Positions 1-64,000 of a stretch of DNA of 64,000 nt are shown piece by piece (within the stretch, counting starts at the first letter, position 1; each line of letters begins with the position of its first letter). A program made the position numbers and the translations under genes. Origin of the DNA: an uncultured Prevotellaceae bacterium (GTDB taxonomy: Bacteria; Bacteroidota; Bacteroidia; Bacteroidales; Bacteroidaceae); NCBI GenBank assembly GCA_947166345.1, contig CAMVDU010000003.1:51549-115548 (forward strand), in the 5' to 3' direction. Below the pieces are notes generated by a model. The model did no database searches. It saw only the letters and a program-made list of their open reading frames with translations, and had not been told where the DNA came from.

Positions 1-185
1 GGTGTTCGGCTTGTCTGGCTATGAACGACGACAAAGTGCCTGCCGGCAAACTCTGTATGTCCACCAGCAATCGTAACTTCGAAGGACGTCAGGGCCCTGG
101 TGCACGCACGATTCTTTGTTCGCCGCTCACAGCTGCGGCTGCCGCTGTCACAGGCGTTATTACTGACCCGAGAGAACTGATTTGA
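1..185 (+). CDS. leuC: 3-isopropylmalate dehydratase large subunit, C-terminal end (partial)
   Basis: Frame 3 reads [60 protein letters not shown], the typical LeuC C-terminus; directly precedes leuD. Confidence 0.93.
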
Positions 186-204
186 GCAAAGGAGGACTCG
201 TCAT

Positions 205-2418
205 ATGAAACAGAAATTCGATGTGATAACAAGCACCTGCGTTCCCCTGCCTTTGGAGAACGTAGATACCGACCAGATTATTCCTGCCCGCTTCCTGAAG
301 GCTACCGACAAGGAGGGCTTTGGCGACAACCTCTTCCGTGACTGGCGCTATCGTCCCGATGGAAGCGTGGTCGAGGATTTCGTCCTCAACGACCCAAAAT
401 ATGGCGGTTGCATTCTCGTTGCTGGCAAGAACTTCGGCTCTGGCTCCTCGCGCGAACATGCTGCCTGGGCCATTGCGGGCTACGGTTTCCGTGTGGTCAT
501 CAGCTCGTTCTTTGCCGATATCCACAAGAACAACGAACTCAACAACTTCGTACTGCCCGTTCAGGTGAGCGAGGAATTCCTCGCGGAACTCTTCCAAAGT
601 ATTCAGAATGATCCAAGTACTCAGGTTAAAGTCGATCTCCCCAACCAGACGGTTACCAACCTCTCTACGGGGCGCTCCGAACACTTCGATATCAATGGCT
701 ATAAGAAACATTGTCTGATGAATGGTCTCGACGACATCGACTTCCTGGTACAGAATCAAGAAAAGACGATAGCATGGGAACAGAGGACCCCCTCCATCTC
801 CCCCTGTTTAGGGGGAATGTTTGTAGCCTCCCCTAAACAGGGGAGGTTGGTGGGGTCTCCTTTCGTCGAGATTCTCGACTCTACGCTGCGTGACGGTGAG
901 CAGACCAATGGTGTGTCGTTCCTGCCTCACGAGAAGCTGGTCATCGCTCGCAAACTGTTGTCCAACCTCAACGTTGATCGCATTGAGGTGGGGTCGGCCC
1001 GTGTCTCGGAAGGTGAGAGTGAAGCCGTCAGGATGATCTGTCGCTATGCTCGTCAGATTGACCGTCTGGATAGGGTAGAGGTGTTGGGCTTCGTTGACGG
1101 CGGAAAGTCCGTTGACTGGATTGCCGACTGTGGCGGACAGGTGATCAACCTCTTGGCAAAGGGCTCGTTGAAACATTGCGAGCAACAGTTGCACAAGACC
1201 CCCGAGGAGCACATCAGCGACATTCTTCGTGAGGTGGACTATGCCCATCAGCGGGGACTCTCCGTCAACCTCTATCTTGAAGACTGGTCGAACGGCATGA
1301 AGGACTCGCCGGAATATGTCTATCAGCTGATGGATGCGCTGGCATCAGGGAGTCCGGTAGGAAACTCTACACTCTACACTCTACACTCTACACTAATCAA
1401 GCGCTTCATGCTCCCCGACACGCTGGGTGTGATGAATCCTCTGCAGGTGGTGGAGTATTTCCGAAAGATGGTGAAACGCTATCCCGACGTGCATTTCGAC
1501 TTCCACGCCCACAACGACTACGACCTGGCCGTCTCTAATTCGCTGGCAGCGGTGCTGAGTGGTGCCAAAGGTCTTCACGTCACCGTCAACGGTCTGGGTG
1601 AGCGCTGTGGTAATGCGCCTCTGGCATCCGTTCAGGCCATCCTGAAGGACCAGTTCCACGCCAAGACCAATATCGTGGAGAGTCAGTTGAACGACCTCTC
1701 GCGCATGGTGGAGAGCTTCAGCGGCATCGCTATTGCCCCCAACCAGCCCATCGTTGGCGACAATGTGTTTACGCAGGTGGCTGGCGTGCATGCCGACGGC
1801 GACTCCAAGAACAATCTCTATTACAACGACCTGGTGCCCGAACGTTTTGGTCGCAAGCGCGAGTATGCCTTGGGAAAGACCTCGGGCAAGGCCAATATCC
1901 TGAGGAATCTGGAGGAGCTGGGTCTGGAACTGACGCCAGAGCAGACCCGTCGTGTGACAGAGCGTATCATCGAGTTGGGCGACAAAAAAGAGATAGTTAC
2001 CCAGGAGGACCTGCCCTATATCGTCAGCGACGTGTTGAAACATGATACCCCCGACGACAAGGTACGACTGGTGGGCTACGTGGTCTCTACGGCCTATGGT
2101 CTGAAGCCTGGTGCCAATATCAAGGTCGAGATCAACGGCAAGCATTTCGAGGGCAGCGCTGTGGGTGACGGTCAGTATGATGCCTTTGTGAAGGCCCTTC
2201 GCCATATCTACAAGAAGCATCTGAACCGCACCTTCCCCATCCTCGTCAACTACGCTGTGACCATCCCTCCTGGTGGTCGTACCGACGCCTTGGTGCAGAC
2301 GGTCATCACTTGGCGCAACGACGATGGCAAGATTCTCCGCACACGAGCCCTCGATGCCGACCAGACCGAGGCTGCCATCAAGGCCACCATCAAGATGCTC
2401 AATATCATCGAGTCGTAA
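205..2418 (+). CDS. leuD-leuA: Fused LeuD (3-isopropylmalate dehydratase small subunit) and alpha-isopropylmalate/citramalate synthase family protein
   Basis: Single 737-aa ORF. N-terminal LeuD (PLENVDTDQIIPARFLK, GKNFGSGSSREHAAWAI), C-terminal LeuA-type synthase (EILDSTLRDGEQTNGVSF, FHAHNDYDLAVSNSLAAV) with regulatory domain; linker lies on a palindromic repeat. Confidence 0.88.
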   Translation: MKQKFDVITSTCVPLPLENVDTDQIIPARFLKATDKEGFGDNLFRDWRYRPDGSVVEDFVLNDPKYGGCILVAGKNFGSGSSREHAAWAIAGYGFRVVISSFFADIHKNNELNNFVLPVQVSEEFLAELFQSIQNDPSTQVKVDLPNQTVTNLSTGRSEHFDINGYKKHCLMNGLDDIDFLVQNQEKTIAWEQRTPSISPCLGGMFVASPKQGRLVGSPFVEILDSTLRDGEQTNGVSFLPHEKLVIARKLLSNLNVDRIEVGSARVSEGESEAVRMICRYARQIDRLDRVEVLGFVDGGKSVDWIADCGGQVINLLAKGSLKHCEQQLHKTPEEHISDILREVDYAHQRGLSVNLYLEDWSNGMKDSPEYVYQLMDALASGSPVGNSTLYTLHSTLIKRFMLPDTLGVMNPLQVVEYFRKMVKRYPDVHFDFHAHNDYDLAVSNSLAAVLSGAKGLHVTVNGLGERCGNAPLASVQAILKDQFHAKTNIVESQLNDLSRMVESFSGIAIAPNQPIVGDNVFTQVAGVHADGDSKNNLYYNDLVPERFGRKREYALGKTSGKANILRNLEELGLELTPEQTRRVTERIIELGDKKEIVTQEDLPYIVSDVLKHDTPDDKVRLVGYVVSTAYGLKPGANIKVEINGKHFEGSAVGDGQYDAFVKALRHIYKKHLNRTFPILVNYAVTIPPGGRTDALVQTVITWRNDDGKILRTRALDADQTEAAIKATIKMLNIIES
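787..856. repeat. Imperfect inverted repeat encoding the LeuD-LeuA linker; core arms CCCCTGTTTAGGGG / CCCCTAAACAGGGG
   Basis: Perfect 14-nt core arms at 801-814 and 830-843, extended by imperfect outer arms (ACCCCCTCCATCT.. / ..AGGTTGGTGGGGT). Confidence 0.85.
1364..1394 (+). repeat. In-frame heptamer tandem repeat (ACTCTAC)x4+ACT inside leuA
   Basis: Sequence actctacactctacactctacactctacact, translated GNSTLYTLHSTL. Confidence 0.95.
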
Positions 2419-2423
2419 AATGT

Positions 2424-2463
2424 CGTGATAGCGAAATAACGTGATAACGAAATAACGAAAAAA
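2424..2463 (+). repeat. Octamer tandem island (CGAAATAA/CGTGATAA) between leuA and leuB
   Basis: cgtgatag cgaaataa cgtgataa cgaaataa cgaaaaaa. Confidence 0.85.
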
Positions 2464-2469
2464 GTCATT

Positions 2470-3531
2470 ATGAAATTGAAGATAGCAGTCCTCTCCGGCG
2501 ACGGTATTGGTCCGGAAATCATGAAACAGGGTGTGGCCGTGCTCGATGCCGTTGCCACCAAGTTTGGTCATCAGTTTGCCTACGAGGAGGCGCTGGTGGG
2601 CGCTACGGCCATTGAGGCTGTGGGCAATCCCTATCCCGACAGCACCCACGAGATGTGTATGCGTGCCGATGCCGTGCTGTTTGCTGCCGTTGGCGACCTG
2701 AAGTACGACAACAACCCCACCTCGCCCGTGCGTCCTGAACAGGGGCTGCTGGCTATGCGCAAGAAGCTGGGACTCTTTGCCAATATCCGTCCTGTGGCAA
2801 CGTTCGACTGCCTGCTTCATAAGTCGCCGCTGAAGGAAGAACTGTTGCGTGGTGCCGACTTTGTGGTGATTCGTGAGCTGACGGGCGGCATGTATTTTGG
2901 TGAGAAACATGAAGACGACCAGATGGCCTTCGATACCGATATCTACACACGTCCAGAGATAGAGCGCATCCTGAAGGTGGCCTTCGAGATGGCCCGCGGT
3001 CGTAAGAAGCACCTTACCGTTGTCGATAAGGCTAACGTGCTGGCCAGCAGCAGGTTGTGGCGTCGTATAGCCAAGGAGATGGAACCGCAGTATCCCGATG
3101 TGGTGACCGACTATATGTTTATCGACAATGCCTCGATGCGCGTGTTGACCGAGCCGCGTTTCTTTGACGTCATCGTGACGGAGAACACCTTTGGCGACAT
3201 CCTCACCGACGAGACCTCGTGCATCACAGGCTCTATGGGCCTCCAGCCCTCGTCATCGTTGGGTCTTCACACACCGCTCTTCGAACCCGTTCACGGCTCG
3301 TGGCCGCAGGCAAAGGGACAGAACATCGCCAACCCGTTGGCACAGATTCTCTCTGCTGCTATGTTGCTCGAGCACTTCGGCTTGTCTGCTGAGGGTGCGA
3401 TGGTGCGCCGTGCTGTTGATGCTTCCTTGGAGGCCAATGTGCGCACACCCGACATCCAGGTTGAAGGTGCTCCGCATTACGGCACCAACGAGGTTGGCCA
3501 GTGGATTTGTGACTACATTAAAAATTCTTAG
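2470..3531 (+). CDS. leuB: 3-isopropylmalate dehydrogenase
   Basis: [76 protein letters not shown]. Confidence 0.96.
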
Positions 3532-3555
3532 GAGTTTAGGAGTTTAGGAGTTTAG
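3528..3555 (+). repeat. Octamer tandem (TTAGGAGT)x3.5 that includes the leuB stop codon
   Basis: ttaggagt ttaggagt ttaggagt ttag; leuB TAG is 3529-3531. Confidence 0.93.
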
Positions 3556-3560
3556 ACTAT

Positions 3561-4049
3561 TTACTTATAATCTTTCAATTTCTCCTCCACCGTCTTCATG
3601 GCTTCCACCCAGTTGGTGTCGAGCGAGAAGCGGATGAAGGCGTCTTCCTTTTCCGTGTAGGCATAGACCGTTTCCTTGTCGGCGTCGTTGAACAACGGTG
3701 TGGCCAGCGACACCTCGATGAACAGCTTGATGAGCTTGGTTTGGTAGGCAGCTGGCTGGTCGCTGTTTTTCACAATCGTGCTCATATACAGATCTACATA
3801 TTTGTACAGGGCCAGCGCCTCTGCATCGAGCACGTCGGCAGGTGCGTCGGGCATCTTCTCGCGCATGGTCAGGGCCATATAGGTGAGGGCGTTCACCTTG
3901 AACTGGTTGATCTCCTTGACGATGTCAGACGCCGCAGGGTCGTTAACCCGCTCTTTGGCCATGTTCATCACCTCGGTATAAATCTCTTGTGCCTGCATGT
4001 TGCTGAATCCTGCAACGGCCAGCACCATCATCATGATTATTCTTTTCAT
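3561..4049 (-). CDS. Hypothetical secreted protein (signal peptide, 162 aa)
   Basis: ORF with N-terminal signal MKRIIMMMVLAVAGFSNMQAQ. Confidence 0.75.
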   Translation of the reverse strand: MKRIIMMMVLAVAGFSNMQAQEIYTEVMNMAKERVNDPAASDIVKEINQFKVNALTYMALTMREKMPDAPADVLDAEALALYKYVDLYMSTIVKNSDQPAAYQTKLIKLFIEVSLATPLFNDADKETVYAYTEKEDAFIRFSLDTNWVEAMKTVEEKLKDYK

Positions 4050-4067
4050 ATATTACTCTTTACTCTA

Positions 4068-4098
4068 TAACCAATAACCTTTAACCTTTAACCTTTTC
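4068..4098. repeat. Degenerate AACCTTTA-type tandem island overlapping the ruvC 3' end
   Basis: ataaccaataacctttaacctttaacctttt. Confidence 0.75.
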
Positions 4099-4641
4099 CT
4101 TGTTTTTGACAGCAAAATCCTTCCAGCTGCGGTAGTGGGGAGCTCCTGAGTCGGGTTTGCCCATCTGCATAAAGTGACAGTAGGCCGCAGCCAGGGCGTC
4201 GGTGGCATCCATGAAGCGCCCCATCTCTTCCTTCTCAATCTTCAGCAGGCGTTGCAGCATGCCTGCCACCTGTTCCTTCGAGGCTCCGCCAGTGCCCGTC
4301 AGCGCCATCTTGATCTTCATGGGCGCATATTCGTGGATAGGCACACCATGATGGATGGCAGCGGCGATGGCCACACCCTGAGCCCTTCCCAATTTCAGCA
4401 TCGACTGCACGTTCTTGCCGAAGAACGGCGCTTCGATGGCCATCTCGTCGGGCAGGTAGGAATCGATGATGCCTGTGACGCGCTCGAAGATGTGTCCCAG
4501 CTTCAGGTAACCGTCACCAAACTTCCTCAGGTCGATGATGCCCATCGTCTCCATCTGGGCCTTGCCGCCAACGATGCGCAGCACGCCGTAGCCCATGATA
4601 TTTGTGCCCGGGTCTATGCCCAGAATGACTTTGTCTGCCAT
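4081..4641 (-). CDS. ruvC: Crossover junction endodeoxyribonuclease RuvC
   Basis: [21 protein letters not shown]; probable start 4641 rather than ORF start 4662. Confidence 0.95.
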
Positions 4642-4650
4642 AATTTCTTT

Positions 4651-4659
4651 GCAAAGGTA
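4651..4659 (-). promoter_or_regulatory. -7 box TACCTTTGC upstream of ruvC (near-leaderless)
   Basis: gcaaaggta on + strand, 9 nt upstream of the ruvC ATG. Confidence 0.6.
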
Positions 4660-4701
4660 CAAATAATTACCGAATAATTTGCAAATCCCAAATAAAATAT
4701 T

Positions 4702-4710
4702 TACCTTTGC
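4702..4710 (+). promoter_or_regulatory. -7 box TACCTTTGC, candidate rho promoter
   Basis: Bacteroidetes TAnnTTTG motif about 100 nt upstream of rho. Confidence 0.55.
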
Positions 4711-4810
4711 ATCCGATTTCTGAACAACGTTTCCGTCCGCGAAGCGTTTCTTTCACAAATTACACATTCATCATCATCCTATTTTTGGATAAATCATACC
4801 TGTATTATAT

Positions 4811-6799
4811 ATGTACACGAAAGAACAGTTAGAAAAGATGGACATACCCCAGCTCATGACCATTGCCAGCGAACTGGGTGTTAAAGTGTCTCAGAACGAC
4901 AAACTCGAGAACGTCATCTACGACATCCTCGACAAGGCCGCTGAGACAATGGCTGCCGGCGATTCTACGGCCAAGCGCAAGCGTACCCGCATCGCCAAGA
5001 AGGATACTGACCGCGTCTATTCGGTGAAGGGAAAGGACGGCGAGAACTTCGACGTGAAGGGCCAGAAGAAGCCCGTTGAGGCTCCCTCGCTCTTTGCCGA
5101 CCCCGTGGAGACGCCTGCTGAGCCTGCTGAAGAGAAACCCGTGGAGAAGACCACCAAGCGTGGACGTCCCAAGAAGAGCGAAGCTGCTAAGGAAGAGAAG
5201 CCCGCTGCTGCTGAGGCTGCTGCAGAAACACCTGCTGAAGTTCCTGCTGAGGCCGCTCCCGCACCCAAGCGTCGTGGTCGCAAGTCGAAGGCAGAGCTGG
5301 CTGCTGAAGCCGCTGCTGCCGCAGAAAACAATACCGTTAATGAAGCTCCACAGGACATCGCCGTTCCTGAGGCCTTGGACAACGAGACCGCAGGCAACGA
5401 AGGTCCCGATGCCGAGATGCTCGAGCAGCTGCAGGAACACATGACCCAGCACTATGCTGGCGAACAGCCTGTAGAAGGCGATTACGACGATGACGTGTGG
5501 GAAGGTGATCCAGGCGACGGCACCGACTTCATCACCGTGGTCGATCTGCCCATCGAAGACCAAGCTGCCATTCCCACGCTCGACATCTTCGACCGTCCCG
5601 TGGTGCAGCATTCAGAGGCTGCCTTCCAGCCCGTTGCCACACAGGCTGCTGCCGACAAGCATGCAGACCGTTACGACTTTGCCGACCTCATCACGGCCAA
5701 CGGCGTGCTCGAAGTGCTGCAGGACGGCTATGGCTTCCTGCGTTCCAGCGACTACAACTACCTGTCGTCGCCCGACGATGTCTATGTCACTACCCAGCAG
5801 ATCAAGAAATACGGTCTGAAGACAGGCGACGTGGTGGAGTGCACCGTGCGTCCTCCTCACGAGAACGAGAAGTATTTCGCCCTCTCTACGGTCAACCTCA
5901 TCAACGGTCGTCAGCCCTCGGAAGTGCGCGACCGCGTGTCATTCGAACACCTCACGCCGCTGTTCCCTGAAGAGAAGTTCAACCTCTGTGGCGACCCTGC
6001 CACCACCAATCCCTCTACGCGCATCGTCGATCTATTTGCTCCCATTGGTAAAGGTCAGCGCGCCCTCATCGTGGCACAGCCCAAGACCGGTAAGACCATC
6101 CTCATGAAGGATATTGCCAACGCTATTGCTGCCAACCACCCCGAGGCCTACATCATGATGCTGCTCATCGACGAGCGTCCCGAGGAGGTCACCGACATGA
6201 GCCGCACCGTCAATGCTGAGGTCATCGCCTCGACCTTCGACGAGCCTGCCGACCGTCACGTGAAGATTGCCGGCATCGTGCTGGAGAAGGCCAAGCGCAT
6301 GGTGGAATGCGGTCACGACGTGGTCATCTTCCTCGACTCCATCACCCGTCTGGCACGCGCCTACAACACCGTTAGCCCAGCCTCTGGTAAGGTGCTCACT
6401 GGTGGTGTCGATGCCAACGCTCTGCAGAAGCCCAAGCGCTTCTTCGGAGCTGCCCGTAACATCGAGGGTGGGGGATCGCTCACCATCATCGCCACAGCCC
6501 TCGTCGATACCGGTTCCAAGATGGACGAGGTCATCTTCGAGGAGTTCAAGGGCACTGGTAACTCTGAGATACAGCTCGACCGCATGCTCTCCAACAAGCG
6601 CATCTTCCCGTCGCTCAACCTCGTGCAGTCATCAACCCGTCGCGACGACCTGCTGCAGGATCAGACCACGCTCAACCGCATGTGGATTGTCCGCAAGTTC
6701 ATCAGCGAGATGAACCCCATCGAGGCCATGAACACCCTGCGCGACCGTTTGGTGCAGAGCCGCAACAACGAGGAGTTCCTCATGTCGATGAACGGCTGA
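4811..6799 (+). CDS. rho: Transcription termination factor Rho with long N-terminal Ala/Glu/Lys-rich low-complexity insertion
   Basis: C-terminal Rho ATPase ([128 protein letters not shown]). Confidence 0.97.
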
Positions 6800-6824
6800 G
6801 CAGAGCTTCGGATTATAAGATTTT

Positions 6825-6857
6825 GGGAGTCCCCGACGAACGGAGGCTCCCTTTTTT
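6825..6857 (+). terminator. Intrinsic terminator downstream of rho
   Basis: gggagtcc..ggaggctccctttttt. Confidence 0.7.
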
Positions 6858-6884
6858 GTGGACACCTTCACGCACAAAATGAGA

Positions 6885-7068
6885 CATTGTGACGTGACTT
6901 TGTGACATAAGGTGTTCTCAGGTCTGCATGCGCCCAGATTCTGCTATAGAGTATATAGTATTATTAATATTATTATAATTAAATTATATTATATTAACAC
7001 ATCGCTGCCTCTTTTCTGCCGTTCAGCAATTCGCGGAGGTGCTTATGTCACAAAGTCACGTCACAATG
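6885..7068. repeat. Perfect 27-bp inverted repeat (6885-6911 / 7042-7068) flanking a 130-nt AT-rich spacer
   Basis: cattgtgacgtgactttgtgacataag ... cttatgtcacaaagtcacgtcacaatg. Confidence 0.95.
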
Positions 7069-7091
7069 ACACAAAATGGGTGTCCAGCACC

Positions 7092-7201
7092 GAGACGCTC
7101 TTTGCATAGCACCGAGACGCTCCTTGGTGACCAAGGGGTATGACGGTGGTGACCACCGAGACGCTCCTTGCACACCGCCGAGACGCTCCTTGGTGAGGGC
7201 G
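7092..7201. repeat. Tandem array of five 22-nt units (consensus GAGACGCTCCTTGGTGACCAAG)
   Basis: Units start at 7092, 7114, 7136 (degenerate), 7158, 7180; exact 22-nt spacing. Confidence 0.93.
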
Positions 7202-7254
7202 TCAGTCGCTCGCAACGAGAATGTCACTCACTCGGAGTAAATGACGCAGTCGCT

Positions 7255-8586
7255 TTAGAAGAACAGGGCTCTTTCTACCCAGTAGCAGAGGATGCCGGAG
7301 AGGTAGCCCACGAAGACGATCCAGGTGATTTTCTTCATGTACCAGCCGAAGGTGATCTTCTCCAAGCCCATGACGACGACGCCTGCGGCAGAGCCGATGA
7401 TGAGCATGGAACCGCCCACGCCGGCACAGTAGGCCAGCAGTTGCCAGAAGATGCCATCGACGGCCATTGCACCTGCATCGGCCACGGGATACATGCCCAT
7501 GCAGCCTGCCACGAGGGGCACGTTGTCGACGATGCTCGACAGGATGCCGATGATGCCGTTGATGAGGTAGTAGTTGCCCGAGAAGGTGTCGTTGAGCCCT
7601 TGTCCCATGAGGGTGAGCACGCCTACTTCCTGCAGTACGGCGACGGCCATGAGGATGCCGAGGAAGAACATGATGGTGGAGAGGTCGATGCGCGAGAGGA
7701 TGTCGCTGACGCGCTTGGCCATCGTGTCGTCCTCAGAGGTGTTGTGGTGGAAGATCTCGGTGACGGTCCACAGCACGCCCAGCACCAGCAGGATGCCCAT
7801 GAACGGGGGCAGGTGTGTGATGGTCTTGAAGATGGGCACGAAGACGAGTCCGCCCACGCCCAGCCAGAAGATGATGTCGCGCTGTATCTTGGTGAACTGG
7901 CTGACCTCGGCTGCTGGCAGGTTCTGTGCTTTGTCGAACTTGCCGTTGAGTTGCAGGCTGAGGATGAAGGCTGGGATGACCATCGATACGAGCGAGGGAA
8001 CGAAAATCTCGGTCAGCACGCCCTGTGTGGTGATGACGCCCTTGATCCACAGCATGATGGTGGTGACGTCGCCGATGGGCGAGAAGGCTCCTCCCGAGTT
8101 GGCCGAGATAATGACGAGGGCGGCATAGATGAGTCGGTCCTCACGGTTCTGTACCAGCTTGCGCAGCACCATGATCATGACGATGGACGTGGTCAGGTTG
8201 TCGAGGATGGCCGACAGGAAGAAGGTCATGAAGGCCACGCGCCACAGCAGCTTGCGCTTGGAGCGCGTCTTCAGGGTGTCGCGCACAAAGTTGAAACCGC
8301 CGTTGGTATCTACAATCTCGACAATGGTCATAGCACCCATCAGGAAGAACAGTGTGCCGCCGGCATCGCCCAGATGGTGCTCGATGACTTCGGCAATGTG
8401 GTGCACCACGCTACTGCCTTCAATCATGGGGTAGTAGCTGCCTGGGTTGACCATCAGCAGCGTCCAGCAGCCTACGCACATCAGCAGGGCAATGGCTGCC
8501 TTGTTCACTTTCGTCAGACTCTCAAGGGCTATGCACAGATAGCCTGTGACGAATACCACAACAATACAGATCGTTAGTACGGACAT
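7255..8586 (-). CDS. nhaD: NhaD-type sodium:proton antiporter
   Basis: 443-aa polytopic protein; FFLMGAMTIVEIVDTNGGFNFV, LDNLTTSIVMIMVLRKL, SANSGGAFSPIGDVTTIMLWIKG. Confidence 0.9.
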   Translation of the reverse strand: MSVLTICIVVVFVTGYLCIALESLTKVNKAAIALLMCVGCWTLLMVNPGSYYPMIEGSSVVHHIAEVIEHHLGDAGGTLFFLMGAMTIVEIVDTNGGFNFVRDTLKTRSKRKLLWRVAFMTFFLSAILDNLTTSIVMIMVLRKLVQNREDRLIYAALVIISANSGGAFSPIGDVTTIMLWIKGVITTQGVLTEIFVPSLVSMVIPAFILSLQLNGKFDKAQNLPAAEVSQFTKIQRDIIFWLGVGGLVFVPIFKTITHLPPFMGILLVLGVLWTVTEIFHHNTSEDDTMAKRVSDILSRIDLSTIMFFLGILMAVAVLQEVGVLTLMGQGLNDTFSGNYYLINGIIGILSSIVDNVPLVAGCMGMYPVADAGAMAVDGIFWQLLAYCAGVGGSMLIIGSAAGVVVMGLEKITFGWYMKKITWIVFVGYLSGILCYWVERALFF

Positions 8587-8600
8587 GGCTCTTTTTTAGG

Positions 8601-8645
8601 AGTTAAAGAAGTTAAAGAAGTTAAAGAAGTTCAAGAGTTCAAGGG
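8601..8645 (+). repeat. Nonamer tandem island (AGTTAAAGA)n abutting the MFS gene stop codon
   Basis: agttaaaga x3, agttcaaga, gttcaaggg. Confidence 0.92.
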
Positions 8646-10265
8646 TTACTTGATATTGGGCTCTTCGAGTCCGATGCCCTTCTTCTTGTCAACCACCTTG
8701 AGAATGAGACCGATGACGAGGGCTGCAACGCCCAGACCGGCAAACATCACCAGAGGCACGGTGTGGTCGAGCTGTGTGGCTGGGGTGCCGGCAGGATTGG
8801 TGGCATCGAGCATCTTACCATAGAGTAGGGGGAAGAGCCACAGACCGATGTTCTGAATCCAGAAGATGAGGGCATAGGCTGAACCGATGACCTTGGCATC
8901 GACCAGCTTGGGCACTGAGGGCCACAGCGAGGCGGGCACCAGCGAGAACGATGCTCCCAGCACGAGGATGGTAGCATAGGCGATGACAACGCCGCCAACG
9001 GCGCTACCCTTGAAGAGGGGCAGGATGAAGGCGAAGGTGAGGTGACAGCCAATCAACAGCAGCGAACCGAAGACGAGCATCGAGGCTGCCTTACCCTTGT
9101 AATCGACGTATTTGCCCAGGATGGGGGTGATGAGTACGGCCAGCAGGGGGAATACGGCGAAGATGGCCTCGGCCGACTGGCGCATGTAGCCCATGTAGCA
9201 ATAGACCACGAGGGCAGCTACCGACAGGCCCAGCAGACCAAAGCGCTTCTTCTGGTCCTTCATGAAGTTGCTGGCGAAGCCAGCTGCTGCCACCACCAGC
9301 ATGATGACATACTGAACGATGGTGACGGAAGAGCCTGCCCAGAACGAGTCCTTGGCGGGTTCTACGAGCGTCAGGTTGCATTGCAGCACGTTGACGGCAT
9401 ACTTCTGGAAGGGGAAAATGGCACTATAGTAGAGCACGCAGAGCAGGGCTACGAGCCAGAAGCCGCTGGAGGTGAGAATCTGTCCCAGGTCCTTGATGCG
9501 GAAGGGGTCGTCCTTCTCCTCGGCCTCGCCTGTCTGGGCGTCGAGCTTGCGGTCCATGAAGAAATAGGTGATGAACATAATGAGGGCGATGCAGAGCAAC
9601 ACCACACCAAAGGCCACAGAACGGCTCACGTCGATGCTGCCGCCCAGCTTGGCAAAGAAGGGCGAGAAGATCATACAGGTGGCTACGCCCAGACGGGCCA
9701 GCGCCATCTCAGAGCCCATAGCAAGGGCCATCTCGCGACCCTTGAACCACTTCACGATACCACGAGAGACGGTGATACCAGCCATTTCGCAGCCACAGCC
9801 GAAGATCATGAAGCCGCAGGCGGCCAGCTTAGCTGACGCGGGCATGCCCTGATAGAAGGGACTGACGCCCAGCTCGTCGAAGCCAGGGATGTAGTTGAGG
9901 TTGTTGGTGAACCAGGTCTCAAGGCCGCTGCCTATAAAGCCGTCGCTGACGGCATACCACTTGACGATGGCACCAAACAGCATCACGGCTCCTGAGAGGA
10001 TGGCTGTGAAGCGAACGCCCATCTTGTCGAGGATGATACCTGCGAAGATGAGGAAGAATACGAACACGTTGAGGAACACCTCAGAGCCTTGCATCGTGCC
10101 AAAGGCGGTAGAGTCCCAACCGCGGGTGTCCTGCATCAGGTCCTTGATGGGCGACAGGATGTCCATGAAAATGTAGCTGCAGAACATGCCGAGGGCAAGG
10201 AGCAGCAGAGCCGTCCAGCGCATGCCAGCGCTGTCGCGAAGTGTCTTTTGAATTGCTTGAGTCAT
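8646..10265 (-). CDS. MFS transporter
   Basis: 539 aa, about 12 hydrophobic segments, MFS-like loops (GIILDKMGVRFTAILSG). Confidence 0.85.
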   Translation of the reverse strand: MTQAIQKTLRDSAGMRWTALLLLALGMFCSYIFMDILSPIKDLMQDTRGWDSTAFGTMQGSEVFLNVFVFFLIFAGIILDKMGVRFTAILSGAVMLFGAIVKWYAVSDGFIGSGLETWFTNNLNYIPGFDELGVSPFYQGMPASAKLAACGFMIFGCGCEMAGITVSRGIVKWFKGREMALAMGSEMALARLGVATCMIFSPFFAKLGGSIDVSRSVAFGVVLLCIALIMFITYFFMDRKLDAQTGEAEEKDDPFRIKDLGQILTSSGFWLVALLCVLYYSAIFPFQKYAVNVLQCNLTLVEPAKDSFWAGSSVTIVQYVIMLVVAAAGFASNFMKDQKKRFGLLGLSVAALVVYCYMGYMRQSAEAIFAVFPLLAVLITPILGKYVDYKGKAASMLVFGSLLLIGCHLTFAFILPLFKGSAVGGVVIAYATILVLGASFSLVPASLWPSVPKLVDAKVIGSAYALIFWIQNIGLWLFPLLYGKMLDATNPAGTPATQLDHTVPLVMFAGLGVAALVIGLILKVVDKKKGIGLEEPNIK

Positions 10266-10284
10266 TATTGTAATTTTTTATTTT

Positions 10285-10329
10285 GGGTCTAATGGGTCTT
10301 ATAGGACTTATAGGGCCTATGGGTTGGGC
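10285..10329 (+). repeat. Nonamer tandem island (GGGTCTTAT/AGGGCCTAT) abutting the S9 peptidase stop codon
   Basis: gggtctaat gggtcttat aggacttat agggcctat gggttgggc. Confidence 0.92.
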
Positions 10330-12552
10330 TTAGTGAAGCCAGCGGTCGAGCCAGTTGAAGTAGGTGCGCTGCCAGAGAATGCCGTTCTGGGGCTTCAGCA
10401 CCCAGTGGTTCTCGTCAGGGAAGATGAGCAGCTGGGCCTCGATGCCGCGCATGCGGGCTGCGTTGAAGGCGCTCATGCCCTGGGTGGCGTTGATGCGGTA
10501 GTCCTTCTCACCGTGGATGCACAGGATGGGGGCGTCCCACTTGTCAACAAAGAGATGGGGTGAGTGCTTGTAGGTCTTGTCGGCATTCTTGGTGCGGTCC
10601 TTGTTCCAGTAGGCATCATCGTACTCCCAGTTGGAGAACCAGTTCTCCTCGGTCTCGGTGTACATGGCCTCAAGGTTGAAGGCACCGTCGTGGGCAATGA
10701 AGCACTTGAAGCGCTTGTCGTGATGGCCTGCCAGATAATAGACGCTGAAGCCGCCAAAGGATGCGCCAACGGCTGCCATCTTGTCCTTATCCACATAGGG
10801 CAGGTTCTGGGCTGCATCGTCGATAGCCGTGAGGTAGTCGTCCATGCACTGGCCTGTCCAGTCGCCAGAGATCTCCTCCAGCCACTCCTGTCCGAAGCCA
10901 GGCAGTCCGTGACGGTTGGGGGCCACGATGACATAGCCCTGCGAGGCCATGATGAAGAAGTTCCAGCGGTAGCTCCAGAACTGGCTGACGGGCGACTGTG
11001 GGCCGCCTTCGCAGAAGAGCAGGGTGGGGTATTTCTTCGTGGCGTCGAAATGTGGGGGCAGAATCACCCAGTAGAGCATCTGGTTGCCGTCGGTGGTCTT
11101 CACCCAGCGTTCCTCTACTGTGGGCTTGGCCAGCTGGTCGAGGATGTGCTTGTTCTCGTGGGTGATCTGCTGGCTGAGGGCCTTTGGCTGCTGGCTCTTG
11201 GCCTTGGTGTTGGGGGTCACCACGTAGAGGTCGGCAGGCTCCGTGTAGCTGTGGCGCTCCATGAGCAGCTGCTTACCGTTGTTCATCAGCTTCAGCGAAC
11301 CCCAGTCGGCACAATCGTTGGTGAGCTGGGTGACTTTGGCTGCTGACTTCTGACCCTTGGCTTTTGTCTTTTCGAGGGCTACGCTGTAGAGGTTCTCCGT
11401 AGCGTGCCACACGCCGATGAAGTAGATGAGGGCATCTTTCGTGTTGTCGCTCCAGCAGAAGTCATCGACGTTAGAGTCGAACGACTCCGTCAGGTACTGC
11501 TTCTCGCCACTCTGCAGGTCGTAGCAGCACAGGCGCTGGCGGTCGGCCTCATAGCCGTTGCGCTCCATAGAGAGCCAAGCCACATAGCGGCCATCGGGCG
11601 AGAACTGCGGATTCTGGTCGTAGCCCACGTTGTTCTTGAGGTTCTCAGGCGCATTCACGGCCTGATACTTCATGGTCTTCGAGGGTTCGATGGCAGGCTC
11701 CACATAGCCTTCGGGCTTGCAGAGGTTGCGTGTTGCGCGCGTACCTATATTATAGAGGTAGATGTCTGAGTCGGTAGAGATGCTGTAGGACAGTCCCGTC
11801 TTCTTGCGGCAGGTATAGGCGATGCTCTTGGAGTCAGGGCTCCATGCCAGCTGCTCAATGCCGCCGAAGGGCTCCATAGGACACTCGTAGGGCTCGCCCT
11901 CGAGGAGGTCAATCTGGTCTGTTCCGATGGTAAAACCATCGGACACTGTACAAAGGAAGGGGTGCTGGATGCTCTCCACATAGTGGTCCCAGTGGCGATA
12001 CATCAGGTCGTTGACCACGCGGCCCGTCGATTTAGGCAGGTCGGAGGGGCGCTCGGCAATGATGTCGTGATAGGGGATGCTCTTGAGGATGACAACCTTC
12101 TGACGGTCTGGTGAGAAGAGGAAACCCTCCACCTCACCTTTGGTCTTCGACAACTGCTTGCGGTTGGTGCCGTCGGCGTTCATCGTCCATATCTCACCCT
12201 CGCGCAGGAAGGCGATGGTCTCTTTGTCGAGCCAGTTGGCATCGGTCTCGCTCTTGGCGTCAGTGGTCAGCTTCTGCTGACTGCTGCCGTCGGCATTCAT
12301 CACGTAGAGCACCTGGTGGCTCTTGTTGTGCTTGACGCTGTAGTAGCCCACCTGATAGACAATCTTCTGACCGTCGGGTGAAGCCTCGTAGCCGCTGATA
12401 CGGCCCATAGCCCACAGTGCCTCGGGCGTCATGCGGTCGCCGGAGAGCTTGATATTCTGTTTTCCAATCACGTCGTCTTGTGCTTGAATGTTGCCAGAAC
12501 TTAATAACAGTACTATGGCAACCGTCGTTAGTAGTCTAATCATATCTTTCAT
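10330..12552 (-). CDS. S9 family (prolyl oligopeptidase-like) peptidase with N-terminal beta-propeller
   Basis: WD40-like beta-propeller repeats; catalytic AAVGASFGGFSVYYLAGHHDKRFKCFIAHDG (GxSxGG), C-terminal FPDENHW. Confidence 0.93.
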   Translation of the reverse strand: MKDMIRLLTTVAIVLLLSSGNIQAQDDVIGKQNIKLSGDRMTPEALWAMGRISGYEASPDGQKIVYQVGYYSVKHNKSHQVLYVMNADGSSQQKLTTDAKSETDANWLDKETIAFLREGEIWTMNADGTNRKQLSKTKGEVEGFLFSPDRQKVVILKSIPYHDIIAERPSDLPKSTGRVVNDLMYRHWDHYVESIQHPFLCTVSDGFTIGTDQIDLLEGEPYECPMEPFGGIEQLAWSPDSKSIAYTCRKKTGLSYSISTDSDIYLYNIGTRATRNLCKPEGYVEPAIEPSKTMKYQAVNAPENLKNNVGYDQNPQFSPDGRYVAWLSMERNGYEADRQRLCCYDLQSGEKQYLTESFDSNVDDFCWSDNTKDALIYFIGVWHATENLYSVALEKTKAKGQKSAAKVTQLTNDCADWGSLKLMNNGKQLLMERHSYTEPADLYVVTPNTKAKSQQPKALSQQITHENKHILDQLAKPTVEERWVKTTDGNQMLYWVILPPHFDATKKYPTLLFCEGGPQSPVSQFWSYRWNFFIMASQGYVIVAPNRHGLPGFGQEWLEEISGDWTGQCMDDYLTAIDDAAQNLPYVDKDKMAAVGASFGGFSVYYLAGHHDKRFKCFIAHDGAFNLEAMYTETEENWFSNWEYDDAYWNKDRTKNADKTYKHSPHLFVDKWDAPILCIHGEKDYRINATQGMSAFNAARMRGIEAQLLIFPDENHWVLKPQNGILWQRTYFNWLDRWLH

Positions 12553-12562
12553 CTCTCATCTA

Positions 12563-14026
12563 TTACTTTTTCCTCACCGGGTCGCAGGTCAGTCCGCATC
12601 CCAGCTTCTTGAAAATTTTGCGGTCAACCTCAGAGAGCATCACCGTGGAGTGTACCTGACAGTCGCGCAACTTAGGCAACTGCTCCAAGGCACGACGGCA
12701 CAGCTCGTCCTCTTTCGACAGCACGCTGAGGGCCACCAGCACCTCGTCGGTATGCAGACGGGGGTTCTTGCCGCCAAGATACTCTATCTTGGTCTTCTGG
12801 ATGGGTTCGATGAGCGACTGCGGAATGAGTTTCACTGCGTGGTCGATGCCTGCCAGATGCTTGGTGGCATTCAGCAGAACAGCGGCACTACAGCCCAGCA
12901 GAGGCGACGACTTAGCGGTGATCACCGTGCCGTCAGCCAACTCGATGGCTGCTGCCGTATGGCCAGTGAGCTCCTGCTTGGCCTGGGCTGCAACGGTGAC
13001 GCGACGGTAGGCTGTGGTGATCTTGGCCTGGTTGAAGAGCATCAGGATCTTGTTGATCTCCTTCTCGCTGTCATGACCCTCGGCCAGTTTGTTGGTAGCC
13101 TCGTAGTAGCGACGGATAATTTCATCGCGGCTGGCCTGACAGCACACCTCATCGTCGGAGATGCAGAAGCCCACCATGTTGACGCCCATATCGGTAGGCG
13201 ATTTATAGGGATTCTCGCCGTAGATGCCCTCAAAGAGAGCCGTTAGCACGGGGAATATCTCGATGTCGCGGTTGTAGTTGACGGCAATCTTGTCGTAGGC
13301 CTCCAGATGGAACGGGTCGATCATGTTCACGTCGTTCAGGTCGGCAGTAGCTGCTTCGTAGGCGATGTTCACAGGATGCTTCAGGGGCAGGTTCCATACG
13401 GGGAAGGTCTCGAACTTGGCATAGCCGGCACGGATGCCGCGTTTGTTCTCGTTGTAGAGCTGCGAGAGACACACAGCCATCTTGCCGCTGCCAGGGCCTG
13501 GTGCTGTGATGATGACCAGCTCGCGCGAGGTCTCCACATAGTCGTTCTTGCCAAAGCCTTCGTCAGAGGCAATCAGTTCGACGTTGTGAGGATAGCCGTC
13601 GATGAGGTAGTGGATGTAGCTCTTGATGCCCAGACGCTCCAGACGGTGGCGGAACTGGTCGGCAGCACGCTGTCCGTTGTAGTGGGTGATGACCACCGAG
13701 CCTACCATGAAGTCGCGATTCATGAACTCGTCACGCAGGCGCAACACATCCTCGTCGTAGGTGATGCCCAGGTCCGAGCGCACCTTGTTCTTCTCTATAT
13801 CGTCGGCGCTGACCACGATGACTATCTCCAGCTGGTCCTTCAGCTGGGCAAACATCCTCAGCTTGGAGTCGGGCTTGAAACCAGGCAGCACGCGCGAGGC
13901 GTGGTGGTCGTCAAACAGCTTGCCACCCAACTCCAGATACAGCTTGCCGTCGAACTGCGCAATGCGTTCGCGGATGTGCTCACTCTGTATCTTCAGATAT
14001 TTCTCGTTGTCGAATCCTATCTTCAT
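12563..14026 (-). CDS. DUF1846 family protein
   Basis: 487 aa; MKIGFDNEKYLKIQSEHIRERIAQFDGKLYLELGGKLFDDHHASRVLPGF, VIITAPGPGSGKMAVCLSQLYNE. Confidence 0.88.
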   Translation of the reverse strand: MKIGFDNEKYLKIQSEHIRERIAQFDGKLYLELGGKLFDDHHASRVLPGFKPDSKLRMFAQLKDQLEIVIVVSADDIEKNKVRSDLGITYDEDVLRLRDEFMNRDFMVGSVVITHYNGQRAADQFRHRLERLGIKSYIHYLIDGYPHNVELIASDEGFGKNDYVETSRELVIITAPGPGSGKMAVCLSQLYNENKRGIRAGYAKFETFPVWNLPLKHPVNIAYEAATADLNDVNMIDPFHLEAYDKIAVNYNRDIEIFPVLTALFEGIYGENPYKSPTDMGVNMVGFCISDDEVCCQASRDEIIRRYYEATNKLAEGHDSEKEINKILMLFNQAKITTAYRRVTVAAQAKQELTGHTAAAIELADGTVITAKSSPLLGCSAAVLLNATKHLAGIDHAVKLIPQSLIEPIQKTKIEYLGGKNPRLHTDEVLVALSVLSKEDELCRRALEQLPKLRDCQVHSTVMLSEVDRKIFKKLGCGLTCDPVRKK

Positions 14027-14075
14027 TTGTTGTCTATGTTGTGTTTGTTGTCGTCAATAAATCGACAGTTGTCGT

Positions 14076-15965
14076 TTACCTTCTCTTCATCGCCTCACGC
14101 TGGCGGCGCATCTCCTCGGCCTGCTTCTGCATCTCGGCAAGACGGGCAGCAAAGCCGCTCTGCTTCTTGGGATTGCTCTTGTTCTCCTGATAGTTCTTCT
14201 CCAACTGCATCAGCAGCTTCTTGTCATCGGTGGTCTTGCGAAGTACCCACATGATGATGGCCGAGAACAGCAGCGAGATGAAGTAGTAGAAGTTCAGACC
14301 GCTGGAGTAGTCGTTGAACATGAAGAAGAACATCACGGGCATGAGGTACATCATCCACTGCATCATCTTCATCTGCTGGGCCTGCTGACCAATCATCTGG
14401 TCGCGCTGCTGACGCATAGTGAAGTAGCTGTAGAGCAGGTTGCTGGCGCAGAAGAGGATACAGGTCAGCGACAGGTGGTCGCCGATACCCCAGATATGTC
14501 CGCTCCACTCAATGATGGGATCGTAGGTAGAGAGGTCGTCAATCCACAGGAACGACTGTCCGCGCAACTGGATGGCGTTTGGTACGAAGTTGAACATTGC
14601 AATCCAGAGAGGCATCTGGATGAGCATAGGCAGACAGCCCGACAGGGGCGATACACCATACTGTGAGTAGATCTGCATCATGGCCTGCTGCTTCTGCATC
14701 TGGTCCTCGGGCTTGTCATACTGCTTGGTGGCCTCCTCGATTTTGGGTTTCAGCACACGCATCTTGGCAGACGACATGAAGCTCTTCTTGACCATAGGGT
14801 AGGTGATGGCCTTCAGCAGCAGGGTGATCAGGATGAGCACGATACCCATCGAGAAGCCCCACGACGTGAGCCAGTCAAAGACATAGATGGTGAACCAGCG
14901 GTTGATGATACGGAACAGGGGCCAGCCCAGATATACCAGACGCTCCAGGTCCAGATCCTTGCCAAACTCACTCTGCTCCTCAACATCCTTCAACAGACGG
15001 AAGTCGTTGGGACCCAGGTACATCTCAAACTCTGCCAGCTGACCCGTGAAATTGGTCTGCAGCTCGGCCTGATAGTACTTCAGGTTGCCGCGTTGCTTGT
15101 TCTTGGGCTTCTCAAAGGGTTTGCTCTGCAGTTTGGCACCCTTGTGGAAGTTGTCTTTGGAAATGAGTACGGCTGAGAAGAACTGGTTCTTGAAGGCTAC
15201 CCAGTCGAGGGCCTCTTCCGTGGTCTCGCTCTTGTCGGAGGTCTCACTCAGATAATCCGTGCTACCACCGGCCTCCTTATAGGTGAGCGAGGCATAGCGG
15301 TTCTCAAACGTAAAACCTTTCTCCTGCTGACGGCAGGTATCGGTCCACAGTATCTGAAGGGGCGCCTTGGCTGACACGTACTTGCTCAGCTCTTCACCTT
15401 CAATACTGAAGTGGAGCATGTAGTCCTTACCCAGACGGTAGTTAATGTTCAGACTGACACCATTGCGACCCTTCGCTGTCAGCGTCAGCTCGTCCTTAGT
15501 CTGCTTCGTCGGCGTGAAGTAGAGGTCCTTGGTCTCGATGTTCTCCTCGCCGCTCTTACCCTCGATGACAAAGCTCATCTTCTGGGCCTCGCGGCTGAAG
15601 AGGGTCACATCGGGCTTCTCGTCATAGTTCTTGAAGCTTTTGATAACGGCCTCAGTCAAAGTTCCGCCCTTGGTGGAGAAGGTCAGACGAACCTTCTCGT
15701 TCTCCAGTACGACATCTTCTGCTGTACCGACAAGCGACGGTGAGAACAGGCTGACGGTATCGCCCTGGGCTGCGGCCTCGATGCGGGCCTGCTTGACAGA
15801 GTCAGCCTCCTGCTGCTTCTTTTTTGCTGTAGCCTGTGCCAGTTCTTGTTTCTGTTGTTCTTTCTTCTGGGCCTCAATTTCCTCTTGTGAAGGCGTTGAC
15901 CACCAGCTGAAGCCGATGAGCACCAGCGCAATCAGGATGAAGCCTGTAACGGTGTTTCTGTTCAT
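14076..15965 (-). CDS. yidC: Membrane protein insertase YidC
   Basis: MNRNTVTGFILIALVLIGFSWW, KKSFMSSAKMRVLKPKIEEATKQY, SPLSGCLPMLIQMPLWIAMFNFVPNAIQLRGQSFLWIDDLSTYD. Confidence 0.97.
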   Translation of the reverse strand: MNRNTVTGFILIALVLIGFSWWSTPSQEEIEAQKKEQQKQELAQATAKKKQQEADSVKQARIEAAAQGDTVSLFSPSLVGTAEDVVLENEKVRLTFSTKGGTLTEAVIKSFKNYDEKPDVTLFSREAQKMSFVIEGKSGEENIETKDLYFTPTKQTKDELTLTAKGRNGVSLNINYRLGKDYMLHFSIEGEELSKYVSAKAPLQILWTDTCRQQEKGFTFENRYASLTYKEAGGSTDYLSETSDKSETTEEALDWVAFKNQFFSAVLISKDNFHKGAKLQSKPFEKPKNKQRGNLKYYQAELQTNFTGQLAEFEMYLGPNDFRLLKDVEEQSEFGKDLDLERLVYLGWPLFRIINRWFTIYVFDWLTSWGFSMGIVLILITLLLKAITYPMVKKSFMSSAKMRVLKPKIEEATKQYDKPEDQMQKQQAMMQIYSQYGVSPLSGCLPMLIQMPLWIAMFNFVPNAIQLRGQSFLWIDDLSTYDPIIEWSGHIWGIGDHLSLTCILFCASNLLYSYFTMRQQRDQMIGQQAQQMKMMQWMMYLMPVMFFFMFNDYSSGLNFYYFISLLFSAIIMWVLRKTTDDKKLLMQLEKNYQENKSNPKKQSGFAARLAEMQKQAEEMRRQREAMKRR

Positions 15966-16003
15966 ATTATTCTTTGTTTATCCTCGTTATAAGAAAATCA
16001 AGG

Positions 16004-16012
16004 TGCAAAATT
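16004..16012 (-). promoter_or_regulatory. -7 box TAATTTTGC upstream of yidC
   Basis: gcaaaatta. Confidence 0.5.
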
Positions 16013-16096
16013 ACAACTTTTTTTTCGGTTTCTTGCAGATATTGGTGAGTTTTTCAAAAAAATATGGATTTCTTTTGCAATGTTCCCGTTTATTCG

Positions 16097-16105
16097 TAAC
16101 TTTGC
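16097..16105 (+). promoter_or_regulatory. -7 box TAACTTTGC, 7 nt from the downstream ATG
   Basis: Motif ends 16105, ATG 16113. Confidence 0.65.
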
Positions 16106-16112
16106 ACACGTT

Positions 16113-17327
16113 ATGAAGAAAGTTTACTTGACACTTGCAGCCCTTGCGGTGCTCAGCACCCACGCTGCGACAAACGATTCTATCGATGGACGCTACTACC
16201 GCCTTTTTGCGCCTGTGACGTTCTACCACGATGTGGCACAGGAACAGCTTGCTCTGACCGCTAACCGGCAAAAAGACGATATAGACAATGCCATTGAGCG
16301 GGCATTGGTGCATGTTTACCTGAACCGTCCCGACCTTGTGAAGGTGACAGAAACGGAACAGCAGGCATCAGGTACCCTGCGACAGGACATTATCGAGAAA
16401 CCCGTGGCTGAGGTGGCCGATCTGGTGGACCAGGCAGAACCTATCCCCGATGAGCCTGTGATGGAAACGGTGGTCGTCGAGGTGCAGAAGCCCAACTTCT
16501 GGAAATACAAGGGCGACGGCAGTCTGCAGTTCATGCAGAACTATGTCAGCGACAACTGGTATAAAGGTGGCGAAAGCTACTATTCGGCTGTGGCAAGTCT
16601 GACGCTCGAGGCCAACTACGACAACAAGTCGAAGTTTAAGTGGGAGAATAAACTGGAGATGAAACTGGGCTTCCAGACATCGCGTGCCGACTCGGTTCAC
16701 AAGTTCAAGACCAACGAAGACCTGTTGCGTTATACTGGAAAGGTGGGCCTTCAGGCTGCCAAGAACTGGTACTATACGCTGCAGATGCTGGCCTATACGC
16801 AGTTTGCCCAGGGCTTCAAGGCCAATGATATCCGTACCTACTCCGACTTCCTGTCGCCTCTGACGGTGAGCATCGGTCTTGGTATGGACTACAAGGTGTC
16901 GTGGTTGAACAAGAAGCTTACGGGAACTATCAATATGTCGCCCCTGGCCGTCAACTACAAATATGTGGGACGCTCTTCGTTCAGAAAGAAAAACGACCCG
17001 ACAGTTGAAGAGTTCGATTGGTTCCCCTCACGCTATGGTATCGATCAGGACAAGCACCACAAGACCGACTTCGGTTCGCAGTTTACTGCTTCCTTGACGT
17101 GGGTGGTCAACGATGTGCTGACGTGGAAGACGCGTCTCTACGGCTTCACCAGCTACCACCGTGCAGAAATGGAGTGGGAGAATACCTTCACGCTGAAAGT
17201 GTCGAAGTTCATATCCGCCAACCTGTTTCTCTTCCCCCGTTTCGACGATTCCAACAAACGCGACAAGGACCTGGGTTTCTGGCAGTTCAAGGAATACTCG
17301 TCGCTGGGATTCTCGTATAATTTCTAA
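16113..17327 (+). CDS. DUF3078-like outer membrane protein
   Basis: Signal peptide MKKVYLTLAALAVLSTHA; WKYKGDGSLQFMQNYVSDNWYKGGESYYSAVASLTLEANYDNKSKFKWENKLEMKLGFQTS. Confidence 0.85.
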   Translation: MKKVYLTLAALAVLSTHAATNDSIDGRYYRLFAPVTFYHDVAQEQLALTANRQKDDIDNAIERALVHVYLNRPDLVKVTETEQQASGTLRQDIIEKPVAEVADLVDQAEPIPDEPVMETVVVEVQKPNFWKYKGDGSLQFMQNYVSDNWYKGGESYYSAVASLTLEANYDNKSKFKWENKLEMKLGFQTSRADSVHKFKTNEDLLRYTGKVGLQAAKNWYYTLQMLAYTQFAQGFKANDIRTYSDFLSPLTVSIGLGMDYKVSWLNKKLTGTINMSPLAVNYKYVGRSSFRKKNDPTVEEFDWFPSRYGIDQDKHHKTDFGSQFTASLTWVVNDVLTWKTRLYGFTSYHRAEMEWENTFTLKVSKFISANLFLFPRFDDSNKRDKDLGFWQFKEYSSLGFSYNF

Positions 17328-17382
17328 AGGAGTTAAGAAGTTAGAGAAGTTAAAGAAGTTAACGAAGTTAACGAAGTTGAAA
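17328..17382 (+). repeat. Nonamer tandem island (AAGTTAAAG/AAGTTAACG)n after the DUF3078 stop codon
   Basis: aagttagag aagttaaag aagttaacg aagttaacg aagttgaaa. Confidence 0.92.
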
Positions 17383-17400
17383 AACTAAAGGTCAACAATA

Positions 17401-17426
17401 AAGGGTTCCGAGATCGGAACCCTTTT
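17401..17426. terminator. Bidirectional hairpin between convergent DUF3078 gene and rpoD
   Basis: aagggttccg agat cggaaccctttt. Confidence 0.8.
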
Positions 17427-17435
17427 GTTTATGCA

Positions 17436-18308
17436 TCAACCAAGATATTTCATCAGGATGCGGGCGTTACCAGAGTCACGGAGCTTCGCAATGCTTTTCT
17501 CGCGAATCTGGCGTACACGTTCGCGGGTAAGACCCAGCTGGTCGCCAATCTCCTCGAGACCTTTCTCGTGACAGCCAATGCCGAAACACTCGCGGATGAT
17601 GGTGATCTCACGCTCCTTCAGCACTTTGTTCAGTACGGCATTCAACTCCTGAGCCATCGACTCGTGGTCCACCTGACGGTCGGTACGGGTATCATCACCC
17701 GAGGCCATCACGTCGAGCATACAGTTATCCTCACCATCCTGGAAGGGGGCGTCAATACTCACGTGGTGACTGTCGGCCTGCATGGACTGACCAATCTTCT
17801 CCTCATCCATATCGGTCATCTCGGCCAACTCGCTCACAGAGGGGTGACGCTGGTTCTCCTGCTCAAACTTGTTGATCTCGTGAGAAATCTTGTTCAGCGA
17901 ACCTACCTGGTTCAGGGGCAGGCGCACAATACGGCTTTGCTCGGCAATAGCTTGCAGGATGCTCTGGCGAATCCACCACACAGCGTAGGAGATGAACTTG
18001 AAACCACGCGTCTCGTCAAACTTCTGAGCGGCCTTGATCAGTCCGATGTTACCCTCATCAATCAGGTCGGTCAGCGTGAGTCCTTGGTGCTGGTATTGCT
18101 TGGCTACAGAGACAACAAAGCGAAGATTGGCGGTGACAAGCTTGTCTTTGGCACGTTCGCCGGCAGGTCCACCTTTGCGAATCTGCTGAGCCAACTCAAT
18201 CTCTTCGTCGATGCTTATCAGTGGTGCACGGCCTATCTCTACGAGATACTTGTCAAGTGCCTCGCTCGAACGGTTCGTGATACTTTTTTGAATCTTTAAT
18301 TGTCTCAT
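17436..18308 (-). CDS. rpoD: Primary RNA polymerase sigma factor RpoD (short Bacteroidetes type)
   Basis: MRQLKIQKSITNRSSEALDKYLVEIGRAPLISIDEEIELAQQI, DLIDEGNIGLIKAAQKFDETRGFKFISYAVWWIRQSILQAIAEQSRIVRLPLNQ. Confidence 0.97.
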   Translation of the reverse strand: MRQLKIQKSITNRSSEALDKYLVEIGRAPLISIDEEIELAQQIRKGGPAGERAKDKLVTANLRFVVSVAKQYQHQGLTLTDLIDEGNIGLIKAAQKFDETRGFKFISYAVWWIRQSILQAIAEQSRIVRLPLNQVGSLNKISHEINKFEQENQRHPSVSELAEMTDMDEEKIGQSMQADSHHVSIDAPFQDGEDNCMLDVMASGDDTRTDRQVDHESMAQELNAVLNKVLKEREITIIRECFGIGCHEKGLEEIGDQLGLTRERVRQIREKSIAKLRDSGNARILMKYLG

Positions 18309-18384
18309 TTTCTGATTTCCTTACTTTGTCGTTACAACTGCTTGAATATGAGAAGGATATATAAAAACATTCCCATACGAGCTT

Positions 18385-18393
18385 GCAAAGTTA
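18385..18393 (-). promoter_or_regulatory. -7 box TAACTTTGC upstream of rpoD
   Basis: gcaaagtta. Confidence 0.55.
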
Positions 18394-18427
18394 CGAATTT
18401 TATTGAAAATAAAACAAACAATTGCTG

Positions 18428-19789
18428 TTAAAAATGCTTAATCAGTAACGTTCTTTTGGTCTCTTCCGTGATGCGGTTGGGGTGTTTGGGGCGTTGGTTG
18501 ACCAGCCACAGGATCTCTCCATTTTTGTCTGTGACAACTAATTGCCGACGTCGTTCGAAGAGTGATAACTTCTTGTCACAGAGGTAGTCGCTCACCAGTC
18601 GGGTGCCCTTCATACCTAACGGCTGAAAGCGGTCGCCTGTCTGTATGGGTCTGATAATCAACGGGAAATCGACTGTGTCGGCATCCAGGCAACACATATT
18701 CTCGCTACGGTCTATGGTCTGACCCTCGCTGATGCTGATGCTGAAATGCTCAGTCTGGTCATAGACATAGTTTCCTGTCTCAGGTATGCGCAGGGTGGGA
18801 CGCTCTGCTGCTTGAAGTGTCTGAACGAGCAGGTGGCCCTGATGTGCTGTCAGCTCGTGGGTCTCGCTCTGCCAGTAGCTGCCTTCCTGTAGGGTGCCTA
18901 AGCGTTGACTTATCTGTTCGATGACAGCAGATTGGAAACCGAGTGGCGACAGCCATTCGTGAAGGATGCTCTCTGGCGAGGGCTCTTCCAATAGCGCTGA
19001 GATGCTGATCTTTTGGGTTTCATGGGGCCTATAGGGCTCATGGGGCTCATTGGTCCCATTGTTTTCTGTCAGTTTTTCCAGTGCCGCTTTTGTGGCAGCA
19101 TCATAAACCTTTGTGGCCTCTGCAAGCCGTCGTGCTGTAGCCATCATGCTGTCAGCAGCCGCTGGCCATCGCTGTTGCAGACGAGGGATGATGTCGAGGC
19201 GCAGGTAGTTGCGCAGGGCCTCGGTCTCGTTGTTCGTGCTGTCGGTAACGAACGGTTGTTGCTGTTCGTTTAGCCACTGTTCGATGTTGTTTCTCGACAG
19301 ACATAGCAGGGGACGCAGAATATGGTCGCGACGGGGATGAATGCCACAGAGTCCGTGGATACCAGTACCTCGCATGAGGTTCAGCAGCATCGTCTCGACA
19401 GAGTCATCACGATGGTGAGCAATGCAGATTCCATCGGCGTTTAAGTCGTTGCGCAACTGCTCGAAATACTGATAGCGCAGGATGCGTGCTGACATCTCAA
19501 TACTTACTTGATGTAAATCGGCATAAGCGTTTGTGTCGAAGTGCGTTAAGTGAATAGGGATGTTGTGATTCAGGCAGAGGTCCTTGACGAATGCTTCGTC
19601 ACGGTTGCTCTCCTCGCCACGCAGATGAAAATTGCAATGGACAGCCTCGATGCGGTAGCCCAACTGTTGAAGCATCAGCAGCAGGCACACGCTGTCAGCC
19701 CCGCCGCTCACCGCCACGAGGTACAGCTTGTCGGCATCCATCAGCATGTGCTGCGCAATAAATGCTTTTACAGTCTCAATCGCTTTCAT
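18428..19789 (-). CDS. tilS: tRNA(Ile)-lysidine synthetase TilS
   Basis: AVSGGADSVCLLLMLQQLGYRIEAVHCNFHLRGEESNRDEAFV, GICIAHHRDDSVETMLLNLMRGTGIHGLCGI. Confidence 0.95.
   Translation of the reverse strand: MKAIETVKAFIAQHMLMDADKLYLVAVSGGADSVCLLLMLQQLGYRIEAVHCNFHLRGEESNRDEAFVKDLCLNHNIPIHLTHFDTNAYADLHQVSIEMSARILRYQYFEQLRNDLNADGICIAHHRDDSVETMLLNLMRGTGIHGLCGIHPRRDHILRPLLCLSRNNIEQWLNEQQQPFVTDSTNNETEALRNYLRLDIIPRLQQRWPAAADSMMATARRLAEATKVYDAATKAALEKLTENNGTNEPHEPYRPHETQKISISALLEEPSPESILHEWLSPLGFQSAVIEQISQRLGTLQEGSYWQSETHELTAHQGHLLVQTLQAAERPTLRIPETGNYVYDQTEHFSISISEGQTIDRSENMCCLDADTVDFPLIIRPIQTGDRFQPLGMKGTRLVSDYLCDKKLSLFERRRQLVVTDKNGEILWLVNQRPKHPNRITEETKRTLLIKHF
19021..19061. repeat. In-frame nonamer tandem inside tilS (CATGGGGCT/CATTGGTCC family)
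   Basis: catggggcc tatagggct catggggct cattggtcc cattg; encodes NNGTNEPHEPYRPHETQ. Confidence 0.92.
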
Positions 19790-19794
19790 CTTTC

Positions 19795-19826
19795 TATAAC
19801 CACTAACCTCTAACCGCTAACCTTTC
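19795..19826. repeat. CTAACCTC-type tandem island between tilS and the rRNA methyltransferase gene
   Basis: ctataaccactaacctctaaccgctaaccttt. Confidence 0.75.
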
Positions 19827-19827
19827 A

Positions 19828-21042
19828 TCACTCCACGTACAGCACCAGTCCCTTCAGGTATTCACCTTCAGGATGATAGATATTGATGGGATGATCGGCC
19901 GGCTGGTGCAACTGGTGCAGGATGCGCACCTTGCGTTTGGCCTGTGCTGCAGCCGTGAAGACAGCGTTGCGGAAATGATCTTTTGTGACCACCTGTGAGC
20001 AGGAGAAGGTGAACAGGATGCCACCCTTCGCAATCTTCTCAAATACTTTGTTGTTCAGGCGGGTATAGCCCTTCAGGGCGTTGTGCAACGCTCCACGGTG
20101 CTTGGCAAAAGCTGGCGGGTCGAGGATGATGAGGTCGTAGGGGAGTTGAGAATTGAGAACTGAGAGTTGAGAGGTGGCAACTGCCGTAGAGACCTGCGCA
20201 TCCAAAAACTTGAAGGCATCCTCGCAGAAAGCCTCGTGTCGTGGGTCGCCTGGGAAGTTCAGGTTGACATTGCGGCGTGTCAGCTCGATAGCCTTTTCCG
20301 AACTGTCAACGGAGTGTACCAACTGGGCCCCTCCGCGCATCGCATAAAACGAGAATCCACCGGTATAACAGAACATATTCAGTACGCGCCGTCCTTTGGC
20401 GTAGTGCTCCAACAGGGCACGGTTCTCACGCTGGTCCACGAAGAAGCCCGTCTTCTGTCCGCGCAGCCAGTCAACATAGAACTGCAGACCGTTCTCCATA
20501 GCAACGTTCTCCTCGCTGCCGCCATAGAGGAAGCCGTTCTCCGGTTCCATATAGGGTAGGGTGGTCTCGCTCTTGTAGTAGATGTTCTCGATGCGCTGTC
20601 CCATCACGGCTACAAGGCTTTCAGCAATAGCGATGCGACTACGGTGCATACCGATGCTGTGGGCCTGGATGACGGCAGTCTTGTGATAAACATCGATGAT
20701 GAGTCCAGGCAGATGGTCACCCTCACCGTGCACCAAGCGGTAGGCGTTGGTGTTGATGCTGTCAGCAAGTCCGAGGGTCTGGCGCATTGTCAGCGCCGAC
20801 TGTAGTCTCGACATCCAGAAAACGTTGTCGATGGCAATGTCGTTGAATGACAAAACACGCACGGCGATAGATCCCTGCTGATAGTGTCCTACTGTGATGA
20901 AACGGCCTTGTTCGTTGACCACGCGCACTACGTCGCCTTCCTCGATGCCTTCGTCAAGATGGTGAAGTGCGCCCGAGAATACCCAGGGGTGGAAACGTAT
21001 CAGGCTTTCTTCCTTCCCACGCTTCAAATAAACTTGTTTCAT
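19828..21042 (-). CDS. Class I SAM-dependent rRNA methyltransferase (RlmI/RlmK-like, PUA domain)
   Basis: MKQVYLKRGKEESLIRFHPWVFSGAL, GFFVDQRENRALLEHYAKGRRVLNMFCYTGGFSFYAMRGGA, YDLIILDPPAFAKHRG. Confidence 0.93.
   Translation of the reverse strand: MKQVYLKRGKEESLIRFHPWVFSGALHHLDEGIEEGDVVRVVNEQGRFITVGHYQQGSIAVRVLSFNDIAIDNVFWMSRLQSALTMRQTLGLADSINTNAYRLVHGEGDHLPGLIIDVYHKTAVIQAHSIGMHRSRIAIAESLVAVMGQRIENIYYKSETTLPYMEPENGFLYGGSEENVAMENGLQFYVDWLRGQKTGFFVDQRENRALLEHYAKGRRVLNMFCYTGGFSFYAMRGGAQLVHSVDSSEKAIELTRRNVNLNFPGDPRHEAFCEDAFKFLDAQVSTAVATSQLSVLNSQLPYDLIILDPPAFAKHRGALHNALKGYTRLNNKVFEKIAKGGILFTFSCSQVVTKDHFRNAVFTAAAQAKRKVRILHQLHQPADHPINIYHPEGEYLKGLVLYVE
20143..20173. repeat. In-frame heptamer tandem (GAGTTGA) inside the rRNA methyltransferase gene
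   Basis: gagttga gaattga gaactga gagttga gag; encodes SQLSVLNSQL directly before YDLIILDPPAF. Confidence 0.94.
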
Positions 21043-21668
21043 ATCTTATCTTCTTCTTGAACAATAAGCTTGTAATTGCCTGTTTCTTTGAGTCTTACTA
21101 TCTCGTTATAAAGGTTGATGCAAGCCCATGCATCTGTGGCTGCATAGAGTTTTTGGGGTGTGCTCAGTATGTCGGCCTCCCAGTTGCTCAGTTGTTGGCG
21201 CTTGCTGATTTTCTGACCAAACAAGTTGGCATAAAGTTTCTGGAGACTCATGTCTTCTACCCCCAACTCCTTAATCAGTTGTTGGATATCGATGAAATGG
21301 CCAGGATTGAATTTCTTGAGTCGCTGCAGGCCGTTCACGTCATCGTGCCACGATAGCGCCATCTTGGGTACCGTGTTGTCTTCCAGCAGACGGATGAGGG
21401 CTGGTGTCAGACCTGTGTGATTCAGTCGGAACAGGAAGCAGGTGTCTGGCGTCGAAACCTGAAGCAAGGCCACCTTGTGGTGTTCGCCCTTTCGGAAGGT
21501 CGGACGTGTCTCTGTGTCGAAGCCCAAGATGGGTTGCGATAGCAGGTAGTTGACGGCTTTTTCGGTCTCGCCTTTGGTCAGGATGACGATGATTCGTCCA
21601 TCAAACTGTGCTGTTGGCAGCGATGGAATCAGCTTTTTGTCGTATTTGTTGTAGATGGTTTTTGACAT
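21039..21668 (-). CDS. 3'-5' exonuclease domain protein (RNase D-like)
   Basis: LGFDTETRPTFRKGEHHKVALLQVSTPDTCFLFRL, YAATDAWACINLYNEI. Confidence 0.88.
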   Translation of the reverse strand: MSKTIYNKYDKKLIPSLPTAQFDGRIIVILTKGETEKAVNYLLSQPILGFDTETRPTFRKGEHHKVALLQVSTPDTCFLFRLNHTGLTPALIRLLEDNTVPKMALSWHDDVNGLQRLKKFNPGHFIDIQQLIKELGVEDMSLQKLYANLFGQKISKRQQLSNWEADILSTPQKLYAATDAWACINLYNEIVRLKETGNYKLIVQEEDKI

Positions 21669-21687
21669 CCTAATATGTTTTCGAGGT

Positions 21688-21696
21688 GCAAAATTA
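21688..21696 (-). promoter_or_regulatory. -7 box TAATTTTGC upstream of the exonuclease gene
   Basis: gcaaaatta. Confidence 0.5.
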
Positions 21697-21739
21697 CAAA
21701 AAAAATGTGATTTTGTGCTCTTATGTGAAATTTTTCCGT

Positions 21740-21748
21740 TAATTTTGC
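21740..21748 (+). promoter_or_regulatory. -7 box TAATTTTGC upstream of ftsK
   Basis: TAnnTTTG motif, ATG at 21790. Confidence 0.5.
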
Positions 21749-21789
21749 AGATGTTTTTGAGTATAAACGTAAAAATTGAACATATAACG

Positions 21790-24255
21790 ATGGCTTCTCA
21801 ACGAAAGAAAACAGGAATGAAAGGCTCTCAGAGCAAGACGACCATGCTCGAGGCATTGGGTATGAAACGCATCACAGACTTGTTCCATAACGAGCGTCTG
21901 CATTTCTTTCTTGGCATGGTACTCTTGGCCGTGTCGATATGCATGTTGCTGTCGTTCATATCCTACCTTACCACCGGACAGGCCGACCAGACTCTTATAG
22001 AGTCGCCCAAGGCTGGCGAGATGGTCAACGAGAACCACGAGTTCCAGAATCTCTGCGGTTCCATCGGTGCCTACACGGCCCATTTCTTCGTGAAGCGTTG
22101 TTTCGGACTGCCGGCATTCATCATCCCTGTGTTCCTGTTCATCGTGTCGCTCAACCTGATGAGAGCTTATAAGGCCAACCTCTTAAAGTGGTTCATGTGT
22201 CTGGCACTCATCATGATCTGGTTCTCCATTGCGATGGCCAAGTACGTGACGCCCTGGTTCCAGGACCTCCATTTCTCCTTGGGAGGCGATCATGGCCAAA
22301 GTGTAGGCAAATGGGTGGAAGGCTTTGTGGGCATGCCTGGTCTCACGGCGTTGCTCATCATCATAGCCGTCCTCTTTCTGATGTACCTCAGTTCGGAAAC
22401 CATCTATTTCATCCGTAAGTTCTTCAATCCTCTCTACTATCTGAAGAAGGTACAGTTCACCGTCAGGGCTGCTTCGGGTAGCGACTACGAGAATAGCTAT
22501 GCCGACGAGGAGGCCGTACAAGGCGTGTTTGACAATCCGCAGACGCAGACCGTTGAGTTTGCATTGGACGATGAGGGTCAGACTGTCATCAAGGATACCG
22601 AGAACGACGTTGAGACAACGGTAGCTAAGACCACGCTGACCGATGCTGACGACATCGCCATCGACGTGACGACTGGTGAAGCAGAGGAAAAGGCTCAGGG
22701 CAACAGCGTGGTAGGTTCCTATGGTGACATCACCACGCCTTATGATCCTAAGCGTGACCTCGAGAACTACAAATATCCTACCCTCGACCTGCTGAAGGTC
22801 TATGAGGACGACGGCAAGCCTTATATCGATATGGATGAGCAGAATGCCAACAAGAACCGCATCATCGAGGTGCTGCGTAACTTTGGCATCGAGATATCGT
22901 CCATCCGTGCCACCGTCGGTCCTACCATCACCCTCTACGAGATCACTCCTGCCCAGGGTGTGCGTATCGCCAAGATCCGCAACCTGGAAGACGATATCGC
23001 CCTGTCGCTGAAAGCCCTCGGCATCCGTATCATCGCACCTATCCCAGGCAAGGGCACCATCGGTATTGAGGTGCCTAACGAGAAGAAGAACGTGGTGTCG
23101 ATGCGTAGCGTCCTCGACTCGAAGAAGTTCCAGGAGACGACGATGGACCTGCCCTGTGCTATGGGTAAGACCATCACCAACGAGGTGTTCATGTTCGACC
23201 TTGCCAAGGCGCCCCACCTGCTCGTGGCTGGTGCTACCGGTCAGGGTAAGTCTGTTGGTCTGAACGCCATCCTCACCTCTCTGCTGTATAAGAAGCATCC
23301 TGCTGAGCTGAAGATCGTGCTTGTTGACCCCAAGATGGTCGAGTTCTCCATTTATGCCAAGATTGCCAACCACTTCCTGGCCAAGGTGCCCGACGAGAAC
23401 GCCTCGCCCATCATCACCGATACCTCGAAGGTGATCCGCACCCTGCAGTCGCTCTGCGTGGAGATGGATAGCCGCTATGAGCTGCTGATGAAGGCTGGCG
23501 AACGTAATATCAAGGACTACAACCGCAAGTTCATTGCCCGTCAGCTGAATCCTGAGAACGGACATAAGTTCATGCCCTACATCGTCGTTGTCATCGACGA
23601 GTACGGCGACCTCATCATGACCGCCGGCAAGGAGATCGAGCTGCCTATCGCCCGTATTGCCCAGAAGGCGCGTGCCGTGGGTATCCACATGATCATTGCC
23701 ACACAGCGTCCTACCACCAATATCATCACGGGTACCATCAAGGCCAACTTCCCAGCCCGTATCGCCTTCAAGGTGTCACAGGGCATCGACTCGAAGACCA
23801 TTCTCGACCGTATGGGAGCCCAGCAGCTGATAGGTCGTGGTGATATGCTCTACCTCTCAGGCAACGACCCCATCCGTGTGCAGTGTGCTTTCGTCGATAC
23901 GCCCGAGGTTGACGATATCAACAAGTTCATTGCCGACCAGCAGGGCTACCTCGAGCCGTTCGAGTTGCCCGAGCCTCAGATGGAAAGCGATGAGTTTGGT
24001 CTCGATGACAACGATGCCGACCTGTCTCATCTTGATCCGATGTTCGAGGATGCCGCCCGTCTCATCATCAGTAGTCAGCAGGGTTCCACCAGTCTCATCC
24101 AGCGTAAATTCTCCATCGGCTACAATCGTGCAGGCCGTCTCATGGATCAGCTCGAGAAGGCAGGTATCGTGGGTGCCGCTCACGGCTCTAAGCCGCGTGA
24201 GGTGCTCATTCAGGACGAGATGAGTCTCGACAACCTGCTGCACTCGCTGAGATAA
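21790..24255 (+). CDS. ftsK: DNA translocase FtsK/SpoIIIE
   Basis: MASQRKKTGMKGSQSKTT start; KAPHLLVAGATGQGKSVGLNAILTSLLYKKHPAELKIVLVDPKMVEFS, VVVIDEYGDLIMTAGKEIE, C-terminal gamma domain. Confidence 0.96.
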   Translation: MASQRKKTGMKGSQSKTTMLEALGMKRITDLFHNERLHFFLGMVLLAVSICMLLSFISYLTTGQADQTLIESPKAGEMVNENHEFQNLCGSIGAYTAHFFVKRCFGLPAFIIPVFLFIVSLNLMRAYKANLLKWFMCLALIMIWFSIAMAKYVTPWFQDLHFSLGGDHGQSVGKWVEGFVGMPGLTALLIIIAVLFLMYLSSETIYFIRKFFNPLYYLKKVQFTVRAASGSDYENSYADEEAVQGVFDNPQTQTVEFALDDEGQTVIKDTENDVETTVAKTTLTDADDIAIDVTTGEAEEKAQGNSVVGSYGDITTPYDPKRDLENYKYPTLDLLKVYEDDGKPYIDMDEQNANKNRIIEVLRNFGIEISSIRATVGPTITLYEITPAQGVRIAKIRNLEDDIALSLKALGIRIIAPIPGKGTIGIEVPNEKKNVVSMRSVLDSKKFQETTMDLPCAMGKTITNEVFMFDLAKAPHLLVAGATGQGKSVGLNAILTSLLYKKHPAELKIVLVDPKMVEFSIYAKIANHFLAKVPDENASPIITDTSKVIRTLQSLCVEMDSRYELLMKAGERNIKDYNRKFIARQLNPENGHKFMPYIVVVIDEYGDLIMTAGKEIELPIARIAQKARAVGIHMIIATQRPTTNIITGTIKANFPARIAFKVSQGIDSKTILDRMGAQQLIGRGDMLYLSGNDPIRVQCAFVDTPEVDDINKFIADQQGYLEPFELPEPQMESDEFGLDDNDADLSHLDPMFEDAARLIISSQQGSTSLIQRKFSIGYNRAGRLMDQLEKAGIVGAAHGSKPREVLIQDEMSLDNLLHSLR

Positions 24256-24283
24256 AGTGAATAGTGAATAATTGGCTTCCGCC
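24256..24283 (-). repeat. Composite head+heptamer element, copy 1
   Basis: Reverse complement GGCGGAAGCCAATTATTCACTATTCACT. Confidence 0.85.
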
Positions 24284-24301
24284 ATAAAACGTATTAATTG
24301 A

Positions 24302-24907
24302 ATGAATATGAAAAAATTGTTTTTAGTGATAACAGTCCTGTTGGCAACCGTCGCAGGGCAGGCACAGACCGCCCGTGAGGTGCTCGACAAGTGTGCCGCC
24401 AGTGTCAGCGTGAAGAGTGGCGTTACTGCCGACTTCACGATGGAGAGTGCCCAGTATGGTAATACCAGCGGAAGCATCTCCGTGAAAGGTCGCATGTTCT
24501 ACGCTACAACCCCTGTCGCCACCATGTGGTTCGACGGCAAGACCCTGTGGACCTACCGTTCCAAGAACGAAGAGGTGAACGTCTCTAATCCTACCGATGC
24601 CCAGCTGCAGGCGCTCAACCCCTATAATTTTATCAATATGTATAAGAACGGCTATAGCTATACGATGACCAAGACCGACAAGACTTTCAACGTCCATCTG
24701 ACAGCCAACGATGCCAACCGTCGTGTGAAGGAGATGTTCATCACCATCGACGCCAAAAGCTATACGCCCATCGAGGTGAAAGTGCTTCAGGGCAGCAAGT
24801 GGTCCACCTTCTTCATCAACAACTTCAAGAAGGCCAACCTCAAGGACGATGCGTTCCGTTTCAACGCCCGCGAGTTCCCATCGGCCGAAGTTATCGACCT
24901 CCGATAG
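24302..24907 (+). CDS. LolA-like outer membrane lipoprotein carrier family protein
   Basis: MKKLFLVITVLLATVAGQAQTAREVLDKCAASVSVKSGVTADFTMES, MWFDGKTLWTY. Confidence 0.85.
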   Translation: MNMKKLFLVITVLLATVAGQAQTAREVLDKCAASVSVKSGVTADFTMESAQYGNTSGSISVKGRMFYATTPVATMWFDGKTLWTYRSKNEEVNVSNPTDAQLQALNPYNFINMYKNGYSYTMTKTDKTFNVHLTANDANRRVKEMFITIDAKSYTPIEVKVLQGSKWSTFFINNFKKANLKDDAFRFNAREFPSAEVIDLR

Positions 24908-24913
24908 TACACT

Positions 24914-26401
24914 ATGAACAGATTTCAGATATTCCGTCTGGTGCACCATCAGACGAAACTCAACTTCAAGCGCAGTCCGGCTCTCGAGCAGAGCCAGATT
25001 GCCAAGGTGATGATGTACCTTGGTGCCGGCCTCATGGCCATCTACCTCATCTTCATCGGTATGGGCATGTCGATGGCTGCCAACGATAGTGGCGAACCCG
25101 CATTCCTGCTCCTCGCTCTGCCCGTGTTCCTCATCATCGACTTTTTCTTCCGCTTTGTCGTGCAGCACACGCCCGCCATGTTGCTCAAGCCCTACATGCT
25201 GTTGCCCCTGCCGCGACGCTCCATCATCGACACCTTCCTCTATTCGTCGGTGCTGTCGGGCTACAATGCCGTGTGGCTGTTCATGTTCGCACCCTATGCC
25301 TATATCACCTTCTTTGGCGATGCCACCCTCTCGCAGGCCCTCGCCATCCTGTGCGGCGGCATGCTGCTCGTGATGGCCAACAGCCAGTGGTATCTCCTGG
25401 TACGCACGCTCACCGCCCGCAGCATCTTCTGGTGGGCGTTGCCTGCCGTGGTCTATGGCATCATGCTGTTACCCCTCATCCTCGATGGCATCGCCTCTTT
25501 GGACGCTATCGCCGATGTGGTGCTCGCCTTTGGCACCACCTGGCTGTTCCCGCTCCTCGCGTTGCTTCTGCTGGCGCTGTTCCTCATGATCAACCGTCGC
25601 ATGCAATATACCTTTGCCTATGAGGAGATAGCTCGTCAGGAGAAGAAACCCTTGGCCATGAAGCACGTCACCAAGTTCACCTTCCTCGAGCGCTTCGGAC
25701 AGGTGGGCGAATACCTGAAGCTCGAGCTCAAGTCCAACCTCCGCAACAAGGCCATCCGCTCGCGCATGATCATGAGCCTCGCACTCATCATCATCTTCTC
25801 GCTGCTCATCACCTATACCAATATCTACGACACCACCATCATGCTCAACTTCTGGTGCTACTATTGTTTCGCCATCTATGGTATGACCACACTCATCAAA
25901 ATCATGGGTCCCGAAGGCAATTACATCGACCTGCTGATGGTTCATCATGAGAATATCCTCAAGCTGCTCAAGGCCAAGTATTTCTTTCACATGTCCATCC
26001 TTGTGGTACCTTTCATCATCATGCTGCCAGCCGTCATCGAAGGCAAGTTCTCGCTGCTCATGATGCTGGCCTACATGCTGCTGTCCAGCGGTCCCCTCTA
26101 TTGCACCCTCTTCCAGCTTGCCGTCTATAACAAACAGACCCTGCCCCTGGAACAGAAAATTACGGGCAAGAACAATATGGAGAACGGACTGCAACTCATC
26201 ATCGAGCTCCTGGCCATGTTCATCCCCATGGCGATGGCAGGCGTGCTGCTCTTCTTCCTCGACGAGGATGTCGCCTACACCATCATGGCCCTCTTCGGAC
26301 TCACAGTCACGCTGGCTTATCCCCTATGGTTGCGCAACATTTATCGTCGTATGATGGTCCGGAAGTACCGCAATCTGGAAGGATTCCACGCCTCAAGATA
26401 G
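24914..26401 (+). CDS. DUF5687-like multi-pass membrane protein (ABC-2 permease-like)
   Basis: 495 aa, many TM segments; MNRFQIFRLVHHQTKLNFKRSPALEQSQIAKVMMYL. Confidence 0.75.
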   Translation: MNRFQIFRLVHHQTKLNFKRSPALEQSQIAKVMMYLGAGLMAIYLIFIGMGMSMAANDSGEPAFLLLALPVFLIIDFFFRFVVQHTPAMLLKPYMLLPLPRRSIIDTFLYSSVLSGYNAVWLFMFAPYAYITFFGDATLSQALAILCGGMLLVMANSQWYLLVRTLTARSIFWWALPAVVYGIMLLPLILDGIASLDAIADVVLAFGTTWLFPLLALLLLALFLMINRRMQYTFAYEEIARQEKKPLAMKHVTKFTFLERFGQVGEYLKLELKSNLRNKAIRSRMIMSLALIIIFSLLITYTNIYDTTIMLNFWCYYCFAIYGMTTLIKIMGPEGNYIDLLMVHHENILKLLKAKYFFHMSILVVPFIIMLPAVIEGKFSLLMMLAYMLLSSGPLYCTLFQLAVYNKQTLPLEQKITGKNNMENGLQLIIELLAMFIPMAMAGVLLFFLDEDVAYTIMALFGLTVTLAYPLWLRNIYRRMMVRKYRNLEGFHASR

Positions 26402-26462
26402 GTAAAACGCACTTTTTTTGAAAAAACTTCGTGAAAAGTTTGGTCAGTTCGAAAAAAGTGCG

Positions 26463-26471
26463 TACCTTTGC
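26463..26471 (+). promoter_or_regulatory. -7 box TACCTTTGC upstream of tRNA-Lys
   Basis: 21 nt upstream of the tRNA. Confidence 0.65.
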
Positions 26472-26492
26472 ACCCGCAAACGAGAAAACGTT

Positions 26493-26565
26493 GCACCCGT
26501 AGCTCAGTTGGTAGAGCACCTGACTCTTAATCAGGGTGTCCAGGGTTCGAGCCCCTGCGGGTGTA
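26493..26565 (+). tRNA. tRNA-Lys (anticodon CTT)
   Basis: Cloverleaf gcacccg..cgggtgt, D-stem gctc/gagc, anticodon arm cctga CTCTTAA tcagg, T-arm caggg TTCGAGC ccctg. Confidence 0.97.
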
Positions 26566-26576
26566 CAAACCTCAAG

Positions 26577-26604
26577 AAAGCGAACTGTTTAGTTCGCTTT
26601 TTTT
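26577..26604 (+). terminator. Intrinsic terminator after tRNA-Lys
   Basis: agcgaact gttt agttcgcttttttt. Confidence 0.85.
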
Positions 26605-26756
26605 GTGTGCTTTTTCTTTTTCCCTTTTTCCTTTTCAAAGGCAGTAGCTACTCCAGCGTCTTAAAAACCGTCTTAATTACCCGCCTCGACGCGTCAACAA
26701 CTACAAGTATATAAATCTGTATTGATAGCACCTTTTCGCATTATTTCTTGCGCAAC

Positions 26757-26866
26757 GAGACGCTCCTTGCATCGCGCCGAGACGCTCCTTGGTGAGCAAG
26801 GTGACGCTCGGTGGTGACCAAGGAGACGCTCCGTGGACACCAAGGAGACGCTGCTTGGTATCCCCA
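26757..26866. repeat. Tandem array of five 22-nt units, same family as 7092-7201
   Basis: Units at 26757, 26779, 26801, 26823, 26845; consensus GAGACGCTCCTTGGTGACCAAG. Confidence 0.94.
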
Positions 26867-26911
26867 TGATTCTCTCGCAAGGATTTCCCCATGAGAGAAT
26901 AGGGGAAATCC
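26861..26911. repeat. Interleaved inverted repeats ATTCTCTC/GAGAGAAT and GGATTTCCCC/GGGGAAATCC with direct repeat TCCCCATGA
   Basis: 26869-26876/26893-26900 and 26881-26890/26902-26911. Confidence 0.85.
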
Positions 26912-26957
26912 TAACGACAATTAGGGAAAAACCTTTGTGACGCTGGTGCCGTCTTCG

Positions 26958-26966
26958 TATCTTTGC
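26958..26966 (+). promoter_or_regulatory. -7 box TATCTTTGC upstream of the lipoprotein gene
   Basis: TAnnTTTG motif. Confidence 0.55.
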
Positions 26967-27006
26967 AGCAAGAAAATGAAGTTGAACCCTTTAAAACAAT
27001 ACAACT

Positions 27007-27594
27007 ATGAAGAAGTTTACTTATATGGCAATCGTCATGATGACAATGGCATTGTTTACCAGCTGCTACGTGGAGCACTGGGACTGGAACGATATGGAAG
27101 ACCGCTGCGAGGCCAGCATCCTGGACGGTACCTGGACGGGACAGATAAACACCTACTACTACGACCGCTGGGGGCTGACGGGCGACAGCTATCGCACGAC
27201 GATGTACTTTGAGCAGGAGACGGCCTACAGTGGCTGGGGCTACGAGGTGGACTACGACCTGCGCAACCCGCACGCTGACTATTACTACTGTGAGTTTGAG
27301 TGGGAGGTGTACAACGGCAGCATCCGCATCTGCTATGCCGACAGTTGGAACGACGTCTATATCTATGACTACAACCTGAGCAGCAATCGCTTTGAGGGAC
27401 GCATGGACGACGGCAGCTCAACTGACATCCTGTTCCGTCTGAACTACGACAGGGGCTTCGACTGGGGCTACTGGAACTATGGCTACACTTGTGGTTATAA
27501 CGATAATGGTAACGAAAACCAAAACCAAAACGAAAAGGGTAGGGTGAAGGCCAGCGGCAAGTTTGCCAACGCTCTAGGCAACGGTGCTGAGTGA
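27007..27594 (+). CDS. Putative lipoprotein rich in Tyr/Trp/Asp, with NENQNQNEKG tail
   Basis: Lipobox MMTMALFTSC; 195 aa. Confidence 0.75.
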   Translation: MKKFTYMAIVMMTMALFTSCYVEHWDWNDMEDRCEASILDGTWTGQINTYYYDRWGLTGDSYRTTMYFEQETAYSGWGYEVDYDLRNPHADYYYCEFEWEVYNGSIRICYADSWNDVYIYDYNLSSNRFEGRMDDGSSTDILFRLNYDRGFDWGYWNYGYTCGYNDNGNENQNQNEKGRVKASGKFANALGNGAE

Positions 27595-28260
27595 TTATTT
27601 ATATATAAAATAGGTGCCGCCATCGCTCTGACAATATTTGCGAAGTAGAGTTTGGATATACTCAGCATTCTCGCGCACTCGCGCCTCGTTGCCGTCGTAA
27701 CCGTTGATGAGCACCGCCAGATGGGTGGTTTTAAGCGTCATCTTTGTACGCTCGTGGTCGCTGGTGGGGGTACCGACACCTCCACCAGCATCGCGATATA
27801 CAGGCAGACCGTGGATGTTGATCATGCCGCGACCGATGCCCTCGTAGGGTTCTCCCTCGCGACCCACGCCCAGCGTCAGCGTGTCGCCCAAGAACTTGTC
27901 GGCATCGAAGCCGCCAATGCTGTAGCCAAAGGCGATGGACGCCAGGTTGACCAGATCGACGAGGGTGTCTCGCTGGTATAGTTCCTTACCCTGCAGCACC
28001 CGTCGTATCAATGCCTCTGAGGCGGGACGATAGCGCGAGGGGTCTTTTCCGCAGGCCTTATAAACGCGGCGGGTGGCGGCAATGCTGGTCATTTCCTTCA
28101 GCGACTCGGTGGTCAACTCGGCACGATACTTGTTGCCAAGCGCCTCTATCTCCTGCCACAGCTCATCACAATAGGGCGTGTTGACTACCTGCGCTTCGAC
28201 ACAAGCCCCAACAAACTGGGGACAAACCTGTTCTATTTCCTGTGAAACGATGACGTTCAT
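27595..28260 (-). CDS. Stand-alone B3/B4 tRNA-binding domain protein (PheT editing-like)
   Basis: LTTESLKEMTSIAATRRVYKACGKDPSRYRPASEALIRRVLQGKELYQRDTLVDLVNLASIAFGYSIGGFD. Confidence 0.85.
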   Translation of the reverse strand: MNVIVSQEIEQVCPQFVGACVEAQVVNTPYCDELWQEIEALGNKYRAELTTESLKEMTSIAATRRVYKACGKDPSRYRPASEALIRRVLQGKELYQRDTLVDLVNLASIAFGYSIGGFDADKFLGDTLTLGVGREGEPYEGIGRGMINIHGLPVYRDAGGGVGTPTSDHERTKMTLKTTHLAVLINGYDGNEARVRENAEYIQTLLRKYCQSDGGTYFIYK

Positions 28261-28399
28261 CTTCTTTTCGTGATTTCTTGTGGTGCAAATTTAGCAAAAT
28301 AATGGCACTTTCCAACAAAAACGGCAGAAAAAGTTGTGCTGTTGACGCTAAAATTGCAAAAATAGTGGTTTCGGAGTTTGGTTTTTCAGAAAAAACACC

Positions 28400-28408
28400 T
28401 ACCTTTGC
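28400..28408 (+). promoter_or_regulatory. -7 box TACCTTTGC upstream of the esterase gene
   Basis: Followed directly by the heptamer island. Confidence 0.55.
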
Positions 28409-28414
28409 CCGCAG

Positions 28415-28463
28415 AATTATCAATTCACAATTCACAATTATCAATTATCCATTGTCCATTATG
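28415..28463 (+). repeat. Heptamer tandem island (AATTATC/AATTCAC/CATTGTC) ending in the ATG start codon
   Basis: aattatc aattcac aattcac aattatc aattatc cattgtc cattATG. Confidence 0.94.
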
Positions 28464-29303
28464 AAAAAAATATTCATAGCTCTCATGGCCATCCTAATAG
28501 TTGTTGTGCTGACAGCCTCTAAGCCAGCCCGTACTACCATATTTATTATAGGCGACTCGACGGCAGCCCAGAAAGACCTGTCGAAAGGCTCTCCCGAGAG
28601 AGGGTGGGGTATGGCCCTGCAGTGTTTCTTCGACACGGTCTTCATTCATGTGGACAATCATGCCGTCAATGGCCGTTCGTCCAAGAGTTTCATCGACGAG
28701 GGCCGTTGGGACCGCGTGCTGTTACTCATGCGTCCTGGCGACTATGTGATCATTCAGTTTGGACACAACGATGAGAAACCCAAGGCCGATCGACATACCG
28801 ATCCAGGCTCCACCTTCGACTACAACCTGGCCCGCTTTGTCCGTGAGACCCGCGAGCATGGCGGTATCCCCGTGCTGATGAACGCCGTGGTGCGTCGCAA
28901 CTTCATGGTGGCTGCTCCTGCCAATGCCGACGACGAAGCCCTGCGCAACACCACCTTCAAGGACGCTCCAGTCATGGTGGAGGGCGACACGCTGGTGGAT
29001 ACCCACGGACTCTATGCCGTAGCTCCGCGCGATGTGGCCAAACGCATGAACTGTCATTTTGTCGATGCCAACCGCATCACCCACGACCTGGAACAGTCGC
29101 TGGGCGTCGAGGGTTCGAAGAAGCTTCACATGTGGTACGCCCCTGGCGAGCATCCCGCTCTTCCCCAAGGACGTCAGGACAACACCCACTACAACGCCTA
29201 CGGAGCCCATCAGGTGGCCCGTCGCCTGGCTGAGGCCCTTACCGTCGAGATCCCCCTGCTTCAGAAATACCGTACTGACGACAATCCCTGTCTGATGCCG
29301 TAG
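28461..29303 (+). CDS. Rhamnogalacturonan acetylesterase-like SGNH hydrolase (CE12-like)
   Basis: TTIFIIGDSTAAQKDLSKGSPERGWGMALQ, VIIQFGHNDEKP, DNTHYNAYGAHQVARRLAEAL. Confidence 0.9.
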   Translation: MKKIFIALMAILIVVVLTASKPARTTIFIIGDSTAAQKDLSKGSPERGWGMALQCFFDTVFIHVDNHAVNGRSSKSFIDEGRWDRVLLLMRPGDYVIIQFGHNDEKPKADRHTDPGSTFDYNLARFVRETREHGGIPVLMNAVVRRNFMVAAPANADDEALRNTTFKDAPVMVEGDTLVDTHGLYAVAPRDVAKRMNCHFVDANRITHDLEQSLGVEGSKKLHMWYAPGEHPALPQGRQDNTHYNAYGAHQVARRLAEALTVEIPLLQKYRTDDNPCLMP

Positions 29304-29342
29304 TACCGGCAAGGAGAGTTCGGACTGGGTGTGAACTACCTG

Positions 29343-30275
29343 CTATTTGATCTTCAGGTGGGTGCTACCCTCGGGCAGATAGGCAGGAAGGGTGGCGTTG
29401 GGACTGACGATACTGCTGGTGAATGGTGCCAATTGCTCGTCCTGGGGCAGGATATTGTCGCCAATGATCTTGTAGTGGTTGGTGACAATGCTCTTACCCT
29501 TCTTCATGTCGGGACGGTTCATGTCGTAGGTGAGACGGCCTGCCTTGACTTCAGAGGCAATCTTCTTGCTGTTGATGGGCACGTTCATGTTGAACTTGAG
29601 GAAAGCGGGAATCTCGATGTCGCACTTGGAACGGACCACGGGGATGTCCTCCTGAAAGGTCCAGTCGTAGAGGAACACGGGACGGGTGCTGACGATGTTG
29701 TACTGGTACTCGATGATGTCACCTGCCTTAACATCGGGCACCACCACGTGGATGACCATATAGTTGTCGTCAACGCGCTCCCTGACAAAGTCCTTGGTGT
29801 TGACGGTACGTTTCTCCACCTTGCCCTTGGCGTTCTTGGAGAAGACCTTGATCTTGAAGTCCTGCACGTCGTCGGAATGAATGACGATCTTGTTGTTGGC
29901 ATCGAAATAGGTAATGTCGATATTGGCATGCTGCACACCCTCGGGCTTGAGGATCTTGGTGCGCAGGGCAAACTTGTGGTCCACGATGATGTTGGCATCG
30001 TCGATGTTGTTCTTGCCGTAGTCCATGAGATCGCTGGTGCTGAGCTCGGAGTCGGACATATTGTTGGTGAACATCTGGTCGGAGAGCCTGTAGGAGACTG
30101 TCATCGTCTTGCAGAGGACGACGGCGTCGGCATTGGCCTCGTTGCTGTCGCTAAGATAATCCCATTCCTGATAGGAGGGTTTGCCGAACTTCTCGTTGGG
30201 AAGCTGTGCATGGGCTATGGTTCCGCCTGCAAAGAATGCCAGCAGTATGAATGATGTCTTGAAAAAAGTGTTCAT
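29343..30275 (-). CDS. DUF3857-like exported protein (short form)
   Basis: Signal peptide; VPDVKAGDIIEYQYNIVSTRPVFLYDWTFQEDIPVVRSKCDIEIPAFLKF. Confidence 0.75.
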   Translation of the reverse strand: MNTFFKTSFILLAFFAGGTIAHAQLPNEKFGKPSYQEWDYLSDSNEANADAVVLCKTMTVSYRLSDQMFTNNMSDSELSTSDLMDYGKNNIDDANIIVDHKFALRTKILKPEGVQHANIDITYFDANNKIVIHSDDVQDFKIKVFSKNAKGKVEKRTVNTKDFVRERVDDNYMVIHVVVPDVKAGDIIEYQYNIVSTRPVFLYDWTFQEDIPVVRSKCDIEIPAFLKFNMNVPINSKKIASEVKAGRLTYDMNRPDMKKGKSIVTNHYKIIGDNILPQDEQLAPFTSSIVSPNATLPAYLPEGSTHLKIK

Positions 30276-30396
30276 AATGTTGTCGATTTTTAATGAAACT
30301 ACATAAACTGTTCAAAAAGTGGGTACAAAGATAATGTTTTTTCCTAAATAATGATTATCTTTGCACAATGTTTTAAGTGAAATTAAACTTTCGTGT

Positions 30397-31770
30397 ATGA
30401 AGAGCTTGAGATTGTTTGTATGGATTCTGCCGTTCCTGGTGTTTCAGGCAAGTGCGCAGCAGCAGTTTACGCCCTGGACGAAGGGTGCCTTTGAGACGGG
30501 ACAGTACCGCAATGTGTTTGTGGAGATGGGCTACAGCCAAGCCGAGGTTGATGCCAAGTTGGAGGAAGTGTTCAACGACGTGTTCCGCGGTCCCAACAAG
30601 GTGTATTTCGAGGTGGGCGACTCGATGGCCTACGTCAGCGATATCAAGAACCACGATGCCCGTACCGAGGGCATGTCCTACGGGTTGATGGTTGCCGTGC
30701 AGTTTGGCGAGAAGGATATGTTCGACCGCCTGTGGCGCTGGATCAAGAAGTATATGCAGCACCAGAGCGGCACACGCGAGGGCTATTTTGCCTGGAGTTG
30801 CAAGACCGACGGCACGCAGAACTCGCAAGGTGCTGCCAGCGACGGCGAGCTCTACTTCATCACCGCCCTCATCTTTGCCTCCAACCGCTGGGGTAACGAT
30901 ACGGGCATCAACTACAAGGCTGAGGCACAGCATATCCTCAACTGCATACAGCCCCGAGAGTACACCCCCGAGCCAAGACCAGCTTTTGGTGGCTTCGGAC
31001 CACAGCCGACAGCCAACGGTCAGCAGCAAAAAGCACAAATGTACCTCATAGATCCTGAGACGAAACTCATCACCTTTACGCCCGACGGTTTTGGACAGCG
31101 TTTCACCGACCCCTCATATCATATTCCTGCCTTCTACGAGGTATGGGCTAAGTGGGGCGATGACGGCCGCTCGGAGTTGTGGATGGAGTGTGCCCGTAAG
31201 AGTCGTGAGTTTCTTCATAAGTGCATCAACGCAGAGACAGGTCTGAACGGTGACCAGTGTCAGTTTGACGGCAGCGAGATGCAGATGCCGCGATTCCCAG
31301 GCATGCCTCAGCGTCCTCAGGGTGAGGCTCCCCGTCGCAACGGTAACAACAATTTCCGTTATGACTCGTGGCGTGTGCCCATGAACATTGCGATGGACTA
31401 TGAATGGAGCTGTGCCGACGGCGAGTGGCAGCGACAGTATGGTGAGAAGATACAGAATTTCTTCTACCAGCAGGGCGTTGACACCTTCCTCGACCAGTAC
31501 CGCACGGACGGCACCCTGCCCGAGGGCAACGAGATACTGGGCGCCGGCGGCTTCCGTAAGCTGCGCCATAGCATAGGCCTCGTGGCCACTATTGCCGCCG
31601 TCTCGGTGATGTGCTCGCACGAGAAAAGCAAAGAGTTCGTGGATGCGCTATGGAACGCTCGCCACGAACCCTTTGAGGATGGTTATTTCGACGCCTACTA
31701 TGATGGTCTGTTACGTCTCTTCGCCTTTATGCACTTGAGCGGCAACTATCGTATCATTGCCGCCCCATGA
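30397..31770 (+). CDS. Glycoside hydrolase family 8 protein (exo-oligoxylanase-like)
   Basis: HDARTEGMSYGLMVAVQFGEKDMFDRLWRW, GYFAWSCKTDGTQNSQGAASDGELYFITALIFASNRWG; start at ATG 30397. Confidence 0.92.
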   Translation: MKSLRLFVWILPFLVFQASAQQQFTPWTKGAFETGQYRNVFVEMGYSQAEVDAKLEEVFNDVFRGPNKVYFEVGDSMAYVSDIKNHDARTEGMSYGLMVAVQFGEKDMFDRLWRWIKKYMQHQSGTREGYFAWSCKTDGTQNSQGAASDGELYFITALIFASNRWGNDTGINYKAEAQHILNCIQPREYTPEPRPAFGGFGPQPTANGQQQKAQMYLIDPETKLITFTPDGFGQRFTDPSYHIPAFYEVWAKWGDDGRSELWMECARKSREFLHKCINAETGLNGDQCQFDGSEMQMPRFPGMPQRPQGEAPRRNGNNNFRYDSWRVPMNIAMDYEWSCADGEWQRQYGEKIQNFFYQQGVDTFLDQYRTDGTLPEGNEILGAGGFRKLRHSIGLVATIAAVSVMCSHEKSKEFVDALWNARHEPFEDGYFDAYYDGLLRLFAFMHLSGNYRIIAAP

Positions 31771-33298
31771 AGACCTTTCTCGACTGACCGTCGGCACGAC
31801 GCTCGATGCACAGTCCCTGGGGAGTGTCCAGAGGACGTCCCTGCAGATCGTAATAGGTCTTGGGAGAGTCTTCGTCTGACTGGCTCACCTCTTCGATGGC
31901 AGCACTACCTTCGTCAATGGTGAAGATAAAGGTGCAGAGACTCATGGCAGGTACCGTGTATTCATACTCGCTGACGGACTCGGTAATGTCGAGTTCGGAC
32001 TTCTGACAGAGGCTGTCCTTCTCATTGCCTGTCGATTTCCACAGGGTGCCACTCTTCACGTTGACGGGCAGCTTGAACCTGAGGTAACGTTCAGAGTCTT
32101 TTGCATTGATGGCCATCACGATGATGGAGTCGCCCTTGATGTAGGCCGAGTATTGCTCCTCCTGTGCTATTTCTTCCTTTGTGCGTCCTGCAGACTCATC
32201 CTTTGTGGTCTCCAGACGGGTAGAACCCGTGACGTTCTTCGAGAAGTGCGACATGACAAAGGCGCGAGGCAGTAGTTCGTCTTTCTGATTTTCAGCGAAG
32301 TTGATACTCTGACCGTTATATGTCCAAGGCTGACCTGTGCCTACGAAGGCCCAGTGGGCACGCAGATACCAGTAGATATAGCCTGTGCAGCCTGCCAGCA
32401 TGCACTCGTTGAGCTCTTCGGCAAAGATGAGGTTTTCGTACCAGGTGGGCATGTGGTCAATATTGTCGGTAACGGAGTGTTCCGTCATCCACACCTCCTT
32501 GCCATACTGGGAAGCCAGTTTGGTGGCAGGTTTCATGTACTGAAGGGGCATGTGACCATAAAGGTGACCGGCCACGATGTCTATCTGCTTGCGGCACTCC
32601 TCGTCCTTCATGAGCGGATCGATATAGTTCTGGGTATATCCCAACGGCTCGCCGCTGATGAGTTTGACATTATAGGTCTCGCGGTCGAGCATCCACGCAT
32701 AGTTCTTGACAAGACTCACCAAACTGTCGGGCTCGTACAGGCAGCCCGAATAGCTGACCCACCAGTCGGGTTCGTTCTGCAGCGACACAGCATCGACACT
32801 TACACCATTGTTTTTCATCCATTTCAGGAAAGAGTTCAGCCATGGGAAGAACTTCTCATAGCAGTCCCTGCGCAGAGTGGCTCTAACGTTGCCCTGGTTT
32901 TCGGCGTTTCCGCCCTGTGCACTACCATTAGTTTTGAAATCGCCAGGAGGTGACCAAGGGGTGCCAAAGACGATACCGCCAACGTTCTTGACGATTCGGG
33001 CTGATGGCAGCGAGCCGTTCCAGTCGTAGTCGCCCCATTGGTCGGCCTTGTCTTCCAAGTTGGGCGAAATCTCCATGCGCAGGATGTTCAGTCCAATCTT
33101 CGACCTTTTACCATAGAGCCTGCTCACACAGGTGTTGTCGGTGCCGAATGGTTTCATGGCACCGTCGCAGCAGGCTCCACCGAAACCGGTAACGGTCTGC
33201 TTGCGGACGTCCTTAATCGTCACCGTTACGGGACGGAGTTTTGCTTGGATGCTTAGTGTTGCAGCCAGCAAGATGACAGTAGTAATGATTTTTCTCAT
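31754..33298 (-). CDS. Glycoside hydrolase family 30 protein
   Basis: TVTGFGGACCDGAMKPFG, SVDAVSLQNEPDW, EVWMTEHSVTDN, C-terminal beta-domain. Confidence 0.9.
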   Translation of the reverse strand: MRKIITTVILLAATLSIQAKLRPVTVTIKDVRKQTVTGFGGACCDGAMKPFGTDNTCVSRLYGKRSKIGLNILRMEISPNLEDKADQWGDYDWNGSLPSARIVKNVGGIVFGTPWSPPGDFKTNGSAQGGNAENQGNVRATLRRDCYEKFFPWLNSFLKWMKNNGVSVDAVSLQNEPDWWVSYSGCLYEPDSLVSLVKNYAWMLDRETYNVKLISGEPLGYTQNYIDPLMKDEECRKQIDIVAGHLYGHMPLQYMKPATKLASQYGKEVWMTEHSVTDNIDHMPTWYENLIFAEELNECMLAGCTGYIYWYLRAHWAFVGTGQPWTYNGQSINFAENQKDELLPRAFVMSHFSKNVTGSTRLETTKDESAGRTKEEIAQEEQYSAYIKGDSIIVMAINAKDSERYLRFKLPVNVKSGTLWKSTGNEKDSLCQKSELDITESVSEYEYTVPAMSLCTFIFTIDEGSAAIEEVSQSDEDSPKTYYDLQGRPLDTPQGLCIERRADGQSRKVFMGRQ

Positions 33299-33357
33299 AT
33301 TGATAAAAAAGATGAATAATATAATCTCTTCTTAGTTGGTATTTGTTTTCGGTATGC

Positions 33358-33996
33358 TTATCTGAGATAGGGGTTCATGGCCAGCTCGCTGGCAATCGTG
33401 GTGTGAGGACCGTGTCCGGGATAGACGACGGTATTGGCAGGCAAATGGGCCACAACGGTCTGCAGACTCTGCATCATGTCGGTCCAGGAACCAAACTCCA
33501 GGTCGGTCCTGCCGATGCTCATGCGGAAGAGGGTGTCGCCAGAGAAGGCAACGTTCTCTTCCTGACAGTAGAAGATGGCGGAACCTGGTGAATGGCCTGG
33601 CGTGTGGAGTACCTGCAACTGGTGGTTGCCAAAGCGGACGATGTCACCATCGTTGAGGGCAACGGTGGGAGGCAGCGTGCGACCATAACCTGTACCCAGA
33701 AACTCTTGGCAGGAACGTTCTATATTCTGATAGATGATGTTGTCGTCAGGATGCAGCGAGGCCTTCAGTCCAAAGGTTTTACTGATGGTGTCGCATCCGA
33801 AGATATGGTCAAAGTGACCGTGGGTGCACAACAGGTAACGGGGTGTCAGTTGGTTGCTGCGGCAATAGTCCACGATGGCCTGTCGTTCGCTATCGTAGAA
33901 AGCCCCGCAGTCAATGATGACAGCCTCACGTGTATTGTCATTCACCACGTAGCAGTTTTCCTGCAACATGTTACATTGGAAAGTCCTGATGGTCAT
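33358..33996 (-). CDS. MBL-fold metallo-hydrolase
   Basis: LLCTHGHFDHIFGCD, LHTPGHSPGSAIFYC, VYPGHGPHTT; ATG at 33996 more likely than alternative start 34002. Confidence 0.93.
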   Translation of the reverse strand: MTIRTFQCNMLQENCYVVNDNTREAVIIDCGAFYDSERQAIVDYCRSNQLTPRYLLCTHGHFDHIFGCDTISKTFGLKASLHPDDNIIYQNIERSCQEFLGTGYGRTLPPTVALNDGDIVRFGNHQLQVLHTPGHSPGSAIFYCQEENVAFSGDTLFRMSIGRTDLEFGSWTDMMQSLQTVVAHLPANTVVYPGHGPHTTIASELAMNPYLR

Positions 33997-34000
33997 CTTC

Positions 34001-34028
34001 AATTATCCATTATCAATTGTCAATTAAT
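34001..34028. repeat. Heptamer island (AATTATC/CATTATC/AATTGTC)
   Basis: aattatc cattatc aattgtc aattaat. Confidence 0.88.
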
Positions 34029-34029
34029 A

Positions 34030-34650
34030 TCAAATTGGCAGGTATATGCAGAATTTTTCCTTGAACCATTCTTCTGTGAACCACTTGCTAAGTTCGGCAG
34101 TTTCGACAATACGCTTAAAGGGAAGCGTCTCTGCCTGAAGATTACCACCCTTGAGGCAGATGATGCCATTGGGCAAGGCGTTGCGCTGGGTCTTGGAGAT
34201 GTTTTTACGGACCATTTTGGCAAGGTCGGGCAGAGGCATCACGGCGCGGCTCACCACGAAATCGTACTTTCCCTTTTCCTCCTCCCCACGACGATGGATG
34301 GGCTCGCAGTTGGTAAGACCGATGGCCTGACACACCTCCTGGGCAACACGTATCTTCTTGCCCGTGCCGTCAATTAGGGTGAAGTGGCATTCGGGAAAGA
34401 GGATGGCCAGAGGGATGCCTGGAAAACCGCCGCCCGTGCCGAAGTCAAGAATATCGGTGCCTGGCATGAAGCGGGTGAAACGGCCTATGGAGAGGGAATG
34501 GAGCACGTGATGCTCGTAGAGATTGTCAATATCCTTACGCGAGATGACATTAATCTTCTCGTTCCATTCGTGATAGAGTGAATCGAGGGCAGAAAACTGT
34601 TGGAGTTGGGTTTCTGACAACTCAGGGAAATACCTTTCAATAAGTTTCAT
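34030..34650 (-). CDS. rsmG: 16S rRNA (guanine(527)-N7)-methyltransferase RsmG
   Basis: LSETQLQQFSALDSLYHEWNEKINVISRKDIDNLYEHHVLHSLSI, ILDFGTGGGFPGIPLAILFPECHFTLIDGTGKKIRV. Confidence 0.96.
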   Translation of the reverse strand: MKLIERYFPELSETQLQQFSALDSLYHEWNEKINVISRKDIDNLYEHHVLHSLSIGRFTRFMPGTDILDFGTGGGFPGIPLAILFPECHFTLIDGTGKKIRVAQEVCQAIGLTNCEPIHRRGEEEKGKYDFVVSRAVMPLPDLAKMVRKNISKTQRNALPNGIICLKGGNLQAETLPFKRIVETAELSKWFTEEWFKEKFCIYLPI

Positions 34651-34653
34651 GGT

Positions 34654-34662
34654 GCAAAGGTA
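34654..34662 (-). promoter_or_regulatory. -7 box TACCTTTGC only 3 nt upstream of the rsmG ATG
   Basis: gcaaaggta at 34654-34662, ATG first base 34650. Confidence 0.6.
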
Positions 34663-34672
34663 GTAATTTTGT

Positions 34673-34700
34673 TTGAGAGTTGAGAGTTGAGAGTTGAAAA
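34673..34700 (+). repeat. Heptamer tandem (TTGAGAG)x3 + TTGAAAA
   Basis: ttgagag ttgagag ttgagag ttgaaaa. Confidence 0.93.
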
Positions 34701-34718
34701 TTTAATTAAAAATAAGGA

Positions 34719-34762
34719 TGCGGCAGCAAATTCTTCACTTTCACTCTTCACTTTTCACTTTT
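34719..34762 (+). repeat. Composite head+TTCACT repeat element, copy 2
   Basis: tGCGGCAGCAAATTCTTCACTTTCACTCTTCACTTTTCACTT. Confidence 0.85.
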
Positions 34763-34768
34763 TTGTTG

Positions 34769-34777
34769 TACCTTTGC
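34769..34777 (+). promoter_or_regulatory. -7 box TACCTTTGC, 8 nt before the HAD gene ATG
   Basis: Motif ends 34777, ATG 34786. Confidence 0.65.
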
Positions 34778-34785
34778 AAACGAAA

Positions 34786-35466
34786 ATGACAAAGAAACAA
34801 CTGAAAGCGGCTTTATTCGACCTCGACGGTGTGGTGTTCGACACCGAACCGCAGTATACCGTGTTCTGGGGCAGCCAGTGCCGACTCTATCATCCCGAAC
34901 AGCCTGGGCTTGAACATGTTATCAAAGGCTCTACCCTCGACCAGATATATGGTCGTTGGTGGACTGGTGAGCTGGAAAAGGAACGCGAGGTGGTGACAGC
35001 CAGACTCAACGCGTTCGAGGCACAGATGGACTTCGACTATATAGCCGGCTTCGAACAGCTCATCACCGATCTGCATGCTCATGGTGTCAAGACCGCTGTT
35101 GTCACCAGCAGCAATCAACCCAAGATGGAGAGCGTATATAGGAAGCGTCCTGAGTTCAAGACGCTGTTTGATGCTATTCTTACCAGCGAAGACTTTGCGG
35201 AGAGTAAACCTTCGCCCGACTGCTATCTGCGCGGAGCAGCCCGCTTTGGCGTACCCCCCGATGAGTGTATCGTCTTTGAAGACAGTTTCAACGGTCTGAA
35301 GTCGGGTAGGGCAGCCGGTATGACGGTGGTCGGTTTGGCAACGACAAATACGGAAGAAGCCATCCGTCCGTTCTCTGATATTCAGATAGCTGACTACACA
35401 CACATCAATTATAATACATTATACAAACTATGGCAGGATATCTTGTCAGCGACGAGCGCAAAGTAA
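34786..35466 (+). CDS. HAD-family phosphatase (beta-phosphoglucomutase-like)
   Basis: [71 protein letters not shown]. Confidence 0.93.
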
Positions 35467-36251
35467 CGACCCGTCGCTTCATTGAAATGAAACAAAAGGG
35501 TGAGAAGATCTCGATGCTCACCTCCTACGATTTTACAACGGCAGGTATTGTGGACCGTGCTGGTATTGACGGTATACTCATTGGCGACTCCGCTTCGAAC
35601 GTGATGGTGGGCAACGCTACCACGCTTCCTATGACCGTCGATCAGATGATTTACCATGCACGGGCTGTGGTCAACGGTGTGAAGCGTGCCCTCGTGGTGT
35701 GCGACATGCCCTTCGGCTCGTATCAGACAGGACGTCACGATGGTGTGGTCAACGCCATCCGCATCATGAAAGAGAGCGGTTGTGACGCTGTGAAGATGGA
35801 AGGTGGTGTGGAGATTCTCGACACCGTGAAGGCTATCCTCGATGCAGGCATCCCCGTGATGGCTCATCTGGGACTGACCCCTCAAAGCATCAATAAGTTT
35901 GGTGGCTATGCCGTGCGTGCCAAAGAGGAGCGAGAGGCAGCCAAACTATTGAGTGATGCACAGGCGCTGGCCGAGGCCGGATGCTTTGCTGTGACATTAG
36001 AGAAAGTGCCGGCAGCACTGGCAGAACAGGTGACTAACGCCATCAGCGTTCCTACCATTGGCATTGGTGCTGGAGGCCATTGCGACGGACAGATATTGGT
36101 GGTAGCCGACATGCTGGGCATGAACCAGGGCTTCTCACCACGTTTCCTGCGGCGCTATGCCGACTTGAACGCTGTGATGACCGATGCCATCGGACAATAT
36201 GTGTCGGATGTCAAGAGCGGCGACTTCCCCAATGAGAGTGAATCTTATTGA
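35430..36251 (+). CDS. panB: 3-methyl-2-oxobutanoate hydroxymethyltransferase
   Basis: [56 protein letters not shown]. Confidence 0.97.
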
Positions 36252-36284
36252 ATTGATAATTGTGAATTGATAATGAAGAATTAA
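36250..36284 (+). repeat. Heptamer island (GAATTGA/TAATTGT) overlapping the panB stop codon
   Basis: gaattga taattgt gaattga taatgaa gaattaa; stop TGA is 36249-36251. Confidence 0.9.
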
Positions 36285-36310
36285 GGTTTTACCAGATTAA
36301 CTATAAGACT

Positions 36311-37717
36311 ATGAAACAGTTTAATGACAAGAACTTTGTCCTTGACACCGAGGTGGCACAGGACCTGTATCACAACCATGCGGCTAAGATGCCCATCATT
36401 GACTACCACTGTCATCTGATTCCTGAGATGGTAGCAAAAGACCACCAGTTCAGCAGTATCACCGAGTTGTGGCTAGGTGGCGACCACTACAAATGGCGCG
36501 CTATGCGTACCAACGGTGTAGACGAACGCTTCTGCACAGGTAAGGATACCACCGACTGGGAGAAGTTTGAGAAGTGGGCTGAGACGGTGCCTTACACCTT
36601 CCGCAACCCCCTGTACCACTGGACTCACCTGGAGTTGAAGACCGCTTTCGGCATAGAGAAGCTGCTGAGTCCGAAGACAGCCCGTGAGATCTTCGACGAG
36701 TGTAATGAGAAACTGAAATTGCCAGAGTTCTCGGCTCGCGGTTTGATGCGTCATTACAACGTGGAGTGCGTGTGCACCACAGACGATCCTGTGGATGACC
36801 TGCACAACCATATTGAATATGCCAAGAACAAGGGCGAGAAAGACCCGATGATGATTCCTGCCTGGCGTCCCGACAAGGCTATGAACATTGAGAAACCCGA
36901 ATTTCCGAAGTATGTGGAGCAGCTGGCTCAGGTCAGTGGTGTCACCATCGTGAAGTTCGCTGATATGATCGATGCCTTGCAGAAACGTCATGACTTCTTT
37001 GCTGCTAACGGCTGCAAGTTGTCAGATCATGGTATTGAGGAGTTCTATGATGAGGACTATACCGATTCGCAGATTGAGACCATCTTCGAGAAAGCTATGC
37101 GTGGTCAGCAGCTGTCGGAGCATGAGGTGCGTCAGTATAAGAACTGCTTCCTCACGGTGATGGCCGAGATGGATGCAGACGCCAACTGGACACAGCAGTT
37201 CCACTATGGTGCCATCCGTGATAACAATACGAAGATGTACAATCAGCTGGGGCCTGACACAGGCTTCGACTCCATTGGTGAGTTCAATACCGCAAGGGCT
37301 ATGTCGCGTTTTCTGAACAAGCTGAACATGAAAGGTAAGCTCACACGCACCATTCTCTATACCTTGAACCCCTGTGCCAACGAGGTGATAGCCACTATGC
37401 TGGGTAACTTCCAGGGTGGTGAGCCAGGAAAGATACAGTTTGGATCAGGATGGTGGTTCAACGACCAGATGGATGGTATGATTCGTCAGATGAACGCCCT
37501 CTCGGTACTGGGGCTGCTGAGCCGCTTCGTGGGAATGTTGACCGACAGCCGTTCGTTCCTCAGCTATCCGCGTCATGAGTATTTCCGTCGTATCCTATGT
37601 AACCTGCTGGGCAATGACGTGGAACGTGGTTTGCTGCCTGATGACCGCGAGACACTTGGACGCATGGTTGAGGATATCAGCTATAACAATGCACGTCGCT
37701 ACTTTAAGTTTTACTAA
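36311..37717 (+). CDS. uxaC: Glucuronate isomerase
   Basis: MPIIDYHCHLIPEMVAKDHQFSSITELWLGGDHYKWRAMRTNGV, C-terminal NLLGNDVERGLLPDD. Confidence 0.96.
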   Translation: MKQFNDKNFVLDTEVAQDLYHNHAAKMPIIDYHCHLIPEMVAKDHQFSSITELWLGGDHYKWRAMRTNGVDERFCTGKDTTDWEKFEKWAETVPYTFRNPLYHWTHLELKTAFGIEKLLSPKTAREIFDECNEKLKLPEFSARGLMRHYNVECVCTTDDPVDDLHNHIEYAKNKGEKDPMMIPAWRPDKAMNIEKPEFPKYVEQLAQVSGVTIVKFADMIDALQKRHDFFAANGCKLSDHGIEEFYDEDYTDSQIETIFEKAMRGQQLSEHEVRQYKNCFLTVMAEMDADANWTQQFHYGAIRDNNTKMYNQLGPDTGFDSIGEFNTARAMSRFLNKLNMKGKLTRTILYTLNPCANEVIATMLGNFQGGEPGKIQFGSGWWFNDQMDGMIRQMNALSVLGLLSRFVGMLTDSRSFLSYPRHEYFRRILCNLLGNDVERGLLPDDRETLGRMVEDISYNNARRYFKFY

Positions 37718-37740
37718 GCGTTTTTTGTAATCAATATGAG

Positions 37741-37769
37741 GGGAGTTTAAAAAACTCCCTTCTTTTTTT
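37741..37769 (+). terminator. Terminator after uxaC
   Basis: gggagttt aaaa aactccc ttcttttttt. Confidence 0.8.
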
Positions 37770-37790
37770 GTTTAATTCGAAAAATAGCAG

Positions 37791-37799
37791 TACCTTTGC
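37791..37799 (+). promoter_or_regulatory. -7 box TACCTTTGC upstream of the Wza-like gene
   Basis: TAnnTTTG motif. Confidence 0.6.
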
Positions 37800-37826
37800 A
37801 ACCAAATTGAAATATAAGTTTGAATT

Positions 37827-38624
37827 ATGAAGGTTATTAGAAAAATTTTCTATTCATTGACGGCTGTCCTGGTGCTGGCCAGTTGCGGCAGTCAGAAAGA
37901 TGTTCCCTATTTCCAGAATTCAGAATCGGTGGATTTGTCTAAGTCGCAATACCTCTATGATGCACGTATCATGCCAAAGGATCAGCTGACCATCACAGTG
38001 AGTACCTTGGACGATCAGGCTGCTGTTCCTTTCAATCTGACGGTGCCGACACCTCAATCGGTTAATAATCGTAGTAGCTATTCACAGGCAATGTTGCAGG
38101 TTTATCTAGTTGACAATGCCGGATTCATCAATTTCCCTGTTATTGGACAGCTGAAGGTTGGCGGTTTGACAAAGTCTGAAGCCGAGAAGATGATTGAGGA
38201 TAAGATACGTCCTTATATGGCTGCCGAGGAAAACCCCATTGTTACGGTGCGTATGACTGGTTACCAGATTTCGGTGCTTGGTGAGGTGGGTCGTCCTGGT
38301 ACGTTTACTGTGTCGCGCGAGAAGATTTCTATTCTTGAGGCTTTGGCACAGGCTGGTGACCTGACCATCTACGGTCAGCGTAAGAATGTGCAGCTGATTC
38401 GTGAGGATGCCACTGGCAAGAAGTCAATCTATGTGTTTGACCTGACTGATGCCGACATCATCAATTCACCTTATTTCTATCTGCAACAGAACGATGTGGT
38501 TTATGTGACACCTAACAAGGTGAAGGCCCAGAACTCGAGTGTGGGTAGTATGACAACACTCTGGTTCTCTGCTACATCGATACTCATCTCGTTGACATCG
38601 CTGTTGTATAACATTCTGAAATAA
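37827..38624 (+). CDS. Polysaccharide biosynthesis/export (Wza-like) lipoprotein
   Basis: Lipobox VLVLASC; PKDQLTITVSTLDDQAAVPFN, FPVIGQLKVGGLTKSEAEKMIEDKIRPYM, QISVLGEVGRPGTFTVSREKISILEALAQAGDLTIYGQR; C-terminal TM. Confidence 0.92.
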   Translation: MKVIRKIFYSLTAVLVLASCGSQKDVPYFQNSESVDLSKSQYLYDARIMPKDQLTITVSTLDDQAAVPFNLTVPTPQSVNNRSSYSQAMLQVYLVDNAGFINFPVIGQLKVGGLTKSEAEKMIEDKIRPYMAAEENPIVTVRMTGYQISVLGEVGRPGTFTVSREKISILEALAQAGDLTIYGQRKNVQLIREDATGKKSIYVFDLTDADIINSPYFYLQQNDVVYVTPNKVKAQNSSVGSMTTLWFSATSILISLTSLLYNILK

Positions 38625-38633
38625 TCGAAAGGA

Positions 38634-38659
38634 AAGAGGTGAGAGCAATCTCACCTCTT
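38634..38659 (+). terminator. Hairpin after the Wza-like gene
   Basis: aagaggtgaga gca a tctcacctctt. Confidence 0.7.
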
Positions 38660-38695
38660 ATATTATATTTATTGCACCATCATTAAAAATGTAGA

Positions 38696-39424
38696 ATGAG
38701 GTATTTCGTCACTTTGAGTTACGATGGTACGCGCTTTCACGGTTGGCAGATACAGCCTAACGGCATCTCTGTGCAGGGCGAACTGGAGCATGGATTGTCC
38801 TTGCTGCTGCGTACCACTGTTCAGGTGACGGGTGCCGGACGTACCGATGCAGGCGTCCACGCACGGATGATGATTGCTCATTTCGATTTTGATGGTGATG
38901 TGGACTGTCAGCAGTTGGCCTACAAGCTTAACAAACTGTTGCCGCAGGATATTGCTGTTCAGAAAATAGAACCCGTGGTAGCTGACTTGCATGCTCGTTT
39001 TTCAGCCACCTCGCGCACGTACTATTATTATCTGCACACGACAAAAGATCCGTTTCAGCGTCATTACTCGTGCGAGCTTCACTATCCGTTGGACTTCGAG
39101 CTGATGAACCGTGCGGCAGCTATGTTGTTGGACTACGAGGACTTCGGCGCCTTCTGCAAAAGTCATGCCGATGTGAAGACGACGTTCTGTCATGTGACGG
39201 AGGCCCGTTGGGTACAACTCTCTGACTATGAGTGGCGTTTTGAGATTACTGCCAATCGCTTCCTTCGTAACATGGTACGTGCCGTTGTAGGCACGCTGAT
39301 TGAGGTGGGGCGGGGAAGACTATCCCTTGATGACTTCTGCCGTGTGGTTGAAGGCAAACGGCGTAGTGATGCGGGTGAGTCGATGCCTGGCAATGCCCTT
39401 TTCCTTGTAGATATCAAGTATTGA
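38696..39424 (+). CDS. truA: tRNA pseudouridine(38-40) synthase TruA
   Basis: YFVTLSYDGTRFHGWQIQPNGISVQGELEHGLSLLLRTTVQVTGAGRTDAGVHA. Confidence 0.96.
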   Translation: MRYFVTLSYDGTRFHGWQIQPNGISVQGELEHGLSLLLRTTVQVTGAGRTDAGVHARMMIAHFDFDGDVDCQQLAYKLNKLLPQDIAVQKIEPVVADLHARFSATSRTYYYYLHTTKDPFQRHYSCELHYPLDFELMNRAAAMLLDYEDFGAFCKSHADVKTTFCHVTEARWVQLSDYEWRFEITANRFLRNMVRAVVGTLIEVGRGRLSLDDFCRVVEGKRRSDAGESMPGNALFLVDIKY

Positions 39425-39432
39425 CATGAATA

Positions 39433-39467
39433 GCGGTAGCATATTATTCACTTTTCACTCTTCACTT
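39433..39467 (+). repeat. Composite head+TTCACT element, copy 3, adjacent to the EamA start codon
   Basis: GCGGTAGCATATTATTCACTTTTCACTCTTCACTT. Confidence 0.88.
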
Positions 39468-39469
39468 AA

Positions 39470-40387
39470 ATGTGGTTATTATTAGCATTCTTGTCGGCAG
39501 CTGGCTTGGGTATATATGACTCCCTGAAGAAGAAGTCGCTCAAGGGTAATGCCGTCATCCCCGTATTATTCCTCAATACCCTGTTCTCTTCACTTATCTT
39601 CCTGCCCTTCATTGTTGTAAGCACTTCAAGTACCTTACTCGAAGGTACTATCTTCCAGGTAGGTTCAGGAGGATGGGAGGTTCATCGTTATATTGTATTG
39701 AAGGCAGCCATCGTGTTGTCGAGTTGGATTTTGGGCTACTTTGGTATGAAGCATTTGCCATTAACCATCGTTGGTCCCATTAACGCTACACGTCCTGTAA
39801 TGGTGCTCGTAGGCGCACTCTTGTTCTTTGGTGAACGTCTGAACCTGTGGCAGTGGATAGGTGTCATCTTGGCCGTTGCCAGTTTCCTGCTGTTGAGCAG
39901 AAGTGGAAAGAAAGAGGGTATAGACTTTATACACGACCATTGGATATACATGATTGTTGGCGCTGCTGTTTTGGGCGCTTTAAGCGGACTCTATGACAAA
40001 TACCTGATGGCACCGCAAAGCGAGGGTGGGGTAGGTCTCGACCGCATGATGGTACAGTCGTGGTACAACATCTATCAATGTGGTATGATGCTGGTGATGC
40101 TCATGCTGCTATGGTGGCCCAAGCACAAGCAGACAACGCCCTTCCACTGGGATTGGGCCATTATTGGCATTAGTCTGTTTTTGTCGGCAGCCGACTTTAT
40201 GTATTTCTATGCCTTGTCATTACCGTCGGCAATGATCAGTATTGTGTCAATGATACGCAGAGGAAGTGTGATTGTAAGTTTCATTTGTGGCGCGCTTTTC
40301 TTCCGTGAAAAGAACCTCAAAGCTAAAGCATTCGACCTAGCGTTGGTGCTCCTAGGCATGATATTCCTTTATATAGGTAGTAAATAA
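39470..40387 (+). CDS. EamA/DMT-family transporter
   Basis: 10-TM-like; GPINATRPVMVLVGALLFFGERLNLWQWIGVILAVASFLLLS. Confidence 0.88.
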   Translation: MWLLLAFLSAAGLGIYDSLKKKSLKGNAVIPVLFLNTLFSSLIFLPFIVVSTSSTLLEGTIFQVGSGGWEVHRYIVLKAAIVLSSWILGYFGMKHLPLTIVGPINATRPVMVLVGALLFFGERLNLWQWIGVILAVASFLLLSRSGKKEGIDFIHDHWIYMIVGAAVLGALSGLYDKYLMAPQSEGGVGLDRMMVQSWYNIYQCGMMLVMLMLLWWPKHKQTTPFHWDWAIIGISLFLSAADFMYFYALSLPSAMISIVSMIRRGSVIVSFICGALFFREKNLKAKAFDLALVLLGMIFLYIGSK

Positions 40388-40422
40388 ATGTTATAATATT
40401 TGGCTATACGACGAAATCTTTG

Positions 40423-40430
40423 TAACTTTG
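40423..40430 (+). promoter_or_regulatory. -7 box TAACTTTG upstream of the nfeD-like gene
   Basis: TAnnTTTG motif. Confidence 0.5.
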
Positions 40431-40459
40431 TCGGCACAAAAAGTAAAAGATTGTCAGTT

Positions 40460-40912
40460 ATGATTGAATATTTCATTGCAAACTTATGGCAGGCGTGGGC
40501 TATTGTAGCTGTCATTTGTCTTATTCTTGAGTTGACATCGGGCGATTTCTTCTTCTGTAGTTTTGCCATAGGAGCTGCCATTGCTGCGGTTGCCAGTGTT
40601 CTGTTCCCAACGTTCTGGGTACAATTAGGTGTGTTCGCAGTGGTTAGTGTGGTAAGCATTTGGTGGCTACGTCCCTTAGTGTTACGTTATATGCACAAAG
40701 GCGAAAAACAGCGAGCAAGCAACTACGATGCAATGGTGGGCCGTCGTGGACGGGTGAGTCAAACTGTTCCTGTAGATGGCTTTGGTCGTGTGGCTATTGA
40801 TGGCGACGACTGGAAGGCCCAGAGTGCAGACCATGTGGCATTGCCTGTGGGAACGCCTGTGCGTGTGGTGGCTATCGAGAGTATTATCATTTCTGTAACT
40901 AAAGAACAATAA
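40460..40912 (+). CDS. NfeD family protein
   Basis: TM segments plus C-terminal OB-fold (VGRRGRVSQTVPVDGFGRVAIDGDDWKAQS); paired with an SPFH gene. Confidence 0.88.
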   Translation: MIEYFIANLWQAWAIVAVICLILELTSGDFFFCSFAIGAAIAAVASVLFPTFWVQLGVFAVVSVVSIWWLRPLVLRYMHKGEKQRASNYDAMVGRRGRVSQTVPVDGFGRVAIDGDDWKAQSADHVALPVGTPVRVVAIESIIISVTKEQ

Positions 40913-40925
40913 ACATATCACAATT

Positions 40926-41882
40926 ATGATTTCTCCCATTACCTACGTATTGATTGCCATTGCTATTCTGGCTATCATCTTTGTGAAAAAGACCTTAGTG
41001 ATTATTCCGCAGTCGGAAACAAAGATTATCGAACGACTTGGACGCTACCACGCTACGCTGAAGCCTGGTATCAATATCATTATTCCTTTTATTGATAAAG
41101 CCAAGAACATCGTTGTGTTGCGTCATGGCCGTTACGTTTATAGCAATAATATCGACTTGCGCGAACAGGTCTATGACTTCCCTAAGCAGAATGTGATTAC
41201 CAAGGATAACGTGCAGACCGAGATCAATGCCTTGCTTTATTTCCAGATCATGGATCCGTTCAAGGCAACCTATGAAATTGACAATCTTCCCAACGCTATT
41301 GAGAAGCTGACGCAGACGACCCTGCGTAATATCATTGGTGAGCTTGAACTCGACGAGACGCTGACCTCACGCGACACGATTAACACCAAACTGCGTGCCG
41401 TTCTTGATGATGCTACGGATAAGTGGGGTGTCAAGGTGAACCGTGTTGAGCTGCAGGATATCACACCTCCTTCAACTGTTTTGAATGCGATGGAGAAACA
41501 GATGCAGGCCGAGCGTAACAAGCGTGCGCAGATTCTGACATCGGAAGGTGAGAAGGCTGCTGAGATTCTAGCTTCAGAAGGTGAGAAGACTGCTATGATC
41601 AACCGTGCCGAAGCACAGAAACAACAGCAGATACTTCATGCTGAAGGTGAGGCCCAGGCCCGCATTCGTAAGGCTGAGGCTGAGGCCAAGGCTATCGAAC
41701 TGATTTCTGAGGCTGTGGGTAAGTCAACCAATCCTGCCAACTACCTGTTGGCTCAGAAGTACATACAAATGCTTGAACAACTGGCTCAGGGCGACAAGAC
41801 CAAGACTGTCTATCTGCCCTACGAGGCTACCAACCTGATGGGTTCTATCGGTGGCATTAAAGAACTCTTCAAGGGCGAATAA
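40926..41882 (+). CDS. SPFH/Band 7 (stomatin/QmcA-like) protein
   Basis: VIIPQSETKIIERLGRYHATLKPGINIIIPFIDKAKNIV, QAERNKRAQILTSEGEKAAEILASEGEK. Confidence 0.94.
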   Translation: MISPITYVLIAIAILAIIFVKKTLVIIPQSETKIIERLGRYHATLKPGINIIIPFIDKAKNIVVLRHGRYVYSNNIDLREQVYDFPKQNVITKDNVQTEINALLYFQIMDPFKATYEIDNLPNAIEKLTQTTLRNIIGELELDETLTSRDTINTKLRAVLDDATDKWGVKVNRVELQDITPPSTVLNAMEKQMQAERNKRAQILTSEGEKAAEILASEGEKTAMINRAEAQKQQQILHAEGEAQARIRKAEAEAKAIELISEAVGKSTNPANYLLAQKYIQMLEQLAQGDKTKTVYLPYEATNLMGSIGGIKELFKGE

Positions 41883-41890
41883 CATAATTT

Positions 41891-42778
41891 ATGGTATATA
41901 ATATTTTCAAAGGACTCGGCATTGCCCTTGTCACTCCCTTCAAACAGGACGGCTCCGTTGACTACGAAGCAATCCTGCGTTTGGTGGATTATCAGTTAGA
42001 GAATGGTGCCGATTTCTTTTGTATCTTGGCTACTACGGGTGAGACGCCAACGTTAACGGCAGAAGAGAAACAACGCATCAAGGACTTAGTCGTCGATAAA
42101 GTTCAGGCACGTGTTCCTATTCTGATGGGATGTGGCGGCAATAATACAGCAGCCATCGTAGAGGAACTTAAAACAGGTGACTTCAAGGGTATTGATGGTG
42201 TTCTCAGCGTGTGCCCTTATTATAATAAGCCATCTCAGGAAGGTTTGTACCAGCACTTTAAGGCTATTGCTGCTGCCACGTCTCTGCCAGTGGTGCTCTA
42301 TAATGTACCTGGACGTACTGGCGTTAACCTGCAGGCTGCCACAACGGTTCGTTTGGCACGCGACTGTCAGAACATTGTAGCCATCAAGGAGGCAAGCGGT
42401 AATTTGGAGCAGGTTGACGAGATCATTAAGAATAAACCCAAAGACTTTGATGTCATCTCTGGTGACGATGCCCTGACGTTCCCGATGGTCTCTTGTGGTG
42501 CCGTAGGTGTTATCTCCGTTATTGGCAATGCCTTGCCTAAGGAGTTCTCGAAGATGATACGTTTGCAGATGCGTGGTGAATATGACCCTGCCCGCAAGAT
42601 ACATCATCGTTTCACGGATCTCTTCTCGCTGCTCTTTGTCGATGGTAATCCTGCTGGTGTCAAGGCAATGCTCCATGAGATGGGCTTCATTGAGAATGTA
42701 CTTCGTCTGCCTTTGGTTCCCACACGTATCACCACCCGTCAGCGTATGAGTGAGATTATGCGTGAACTTAAGATTTAG
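41891..42778 (+). CDS. dapA: 4-hydroxy-tetrahydrodipicolinate synthase
   Basis: GLGIALVTPFKQDGSVDYEAILRLVDYQLENGADFFCILATTGETPTL, YNVPGRTGVNL, AIKEASGN. Confidence 0.97.
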   Translation: MVYNIFKGLGIALVTPFKQDGSVDYEAILRLVDYQLENGADFFCILATTGETPTLTAEEKQRIKDLVVDKVQARVPILMGCGGNNTAAIVEELKTGDFKGIDGVLSVCPYYNKPSQEGLYQHFKAIAAATSLPVVLYNVPGRTGVNLQAATTVRLARDCQNIVAIKEASGNLEQVDEIIKNKPKDFDVISGDDALTFPMVSCGAVGVISVIGNALPKEFSKMIRLQMRGEYDPARKIHHRFTDLFSLLFVDGNPAGVKAMLHEMGFIENVLRLPLVPTRITTRQRMSEIMRELKI

Positions 42779-42813
42779 ATCTGATGAACTTGTAAGAGGT
42801 ACATATACAAGCA

Positions 42814-42849
42814 GAAACCCCAGATACCTGAGTAGGTGTCTGGGGTTCT
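42814..42849. terminator. Bidirectional terminator between convergent dapA and rpmA
   Basis: aaccccagatacct gagt aggtgtctggggtt. Confidence 0.85.
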
Positions 42850-42880
42850 GTGTTTGTTTGGAATAAGTTGTTTGCTTTCT

Positions 42881-43144
42881 TTAGGCTTCAGCGTTGGGTA
42901 TTACTGAAACAACGCTCTTGTTGTACTTTCCTTTGTGGAAATTAACGGTGCCGTCAATGAGGGCATAGAGCGTATCATCCTTACCAATAGCCACGCCGTT
43001 ACCGGGATTGTGCTTAGTACCACGCTGACGAACGATGATGTTGCCGGCAAGTACTTTCTGTCCACCCCAGATCTTCACGCCAAGTCGCTGAGCTGCACTC
43101 TCGCGACCGTTCTTAGAACTACCTACACCTTTCTTATGTGCCAT
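42881..43144 (-). CDS. rpmA: 50S ribosomal protein L27
   Basis: [59 protein letters not shown]. Confidence 0.98.
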
Positions 43145-43158
43145 AATTCTGTTCCTCC

Positions 43159-43476
43159 TTAAGCGATTACTTGTTTAACTTCAACCTGAGTGAACTGCTC
43201 ACGGTGGCCGTTCTTCTTGCGATAGTCCTTACGACGCTTCATCTTGAAAACGATGACCTTGTCGCCCTTAACCAGCGGGTTCACTACTTCAACTACTACT
43301 TTTGCACCTTCTACGGTGGGTGCGCCAACCTTGACAGCGCCGTCGGCATCTACGAGCAGCACCTTGTCAAACTCAACAGTCTTGCCTGCCTCCACGTCCT
43401 TGATGTGGTGCACGAAAAGCTTCTTGCCTTCTTCTACCTTGAACTGTTGACCCTGGATTTCTACAATTGCGTACAT
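43159..43476 (-). CDS. rplU: 50S ribosomal protein L21
   Basis: [53 protein letters not shown]. Confidence 0.98.
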
Positions 43477-43515
43477 TGCTTTTTTTGTTGTATTTAGGGG
43501 TTTTTCCGTAAGGCG

Positions 43516-43531
43516 ATATACGTTCGTATAT
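43516..43531 (-). promoter_or_regulatory. Perfect 7-bp hairpin (ATATACG TT CGTATAT) in the rplU 5' leader
   Basis: Lies between the -7 box (43565-43573) and the rplU start (43476). Confidence 0.5.
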
Positions 43532-43564
43532 ACTTAACACAGCCTCCGCGGACTCTTTCGGGGT

Positions 43565-43573
43565 GCAAAGGTA
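43565..43573 (-). promoter_or_regulatory. -7 box TACCTTTGC of rplU-rpmA
   Basis: gcaaaggta. Confidence 0.6.
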
Positions 43574-43583
43574 CTAATTTTAG

Positions 43584-43611
43584 TTGAGAGTTGAGGGGTG
43601 GGGATTGAGAG
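43584..43611 (+). repeat. Heptamer island (TTGAGAG)
   Basis: ttgagagttgaggggtggggattgagag. Confidence 0.75.
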
Positions 43612-43650
43612 TTTTTCTAGATTTATAATTATTTAACAATCATTTTGCTG

Positions 43651-43705
43651 TTTCGTTCTTTTGATCTTTCGTTATTTCGTAATAACGTTATCTCGTTATC
43701 ACGAC
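43651..43705. repeat. TCGTTATT/ACGTTATC octamer-type island
   Basis: tttcgttcttttgatctttcgttatttcgtaataacgttatctcgttatcacgac. Confidence 0.78.
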
Positions 43706-43714
43706 TGTTTTCTT

Positions 43715-43745
43715 GGTCCTATGGGGCTTATGAGGCCAATGGGCT
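43715..43745 (+). repeat. Nonamer island (GGTCCTATG/GGGCTTATG/AGGCCAATG)
   Basis: ggtcctatg gggcttatg aggccaatg ggct. Confidence 0.88.
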
Positions 43746-43751
43746 TTTAAA

Positions 43752-43820
43752 TTCGTTCTTTCGTCTTCTCGTCAAAAAATCGTCTTCTCGTCCATTCGTC
43801 AAGAACTCGTTCACTCGTCA
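43752..43820. repeat. TCGTCTTC-type degenerate tandem island
   Basis: ttcgttctttcgtcttctcgtcaaaaaatcgtcttctcgtccattcgtcaagaactcgttcactcgtca. Confidence 0.75.
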
Positions 43821-43978
43821 TAAAAAAGCAAAAGCGATGGACTTCACAGCCGATCGCCTTTATCTTCAATAGGTATTAGTTCTTTTAAGGTAAAAAGATT
43901 GTTTTCAGGATAACGATGCAAAGATAAGCCTTTTTTTCATTACCACCAAACTTTTTTACCATTTTTTTTTGATTAAAA

Positions 43979-44875
43979 TCAATGTGTGGGGACACAATAG
44001 TGAAAAATTTCTGAAATGTTGGTCGGATGCGCCCAAATAACGTCCGAATCTTTCTTAAACCAAGTTAATTGCTTGCGGGCATATCGGCGTGTGTTGCCCT
44101 TGATGCGTTCCACGGCTTCGTCAAGTGTCCATATGCCATCCATGTAGTTGAACAGCTCTTTGTATCCAACGGTGTTCAGCGCATTGAGATGGCGTTGGGG
44201 GTATAGCCGTTGCGCTTCCTCCAACAGACCCTGTTCCATCATCTGGTCAACGCGACTATTGATACGCTGATACAGTTCCTCACGAGGACGTGTTAAACCT
44301 ATTTTGATGATTTTGAACGGACGCTCCTTGCGCTCTGCCTTCCGGTACGATGTGTAGGTGTTGCCTGTCATCAAACAGATTTCCAAAGCATGAACCACGC
44401 GACGCGGATTCTGCAGGTCCACCACTTCATAGTGCTCGGGGTCCAAACGTTTCAACTCTTCACAGAGAGATTCCAATCCTTCTTCCTGCAAACGTCGTTT
44501 CAGCGTCTCACGTGTTTGCTCGTCAACCGTAGGGATATCATCAATACCATGACAGACGGCATCGATATACATCATCGAGCCGCCTGTCATCAATGCATAG
44601 TCATTGTCTTGAAAGAGCTTTTCCAGTAAGGCAATCGTTTGTTGCTCATACATCGAAGCGCTATAGTATTCATCTAAAGACAAGGTGCCCACAAAATAGT
44701 GGTGCACCTGTCTTAGTTGTTCTTCTGTAGGAGCTGCCGTTCCAATCTTCAGGTCACGGTAAATCTGTCGCGAGTCGGCATTGATAATGGGTGTGCCCAG
44801 TCGTTGTGCCAAGTCAAGGCATAGTTGTGTCTTCCCAACAGCCGTCGGACCTGTGATGACAACGAGCGTCTTCAT
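43979..44875 (-). CDS. miaA: tRNA dimethylallyltransferase
   Basis: [50 protein letters not shown]. Confidence 0.96.
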
Positions 44876-45646
44876 TTATCTGATGATGCCGCGCTTTGAA
44901 TTCTCAATGAATGAGCAGATGTATTCCACCTCTTTTGAATCGGGATATTTTGCGCGTGCCTCGGCAATACCGTCTTTGATGATGCCCTTGGCATAGATTG
45001 TGCGGTAGGTGTCGTGAATCATCTCAATGGTCTCGTTGCTGAAACCACGACGGCGTAGGCCGATGAGGTTCACACCTGCATAGCGGATGGGTTCTTTGCC
45101 GGCAATGATGTATGGTGGAATATCCTGACTGGTGCGGCATCCGCCCTGAATCATCACATAGCCGCCAATACGGATAAACTGATGAAGGAGTACGACACCC
45201 GAGATGATGGCATTGTCATCGACTTCCACCTCTCCGGCAAACTTGGTGGAGTTACCGATGATACAACCACTGCCAATCACGCAGTCGTGGGCAATGTGCA
45301 TATTCTCCATAAGCAGGTTACCCGAGCCTACGACGGTCTTACCCTTCGAGGCGGTACCTCTACTGATGGTCACATTCTCGCGGATACTGTTGTTGTCACC
45401 TATCTCGCATGTTGTCTCCTCACCACGAAACTTCAGATCCTGTGGCTTTGTTGAAATGCTTGCACCAGGGAAAAACTCGTTGCCACTACCTATGCGGGCT
45501 CCTGTGTGGATGGTGACATTATTCAGCAAATGGTTGTTATCGCCCATCACCACGTTGGCATCAATCACGCAGAAAGGACCTATCACGTTGTTGTCACCCA
45601 GTTGTGCACTGGGATCAACAACGGCTAAAGGATGAATTTGATTCAT
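44876..45646 (-). CDS. lpxA: UDP-N-acetylglucosamine acyltransferase
   Basis: MNQIHPLAVVDPSAQLGDNNVIGPFCVIDANVVMGDNNHLLNNVTIHTGARIGSGNEFFPGASI (hexapeptide repeats). Confidence 0.96.
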   Translation of the reverse strand: MNQIHPLAVVDPSAQLGDNNVIGPFCVIDANVVMGDNNHLLNNVTIHTGARIGSGNEFFPGASISTKPQDLKFRGEETTCEIGDNNSIRENVTISRGTASKGKTVVGSGNLLMENMHIAHDCVIGSGCIIGNSTKFAGEVEVDDNAIISGVVLLHQFIRIGGYVMIQGGCRTSQDIPPYIIAGKEPIRYAGVNLIGLRRRGFSNETIEMIHDTYRTIYAKGIIKDGIAEARAKYPDSKEVEYICSFIENSKRGIIR

Positions 45647-45656
45647 ATTCGTTTTT

Positions 45657-45693
45657 TCGTTATTACGTTATTTCGTTATGACGTTATAACGAC
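45657..45693. repeat. Octamer island (TCGTTATT/ACGTTATT) between lpxA and lpxC
   Basis: tcgttatt acgttatt tcgttatg acgttata acgac. Confidence 0.88.
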
Positions 45694-45694
45694 T

Positions 45695-47077
45695 TTATTT
45701 GTTCTTAACGATTTGTGCGGTAAATGTTGCTTCGCTCACGATATGGTCACCAACGAAAGTGTATCCGTGCATGGATGAAATGCCGTGACGCAGAGGAGCC
45801 AGCAGCTCGACTTTGAAGAGCAGCGTGTCGCCAGGTACCACCTTCTGACGGAACTTTACACCGTCAATCTTCATAAAGTATGTGGACCAGCGCTCAGGCT
45901 CTTCTACGCTGTTCAGCACCAGCAGTCCACCCACCTGTGCCATTGCTTCTATCTGAAGCACACCGGGCATGACGGGCTCCTGTGGGAAGTGACCTGTGAA
46001 GAAAGGTTCGTTGGCTGTGATGTTCTTCACACCCACAATATGCATAGGACCAATCTCGATCACCTTATCGACCAACTGCATGGGATAACGATGGGGTAAT
46101 AACTCACGGATGCGGTTTACGTCCATCACTGGTGTTTCGTTGGGATCGTATGCCGGTGCCTGTATCTCGTGCTTACGAATCTCCTTGCGTACCTCGCGTG
46201 CGAACCTATTATTAATAGTATGTCCAGGACGTGTGGCAATGATACGACCCTTGATGGGCTTGCCAATCAAAGCCATGTCGCCAATTACATCGAGCAGCTT
46301 GTGGCGTGTGCATTCGTTCTCCCATACCAGCGGTTTGTGTTGTATGTAACCCAATTCGGTGGCATCACGATGTTCTACGTGCAACATGTCTGCAAGCATG
46401 TCAAGACGCTCCTGGGTGGTCTGTCGCTCATACATCACGATGGCATTGTCAAGGTCACCACCCTTGATGAGGTTGGCCTGCAGCAGCGGTTCAATATCCC
46501 TGACAAACACGAAAGTACGTGCAGGGGCTATCTCCTTCGCATAATCCTGGATGTTGTCAAGTGTGGCAAACTGTGAGTTGATGAACTTCGATTCAAACGA
46601 GCACATGGTGGTTAGCGAGAAGTCGTCATCAGGCAGGAGTGTAATGCACGAACCTGTCTCTTCGTCTTTCACCTCTATCTTCTTGCGGATCACATACCAG
46701 TCCTTGGGGGCAGTCTGTTCCTCGATACCGATCTCTTGAATCTTCTCCACATACTTGATGGCTGATCCATCGAGGATGGGGAACTCGGGACCGTTCACCT
46801 GAATCAGACAGTTGTCAACACCAAGTGCATAAAGAGCTGACAGTCCATGTTCTACTGTTGACACACGCATGTCGCCTTTGCCAAGCACGGTACCTCGTTG
46901 CGTGTCAATGACGTTCTCTGCCACAGCATCCACCGTAGGCATACCCTCCAGGTCAATACGCTGAATCTTGTATCCGTGGTTCTCTGGTGCGGGGTTAAAG
47001 GTCACCGTCAAACTCAATCCTGTATGCAGACCTTTTCCACAAAGAGAAAAACTGCCTTTCAGAGTCTTTTGCTTCAT
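45695..47077 (-). CDS. lpxC/fabZ: Bifunctional LpxC deacetylase / FabZ dehydratase
   Basis: LpxC (TLKGSFSLCGKGLHTG, TVEHGLSALYALGVDNCLIQVNGPEFPILDGSA) followed by FabZ (IRELLPHRYPMQLVDKV, FFTGHFPQEPVMPGVLQIEAMAQVGGLLVL). Confidence 0.97.
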   Translation of the reverse strand: MKQKTLKGSFSLCGKGLHTGLSLTVTFNPAPENHGYKIQRIDLEGMPTVDAVAENVIDTQRGTVLGKGDMRVSTVEHGLSALYALGVDNCLIQVNGPEFPILDGSAIKYVEKIQEIGIEEQTAPKDWYVIRKKIEVKDEETGSCITLLPDDDFSLTTMCSFESKFINSQFATLDNIQDYAKEIAPARTFVFVRDIEPLLQANLIKGGDLDNAIVMYERQTTQERLDMLADMLHVEHRDATELGYIQHKPLVWENECTRHKLLDVIGDMALIGKPIKGRIIATRPGHTINNRFAREVRKEIRKHEIQAPAYDPNETPVMDVNRIRELLPHRYPMQLVDKVIEIGPMHIVGVKNITANEPFFTGHFPQEPVMPGVLQIEAMAQVGGLLVLNSVEEPERWSTYFMKIDGVKFRQKVVPGDTLLFKVELLAPLRHGISSMHGYTFVGDHIVSEATFTAQIVKNK

Positions 47078-47110
47078 CTTATTACGATTTACGAATTTTC
47101 TATTTTCCTT

Positions 47111-47155
47111 TTCCGGATTCTCCGGATATTCCGGATTTTCCGGACTTTCCGGATG
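47111..47155. repeat. Nonamer tandem (TTCCGGATT)x5 between lpxC/fabZ and lpxD
   Basis: ttccggatt ctccggata ttccggatt ttccggact ttccggatg. Confidence 0.95.
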
Positions 47156-47157
47156 AT

Positions 47158-48141
47158 TTATTTACTGTTTTGTAGTTCTGCCACCTGCTTCTTCAGCTCG
47201 CGCACCTCCTTGGTCAGGTCGCCCATGCGCTTCCAGTAGGCCACGGCCTTGAAGTACTCGCGTGGATCCATGGCGGGCGAACCAATCAGCGACTCACCGT
47301 TGCCCTTTGTGTCGCTGATGACACCACACTGGGCACCCACGAATGTCTTGTCGGCCACATGGATATGACCAGCGAAACCAGCTTGACCTCCCACCATACA
47401 CCATGCACCGATCTTGGTCGAGCCTGCCATGCCTGCCTGAGCTGACATCACCGTGTTCTCGCCAATCTCGCAGTTGTGGGCTACCTGGATCAGGTTGTCC
47501 AGCTTCACACCCTTGTGGATGCGGGTCTCACCCATGGTCGAACGGTCCACACAGGTGTTGGCACCAATCTCTACGTTGTCTTCAATGACCACGATACCTA
47601 TCTGTGGAATCTTGTTGTAACCATCCTGATTGGGCGCAAAACCAAAGCCGTCGGCACCAATCACCGAACCGGCATGGATGGTGACGTTGTTGCCTATGCG
47701 GCAGCCTTCATAAATGGTTACATGGGGATAGATACGACATCCGTCACCAATCTTTACGTTGTCTCCGATGTAGGCGAAGGGGGCTATATATACATCCTTG
47801 CCAATCTCTGCTGTAGGCGACACAAAGGCCAGCGAGTCAATACCGGTCTTCTTGGGCTTCATCGATTCGTATAGCTGCAAAAGTTGTGCTACCGACTCAT
47901 AGGCATTCTTCACACGAATCAGGGTGGTCTTCACCTCTTGCTCCAGTTGCAGGTCCTCGTTTACCAGGACGATGCTTGATTTCGTGTCGTAAAGATAGTG
48001 TGTATATTTGGGATTGGAGAGAAAGGAGATGGCCCCCTCTTTTCCCTCTTCAATTTTTGCGAAAGTATTGACCGTTGCGTTTTCGTTGCCTTCTACGCGT
48101 CCTCCAATAAAATCTGCAATTTGCTTGGCTGTAAACTCCAT
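47158..48141 (-). CDS. lpxD: UDP-3-O-(3-hydroxymyristoyl)glucosamine N-acyltransferase
   Basis: MEFTAKQIADFIGGRVEGNENATVNTFAKIEEGKEGAISFLSNPKYTHYLY, hexapeptide repeats; start 48141. Confidence 0.96.
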   Translation of the reverse strand: MEFTAKQIADFIGGRVEGNENATVNTFAKIEEGKEGAISFLSNPKYTHYLYDTKSSIVLVNEDLQLEQEVKTTLIRVKNAYESVAQLLQLYESMKPKKTGIDSLAFVSPTAEIGKDVYIAPFAYIGDNVKIGDGCRIYPHVTIYEGCRIGNNVTIHAGSVIGADGFGFAPNQDGYNKIPQIGIVVIEDNVEIGANTCVDRSTMGETRIHKGVKLDNLIQVAHNCEIGENTVMSAQAGMAGSTKIGAWCMVGGQAGFAGHIHVADKTFVGAQCGVISDTKGNGESLIGSPAMDPREYFKAVAYWKRMGDLTKEVRELKKQVAELQNSK

Positions 48142-48169
48142 AAATATTATTTGGTTTTCCTTATAGCGT

Positions 48170-48178
48170 GCAAAGTTA
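48170..48178 (-). promoter_or_regulatory. -7 box TAACTTTGC upstream of lpxD
   Basis: gcaaagtta. Confidence 0.55.
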
Positions 48179-48228
48179 CACATTTTTCTTGATATAACCG
48201 CAAATATGGCAATTTTTTTTTGATTTTA

Positions 48229-50646
48229 CTACAATTCTACAATCACCTTGCCATTGATTTGCCGCCCTGTCAGGTAGTTCGGTACGGCCCATTGGCGATT
48301 GGTAACATCGGTCACCCAATAGTAGCTGTTCACGTTGGAGATACCGAACAGATTAAGGCAATCAAGGCCCAGCCACACCTTCTTGATGCCGTATCTTGTG
48401 GGTGACGGACTGTCATAGGCCAGATAACTCATGCCAATATCGGCTCTCTTATAGGCAGGCGCCCTGAAGTTCTGTGCGTCAATACCACGGTGTGGCGCTC
48501 CGAAGGGCAACCCGTCGGCATAGGCCAGACGTAGCGTCATCTTCCATCGTTCGGTGCCAGGGAAATAGTCGGTGAAATGCAGGTTTATGGCATAGCGCTG
48601 GTCTGTAGGCATGGGCAGCCACTGACCGTCCATCTTCTGTTTCGTTTGCATAAGTGAGAATGTCAACCAGGAGTCAGACCCTGGCACAAACTCACCGAAG
48701 AGCTTCAGGTCAAGACCGGCAGCATAGCCCGAGCAGAGGTTTTCGCCATAATAGGTCACCTTCACGTTCTGCACGTTATAGGGAATGAGGTTCGAGAGGT
48801 GTTTATAGTAGGCCTCTGCCGTAAACTTGAACGGACGCTCGTTCATCCTGAACCGGTAGTCCATAGCGGCAATGAACTGTAGCGACCGCTGACTTTTAAT
48901 CTTTTTGTTCAGCTGTACCACCGTGATGCCCGATTGTGTGATGGTATCGCGCAACTCTTTGTAGAACGGTGCCTGGTAGTAAAGACCGGTAGCTAGACGG
49001 TAGGTCAGGTTCTGGTTGTTGGCAGGCACGATGGCCAGTGACACACGAGGCGATACTGTCGTCTCTTTGTTATACGACCAGTGTGCAAAGCGCACACCAT
49101 AGCATAGTGTATAAAAGGTCTCATTGGTCTCATTAGCCCCATTGGACTCATTGGACTCATCAGCCCCCTTCGATGAACTCCATCGGTAGGTGTCTTGGAT
49201 ATAGCCCTCGGTACGCTGTGACTTCATGTCCTGATGCGATGCCAGCGTATAGATGAGGTCCAAGCGGTTGCCGGTGTGTGGTACGGAGTAGCCACTGGAG
49301 TCGCGCATCTCGTATTCCCTGCTTTGTTCCTTGATATGTTCCCATTTGTGGGTCAGTCCGGCTTCAATCTCATGCTGACGCATCCGTTTGATAGTCATCA
49401 GTTTCAGACTCTGTACATCGGCAGTCAGGTAGTTGCGTGCGTGTTCGGCATAAGTTCCTACACCCAACTGTTCGGCACTCTCCGTGTCGTCCAGCCAGTA
49501 CTGTCCTTGGATGTCGTAAGTCTCCTGCTCTTTCGTATGGAAAGCTGACCATAACAGCTTGATGTCGGTATCTCCCAGGTGTCGGGTGATGCTGGCTGTT
49601 CCGAACAGGGTACGGAAGATGTCTTTCTCCCGACCATCGAAATATACCTTGAACGACTTCACGTCTTCCATCGTGCCGAATGATGTGTGACGGTCCTTGG
49701 GCTTAAAGTTGTAGTGGTTCTCCGAGATATTGCCTAAGAATGCCAATGTCCATCGACTGTTGGGCTCGTAGGTCATATAGGTTTGGTAATCCAGGAAGTT
49801 GGGCTTGTATTCACCAGTTGTTTCCAGTGATCCCAGCAGATAACGGTTGGTCTTGTAGCGCACGCCGTGACTCATGGAGAATTTCTTGCCCGAAACGCCC
49901 ACGTAGGCACTCGCTCCAAGAAGCGAAGCCATCGCTGTTGCCTCGAAAGCCTTGGGACGTTTATAGGTGATGTCGAGTGCCGACGACATCTTGTCCCCAT
50001 ATCTGGCGCTGAAACCACCCGAGCTGAAGCCCACCTTCTCAACCATATCGGGGTTGATAACTGACAGACCTTCCTGCTGTCCGCTGCGGATGAGAAGTGG
50101 ACGATACACCTCTACATTGTTGATATACACGGAGTTCTCGTCGAACGAACCACCACGCACATTATATTGGCTCGACATCTCATTATGGGTTGAGACACCA
50201 GCCTGCTGCTGTATCATCTCCTCAACAGCATTGCCTGAAACAGAGGGGGCCGATTTGATTTCTTTGACGTCGAGTTGTTCCACTTGTGTCGTCTGACGCT
50301 GTCGCTGCACGATGGTCACCTCCTTCATCTCATCCTGTTCGTGAAGAACCACCTGAAGCGTCTGCGCTGTCCTTGGGTTGCGCAGCACGCGCTGACGTGG
50401 CTTATAGCCCACCATCGAGAAGCGAATGACAACGCTGTCAGCCGATTGCAGCACCAACTGGAACTCACCCTTCAAACTGGTCATCGTGAACTTACCTTGT
50501 TCCAGACACGATACCGATGCCAACTCCAACGGATCGCCGTTATCGTCGAGAACACGTCCCTTGACAGTGAATGTCTGTGCCTGCAAGCAGAGCGCAGTAG
50601 TGAGTAAGACGGTTATGAGTATATATCGTAATAAAAGCTGTTTCAT
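48229..50646 (-). CDS. TonB-dependent receptor with carboxypeptidase-regulatory-like N-terminal domain
   Basis: FTVKGRVLDDNGDPLELASVSC, EEMIQQQAGVSTHNEMSSQYNVRGGSFDENSVYINNVEVYRPLL, beta-barrel C-terminus. Confidence 0.93.
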   Translation of the reverse strand: MKQLLLRYILITVLLTTALCLQAQTFTVKGRVLDDNGDPLELASVSCLEQGKFTMTSLKGEFQLVLQSADSVVIRFSMVGYKPRQRVLRNPRTAQTLQVVLHEQDEMKEVTIVQRQRQTTQVEQLDVKEIKSAPSVSGNAVEEMIQQQAGVSTHNEMSSQYNVRGGSFDENSVYINNVEVYRPLLIRSGQQEGLSVINPDMVEKVGFSSGGFSARYGDKMSSALDITYKRPKAFEATAMASLLGASAYVGVSGKKFSMSHGVRYKTNRYLLGSLETTGEYKPNFLDYQTYMTYEPNSRWTLAFLGNISENHYNFKPKDRHTSFGTMEDVKSFKVYFDGREKDIFRTLFGTASITRHLGDTDIKLLWSAFHTKEQETYDIQGQYWLDDTESAEQLGVGTYAEHARNYLTADVQSLKLMTIKRMRQHEIEAGLTHKWEHIKEQSREYEMRDSSGYSVPHTGNRLDLIYTLASHQDMKSQRTEGYIQDTYRWSSSKGADESNESNGANETNETFYTLCYGVRFAHWSYNKETTVSPRVSLAIVPANNQNLTYRLATGLYYQAPFYKELRDTITQSGITVVQLNKKIKSQRSLQFIAAMDYRFRMNERPFKFTAEAYYKHLSNLIPYNVQNVKVTYYGENLCSGYAAGLDLKLFGEFVPGSDSWLTFSLMQTKQKMDGQWLPMPTDQRYAINLHFTDYFPGTERWKMTLRLAYADGLPFGAPHRGIDAQNFRAPAYKRADIGMSYLAYDSPSPTRYGIKKVWLGLDCLNLFGISNVNSYYWVTDVTNRQWAVPNYLTGRQINGKVIVEL
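49122..49166. repeat. In-frame nonamer tandem (CATTGGACT/CATTAGCCC)x5 inside the TonB receptor gene
   Basis: cattggtct cattagccc cattggact cattggact catcagccc; encodes GADESNESNGANETNET. Confidence 0.94.
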
Positions 50647-50706
50647 CAGATATTATAACGCAGAAAACTCCTAATTATTATAATTTGTGTCTGATTACAG
50701 TCTTTC

Positions 50707-50816
50707 CCGATACGGAAAACAGTACTTCCTGCGTCAGAAAACGCTCTTTTCTGCGTCAGAAAACATTATTTTCCGACGCAGAAAATACTTTTTTCTGACG
50801 TTGAAAAAAAACTTGG
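50707..50816. repeat. Tandem array of five 22-nt units (consensus CTGCGTCAGAAAACnnTnTTTT)
   Basis: Units at 50707, 50729, 50751, 50773, 50795; each carries TTTTCTG/CAGAAAA arms. Confidence 0.9.
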
Positions 50817-50839
50817 GTTGATGTGTGTATATTTGATTT

Positions 50840-50937
50840 GTGGTAGATTGCTACCACACAAAAATTTGCTACCACAACGCGCAACGGTCTTATAATCAGT
50901 TGTTTATCTGCTGTGTGGTAGCGTGGTAGCAATTTTC
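50840..50937. repeat. GCTACCAC/GTGGTAGC inverted-repeat cluster
   Basis: GTGGTAG ATTG CTACCAC (50840-50857), GCTACCAC 50869-50876, GTGGTAGC x2 (50915-50930), AAAATTtGCTACCAC / GTGGTAGCAATTTT. Confidence 0.88.
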
Positions 50938-50950
50938 ACAAAAAACAAAT

Positions 50951-50994
<44 letters not shown>

Positions 50995-50997
50995 GCA

Positions 50998-51975
50998 TTA
51001 GTCTCTGTATATCCAGGACAGTAGCGAGTTGATCCACCTCGTGTTACAGTGGAACCAGCGGTAGGTGCTCACTGGTTTTCCTCCGAAACTGAGGATAAAC
51101 TCTCGGAAAGTATTATGAGAGTAGGGCAGACCCACATCCATGAAGTTGATATGCTCATAGCCCCGTTCATGGGCGTCTTTGATGGCATGCCAGATGGTGA
51201 GCTCGTCAGGATGCAGTTTGATAAATGACTTACGGCGATAGGCTGCGTACCACAGATAGGCCTGACGTTCACTGTAAACGACAGCCGAACAGCCAATGAT
51301 GTATTCGTGGTAACGGGTTGTGAAGAGACGGGTGTTCCCTAGCTCCTTCATACCGATAAAGAACTCGTCGGCAGGGATATAGCGCTTGGGCTTCAACCAG
51401 TTATGACGCCGTAGCAGTTTCGAGAACGCATGGAAATCGGTGTCGTTCTTCACCTCGTCGGTCACCACACCTTTCTTGTAACAAGTCTCGATACGCTGCA
51501 GCATCTTCTCGCTGATGCGTTCCTCTGGTGTATGCGAGTGCAACGAGTTGTGAATGCTCATCCATCGAACGGGGAAGAAGCTGTTGGCGCGAAACTGCTT
51601 GTAGCCAAACATCTTCTGACTGAGGTTACTGAACTCTATGAACAGCGATTTCCGGCCTATTGTCTCCTTCAAGGCTTGAAGCATCATATCAAAGAGCTGG
51701 TCCTTGGGTCTGTCGGGATGATAGACACCTTCGCCCACCACTCGACATTGACGGTATAGATACGGAGGAAGCCAGGAGGCACGACGACGCAGGACTGCCA
51801 ACATCTGGGCAACTACCTCTCCGTCAGGCGTTTCCACCGTTACCATAAACGGCTGTTGTCTGGGTGTTTTGCGACACAAATGAAACAACTGGGGACTGTG
51901 AAAGAAGTTCTCTTCCATCAGTCCGTCTGGCAGCGTGTCGTTGCTGCTATAGATATGTGTCGTCAGTTCATTCAT
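50998..51975 (-). CDS. GNAT/FemAB-like acyltransferase
   Basis: RLFTTRYHEYIIGCSAVVYSERQAYLWYAAYRRKSFIKLHPDELTIWHAIKDAHERGYEHINFMDVGLPY; start 51975. Confidence 0.8.
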   Translation of the reverse strand: MNELTTHIYSSNDTLPDGLMEENFFHSPQLFHLCRKTPRQQPFMVTVETPDGEVVAQMLAVLRRRASWLPPYLYRQCRVVGEGVYHPDRPKDQLFDMMLQALKETIGRKSLFIEFSNLSQKMFGYKQFRANSFFPVRWMSIHNSLHSHTPEERISEKMLQRIETCYKKGVVTDEVKNDTDFHAFSKLLRRHNWLKPKRYIPADEFFIGMKELGNTRLFTTRYHEYIIGCSAVVYSERQAYLWYAAYRRKSFIKLHPDELTIWHAIKDAHERGYEHINFMDVGLPYSHNTFREFILSFGGKPVSTYRWFHCNTRWINSLLSWIYRD

Positions 51976-51984
51976 TTGTGGGTT

Positions 51985-51993
51985 GCAAAGGTA
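51985..51993 (-). promoter_or_regulatory. -7 box TACCTTTGC upstream of the GNAT-like gene
   Basis: gcaaaggta, 9 nt from the ATG. Confidence 0.55.
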
Positions 51994-52046
51994 AGTATTT
52001 TTCAGAAAAAACAAACAATTTTCTTGGTTTTTCTGTCATTTATTCG

Positions 52047-52055
52047 TAACTTTGC
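52047..52055 (+). promoter_or_regulatory. -7 box TAACTTTGC upstream of the nitroreductase gene
   Basis: TAnnTTTG motif. Confidence 0.6.
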
Positions 52056-52080
52056 ATGCAAATCAATCGAAATAAAGATC

Positions 52081-52608
52081 ATGACAGACTTTAAGACCCT
52101 GGCGCAGATGCGCCGTTCACACCGTAAGTTCACTACTCAGGAGATCGATGCTGACGATGTGCGTCTCATCCTGAGGGCTGCCCTCATGTCGCCTACATCC
52201 AAGAGTCAGCGTGCCTGGCAGTTTGTGGTGGTTGACGACAAGACCGACCTCGAGAAACTCTCTGATGCCAAGGAGATGGGTGGACAGTTTATTAAAGGCG
52301 CACCCCTGGCTATCGTCGTTTTGGGCGACCCCGTGCAGAACGACTGCTGGGTAGAGGATGGCAGCATTGCAGCTATCTCCATGCAGTATCAGGCAGAGGA
52401 TCTGGGCCTGGGCTCCTGTTGGGTGCAGATGCGTGGTCGTGGCCTCTCTGACGGCACTTCAGCCGACACCGTCATCCGTGGCATCCTCGACATCCCTGAG
52501 AACCTCTCTGTACTCTGTGTCCTTGCCTTCGGCCACAAGGCCGACGAGCGCCAGCCGCAGAACGAAGATAAACTGAAGTGGGAGAACGTGCACCTGGGAA
52601 AATTTTAG
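52081..52608 (+). CDS. Nitroreductase family protein
   Basis: MRRSHRKFTTQEIDADDVRLILRAALMSPTSKSQRAWQFVVVDD, LGLGSCWVQMRGR. Confidence 0.93.
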   Translation: MTDFKTLAQMRRSHRKFTTQEIDADDVRLILRAALMSPTSKSQRAWQFVVVDDKTDLEKLSDAKEMGGQFIKGAPLAIVVLGDPVQNDCWVEDGSIAAISMQYQAEDLGLGSCWVQMRGRGLSDGTSADTVIRGILDIPENLSVLCVLAFGHKADERQPQNEDKLKWENVHLGKF

Positions 52609-52610
52609 TC

Positions 52611-52660
52611 TTATAAGTCCCATAGGCCCTATAGGACCTATTAGCCCCATTAGCCCTATG
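52611..52660 (+). repeat. Nonamer island (CTATAGGAC/CCATTAGCC)x5 running into the next ATG
   Basis: ttataagtc ccataggcc ctataggac ctattagcc ccattagcc ctATG. Confidence 0.94.
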
Positions 52661-53443
52661 AATATCGTCTTTATCGGTGCCGGCCGTTTGGCTACCAATC
52701 TTGCGAAAGCCCTTCATGAGAAGGGCCACACCATTACCGCTGTCTATAGTCGCACGCAGGCTTCTGCCGATGCCTTATGCAGTGTGGTCGGTGGTTTCCC
52801 CACCGACAGCCTCTCTGCTCTCCCTTCAACAGCCGATGCGTTCATCATTGCCATCAAGGACGCTGCGCTTACGACTGTCATCCCCCTCTTAGCGCAGGGC
52901 AGAACAGACCAGTGCTTCCTACATACAGCCGGCTCCATGCCGCTGTCGGTATTCGAAGGCCACGCCCCTCATGCCGGTGTGTTCTATCCCATGCAGACCT
53001 TCTCCAAAGAACGTGCTGTCAGTTTCGCTCATCTTCCCATCTTTCTTGAGGCCACTGATGAGTCAACCCTCTCTCTTGCGGAGACGCTCGCCCGCAGTAT
53101 CAGCGACAATGTCAGACCGTTATCGTCTGATCAACGCCGCTACCTGCATCTGGCGGCTGTCTTTGCCTGCAACTTCGTCAACCACTGTTATGCGCTCTCT
53201 GCCGAGATTCTGCAGCGTCATGATATTCCTTTCGATGTCATGCAACCCCTCATTGACGAAACGGCAGAGAAAATAAAGACACTCTCACCACGTGAAGCAC
53301 AGACGGGACCTGCCGTCCGTTATGATGAGAATGTCATCAACGCACAGATGGACCTACTCCGTGATGATCCTTCTATGCAAGAATTATACGCTCTGATGAG
53401 CAAAAGTATTCACCAATTCGGAATAGATACGCTGAACAGGTAG
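52658..53443 (+). CDS. Rossmann-like/DUF2520 protein
   Basis: MNIVFIGAGRLATNLAKALHEKGHTITAVYSRT, HTAGSMPLSVFEGHAPHAGVFYPMQTFSK, AAVFACNFVNHCYALSAEIL. Confidence 0.88.
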   Translation: MNIVFIGAGRLATNLAKALHEKGHTITAVYSRTQASADALCSVVGGFPTDSLSALPSTADAFIIAIKDAALTTVIPLLAQGRTDQCFLHTAGSMPLSVFEGHAPHAGVFYPMQTFSKERAVSFAHLPIFLEATDESTLSLAETLARSISDNVRPLSSDQRRYLHLAAVFACNFVNHCYALSAEILQRHDIPFDVMQPLIDETAEKIKTLSPREAQTGPAVRYDENVINAQMDLLRDDPSMQELYALMSKSIHQFGIDTLNR

Positions 53444-53983
53444 GCCCATTACATTGAAATAGCTCCCTTGAAGTGCTGTCACGCCAATATAGCCAATCCA
53501 CTCCTGGATGCCATAGGCGCCGGCCTTGTCGAAGGGACGATAGCAGTCAATGTAATGGGCTATCTCTTCCTCTGAGAGCTGTTTGAACGTTACATCAGTG
53601 GTGACAGAGAACGCACGCTGACACGTGGCAGTAGTGAGACAGACACCTGTAGTCACCTGATGGGTACGACCGCTGAGTTTCAGGAGCATTCGTCGGGCAT
53701 CAGCAGCATCAACAGGTTTTCCCATGACTTCATCATCGACAATCACAACTGTATCGGCTGTGATGATCAAATCATGGGAATCCATCTGCTGCCGATAGGC
53801 ATCAGCCTTTTCCCTGGCAATATACTCCGCAATGTCAGTCACAGGCAGATTGGCAGGGTAGGACTCTGCGATATCGGGGAGCACTTTCACCTCGAAGGGA
53901 ATATCCAAACCTGCCAGCAACTCACGGCGTCGCGGGGAGTTGCTGGCAAGGATAATATGGTAGTCTTTCAGATTGTCAAGCAT
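53384..53983 (-). CDS. maf: Maf-like nucleotide pyrophosphatase
   Basis: MLDNLKDYHIILASNSPRRRELLAGLDIPFEVKVLPDIAESYPANL; probable start 53983, not ORF start 54064. Confidence 0.95.
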   Translation of the reverse strand: MLDNLKDYHIILASNSPRRRELLAGLDIPFEVKVLPDIAESYPANLPVTDIAEYIAREKADAYRQQMDSHDLIITADTVVIVDDEVMGKPVDAADARRMLLKLSGRTHQVTTGVCLTTATCQRAFSVTTDVTFKQLSEEEIAHYIDCYRPFDKAGAYGIQEWIGYIGVTALQGSYFNVMGLPVQRIYSELVNTFAHQSV

Positions 53984-53998
53984 GGTTTTTTGATTTTT

Positions 53999-54030
53999 CG
54001 AAGCCCTCGAAGCCCTCGAAGCCCTCGAGG
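53999..54030. repeat. Nonamer tandem (CGAAGCCCT)x3 between kdsC and maf
   Basis: cgaagccct cgaagccct cgaagccct cgagggc. Confidence 0.95.
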
Positions 54031-54041
54031 GCGCTATGAGC

Positions 54042-54560
54042 TTACCAGCCGAAGGCGGTGGCATTCATTTGCCAAAGGCCCTGGGCACGAAGTGTTTGTT
54101 CTATCACATCGCGGGCACAGCCATGTCCGCCAATACGACTGCTGACATAGAGACTTACTTCACGAACCTCTGTGCAGGCATCCTTGGGACACACAGGACA
54201 GCCTACGCGTCGCATAATCTCTAAGTCTGGTATATCATCACCCATGTACATCACCTCTTCATCCTTTAAGCCATACTGCTGAAGAAAAGACTCATAGGTC
54301 TTGATTTTAACGGCACAGCCCAGATAGATATCGGTAAGGCCAAGACCCTCGTATCTGACGCGGATGGCATTGACATTGGCCCCCGTCATGATGGCAACAC
54401 GCAAGCCCAGTTTAATAGCCAACTGCAGGGCATAACCGTCCTTGATATTGACTGTACGAAGAGGAAGACCATCGGCTGCCAGCGTGATGGTCTCGGAAGA
54501 CAAAACGCCGTCAACATCGAAGATGATGGCACGAATCTTTGATAGGTCGTAGTTTATCAT
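54042..54560 (-). CDS. kdsC: KdsC-like HAD phosphatase (KDO-8-phosphate phosphatase)
   Basis: MINYDLSKIRAIIFDVDGVLSSETITLAADGLPLRTVNIKDGYALQLAIKLGLRVAIMTG, VMYMGDDIPDLEIM; ATG at 54560. Confidence 0.92.
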   Translation of the reverse strand: MINYDLSKIRAIIFDVDGVLSSETITLAADGLPLRTVNIKDGYALQLAIKLGLRVAIMTGANVNAIRVRYEGLGLTDIYLGCAVKIKTYESFLQQYGLKDEEVMYMGDDIPDLEIMRRVGCPVCPKDACTEVREVSLYVSSRIGGHGCARDVIEQTLRAQGLWQMNATAFGW

Positions 54561-54566
54561 ATCAAC

Positions 54567-54602
54567 GGCGGTAGCCAATTATTCACTATTCACTATTCAC
54601 TT
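54567..54602 (+). repeat. Composite head+heptamer element, copy 4
   Basis: GGCGGTAGCCAATTATTCACTATTCACTATTCACTT. Confidence 0.92.
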
Positions 54603-54610
54603 TTGTCTTT

Positions 54611-55417
54611 TCACTCTTCCCCATACTCCGCCATGTTCTCGGCTTCCTCGTCGGGATCGGCGCTGCCCAGATCCATCATGGTTGAGTAGTTGTCCTCAGT
54701 GATCTCGTCATCGTTGGGATCGTCAATCTCGATGTCGTCATCCTCGTCGGGCTTGTTATAGTTGTCTTCAATCTCAACATCGGCATCCTCGTCCTCCTCG
54801 TCAGACGATGAGGCAAACTTCATGCGCGGTTTTTCTGTTTCAGGCTTCAGCTTGGCAAAGATGGCCTCCACCCATGTGCCTTTGGCAACCTCCAATACCT
54901 CGAAGCCGTCCTCAACTTTCTTCTCGTACATGCCGCCCTTCTTGTGGAGACGGTCTTTGGGAAGGGTCGTGGTGGAGATGTCAAAGCCACTCTCAATAAT
55001 GTCCTTGATGCTCTGTGACAGTGAGTCCCAGCCGCCTCCGAAGTTCCTGTCAAGAACCTCCATCAGTTTGGCTGCTGTGATGTGACGGATATTCTCGTAG
55101 GTCAGGTCCGTGACACGAACGATGGGGCGCTTCTTGATGGCCCAGGTCACCTTCGTCTGGTCATCAATCTTCACTGTTCCTACTTTATAGCCCTGCTTCT
55201 CGTATTTCTCCTTAACGATGGGCAGGTCCACTTTGATTTCCTCTATCATAAACGCCGAACGGATAATGTCGATATAGTGACGCAGGTTCTCCTTGATCTC
55301 TATGTCTTTTTCGGCATTGTCGCACATGCGGAAGATATCGTTTTCTTGTACGTCCCATACGCTGCTCTTCGTTAGTGTCTTCAGCGTAAGTACTTTCTTT
55401 CCAGTCTGTTGCTCCAT
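54611..55417 (-). CDS. Conserved hypothetical protein with strongly acidic C-terminal tail
   Basis: 268 aa; tail DEEDEDADVEIEDNYNKPDEDDDIEIDDPNDDEITEDN. Confidence 0.75.
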   Translation of the reverse strand: MEQQTGKKVLTLKTLTKSSVWDVQENDIFRMCDNAEKDIEIKENLRHYIDIIRSAFMIEEIKVDLPIVKEKYEKQGYKVGTVKIDDQTKVTWAIKKRPIVRVTDLTYENIRHITAAKLMEVLDRNFGGGWDSLSQSIKDIIESGFDISTTTLPKDRLHKKGGMYEKKVEDGFEVLEVAKGTWVEAIFAKLKPETEKPRMKFASSSDEEDEDADVEIEDNYNKPDEDDDIEIDDPNDDEITEDNYSTMMDLGSADPDEEAENMAEYGEE

Positions 55418-55447
55418 AGTAAAATGATTTTCTGTTTCTTTTCGCTT

Positions 55448-55456
55448 GCAAAGATA
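55448..55456 (-). promoter_or_regulatory. -7 box TATCTTTGC upstream of the acidic-tail protein gene
   Basis: gcaaagata. Confidence 0.5.
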
Positions 55457-55582
55457 TGAAATTATTATGAATATGAATCATGAATTATAATTTTTTTTGT
55501 ATCTTTGCCATCAAAAATGGCGAACTTACTCCGTCTCGGCAAAAAAAAGAACATATTCTTTTGTTTTGCTCTCGACTTTTCG

Positions 55583-55591
55583 TAACTTTGC
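55583..55591 (+). promoter_or_regulatory. -7 box TAACTTTGC, 9 nt before the rarA ATG
   Basis: Motif ends 55591, ATG 55601. Confidence 0.65.
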
Positions 55592-55600
55592 ACCAAAAAT

Positions 55601-56911
55601 ATGTCAGAACCTTTAGCAGAACGTCTCAGACCCCGCACACTCGACGATTATATCGGTCAACAACACCTAGTAGGCGAGGGCGCTGTACTCCGGAAGATGA
55701 TTGATTCCGGACATATCTCCTCGTTTATCCTCTGGGGACCCCCGGGTGTGGGTAAGACCACGCTGGCACAGATCATTGCCCATCGTTTGGAAACACCGTT
55801 CTATACGCTTTCGGCTGTCACCAGCGGCGTGAAGGATGTACGTGATGTCATCGAACGGGCCCAGAAGGGGCGTTTCTTCAACGAGGCTTCTCCCATTCTT
55901 TTCATTGACGAAATCCACCGCTTCTCAAAGTCCCAGCAAGACTCGTTGTTGGGTGCTGTGGAGCGTGGTATCGTCACCCTCATTGGTGCCACCACTGAGA
56001 ATCCTTCGTTTGAGGTCATCCGTCCGTTGCTCTCACGCTGTCAGCTCTACGTGCTGAAGTCGTTGGAGAAAGACGATCTCCTCAAACTCCTTCAGCGTGC
56101 CATCACTACTGATATCGTTCTCAAAGAACGTCATATTGTTCTTCAGGAGACAGGTGCCCTCCTCCGTTACAGCGGGGGTGATGCCCGCAAACTGCTGAAT
56201 ATCCTGGAACTGGTGGTAGAAAGCGCCGGAAACTCCGGTGAATCCGGAAATTCCGGAGAATCCGGAAATTCCGGAATCGTCATCACCGATCAGTCAGTTG
56301 AGGCTTGCCTTCAGCAGAATCCCTTGGCCTACGACAAGGATGGTGAGATGCACTACGACATCATCTCGGCCTTTATCAAGAGCATACGCGGTTCCGACCC
56401 CGATGCCGCCCTCTATTGGATGGCCCGTATGATTGAGGGGGGCGAAGATCCTCAGTTCATTGCGCGCCGCATGGTCATCTCAGCATCCGAGGATATCGGT
56501 CTGGCTAACCCCAACGCCTTGCTGTTGGCTAATGCCACCTTCGATACTGTGATGAAGATAGGTTGGCCAGAAGCCCGTATTGCGCTGGGTGAGTGTGCTG
56601 TTTATTTGGCTACGTCACCCAAGAGTAACTCTGCCTATCTGGGCATTGATGCAGCTCTGGCACTGGTGCGTCAGACGGGTAACCAGCCCGTACCCCTTCA
56701 TCTGCGTAATGCGCCCACCTCACTCATGAAAGATCTGGGCTATAGCGATGGCTATCAATACCCTCATGATTTCCCGGGTCATTTCACGCCCCAGCAGTAT
56801 ATGCCTGATGCCCTGCAGGATCAGCGTCTCTGGCACGGACAACACAGCCCCTCAGAAGAGAAACTGTACCAGCGCATGGTCAACTACTGGGGCAAGCGGT
56901 TTGAAAGTTGA
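55601..56911 (+). CDS. rarA: Replication-associated recombination protein A (AAA ATPase)
   Basis: PLAERLRPRTLDDYIGQQHLVGEGAVLRKMIDSGHISSFILWGPPGVGKTTLAQIIA, GATTENPSFEVIRPLLSRCQLYVLKSL. Confidence 0.96.
   Translation: MSEPLAERLRPRTLDDYIGQQHLVGEGAVLRKMIDSGHISSFILWGPPGVGKTTLAQIIAHRLETPFYTLSAVTSGVKDVRDVIERAQKGRFFNEASPILFIDEIHRFSKSQQDSLLGAVERGIVTLIGATTENPSFEVIRPLLSRCQLYVLKSLEKDDLLKLLQRAITTDIVLKERHIVLQETGALLRYSGGDARKLLNILELVVESAGNSGESGNSGESGNSGIVITDQSVEACLQQNPLAYDKDGEMHYDIISAFIKSIRGSDPDAALYWMARMIEGGEDPQFIARRMVISASEDIGLANPNALLLANATFDTVMKIGWPEARIALGECAVYLATSPKSNSAYLGIDAALALVRQTGNQPVPLHLRNAPTSLMKDLGYSDGYQYPHDFPGHFTPQQYMPDALQDQRLWHGQHSPSEEKLYQRMVNYWGKRFES
56226..56277 (+). repeat. In-frame nonamer tandem (CCGGAAATT/CCGGAGAAT)x5.8 inside rarA
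   Basis: ccggaaact ccggtgaat ccggaaatt ccggagaat ccggaaatt ccggaat; encodes AGNSGESGNSGESGNSG. Confidence 0.96.
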
Positions 56912-56920
56912 TAAGGTAAA

Positions 56921-56963
56921 AGTGAATAGTGAATAGTGAATAGTGAATAATTTGCTACCGCCG
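56921..56963 (-). repeat. Composite head+heptamer element, copy 5: (AGTGAAT)x4 + AATTTGCTACCGCCG
   Basis: agtgaat x4 then aatttgctaccgccg, directly after rarA. Confidence 0.93.
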
Positions 56964-56987
56964 TGGAGGTCTACAAGTCTATTGTCT

Positions 56988-57017
56988 AAACTCCTACACT
57001 CCTAAACTCCTAAACTC
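56988..57017. repeat. Octamer island (AACTCCTA), reverse complement of the 3528-3555 class
   Basis: aaactcctacactcctaaactcctaaactc. Confidence 0.88.
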
Positions 57018-57021
57018 AACA

Positions 57022-57058
57022 AATCCCCGCCCTGTTCATTGTGAACGGAGCGGGGATT
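57022..57058. terminator. Bidirectional hairpin between convergent rarA and the DUF4957-like gene
   Basis: aatccccgc ... gcggggatt. Confidence 0.75.
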
Positions 57059-57079
57059 CTGTTATGAGAGAGTAGGGGA

Positions 57080-58738
57080 TTACTTACGCCAGCGGGGATC
57101 ACCTGCACTTGACTTACGTGCATCAGCATCTGCTCCAAGGGTGAAGTCAGCACTGGCAGCATTGGCAAATTCAGGATCGGCTACTGTGCCTTCTGTATCA
57201 AACCAAGCGATGGTGGCATCAGCACCAGTACCGGCAGCTGTCAGGTTCTGGCAGTTCCAGTAGAAGTTGTTCCTCAGCGTTGGTGTTGGGTCTGAACTGG
57301 CCTGGTTGGTGAAACCGCGCTTATAGGTTGTGCCTACAACAACGTTATTGGTGAATGTCAGTTTGTTACCGGCAAAGCGCACATAAAGCAGACGATAATT
57401 GGCAGCACCAGCTTCATTGCCTGCACCCACATTGTAGAGTGTACACTGGTCAACGGTGACAACGGGACCTGCTTCACCTGTGAAACTGCCTGATGCATCG
57501 TCAATACGTATGAAGTCACGAACACTGGCAACAGTGTAGAAGGTGCTGTTGGTCAGGTTAATCTCACGGGGCAGACCCTTACGGCTGTCGATGAAGTCAC
57601 CACCGCTACACTCAATACCGTGGATGATACAGTTGTTGAAGTTAATGGCACTCACGATAGCCTGAACATTCAGGTAGATGAGACCCTTACCGTCAGTGCG
57701 TCCAAAGATTTCGCAGTTTTGGATGTCCAAAGCACCAAATTCTACACCTGCTGCAGCCTGATCAAGCTTGTAGTTGAAAATCTGGTCAGCGCTACCGTTG
57801 TCAGTACCGTTGATGATAACCTGACTCATGTTAAGACCGGCACCGTCGTATAGTTCGAAACGACCCTTGATGACAGGCTGATCTGTTGGATAGATACCCT
57901 TGATGGTGATGGTCTTTAAGATCTTCACTGCACCGGTAGATATCAGTTCGCCAGTTTCATCGTCATAAACGGCATTCAGTCGGTAGGTTCCTCCATAGAG
58001 GGCAAACACGTCACCTTCTTCAGCTTCTTCGAGGGCAGCCTTCAGGTCATCGGTGTCGTGCAGGATGATAGCTCCTTCGAGATCGGCAATCGTTGTGAAG
58101 TTACGGTTACCGCATTGCTTACCATTATAATATAGATAGGCGGTATAGTCCGTTTCAGGGGTAAGACCGTTGATGGTAGCTTCTCCTGCCTCTGCTTCTT
58201 CAGGAGTCACCTCATGGGTGATGTCACCCACGACAATGGTAGAAACGCTGAATCCTTCCTCGGCTTCCCATCTGAGCGTGACGCTGCGGTCAGCAATGTC
58301 AGAGGGCTTGGGAGCCTTCAGAAACTGCTTCGTATTCGTTTTGAAGTAGGCTCCGTTCCAGGTAGAAGTGCGGCTTTCATTGTCGGCTGTGATAGCCTGC
58401 ACATACACTGTATATTGGGTGTCGAAGAAGAGCCCGTCGATCAGAACAGGAATCTGGTCTTCTGTAATACCCTCAATCGCCTTGGCAGGTGTAGCTGTCA
58501 GGTTATATGACATGCTGTCCTCTGCAAACACCAGCAGATTGTAGCTTGTGGCCTTTGCCGACGGTGTCCACTTGATGATTGCACTTGTCTCTTGCACATT
58601 GGAAGCCTCGAGGTTGATGGGTGAGAGGTTACGGCTAAGCTCATAGCTTGTAATCTCCTCGCTCTGGTCGCTACATGCTGTGAAAGCTGCTGCAGCAACA
58701 CCTAACGTGCATAATGTTAATATTTTAATCGTTTTCAT
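57080..58738 (-). CDS. Surface lipoprotein with fibronectin III-like domains and beta-helix/DUF4957-DUF5123-like C-terminus
   Basis: Lipobox AAFTACS; FN3-like SNVQETSAIIKWTPSAKATSYNLLV; parallel beta-helix-like ILHDTDDLKAALEEAEEGDVFALYGGTYRL. Confidence 0.82.
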   Translation of the reverse strand: MKTIKILTLCTLGVAAAAFTACSDQSEEITSYELSRNLSPINLEASNVQETSAIIKWTPSAKATSYNLLVFAEDSMSYNLTATPAKAIEGITEDQIPVLIDGLFFDTQYTVYVQAITADNESRTSTWNGAYFKTNTKQFLKAPKPSDIADRSVTLRWEAEEGFSVSTIVVGDITHEVTPEEAEAGEATINGLTPETDYTAYLYYNGKQCGNRNFTTIADLEGAIILHDTDDLKAALEEAEEGDVFALYGGTYRLNAVYDDETGELISTGAVKILKTITIKGIYPTDQPVIKGRFELYDGAGLNMSQVIINGTDNGSADQIFNYKLDQAAAGVEFGALDIQNCEIFGRTDGKGLIYLNVQAIVSAINFNNCIIHGIECSGGDFIDSRKGLPREINLTNSTFYTVASVRDFIRIDDASGSFTGEAGPVVTVDQCTLYNVGAGNEAGAANYRLLYVRFAGNKLTFTNNVVVGTTYKRGFTNQASSDPTPTLRNNFYWNCQNLTAAGTGADATIAWFDTEGTVADPEFANAASADFTLGADADARKSSAGDPRWRK

Positions 58739-58759
58739 TGTTTTCTTGTTTTTTATGAG

Positions 58760-60664
58760 TTAGTCAGACAATTGACCGTAGATACCGTCATTGTTCAGCA
58801 TACCGTTGCTGTTGCCGATGAAGTAAGTCCAGATGGGCCACAGACAGTTCATGCTGGGCTTATCTACAACATAAAGACCATTGATGATGTCGTCGGTAAT
58901 GCGGGCTTCGCCATCGCTCAGGAACCATCCCTTGCTCTCGAAGCCGTCGTCCTTCATGTCCTTACCGGTATCGTCGCTGTCACCATGGTTCAGACCATAG
59001 ATAACCAGCGTCTCACCATCTACAGGCGTATCGAATACCTCTGCCGATGCAGGAATCACCATGTCTTTTTCGTAGAGTTTCACATAGACCTTCTCGGGCA
59101 GGTCTGCATATTCGCCTTGGCGTGTGGCCAGACGGCGCAGTTTCTCCTTGGCCTCAGCCATCTTCTCGTCGATGATACCCCAGCGAATGAGGTCCGGCTT
59201 GCGGAGCACCTCGCCTGCAAACTCAAAGGCACGCTGATCAACAATACCCTTGAAGAAGGCCTCCTTGTTGGCTGTATATTGAGCCATCAGTGCTGCTACC
59301 TTGTCAGCAGGCAGGGCTCTATCGAGGATAGGCTGCATATACTGAGCGGCAGCGGCAGGACCGTCGAGCTCGTTGATAGCTTCGGCAGCCATCAGATAGA
59401 CGTCTGCCAGACGCATGTACTGCCAGTTGATACCATCGTCGTTGGTGGAGGTCACGTAACGGTTCATCCACTCATAGCGCAGCTTGCCGAAGTACATAGC
59501 TGTAGGATTGCTGATCACTTGCGGCACCTTATAGACATTGTAGTTGATGCCGTTGTTGTTGACGCTGGTGGCAGTACCGTCGGTCTTTGCACCCCAACGA
59601 TAGGGCACGCAGGTGATGTCGCGACGGATGTCGTCCTTGTCATAGTCATAGAACAGCGTGGGCAGAGGACCGTTCACACCACCACGTGGCTGGTAGGTGT
59701 ACTGGTCTTCCACCTGATGGCGTACGCCCCATGTGTAGAGCACACGTCCACGACCTTCTGAGAAAGGAATCTCCCACAGACTCTCACCACCTGCCGATGT
59801 GTCGTCGGTACAGAGCTTGGTGAAGTTCTCCTTAAAGGTACCCAGTCTGTTGTGACCGCTGTTGATGATGTCAAGACATTCCTCCTTGGCAATCTGATAC
59901 ATCAGTTCGGGAGCCAGTTCGGGATCGTTGGAACGGCGGAAACCATCACCGCGCAGACCATAGCCGCCTGCATAGAGGGCGATACGGGCACGCAGACCCT
60001 TTACAAAAGACTTGCTGATGCGCTCTGTAGAACGTGTGATAGCGTTCTCATTGGGCCAATAGCAGTAGTCCTCAGCCTCTTTCAGGTCTGCCAGCAGCTG
60101 CTTGTAGATAACATCACGACTGGTGCGTCCCTGATACATGTTCTCCGAGTTGTTGGGCTCGAAACGGGCAGGTACGTCACCCCACGCCTTGATCAGGTCG
60201 TTATAGACAACGGCGCGCAGTGTCAGTGCCTCACCAAGCAGTTGTGCCATCTCCGGACGACTCTGTACATTGCCGAATTCGCGCAGACCCTTGATAGCCA
60301 GGTTGGCACGCTCAATACCCTCATAGAACTTAGCGTAGGCATTGGTGGCGTTGTTCATCTGTCCATTGTCAGCTGTCGTGTTGTAGTTAGCCAGCGCATA
60401 TTTGTCTGTCAGACGGTCCTTGTAGGTCGGGGTGTTGATCCACTCTACATCCGTATTGATGCCATAGTAGGGCAGGAAACGTCCGCGGTAGGAGTTTGTC
60501 TCACCGAACGATACGTGGATGGACATAATCTCTGATTCGGCAAGCGAATAGACAGAGAACACCGACGATTCGTCAAGCGAGGAGATAGAAGGGGCATCCA
60601 TGTCGCATGAAGACAACCCTACAAGCGACAGGGCCACGATAGATATTTTGATATAGTTTTTCAT
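58760..60664 (-). CDS. SusD/RagB family nutrient-binding outer membrane lipoprotein
   Basis: VALSLVGLSSCDMDAPSISSLDESSVFS, RLADVYLMAAEAINEL, RAFEFAGEVLRKPDLIRWG. Confidence 0.95.
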   Translation of the reverse strand: MKNYIKISIVALSLVGLSSCDMDAPSISSLDESSVFSVYSLAESEIMSIHVSFGETNSYRGRFLPYYGINTDVEWINTPTYKDRLTDKYALANYNTTADNGQMNNATNAYAKFYEGIERANLAIKGLREFGNVQSRPEMAQLLGEALTLRAVVYNDLIKAWGDVPARFEPNNSENMYQGRTSRDVIYKQLLADLKEAEDYCYWPNENAITRSTERISKSFVKGLRARIALYAGGYGLRGDGFRRSNDPELAPELMYQIAKEECLDIINSGHNRLGTFKENFTKLCTDDTSAGGESLWEIPFSEGRGRVLYTWGVRHQVEDQYTYQPRGGVNGPLPTLFYDYDKDDIRRDITCVPYRWGAKTDGTATSVNNNGINYNVYKVPQVISNPTAMYFGKLRYEWMNRYVTSTNDDGINWQYMRLADVYLMAAEAINELDGPAAAAQYMQPILDRALPADKVAALMAQYTANKEAFFKGIVDQRAFEFAGEVLRKPDLIRWGIIDEKMAEAKEKLRRLATRQGEYADLPEKVYVKLYEKDMVIPASAEVFDTPVDGETLVIYGLNHGDSDDTGKDMKDDGFESKGWFLSDGEARITDDIINGLYVVDKPSMNCLWPIWTYFIGNSNGMLNNDGIYGQLSD

Positions 60665-60684
60665 TGTCTTATTCCTCCTTCATT

Positions 60685-63600
60685 TTAGAAATTCAAATTC
60701 AAACCGACAACGAACTGACGACTACGAGGATAGCCCGAGTAGTCAACACCAGGTGTCAGGTTGTTCTTACGGATACAGTCAGCCTCGGGATCAGAGCCAG
60801 AGTAGCCTGTGATGCAGAATACGTTATAAGCTGTGGTGTAGAAACGCAGGCTGCTGATGCCTACACGGTTTGTCAGCTTCTCAGGCAGGGTGTAACCCAG
60901 CGTCAGGGTGTTCAGACGCAGGAAGTCAGCATCCTCGATAGCCCAGTCGGTGAGCACGAAGTGCGACATGTAGGGCGACCACATGGTGGTGTTCTGGTTC
61001 AGTGCAGCCAACTCGGTGGGGTCTGTCACGAACTGTCCGGCCTCATTCACGTAGGTCCAGCGCTTACCCGAAGCCATCTCTGTGCTCAGGTTACGATACT
61101 GCGAGAACTTGGTGTACGATGCAGTTGTATATTCAATCTTGTTGGCATTGTAAACCTTGTTGCCAATGCTGAAGTTGAAGTTTGCCGAGAAATCAAAGCC
61201 GTAGGCACGGGCATTGATGCCGAAACCACCAATGAAGTCGGGATTGACATTACCAATTGTTGTGATATCGTTGGCATCAATCACACCATCAGGTGTACCT
61301 TCAGGACCACTGATGTCCTGCAGCTTCATAGAACCTGGACGGATGGTACCGATAACGCTTGATGAGTTGGCGACACCTTCTTTCAGTACCCATTCCTTTG
61401 TGGTGGCGTTGTAACCTTCGAAGTCTGATACCTCGTAACGTCCGGCATTCTTATAACCGATAATCTCGCCAACAGCGTGACCCACGGCTACACGGTAGTC
61501 ATTGCCGATTTCTGTTGAGCCCCAGTTGGTGTTGGTGTCAAAGTCTTCACGGCCCAACTCCTTAATCTCATTCTTGTTATAGCCGATATTACCGGTGAAG
61601 TCAATACCCCAGTCCTTCTTGTTGACAATGTGGTAGGTCAGAGACACTTCGAAACCTTTGTTCTCTGTCTTACCCAGGTTACGATACTGTGTGTCATAGC
61701 CGGTTCCTGATGTGGGGAACTCAATCAACAGGTCGTTAGTGGTGTTGAGGTAGGCCTCGATGGTACCGTTCAGTTTGCTGTTGAACAGGGTGAAGTCAAG
61801 ACCGACGTTACGTGTGACGGTGGTCTCCCATTTCAGGTCGGGGTTAGCCATCACCTTTGAAGGTGCCCAATAGGTTGTAATACCATTGACCCATGTGGTG
61901 GCCTTGGGGCTGTACTCCTGCACGAGCTGACCGACGGGGATATTGTTGTTACCGGCAGTACCGTAGCTGAAGCGCAGCTTCAAGTCGTCCAGCCAATCGC
62001 GCGTGTTCCTCATGAAAGGCTCGTCAGAGATACGCCAAGCCAGTGCTGCTGAGGGGAAGTAACCCCAACGGTTGCCCTTCGAGAACTTCGAAGAGGCATC
62101 GGCACGGAACGTTACTGTTGCCAGGTATTTGCCTGCGAAATCGTAGTTAGCACGGCCAAACCAAGAGAGCAGCTTGTCATCTGCGCTGTAGAAATCCTCC
62201 ACGGTATAGGGTGTGCCCTGTGCTGTGAGCTTCCATGCTGTTTCTGAGTCATAGTCTGTGGGGAAGCCATGTACCTCGTCGGTGATGGCGTGTTTCTTGG
62301 TAACCACCCACTCATGACCCAGCAATACGTTCAGATGATGAGGACTGTTCTTCTCAAACAGTTTCTTGAAGTTGTAGCTGATGGTGTTGGTGTTACGGAA
62401 GCGGTGACGCTTGGTGTCAACGTTTCTGATGGCAGGCTTACCTTGGTTGTCACCTGTCGGGATGTTCTTGATATAATAGGCAGAAAGACCCCAGAAACGC
62501 TGGTTGAACTCATCGTAGGTGTCGTAGCCGACCTCACTCTTCAGCTTCAGATCCTTATAGACCTCCCATCCGAATGAACCGGCAAGGTTCAGATTGCGGC
62601 GTTCCTTCTTCTGGTTGTTGTCCTTAGCAGTCGTGATAGGATCATAGAAACTGGAGCCTTCCAGTTCGTCGGTACCGTCGATACCCTTCATGGGCAGTGG
62701 GGTGTAGAGCACGGCATAACGCAGACGGCGGTCTGTGTCGTATGCACCTGCAGCTTCGTTGGCGCCACCACCTTTGATGTCGGTGTCAGCATAGCGTGCC
62801 TGGAAGTCCAGTGTTGTTGTGCTCGTGGGTTTGGTGTTCAGTTTCAGAGAGAAGTTATCACGCTTGAACGAAGAACCGTACATGATAGCTTTATCGTTCA
62901 TGTGAGCATAGCTGAATGCATACTTCATGCTCTCAGAACCACCATTGATGTTGATGTTGTGGTTGAAGGTGTGACCCGTACGACCGTATGTGATATCCTG
63001 CCAGTCGTTGCCTTCAATGCCCTTGTAGAGGTCCATATCCTGATAGTTACCGAACTTATCAGTATAGTGGTTGATCTTGCTGGCATCACCTCCGTTGTAG
63101 AGCAGGGCATATTCATACTGCCACTTGGCATATTCGTAGGTGTCGAGCACGTCGTAGGTCTTCGCAATCGACTTCCAGCTGTAGTAGGCATTATAGCTCA
63201 CCTTGGTCTTACCTGCCTGACCGCTCTTGGTCGTTACCAGGATAACGCCGTTGGCACCACGCGAACCGTAGATAGCGGTTGACGAAGCATCCTTCAGTAC
63301 GGTGATGTCCTCGATGTCGTTGGCAGGAATGTCGCTGATACCATCTACGGGGAAGCCGTCAACGATATACAGTGGGGCGTTCGACTGTGTGATAGAACCA
63401 CCACCACGCACGCGGATCTTCACCTCGGCATCGGGCGAGCCTTCAGTCGTGGTGATCTGTACACCGGGCATCTTACCCGTTAGGGCTTCCGATGCGTTGG
63501 CAACAGGCACTGCCTGCAGAATATCACTGTTGACGGTGGCTACCGAACCGGTGATATCCTTTTTCTTCACTGAGCCGTAACCGATGACTACCACCTCGTT

Positions 63601-63903
63601 CAGCGAGGTGTTGTCCTCTTGCAGCACAATGTTGACGGATGACTTACCCTTCACGTTAACGGTCTGGGTTTTCATACCTACATACGAGATGACGACGGGT
63701 TTGCCACTCGACTTGATAACGGCATTACCATCCAAGTCGGTGATGGTGCCATTCGAGGTGCCTTGTTCTACGACATTGGCACCGATGATGGGCTCACCCT
63801 CCGCGTCTTTCACATTGACCTTGACGGTCTGCGCCTGAATGCTGCCTGCTATGAGTAGCATCGTTAAAACAAGCGCCGTTCTAATACTCTTTTTAAAAGA
63901 CAT
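60685..63903 (-). CDS. SusC/RagA family TonB-linked outer membrane protein
   Basis: VKVNVKDAEGEPIIGANVVEQGTSNGTITDLDGN, VVVIGYGSVKKKDITGSVATV, VLKDASSTAIYGSRGANGVILVTTKSG. Confidence 0.97.
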   Translation of the reverse strand: MSFKKSIRTALVLTMLLIAGSIQAQTVKVNVKDAEGEPIIGANVVEQGTSNGTITDLDGNAVIKSSGKPVVISYVGMKTQTVNVKGKSSVNIVLQEDNTSLNEVVVIGYGSVKKKDITGSVATVNSDILQAVPVANASEALTGKMPGVQITTTEGSPDAEVKIRVRGGGSITQSNAPLYIVDGFPVDGISDIPANDIEDITVLKDASSTAIYGSRGANGVILVTTKSGQAGKTKVSYNAYYSWKSIAKTYDVLDTYEYAKWQYEYALLYNGGDASKINHYTDKFGNYQDMDLYKGIEGNDWQDITYGRTGHTFNHNININGGSESMKYAFSYAHMNDKAIMYGSSFKRDNFSLKLNTKPTSTTTLDFQARYADTDIKGGGANEAAGAYDTDRRLRYAVLYTPLPMKGIDGTDELEGSSFYDPITTAKDNNQKKERRNLNLAGSFGWEVYKDLKLKSEVGYDTYDEFNQRFWGLSAYYIKNIPTGDNQGKPAIRNVDTKRHRFRNTNTISYNFKKLFEKNSPHHLNVLLGHEWVVTKKHAITDEVHGFPTDYDSETAWKLTAQGTPYTVEDFYSADDKLLSWFGRANYDFAGKYLATVTFRADASSKFSKGNRWGYFPSAALAWRISDEPFMRNTRDWLDDLKLRFSYGTAGNNNIPVGQLVQEYSPKATTWVNGITTYWAPSKVMANPDLKWETTVTRNVGLDFTLFNSKLNGTIEAYLNTTNDLLIEFPTSGTGYDTQYRNLGKTENKGFEVSLTYHIVNKKDWGIDFTGNIGYNKNEIKELGREDFDTNTNWGSTEIGNDYRVAVGHAVGEIIGYKNAGRYEVSDFEGYNATTKEWVLKEGVANSSSVIGTIRPGSMKLQDISGPEGTPDGVIDANDITTIGNVNPDFIGGFGINARAYGFDFSANFNFSIGNKVYNANKIEYTTASYTKFSQYRNLSTEMASGKRWTYVNEAGQFVTDPTELAALNQNTTMWSPYMSHFVLTDWAIEDADFLRLNTLTLGYTLPEKLTNRVGISSLRFYTTAYNVFCITGYSGSDPEADCIRKNNLTPGVDYSGYPRSRQFVVGLNLNF

Positions 63904-64000
63904 AAAAATGGTGTTGTTAGTAAATGAAAGTTAGTTAATTATTTGATACCTAAAATCCGCAACTATCATCCAATACACGATTAAGGGTAGATTTATGAGT

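Follow-up and report, generated by a model that had tools for sequence, protein, structure and literature searches.

Repeats spaced about 22 bp apart and bound cooperatively by one protein occur in plasmid iterons and in the 22-bp transposase sites of MuA and TnsB. The CGTC-tagged REPs, reported in Bacteroidetes among other phyla, have a stem of 8-9 bp, a loop of 4-5 nt and a CCA-like tail of about 3 nt; head-to-head dimers predominate, head-to-tail arrangements are negligible and groups are rare, and these repeats lack flanking RAYTs and have no known mobilising enzyme (Di Nocera et al. 2013, PMC3733652). BrickBuilt of Porphyromonas gingivalis is a 23-nt minisatellite MITE of 1 to 22.8 units, with a long leader and tail and IS5-like GAGACCTTTGCA ends, that is dispersed in about 19 copies and was reported to be transcribed (Klein et al. 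2015, PMC4596501). A REPIN consists of two inverted REPs beside a dedicated RAYT, and its replicating unit is a higher-order palindrome rather than the single repeat (Bertels and Rainey 2011, PMC3116915). A search of the literature open without subscription found no description of a named 22-bp or 22-nt Prevotella repeat family.

The array described here lies in a window of 64,000 nucleotides, the whole stretch of DNA analysed, which belongs to a 2.28 Mb draft genome (G000) that is 82% complete. Five units begin at 7092, 7114, 7136, 7158 and 7180. The exact 22-nt step, reported in an earlier note made from the window alone, was borne out by the sequence, by a lag scan in which all periods from 10 to 69 nt were tried and 22 was picked at this array, and by dinucleotide shuffles, in which the 22-mer at up to three mismatches was found 0 times as against 4 in the window. 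The units abut, so there are no unique spacers and the array is not a CRISPR, as the same note had said. TRF did not report this array and did report the sister array (26779-26859, period 22). The array occupies the intergenic stretch where rho, which ends at 6799, and a gene for a nhaD-like antiporter (7255-8586, minus strand) converge with their 3' ends; that it was described as lying downstream of rho is incidental, since the neighbours vary among copies. The features in the window were as follows.

7087-7195, plus strand: whole element, 109 bp, as delimited by similarity to sister copies (G000:C3:58635-58743, 85% identity, query 1-109, no net gap; sister flanks unrelated)
7092-7113, plus strand: unit 1, GAGACGCTCTTTGCATAGCACC, a TTGCATNGCRCC variant typical of unit 1 elsewhere in the family
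7114-7135, plus strand: unit 2, GAGACGCTCCTTGGTGACCAAG, identical to the consensus, with an exact duplicate on another contig (G000:C8:37242-37263)
7136-7157, plus strand: unit 3, GGGTATGACGGTGGTGACCACC, in the middle and of low identity, with variant forms at the equal position in loci L002, L004 and L016
7158-7179, plus strand: unit 4, GAGACGCTCCTTGCACACCGCC, read from the sequence and the sister-copy alignment
7180-7201, plus strand: unit 5, within which the sister-copy similarity ends at about 7195
26757-26866, plus strand: another five-unit copy of this element, flanked by tRNA-Lys and by a small ORF on the plus strand (G000:C3:78300-78407, 97% to the 109-nt query)
50715-50807, plus strand: third array with a 22-nt period, the CGTC/GACG core kept with other arms (TTTTCTG CGT CAGAAAA)

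Unit 2 matched the consensus at 22 of 22 positions, while units 1, 3, 4 and 5 matched at 15, 12, 16 and 18. The cyclic dyad that had been read from the consensus (8-nt arm, ACG, 8-nt arm, TGA) holds for the consensus, single units being imperfect. In linear form the unit consists of CGTC, a 7-nt arm, 3 nt, a second 7-nt arm and 1 nt, which gives 22 nt. The array at 50715-50807 is a relative of the element beside rho by architecture and is unrelated to it in sequence. A second dispersed repeat, MITE-like with an AT-rich middle, abutted the rho array at 6880-7073; its inverted arms (6880-6911 and 7042-7073, 32 nt) were 94% complementary, and the same repeat and the array were fused at the identical junction in L012 (318 bp, 87%).

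In common with the CGTC-tagged REPs, the element consists of short CGTC (GACG)-tagged palindromes with stems of ~8 nt that are intergenic, heterogeneous and species-specific and are dispersed in tens of copies, with the tag at the palindrome end (PMC3733652). It differs from them in its loop of 3 nt, its tail of 1 nt, its 22-nt unit and its head-to-tail arrangement in exact register. Since it breaks the loop, tail and dimer rules, the element was not filed as a member of that group; it can be viewed as an abundant Bacteroidales version of the CGTC-tagged palindromes, with a sharply defined replicating module and a clock-like 22-bp register. BrickBuilt is the nearest named Bacteroidales element, and the two share a spacerless tandem repeat of similar period that is intergenic, dispersed and species-restricted. 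However, BrickBuilt has no CGTC dyad, whereas the element has a period of 22, ~5 units and neither GAGACCTTTGCA-type ends nor a leader and tail of that kind. Its ends were GCAAC...TTGGT or CTCGAGCAA[G/C]GAG. One copy, L016, was a palindromic foldback form with CTCGAGCAA[G/C]GAGCGTC at both ends, and the other copies were less symmetric.

The genome comparison drew on stretches around matches and on sample stretches. In the own genome, the 22-mer at up to three mismatches gave 30 matches versus 0 for a reversed control, and a degenerate form gave 206 versus 19 in the control. The 100 degenerate-form matches listed fell into about 39 clusters, a few of the single-match clusters being possibly due to chance. 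The period is thus not unique to this locus, and the view that the array represents a dispersed, re-copied element of fixed period was upheld. The 109-nt element had 46 matches with identities of 72-97% and zero net length change in all, some of these matches being two readings of one palindromic locus. Copies aligned with one another over 108-109 bp with no net gap. Between pairs of loci the similarity typically ended at about 108-119 bp and the flanks differed, although some copies were alike over longer stretches, and the aligned copies matched unit to unit with no internal gaps. Head-to-tail arrays of 4-6 units were the rule; five units were present in 17 of 25 arrays and six units in 6, in line with the suggestion that the copy number clusters at five. 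Positions 3-7 of the unit were GACGC in most units of these 25 arrays (A 0.83, C 0.80, G 0.79, C 0.94).

The unit identity was 0.665 at the equal ordinal position across arrays, 0.606 within one array and 0.575 at other positions in other arrays. The position effect was 0.089, versus 0.000 +/- 0.003 when the unit order was shuffled, or ~27 SD above the null, the same-position figure being somewhat inflated because alignment and orientation were chosen for fit to one copy. Whole-module copying also stands on the near-identical modules found amid unrelated surroundings, which are free of any choice of orientation. Because same-position units are more alike than the units of one array, spreading involves all five units together, and the replicating entity is the complete module of ~110 bp. 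The periodic re-copying that had been proposed was therefore right in that the element is copied, but what is copied is the whole module and not the single unit. Likewise, the low-identity middle unit had been taken as a sign of re-copying; its presence at the equal place in L002, L004 and L016 marks it instead as an ancestral variant, an inherited marker. The element resembles REPINs in that a higher-order structure replicates (PMC3116915), and differs from them in having five head-to-tail units and an own genome with no match to a Y1 transposase. The five-unit replicating module also distinguishes it from the CGTC-tagged REPs.

The genes around the copies and their orientations differed from copy to copy. 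Examination by eye did not recognise a target-site duplication, and for the empty-site comparison at the rho/nhaD and tRNA-Lys copies, gene order was not conserved in the nearest available species. Several copies lay at or near contig ends (G000 C39, C52, C53, C54, C11 and C6); such copies probably break the assembly, so that the copy number is a minimum, and the element may explain some of the assembly breaks. A further 22-nt subfamily in the own genome, with arms AGAAAGTG and CACTTTCT, reads AGAAAGTG ACG CACTTTCT and often adjoins the GAGACGC element, the resulting composites reaching about 235 bp (flanks of L004, L016, L018, L023, L029 and L031).

When the units in the own genome were located one by one, 59 of 61 neighbour distances were exact multiples of 22 and the other two were 88+1. 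Gapped re-alignment of 27 loci gave 16 that were gap-free, many of them with 14-29 substitutions (37 in one poor alignment); the gapped remainder consisted mostly of short, off-target or flipped-loop alignments. The spacing is almost free of indels while the sequence drifts by 3-28%, and the register is constrained.

As a probe of related genomes, the 22-mer was negative for the family itself: the exact family was found in none of 298 other sampled congeners, some of them close by nhaD, lone matches at three mismatches excepted, while the architecture recurred in some congeners. The exact two-unit pattern was not found in the named GTDB genomes. An origin from phage or plasmid was rejected, as no phage or plasmid record matched the element. 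In the congener G016 (complete genome, 3.17 Mb), the pattern TGASKCA-N15-TGASKCA gave 87 matches on one strand versus 0 in the control, and these arrays, with TGACGCA-type cores every 22 nt, are a fully diverged counterpart. The modal size among the 77 G016 arrays examined was again five (30 arrays), most others having 4-7 units. Nearly all were intergenic; one two-unit chain inside an ORF is probably due to chance, and the other ORF overlaps involved short frames. GCGGC-cored arrays were present in G004 (10 matches, control 0). Among the named GTDB genomes, at least 80 stretches contained three TGACGCA at 22-nt spacing, and 24 of those listed were Prevotellaceae by record title, about ten of the 24 being from the single MAG RUG14668.

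When every period was allowed in a lag scan, 22 came out on top in 8 of 11 peaks for G016 (200 kb scanned), in 8 of 40 for other congeners (673 kb) and in 0 of 19 for other families of the order (593 kb). Across the genus as a whole, lags of 21 and 22 were equally common, partly on account of 7-nt microsatellites, and the predominance of 22 is thus confined to some species. Intergenic microsatellites of 7 to 9 nt were frequent in the window (1364-1394, 8601-8636, 17325-17378, 50951-50994 and 56921-56949), for example TCTCAAC x6.

On balance we favour reading the array as one of the copies of a mobile repeat that is short (~110 bp), intergenic and non-autonomous and that is composed of five head-to-tail 22-bp dyad-symmetric units. 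The element is dispersed and copied as a complete module. Probably the dyad units are bound or recognised by a protein that acts on several adjacent sites; with the sites about two helical turns apart, this putative protein would keep the units in strict register. The reader would most likely be a trans-acting transposase or recombinase, which would make the element REP- or MITE-like and selfish rather than a carrier of host function. The species-specific sequence, typical of mobile repeats, lends support to this reading, as do the foldback form of L016 and the intergenic placement of the G016 arrays irrespective of gene orientation. Iterons and the MuA and TnsB sites provide a model for how the spacing could be conserved; unlike those sites, the element lies in chromosomal intergenic DNA, where no linked initiator or DDE transposase has so far been recognised among the neighbours seen, short of a systematic search. 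More tentatively, and with some doubt, the architecture rather than the sequence may be what several Prevotella species have in common, namely about five dyad sites with a GACGC/CGTC-type core in a 22-bp register, read by a putative undescribed protein or recombinase that needs the two-turn spacing, the arms being replaced between species and the period, core and module size being kept. The complete G016 genome, in which more than 70 arrays were examined, makes it directly testable what copies the element and what reads the register.

The mobile reading is weakened by the lack of a recognised target-site duplication or empty site and of a Y1 match in the 82%-complete own genome. An array of binding sites used by the host would also account just as well for a register kept while the sequence drifts. 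The main rival is accordingly that a resident regulatory or chromosome-organising protein binds TGACGCA-like dyads every two turns and that selection holds the register, which we regard as unlikely, though it deserves more weight than the other alternatives. Several observations are consistent with it, 1) indels are near absent despite much substitution, 2) a dyad-symmetric consensus whose stem shows no covariation is expected of operator-like sites and not of hairpins, 3) a family in G016, though fully diverged, has this period and core and 4) the placement is intergenic. However, near-identical modules with unrelated flanks and a patchy occurrence in the genus look like mobility, and the spread of whole modules and the species-restricted sequence are left unexplained. 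The arrays had no preference for promoter regions, and the genes flanking those of G016 (35 codirectional, 18 convergent and 13 divergent) were without a clear orientation preference. Moreover, departure from a uniform distribution along the chromosome was not significant for the G016 loci listed (KS p 0.05), and there is no candidate binding protein.

Compared with host binding, it is less probable again that the arrays are REP or REPIN elements moved by a RAYT-type Y1-HUH transposase that recognises single-stranded hairpins. The unit does resemble the CGTC-tagged REPs, but those are themselves not flanked by RAYTs (PMC3733652). The earlier note had pointed to RAYT/Y1-HUH genes as a check, and PF01797 (Y1) gave 0 matches in the 82%-complete own genome. 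G016 has three Y1 genes (L294, L299 (L171) and L303), of which two are near-identical (about 98-99%) and one is broken, and 22-nt arrays lie no more than about 1 kb from each of the three, on both sides in one case. The copies are not independent, however; they share flanks, and the Y1 gene is bounded directly by a different palindromic repeat of about 111 bp (CCCACGT...ACGTGGG), so that they amount to about one association. The Y1 genes of other congeners were mostly without such arrays, and RAYT-flanking as a general rule was rejected because it fails there. For the mobile-repeat reading, the link between Y1 genes and arrays is a lead only. The 111-bp palindrome also occurred without a Y1 gene in L173, L177, L178, L208 and L220. 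Another palindrome, AAATTCTCTAGAGAATTT, adjoined a short array of the own genome (L028) and also lay near Y1 genes in L365 (G038) and L367 (G077).

The absence of stem covariation, which counts against a hairpin-recognising transposase, also bears on the suggestion that the array is a structured RNA or terminator kept for its fold, which is now very improbable. Single arrays can fold well, as did the rho array (RNA z -4.3, plus strand), the L216 array of G016 (RNA z -10.3) and the array with AT-rich arms at 50715-50807, which forms one long hairpin (DNA z -7.0), and the rho array does lie between convergent genes; such folding follows from the palindromic consensus. In 417 G016 units and 127 units of the own genome, no consistent stem covariation beyond column composition was found, a few isolated columns excepted. 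Arrays did not outdo strings of units drawn at random within each genome in their folding, the mean z being 0.00 +/- 0.14 for G016 and 0.34 +/- 0.23 for the own genome, and a global mirror-image hairpin was no better, with 0.55 pairs at the best centre versus 0.54 in unit-permuted arrays. Hairpin pairing is not conserved across the family, a statement that holds for the family and not for each copy, as a few G016 arrays (e.g. L216) are real long hairpins. The idea that the array is maintained as a folded structure was consequently abandoned, and the lack of stem covariation is a further difference from the CGTC-tagged REPs. A terminator role was rejected because gene orientation is random around the arrays, and among the Rfam families nothing matched except a tRNA. 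Ordinary slippage giving a functionless minisatellite can be set aside, for although tandem repeats are common in these genomes, it is already contradicted by whole-module copying, with unit numbers near five, homology of same-position units across loci and about 39 loci in one family.

In rumen Prevotellaceae MAGs (L058, L081, L107, L118, L124 and others), units with a GATGGCATATTGGTGCCTGATA-like core preceded the TGACGCA units in the same 22-nt register. Outside the Prevotellaceae, multi-locus 22-nt TGACGCA arrays were present in Treponema sp. RUI307 (L065, L100, L113, L116, L132 and L134) and in Nonlabens (L078, L084, L091 and L120), and their sequence was more uniform.
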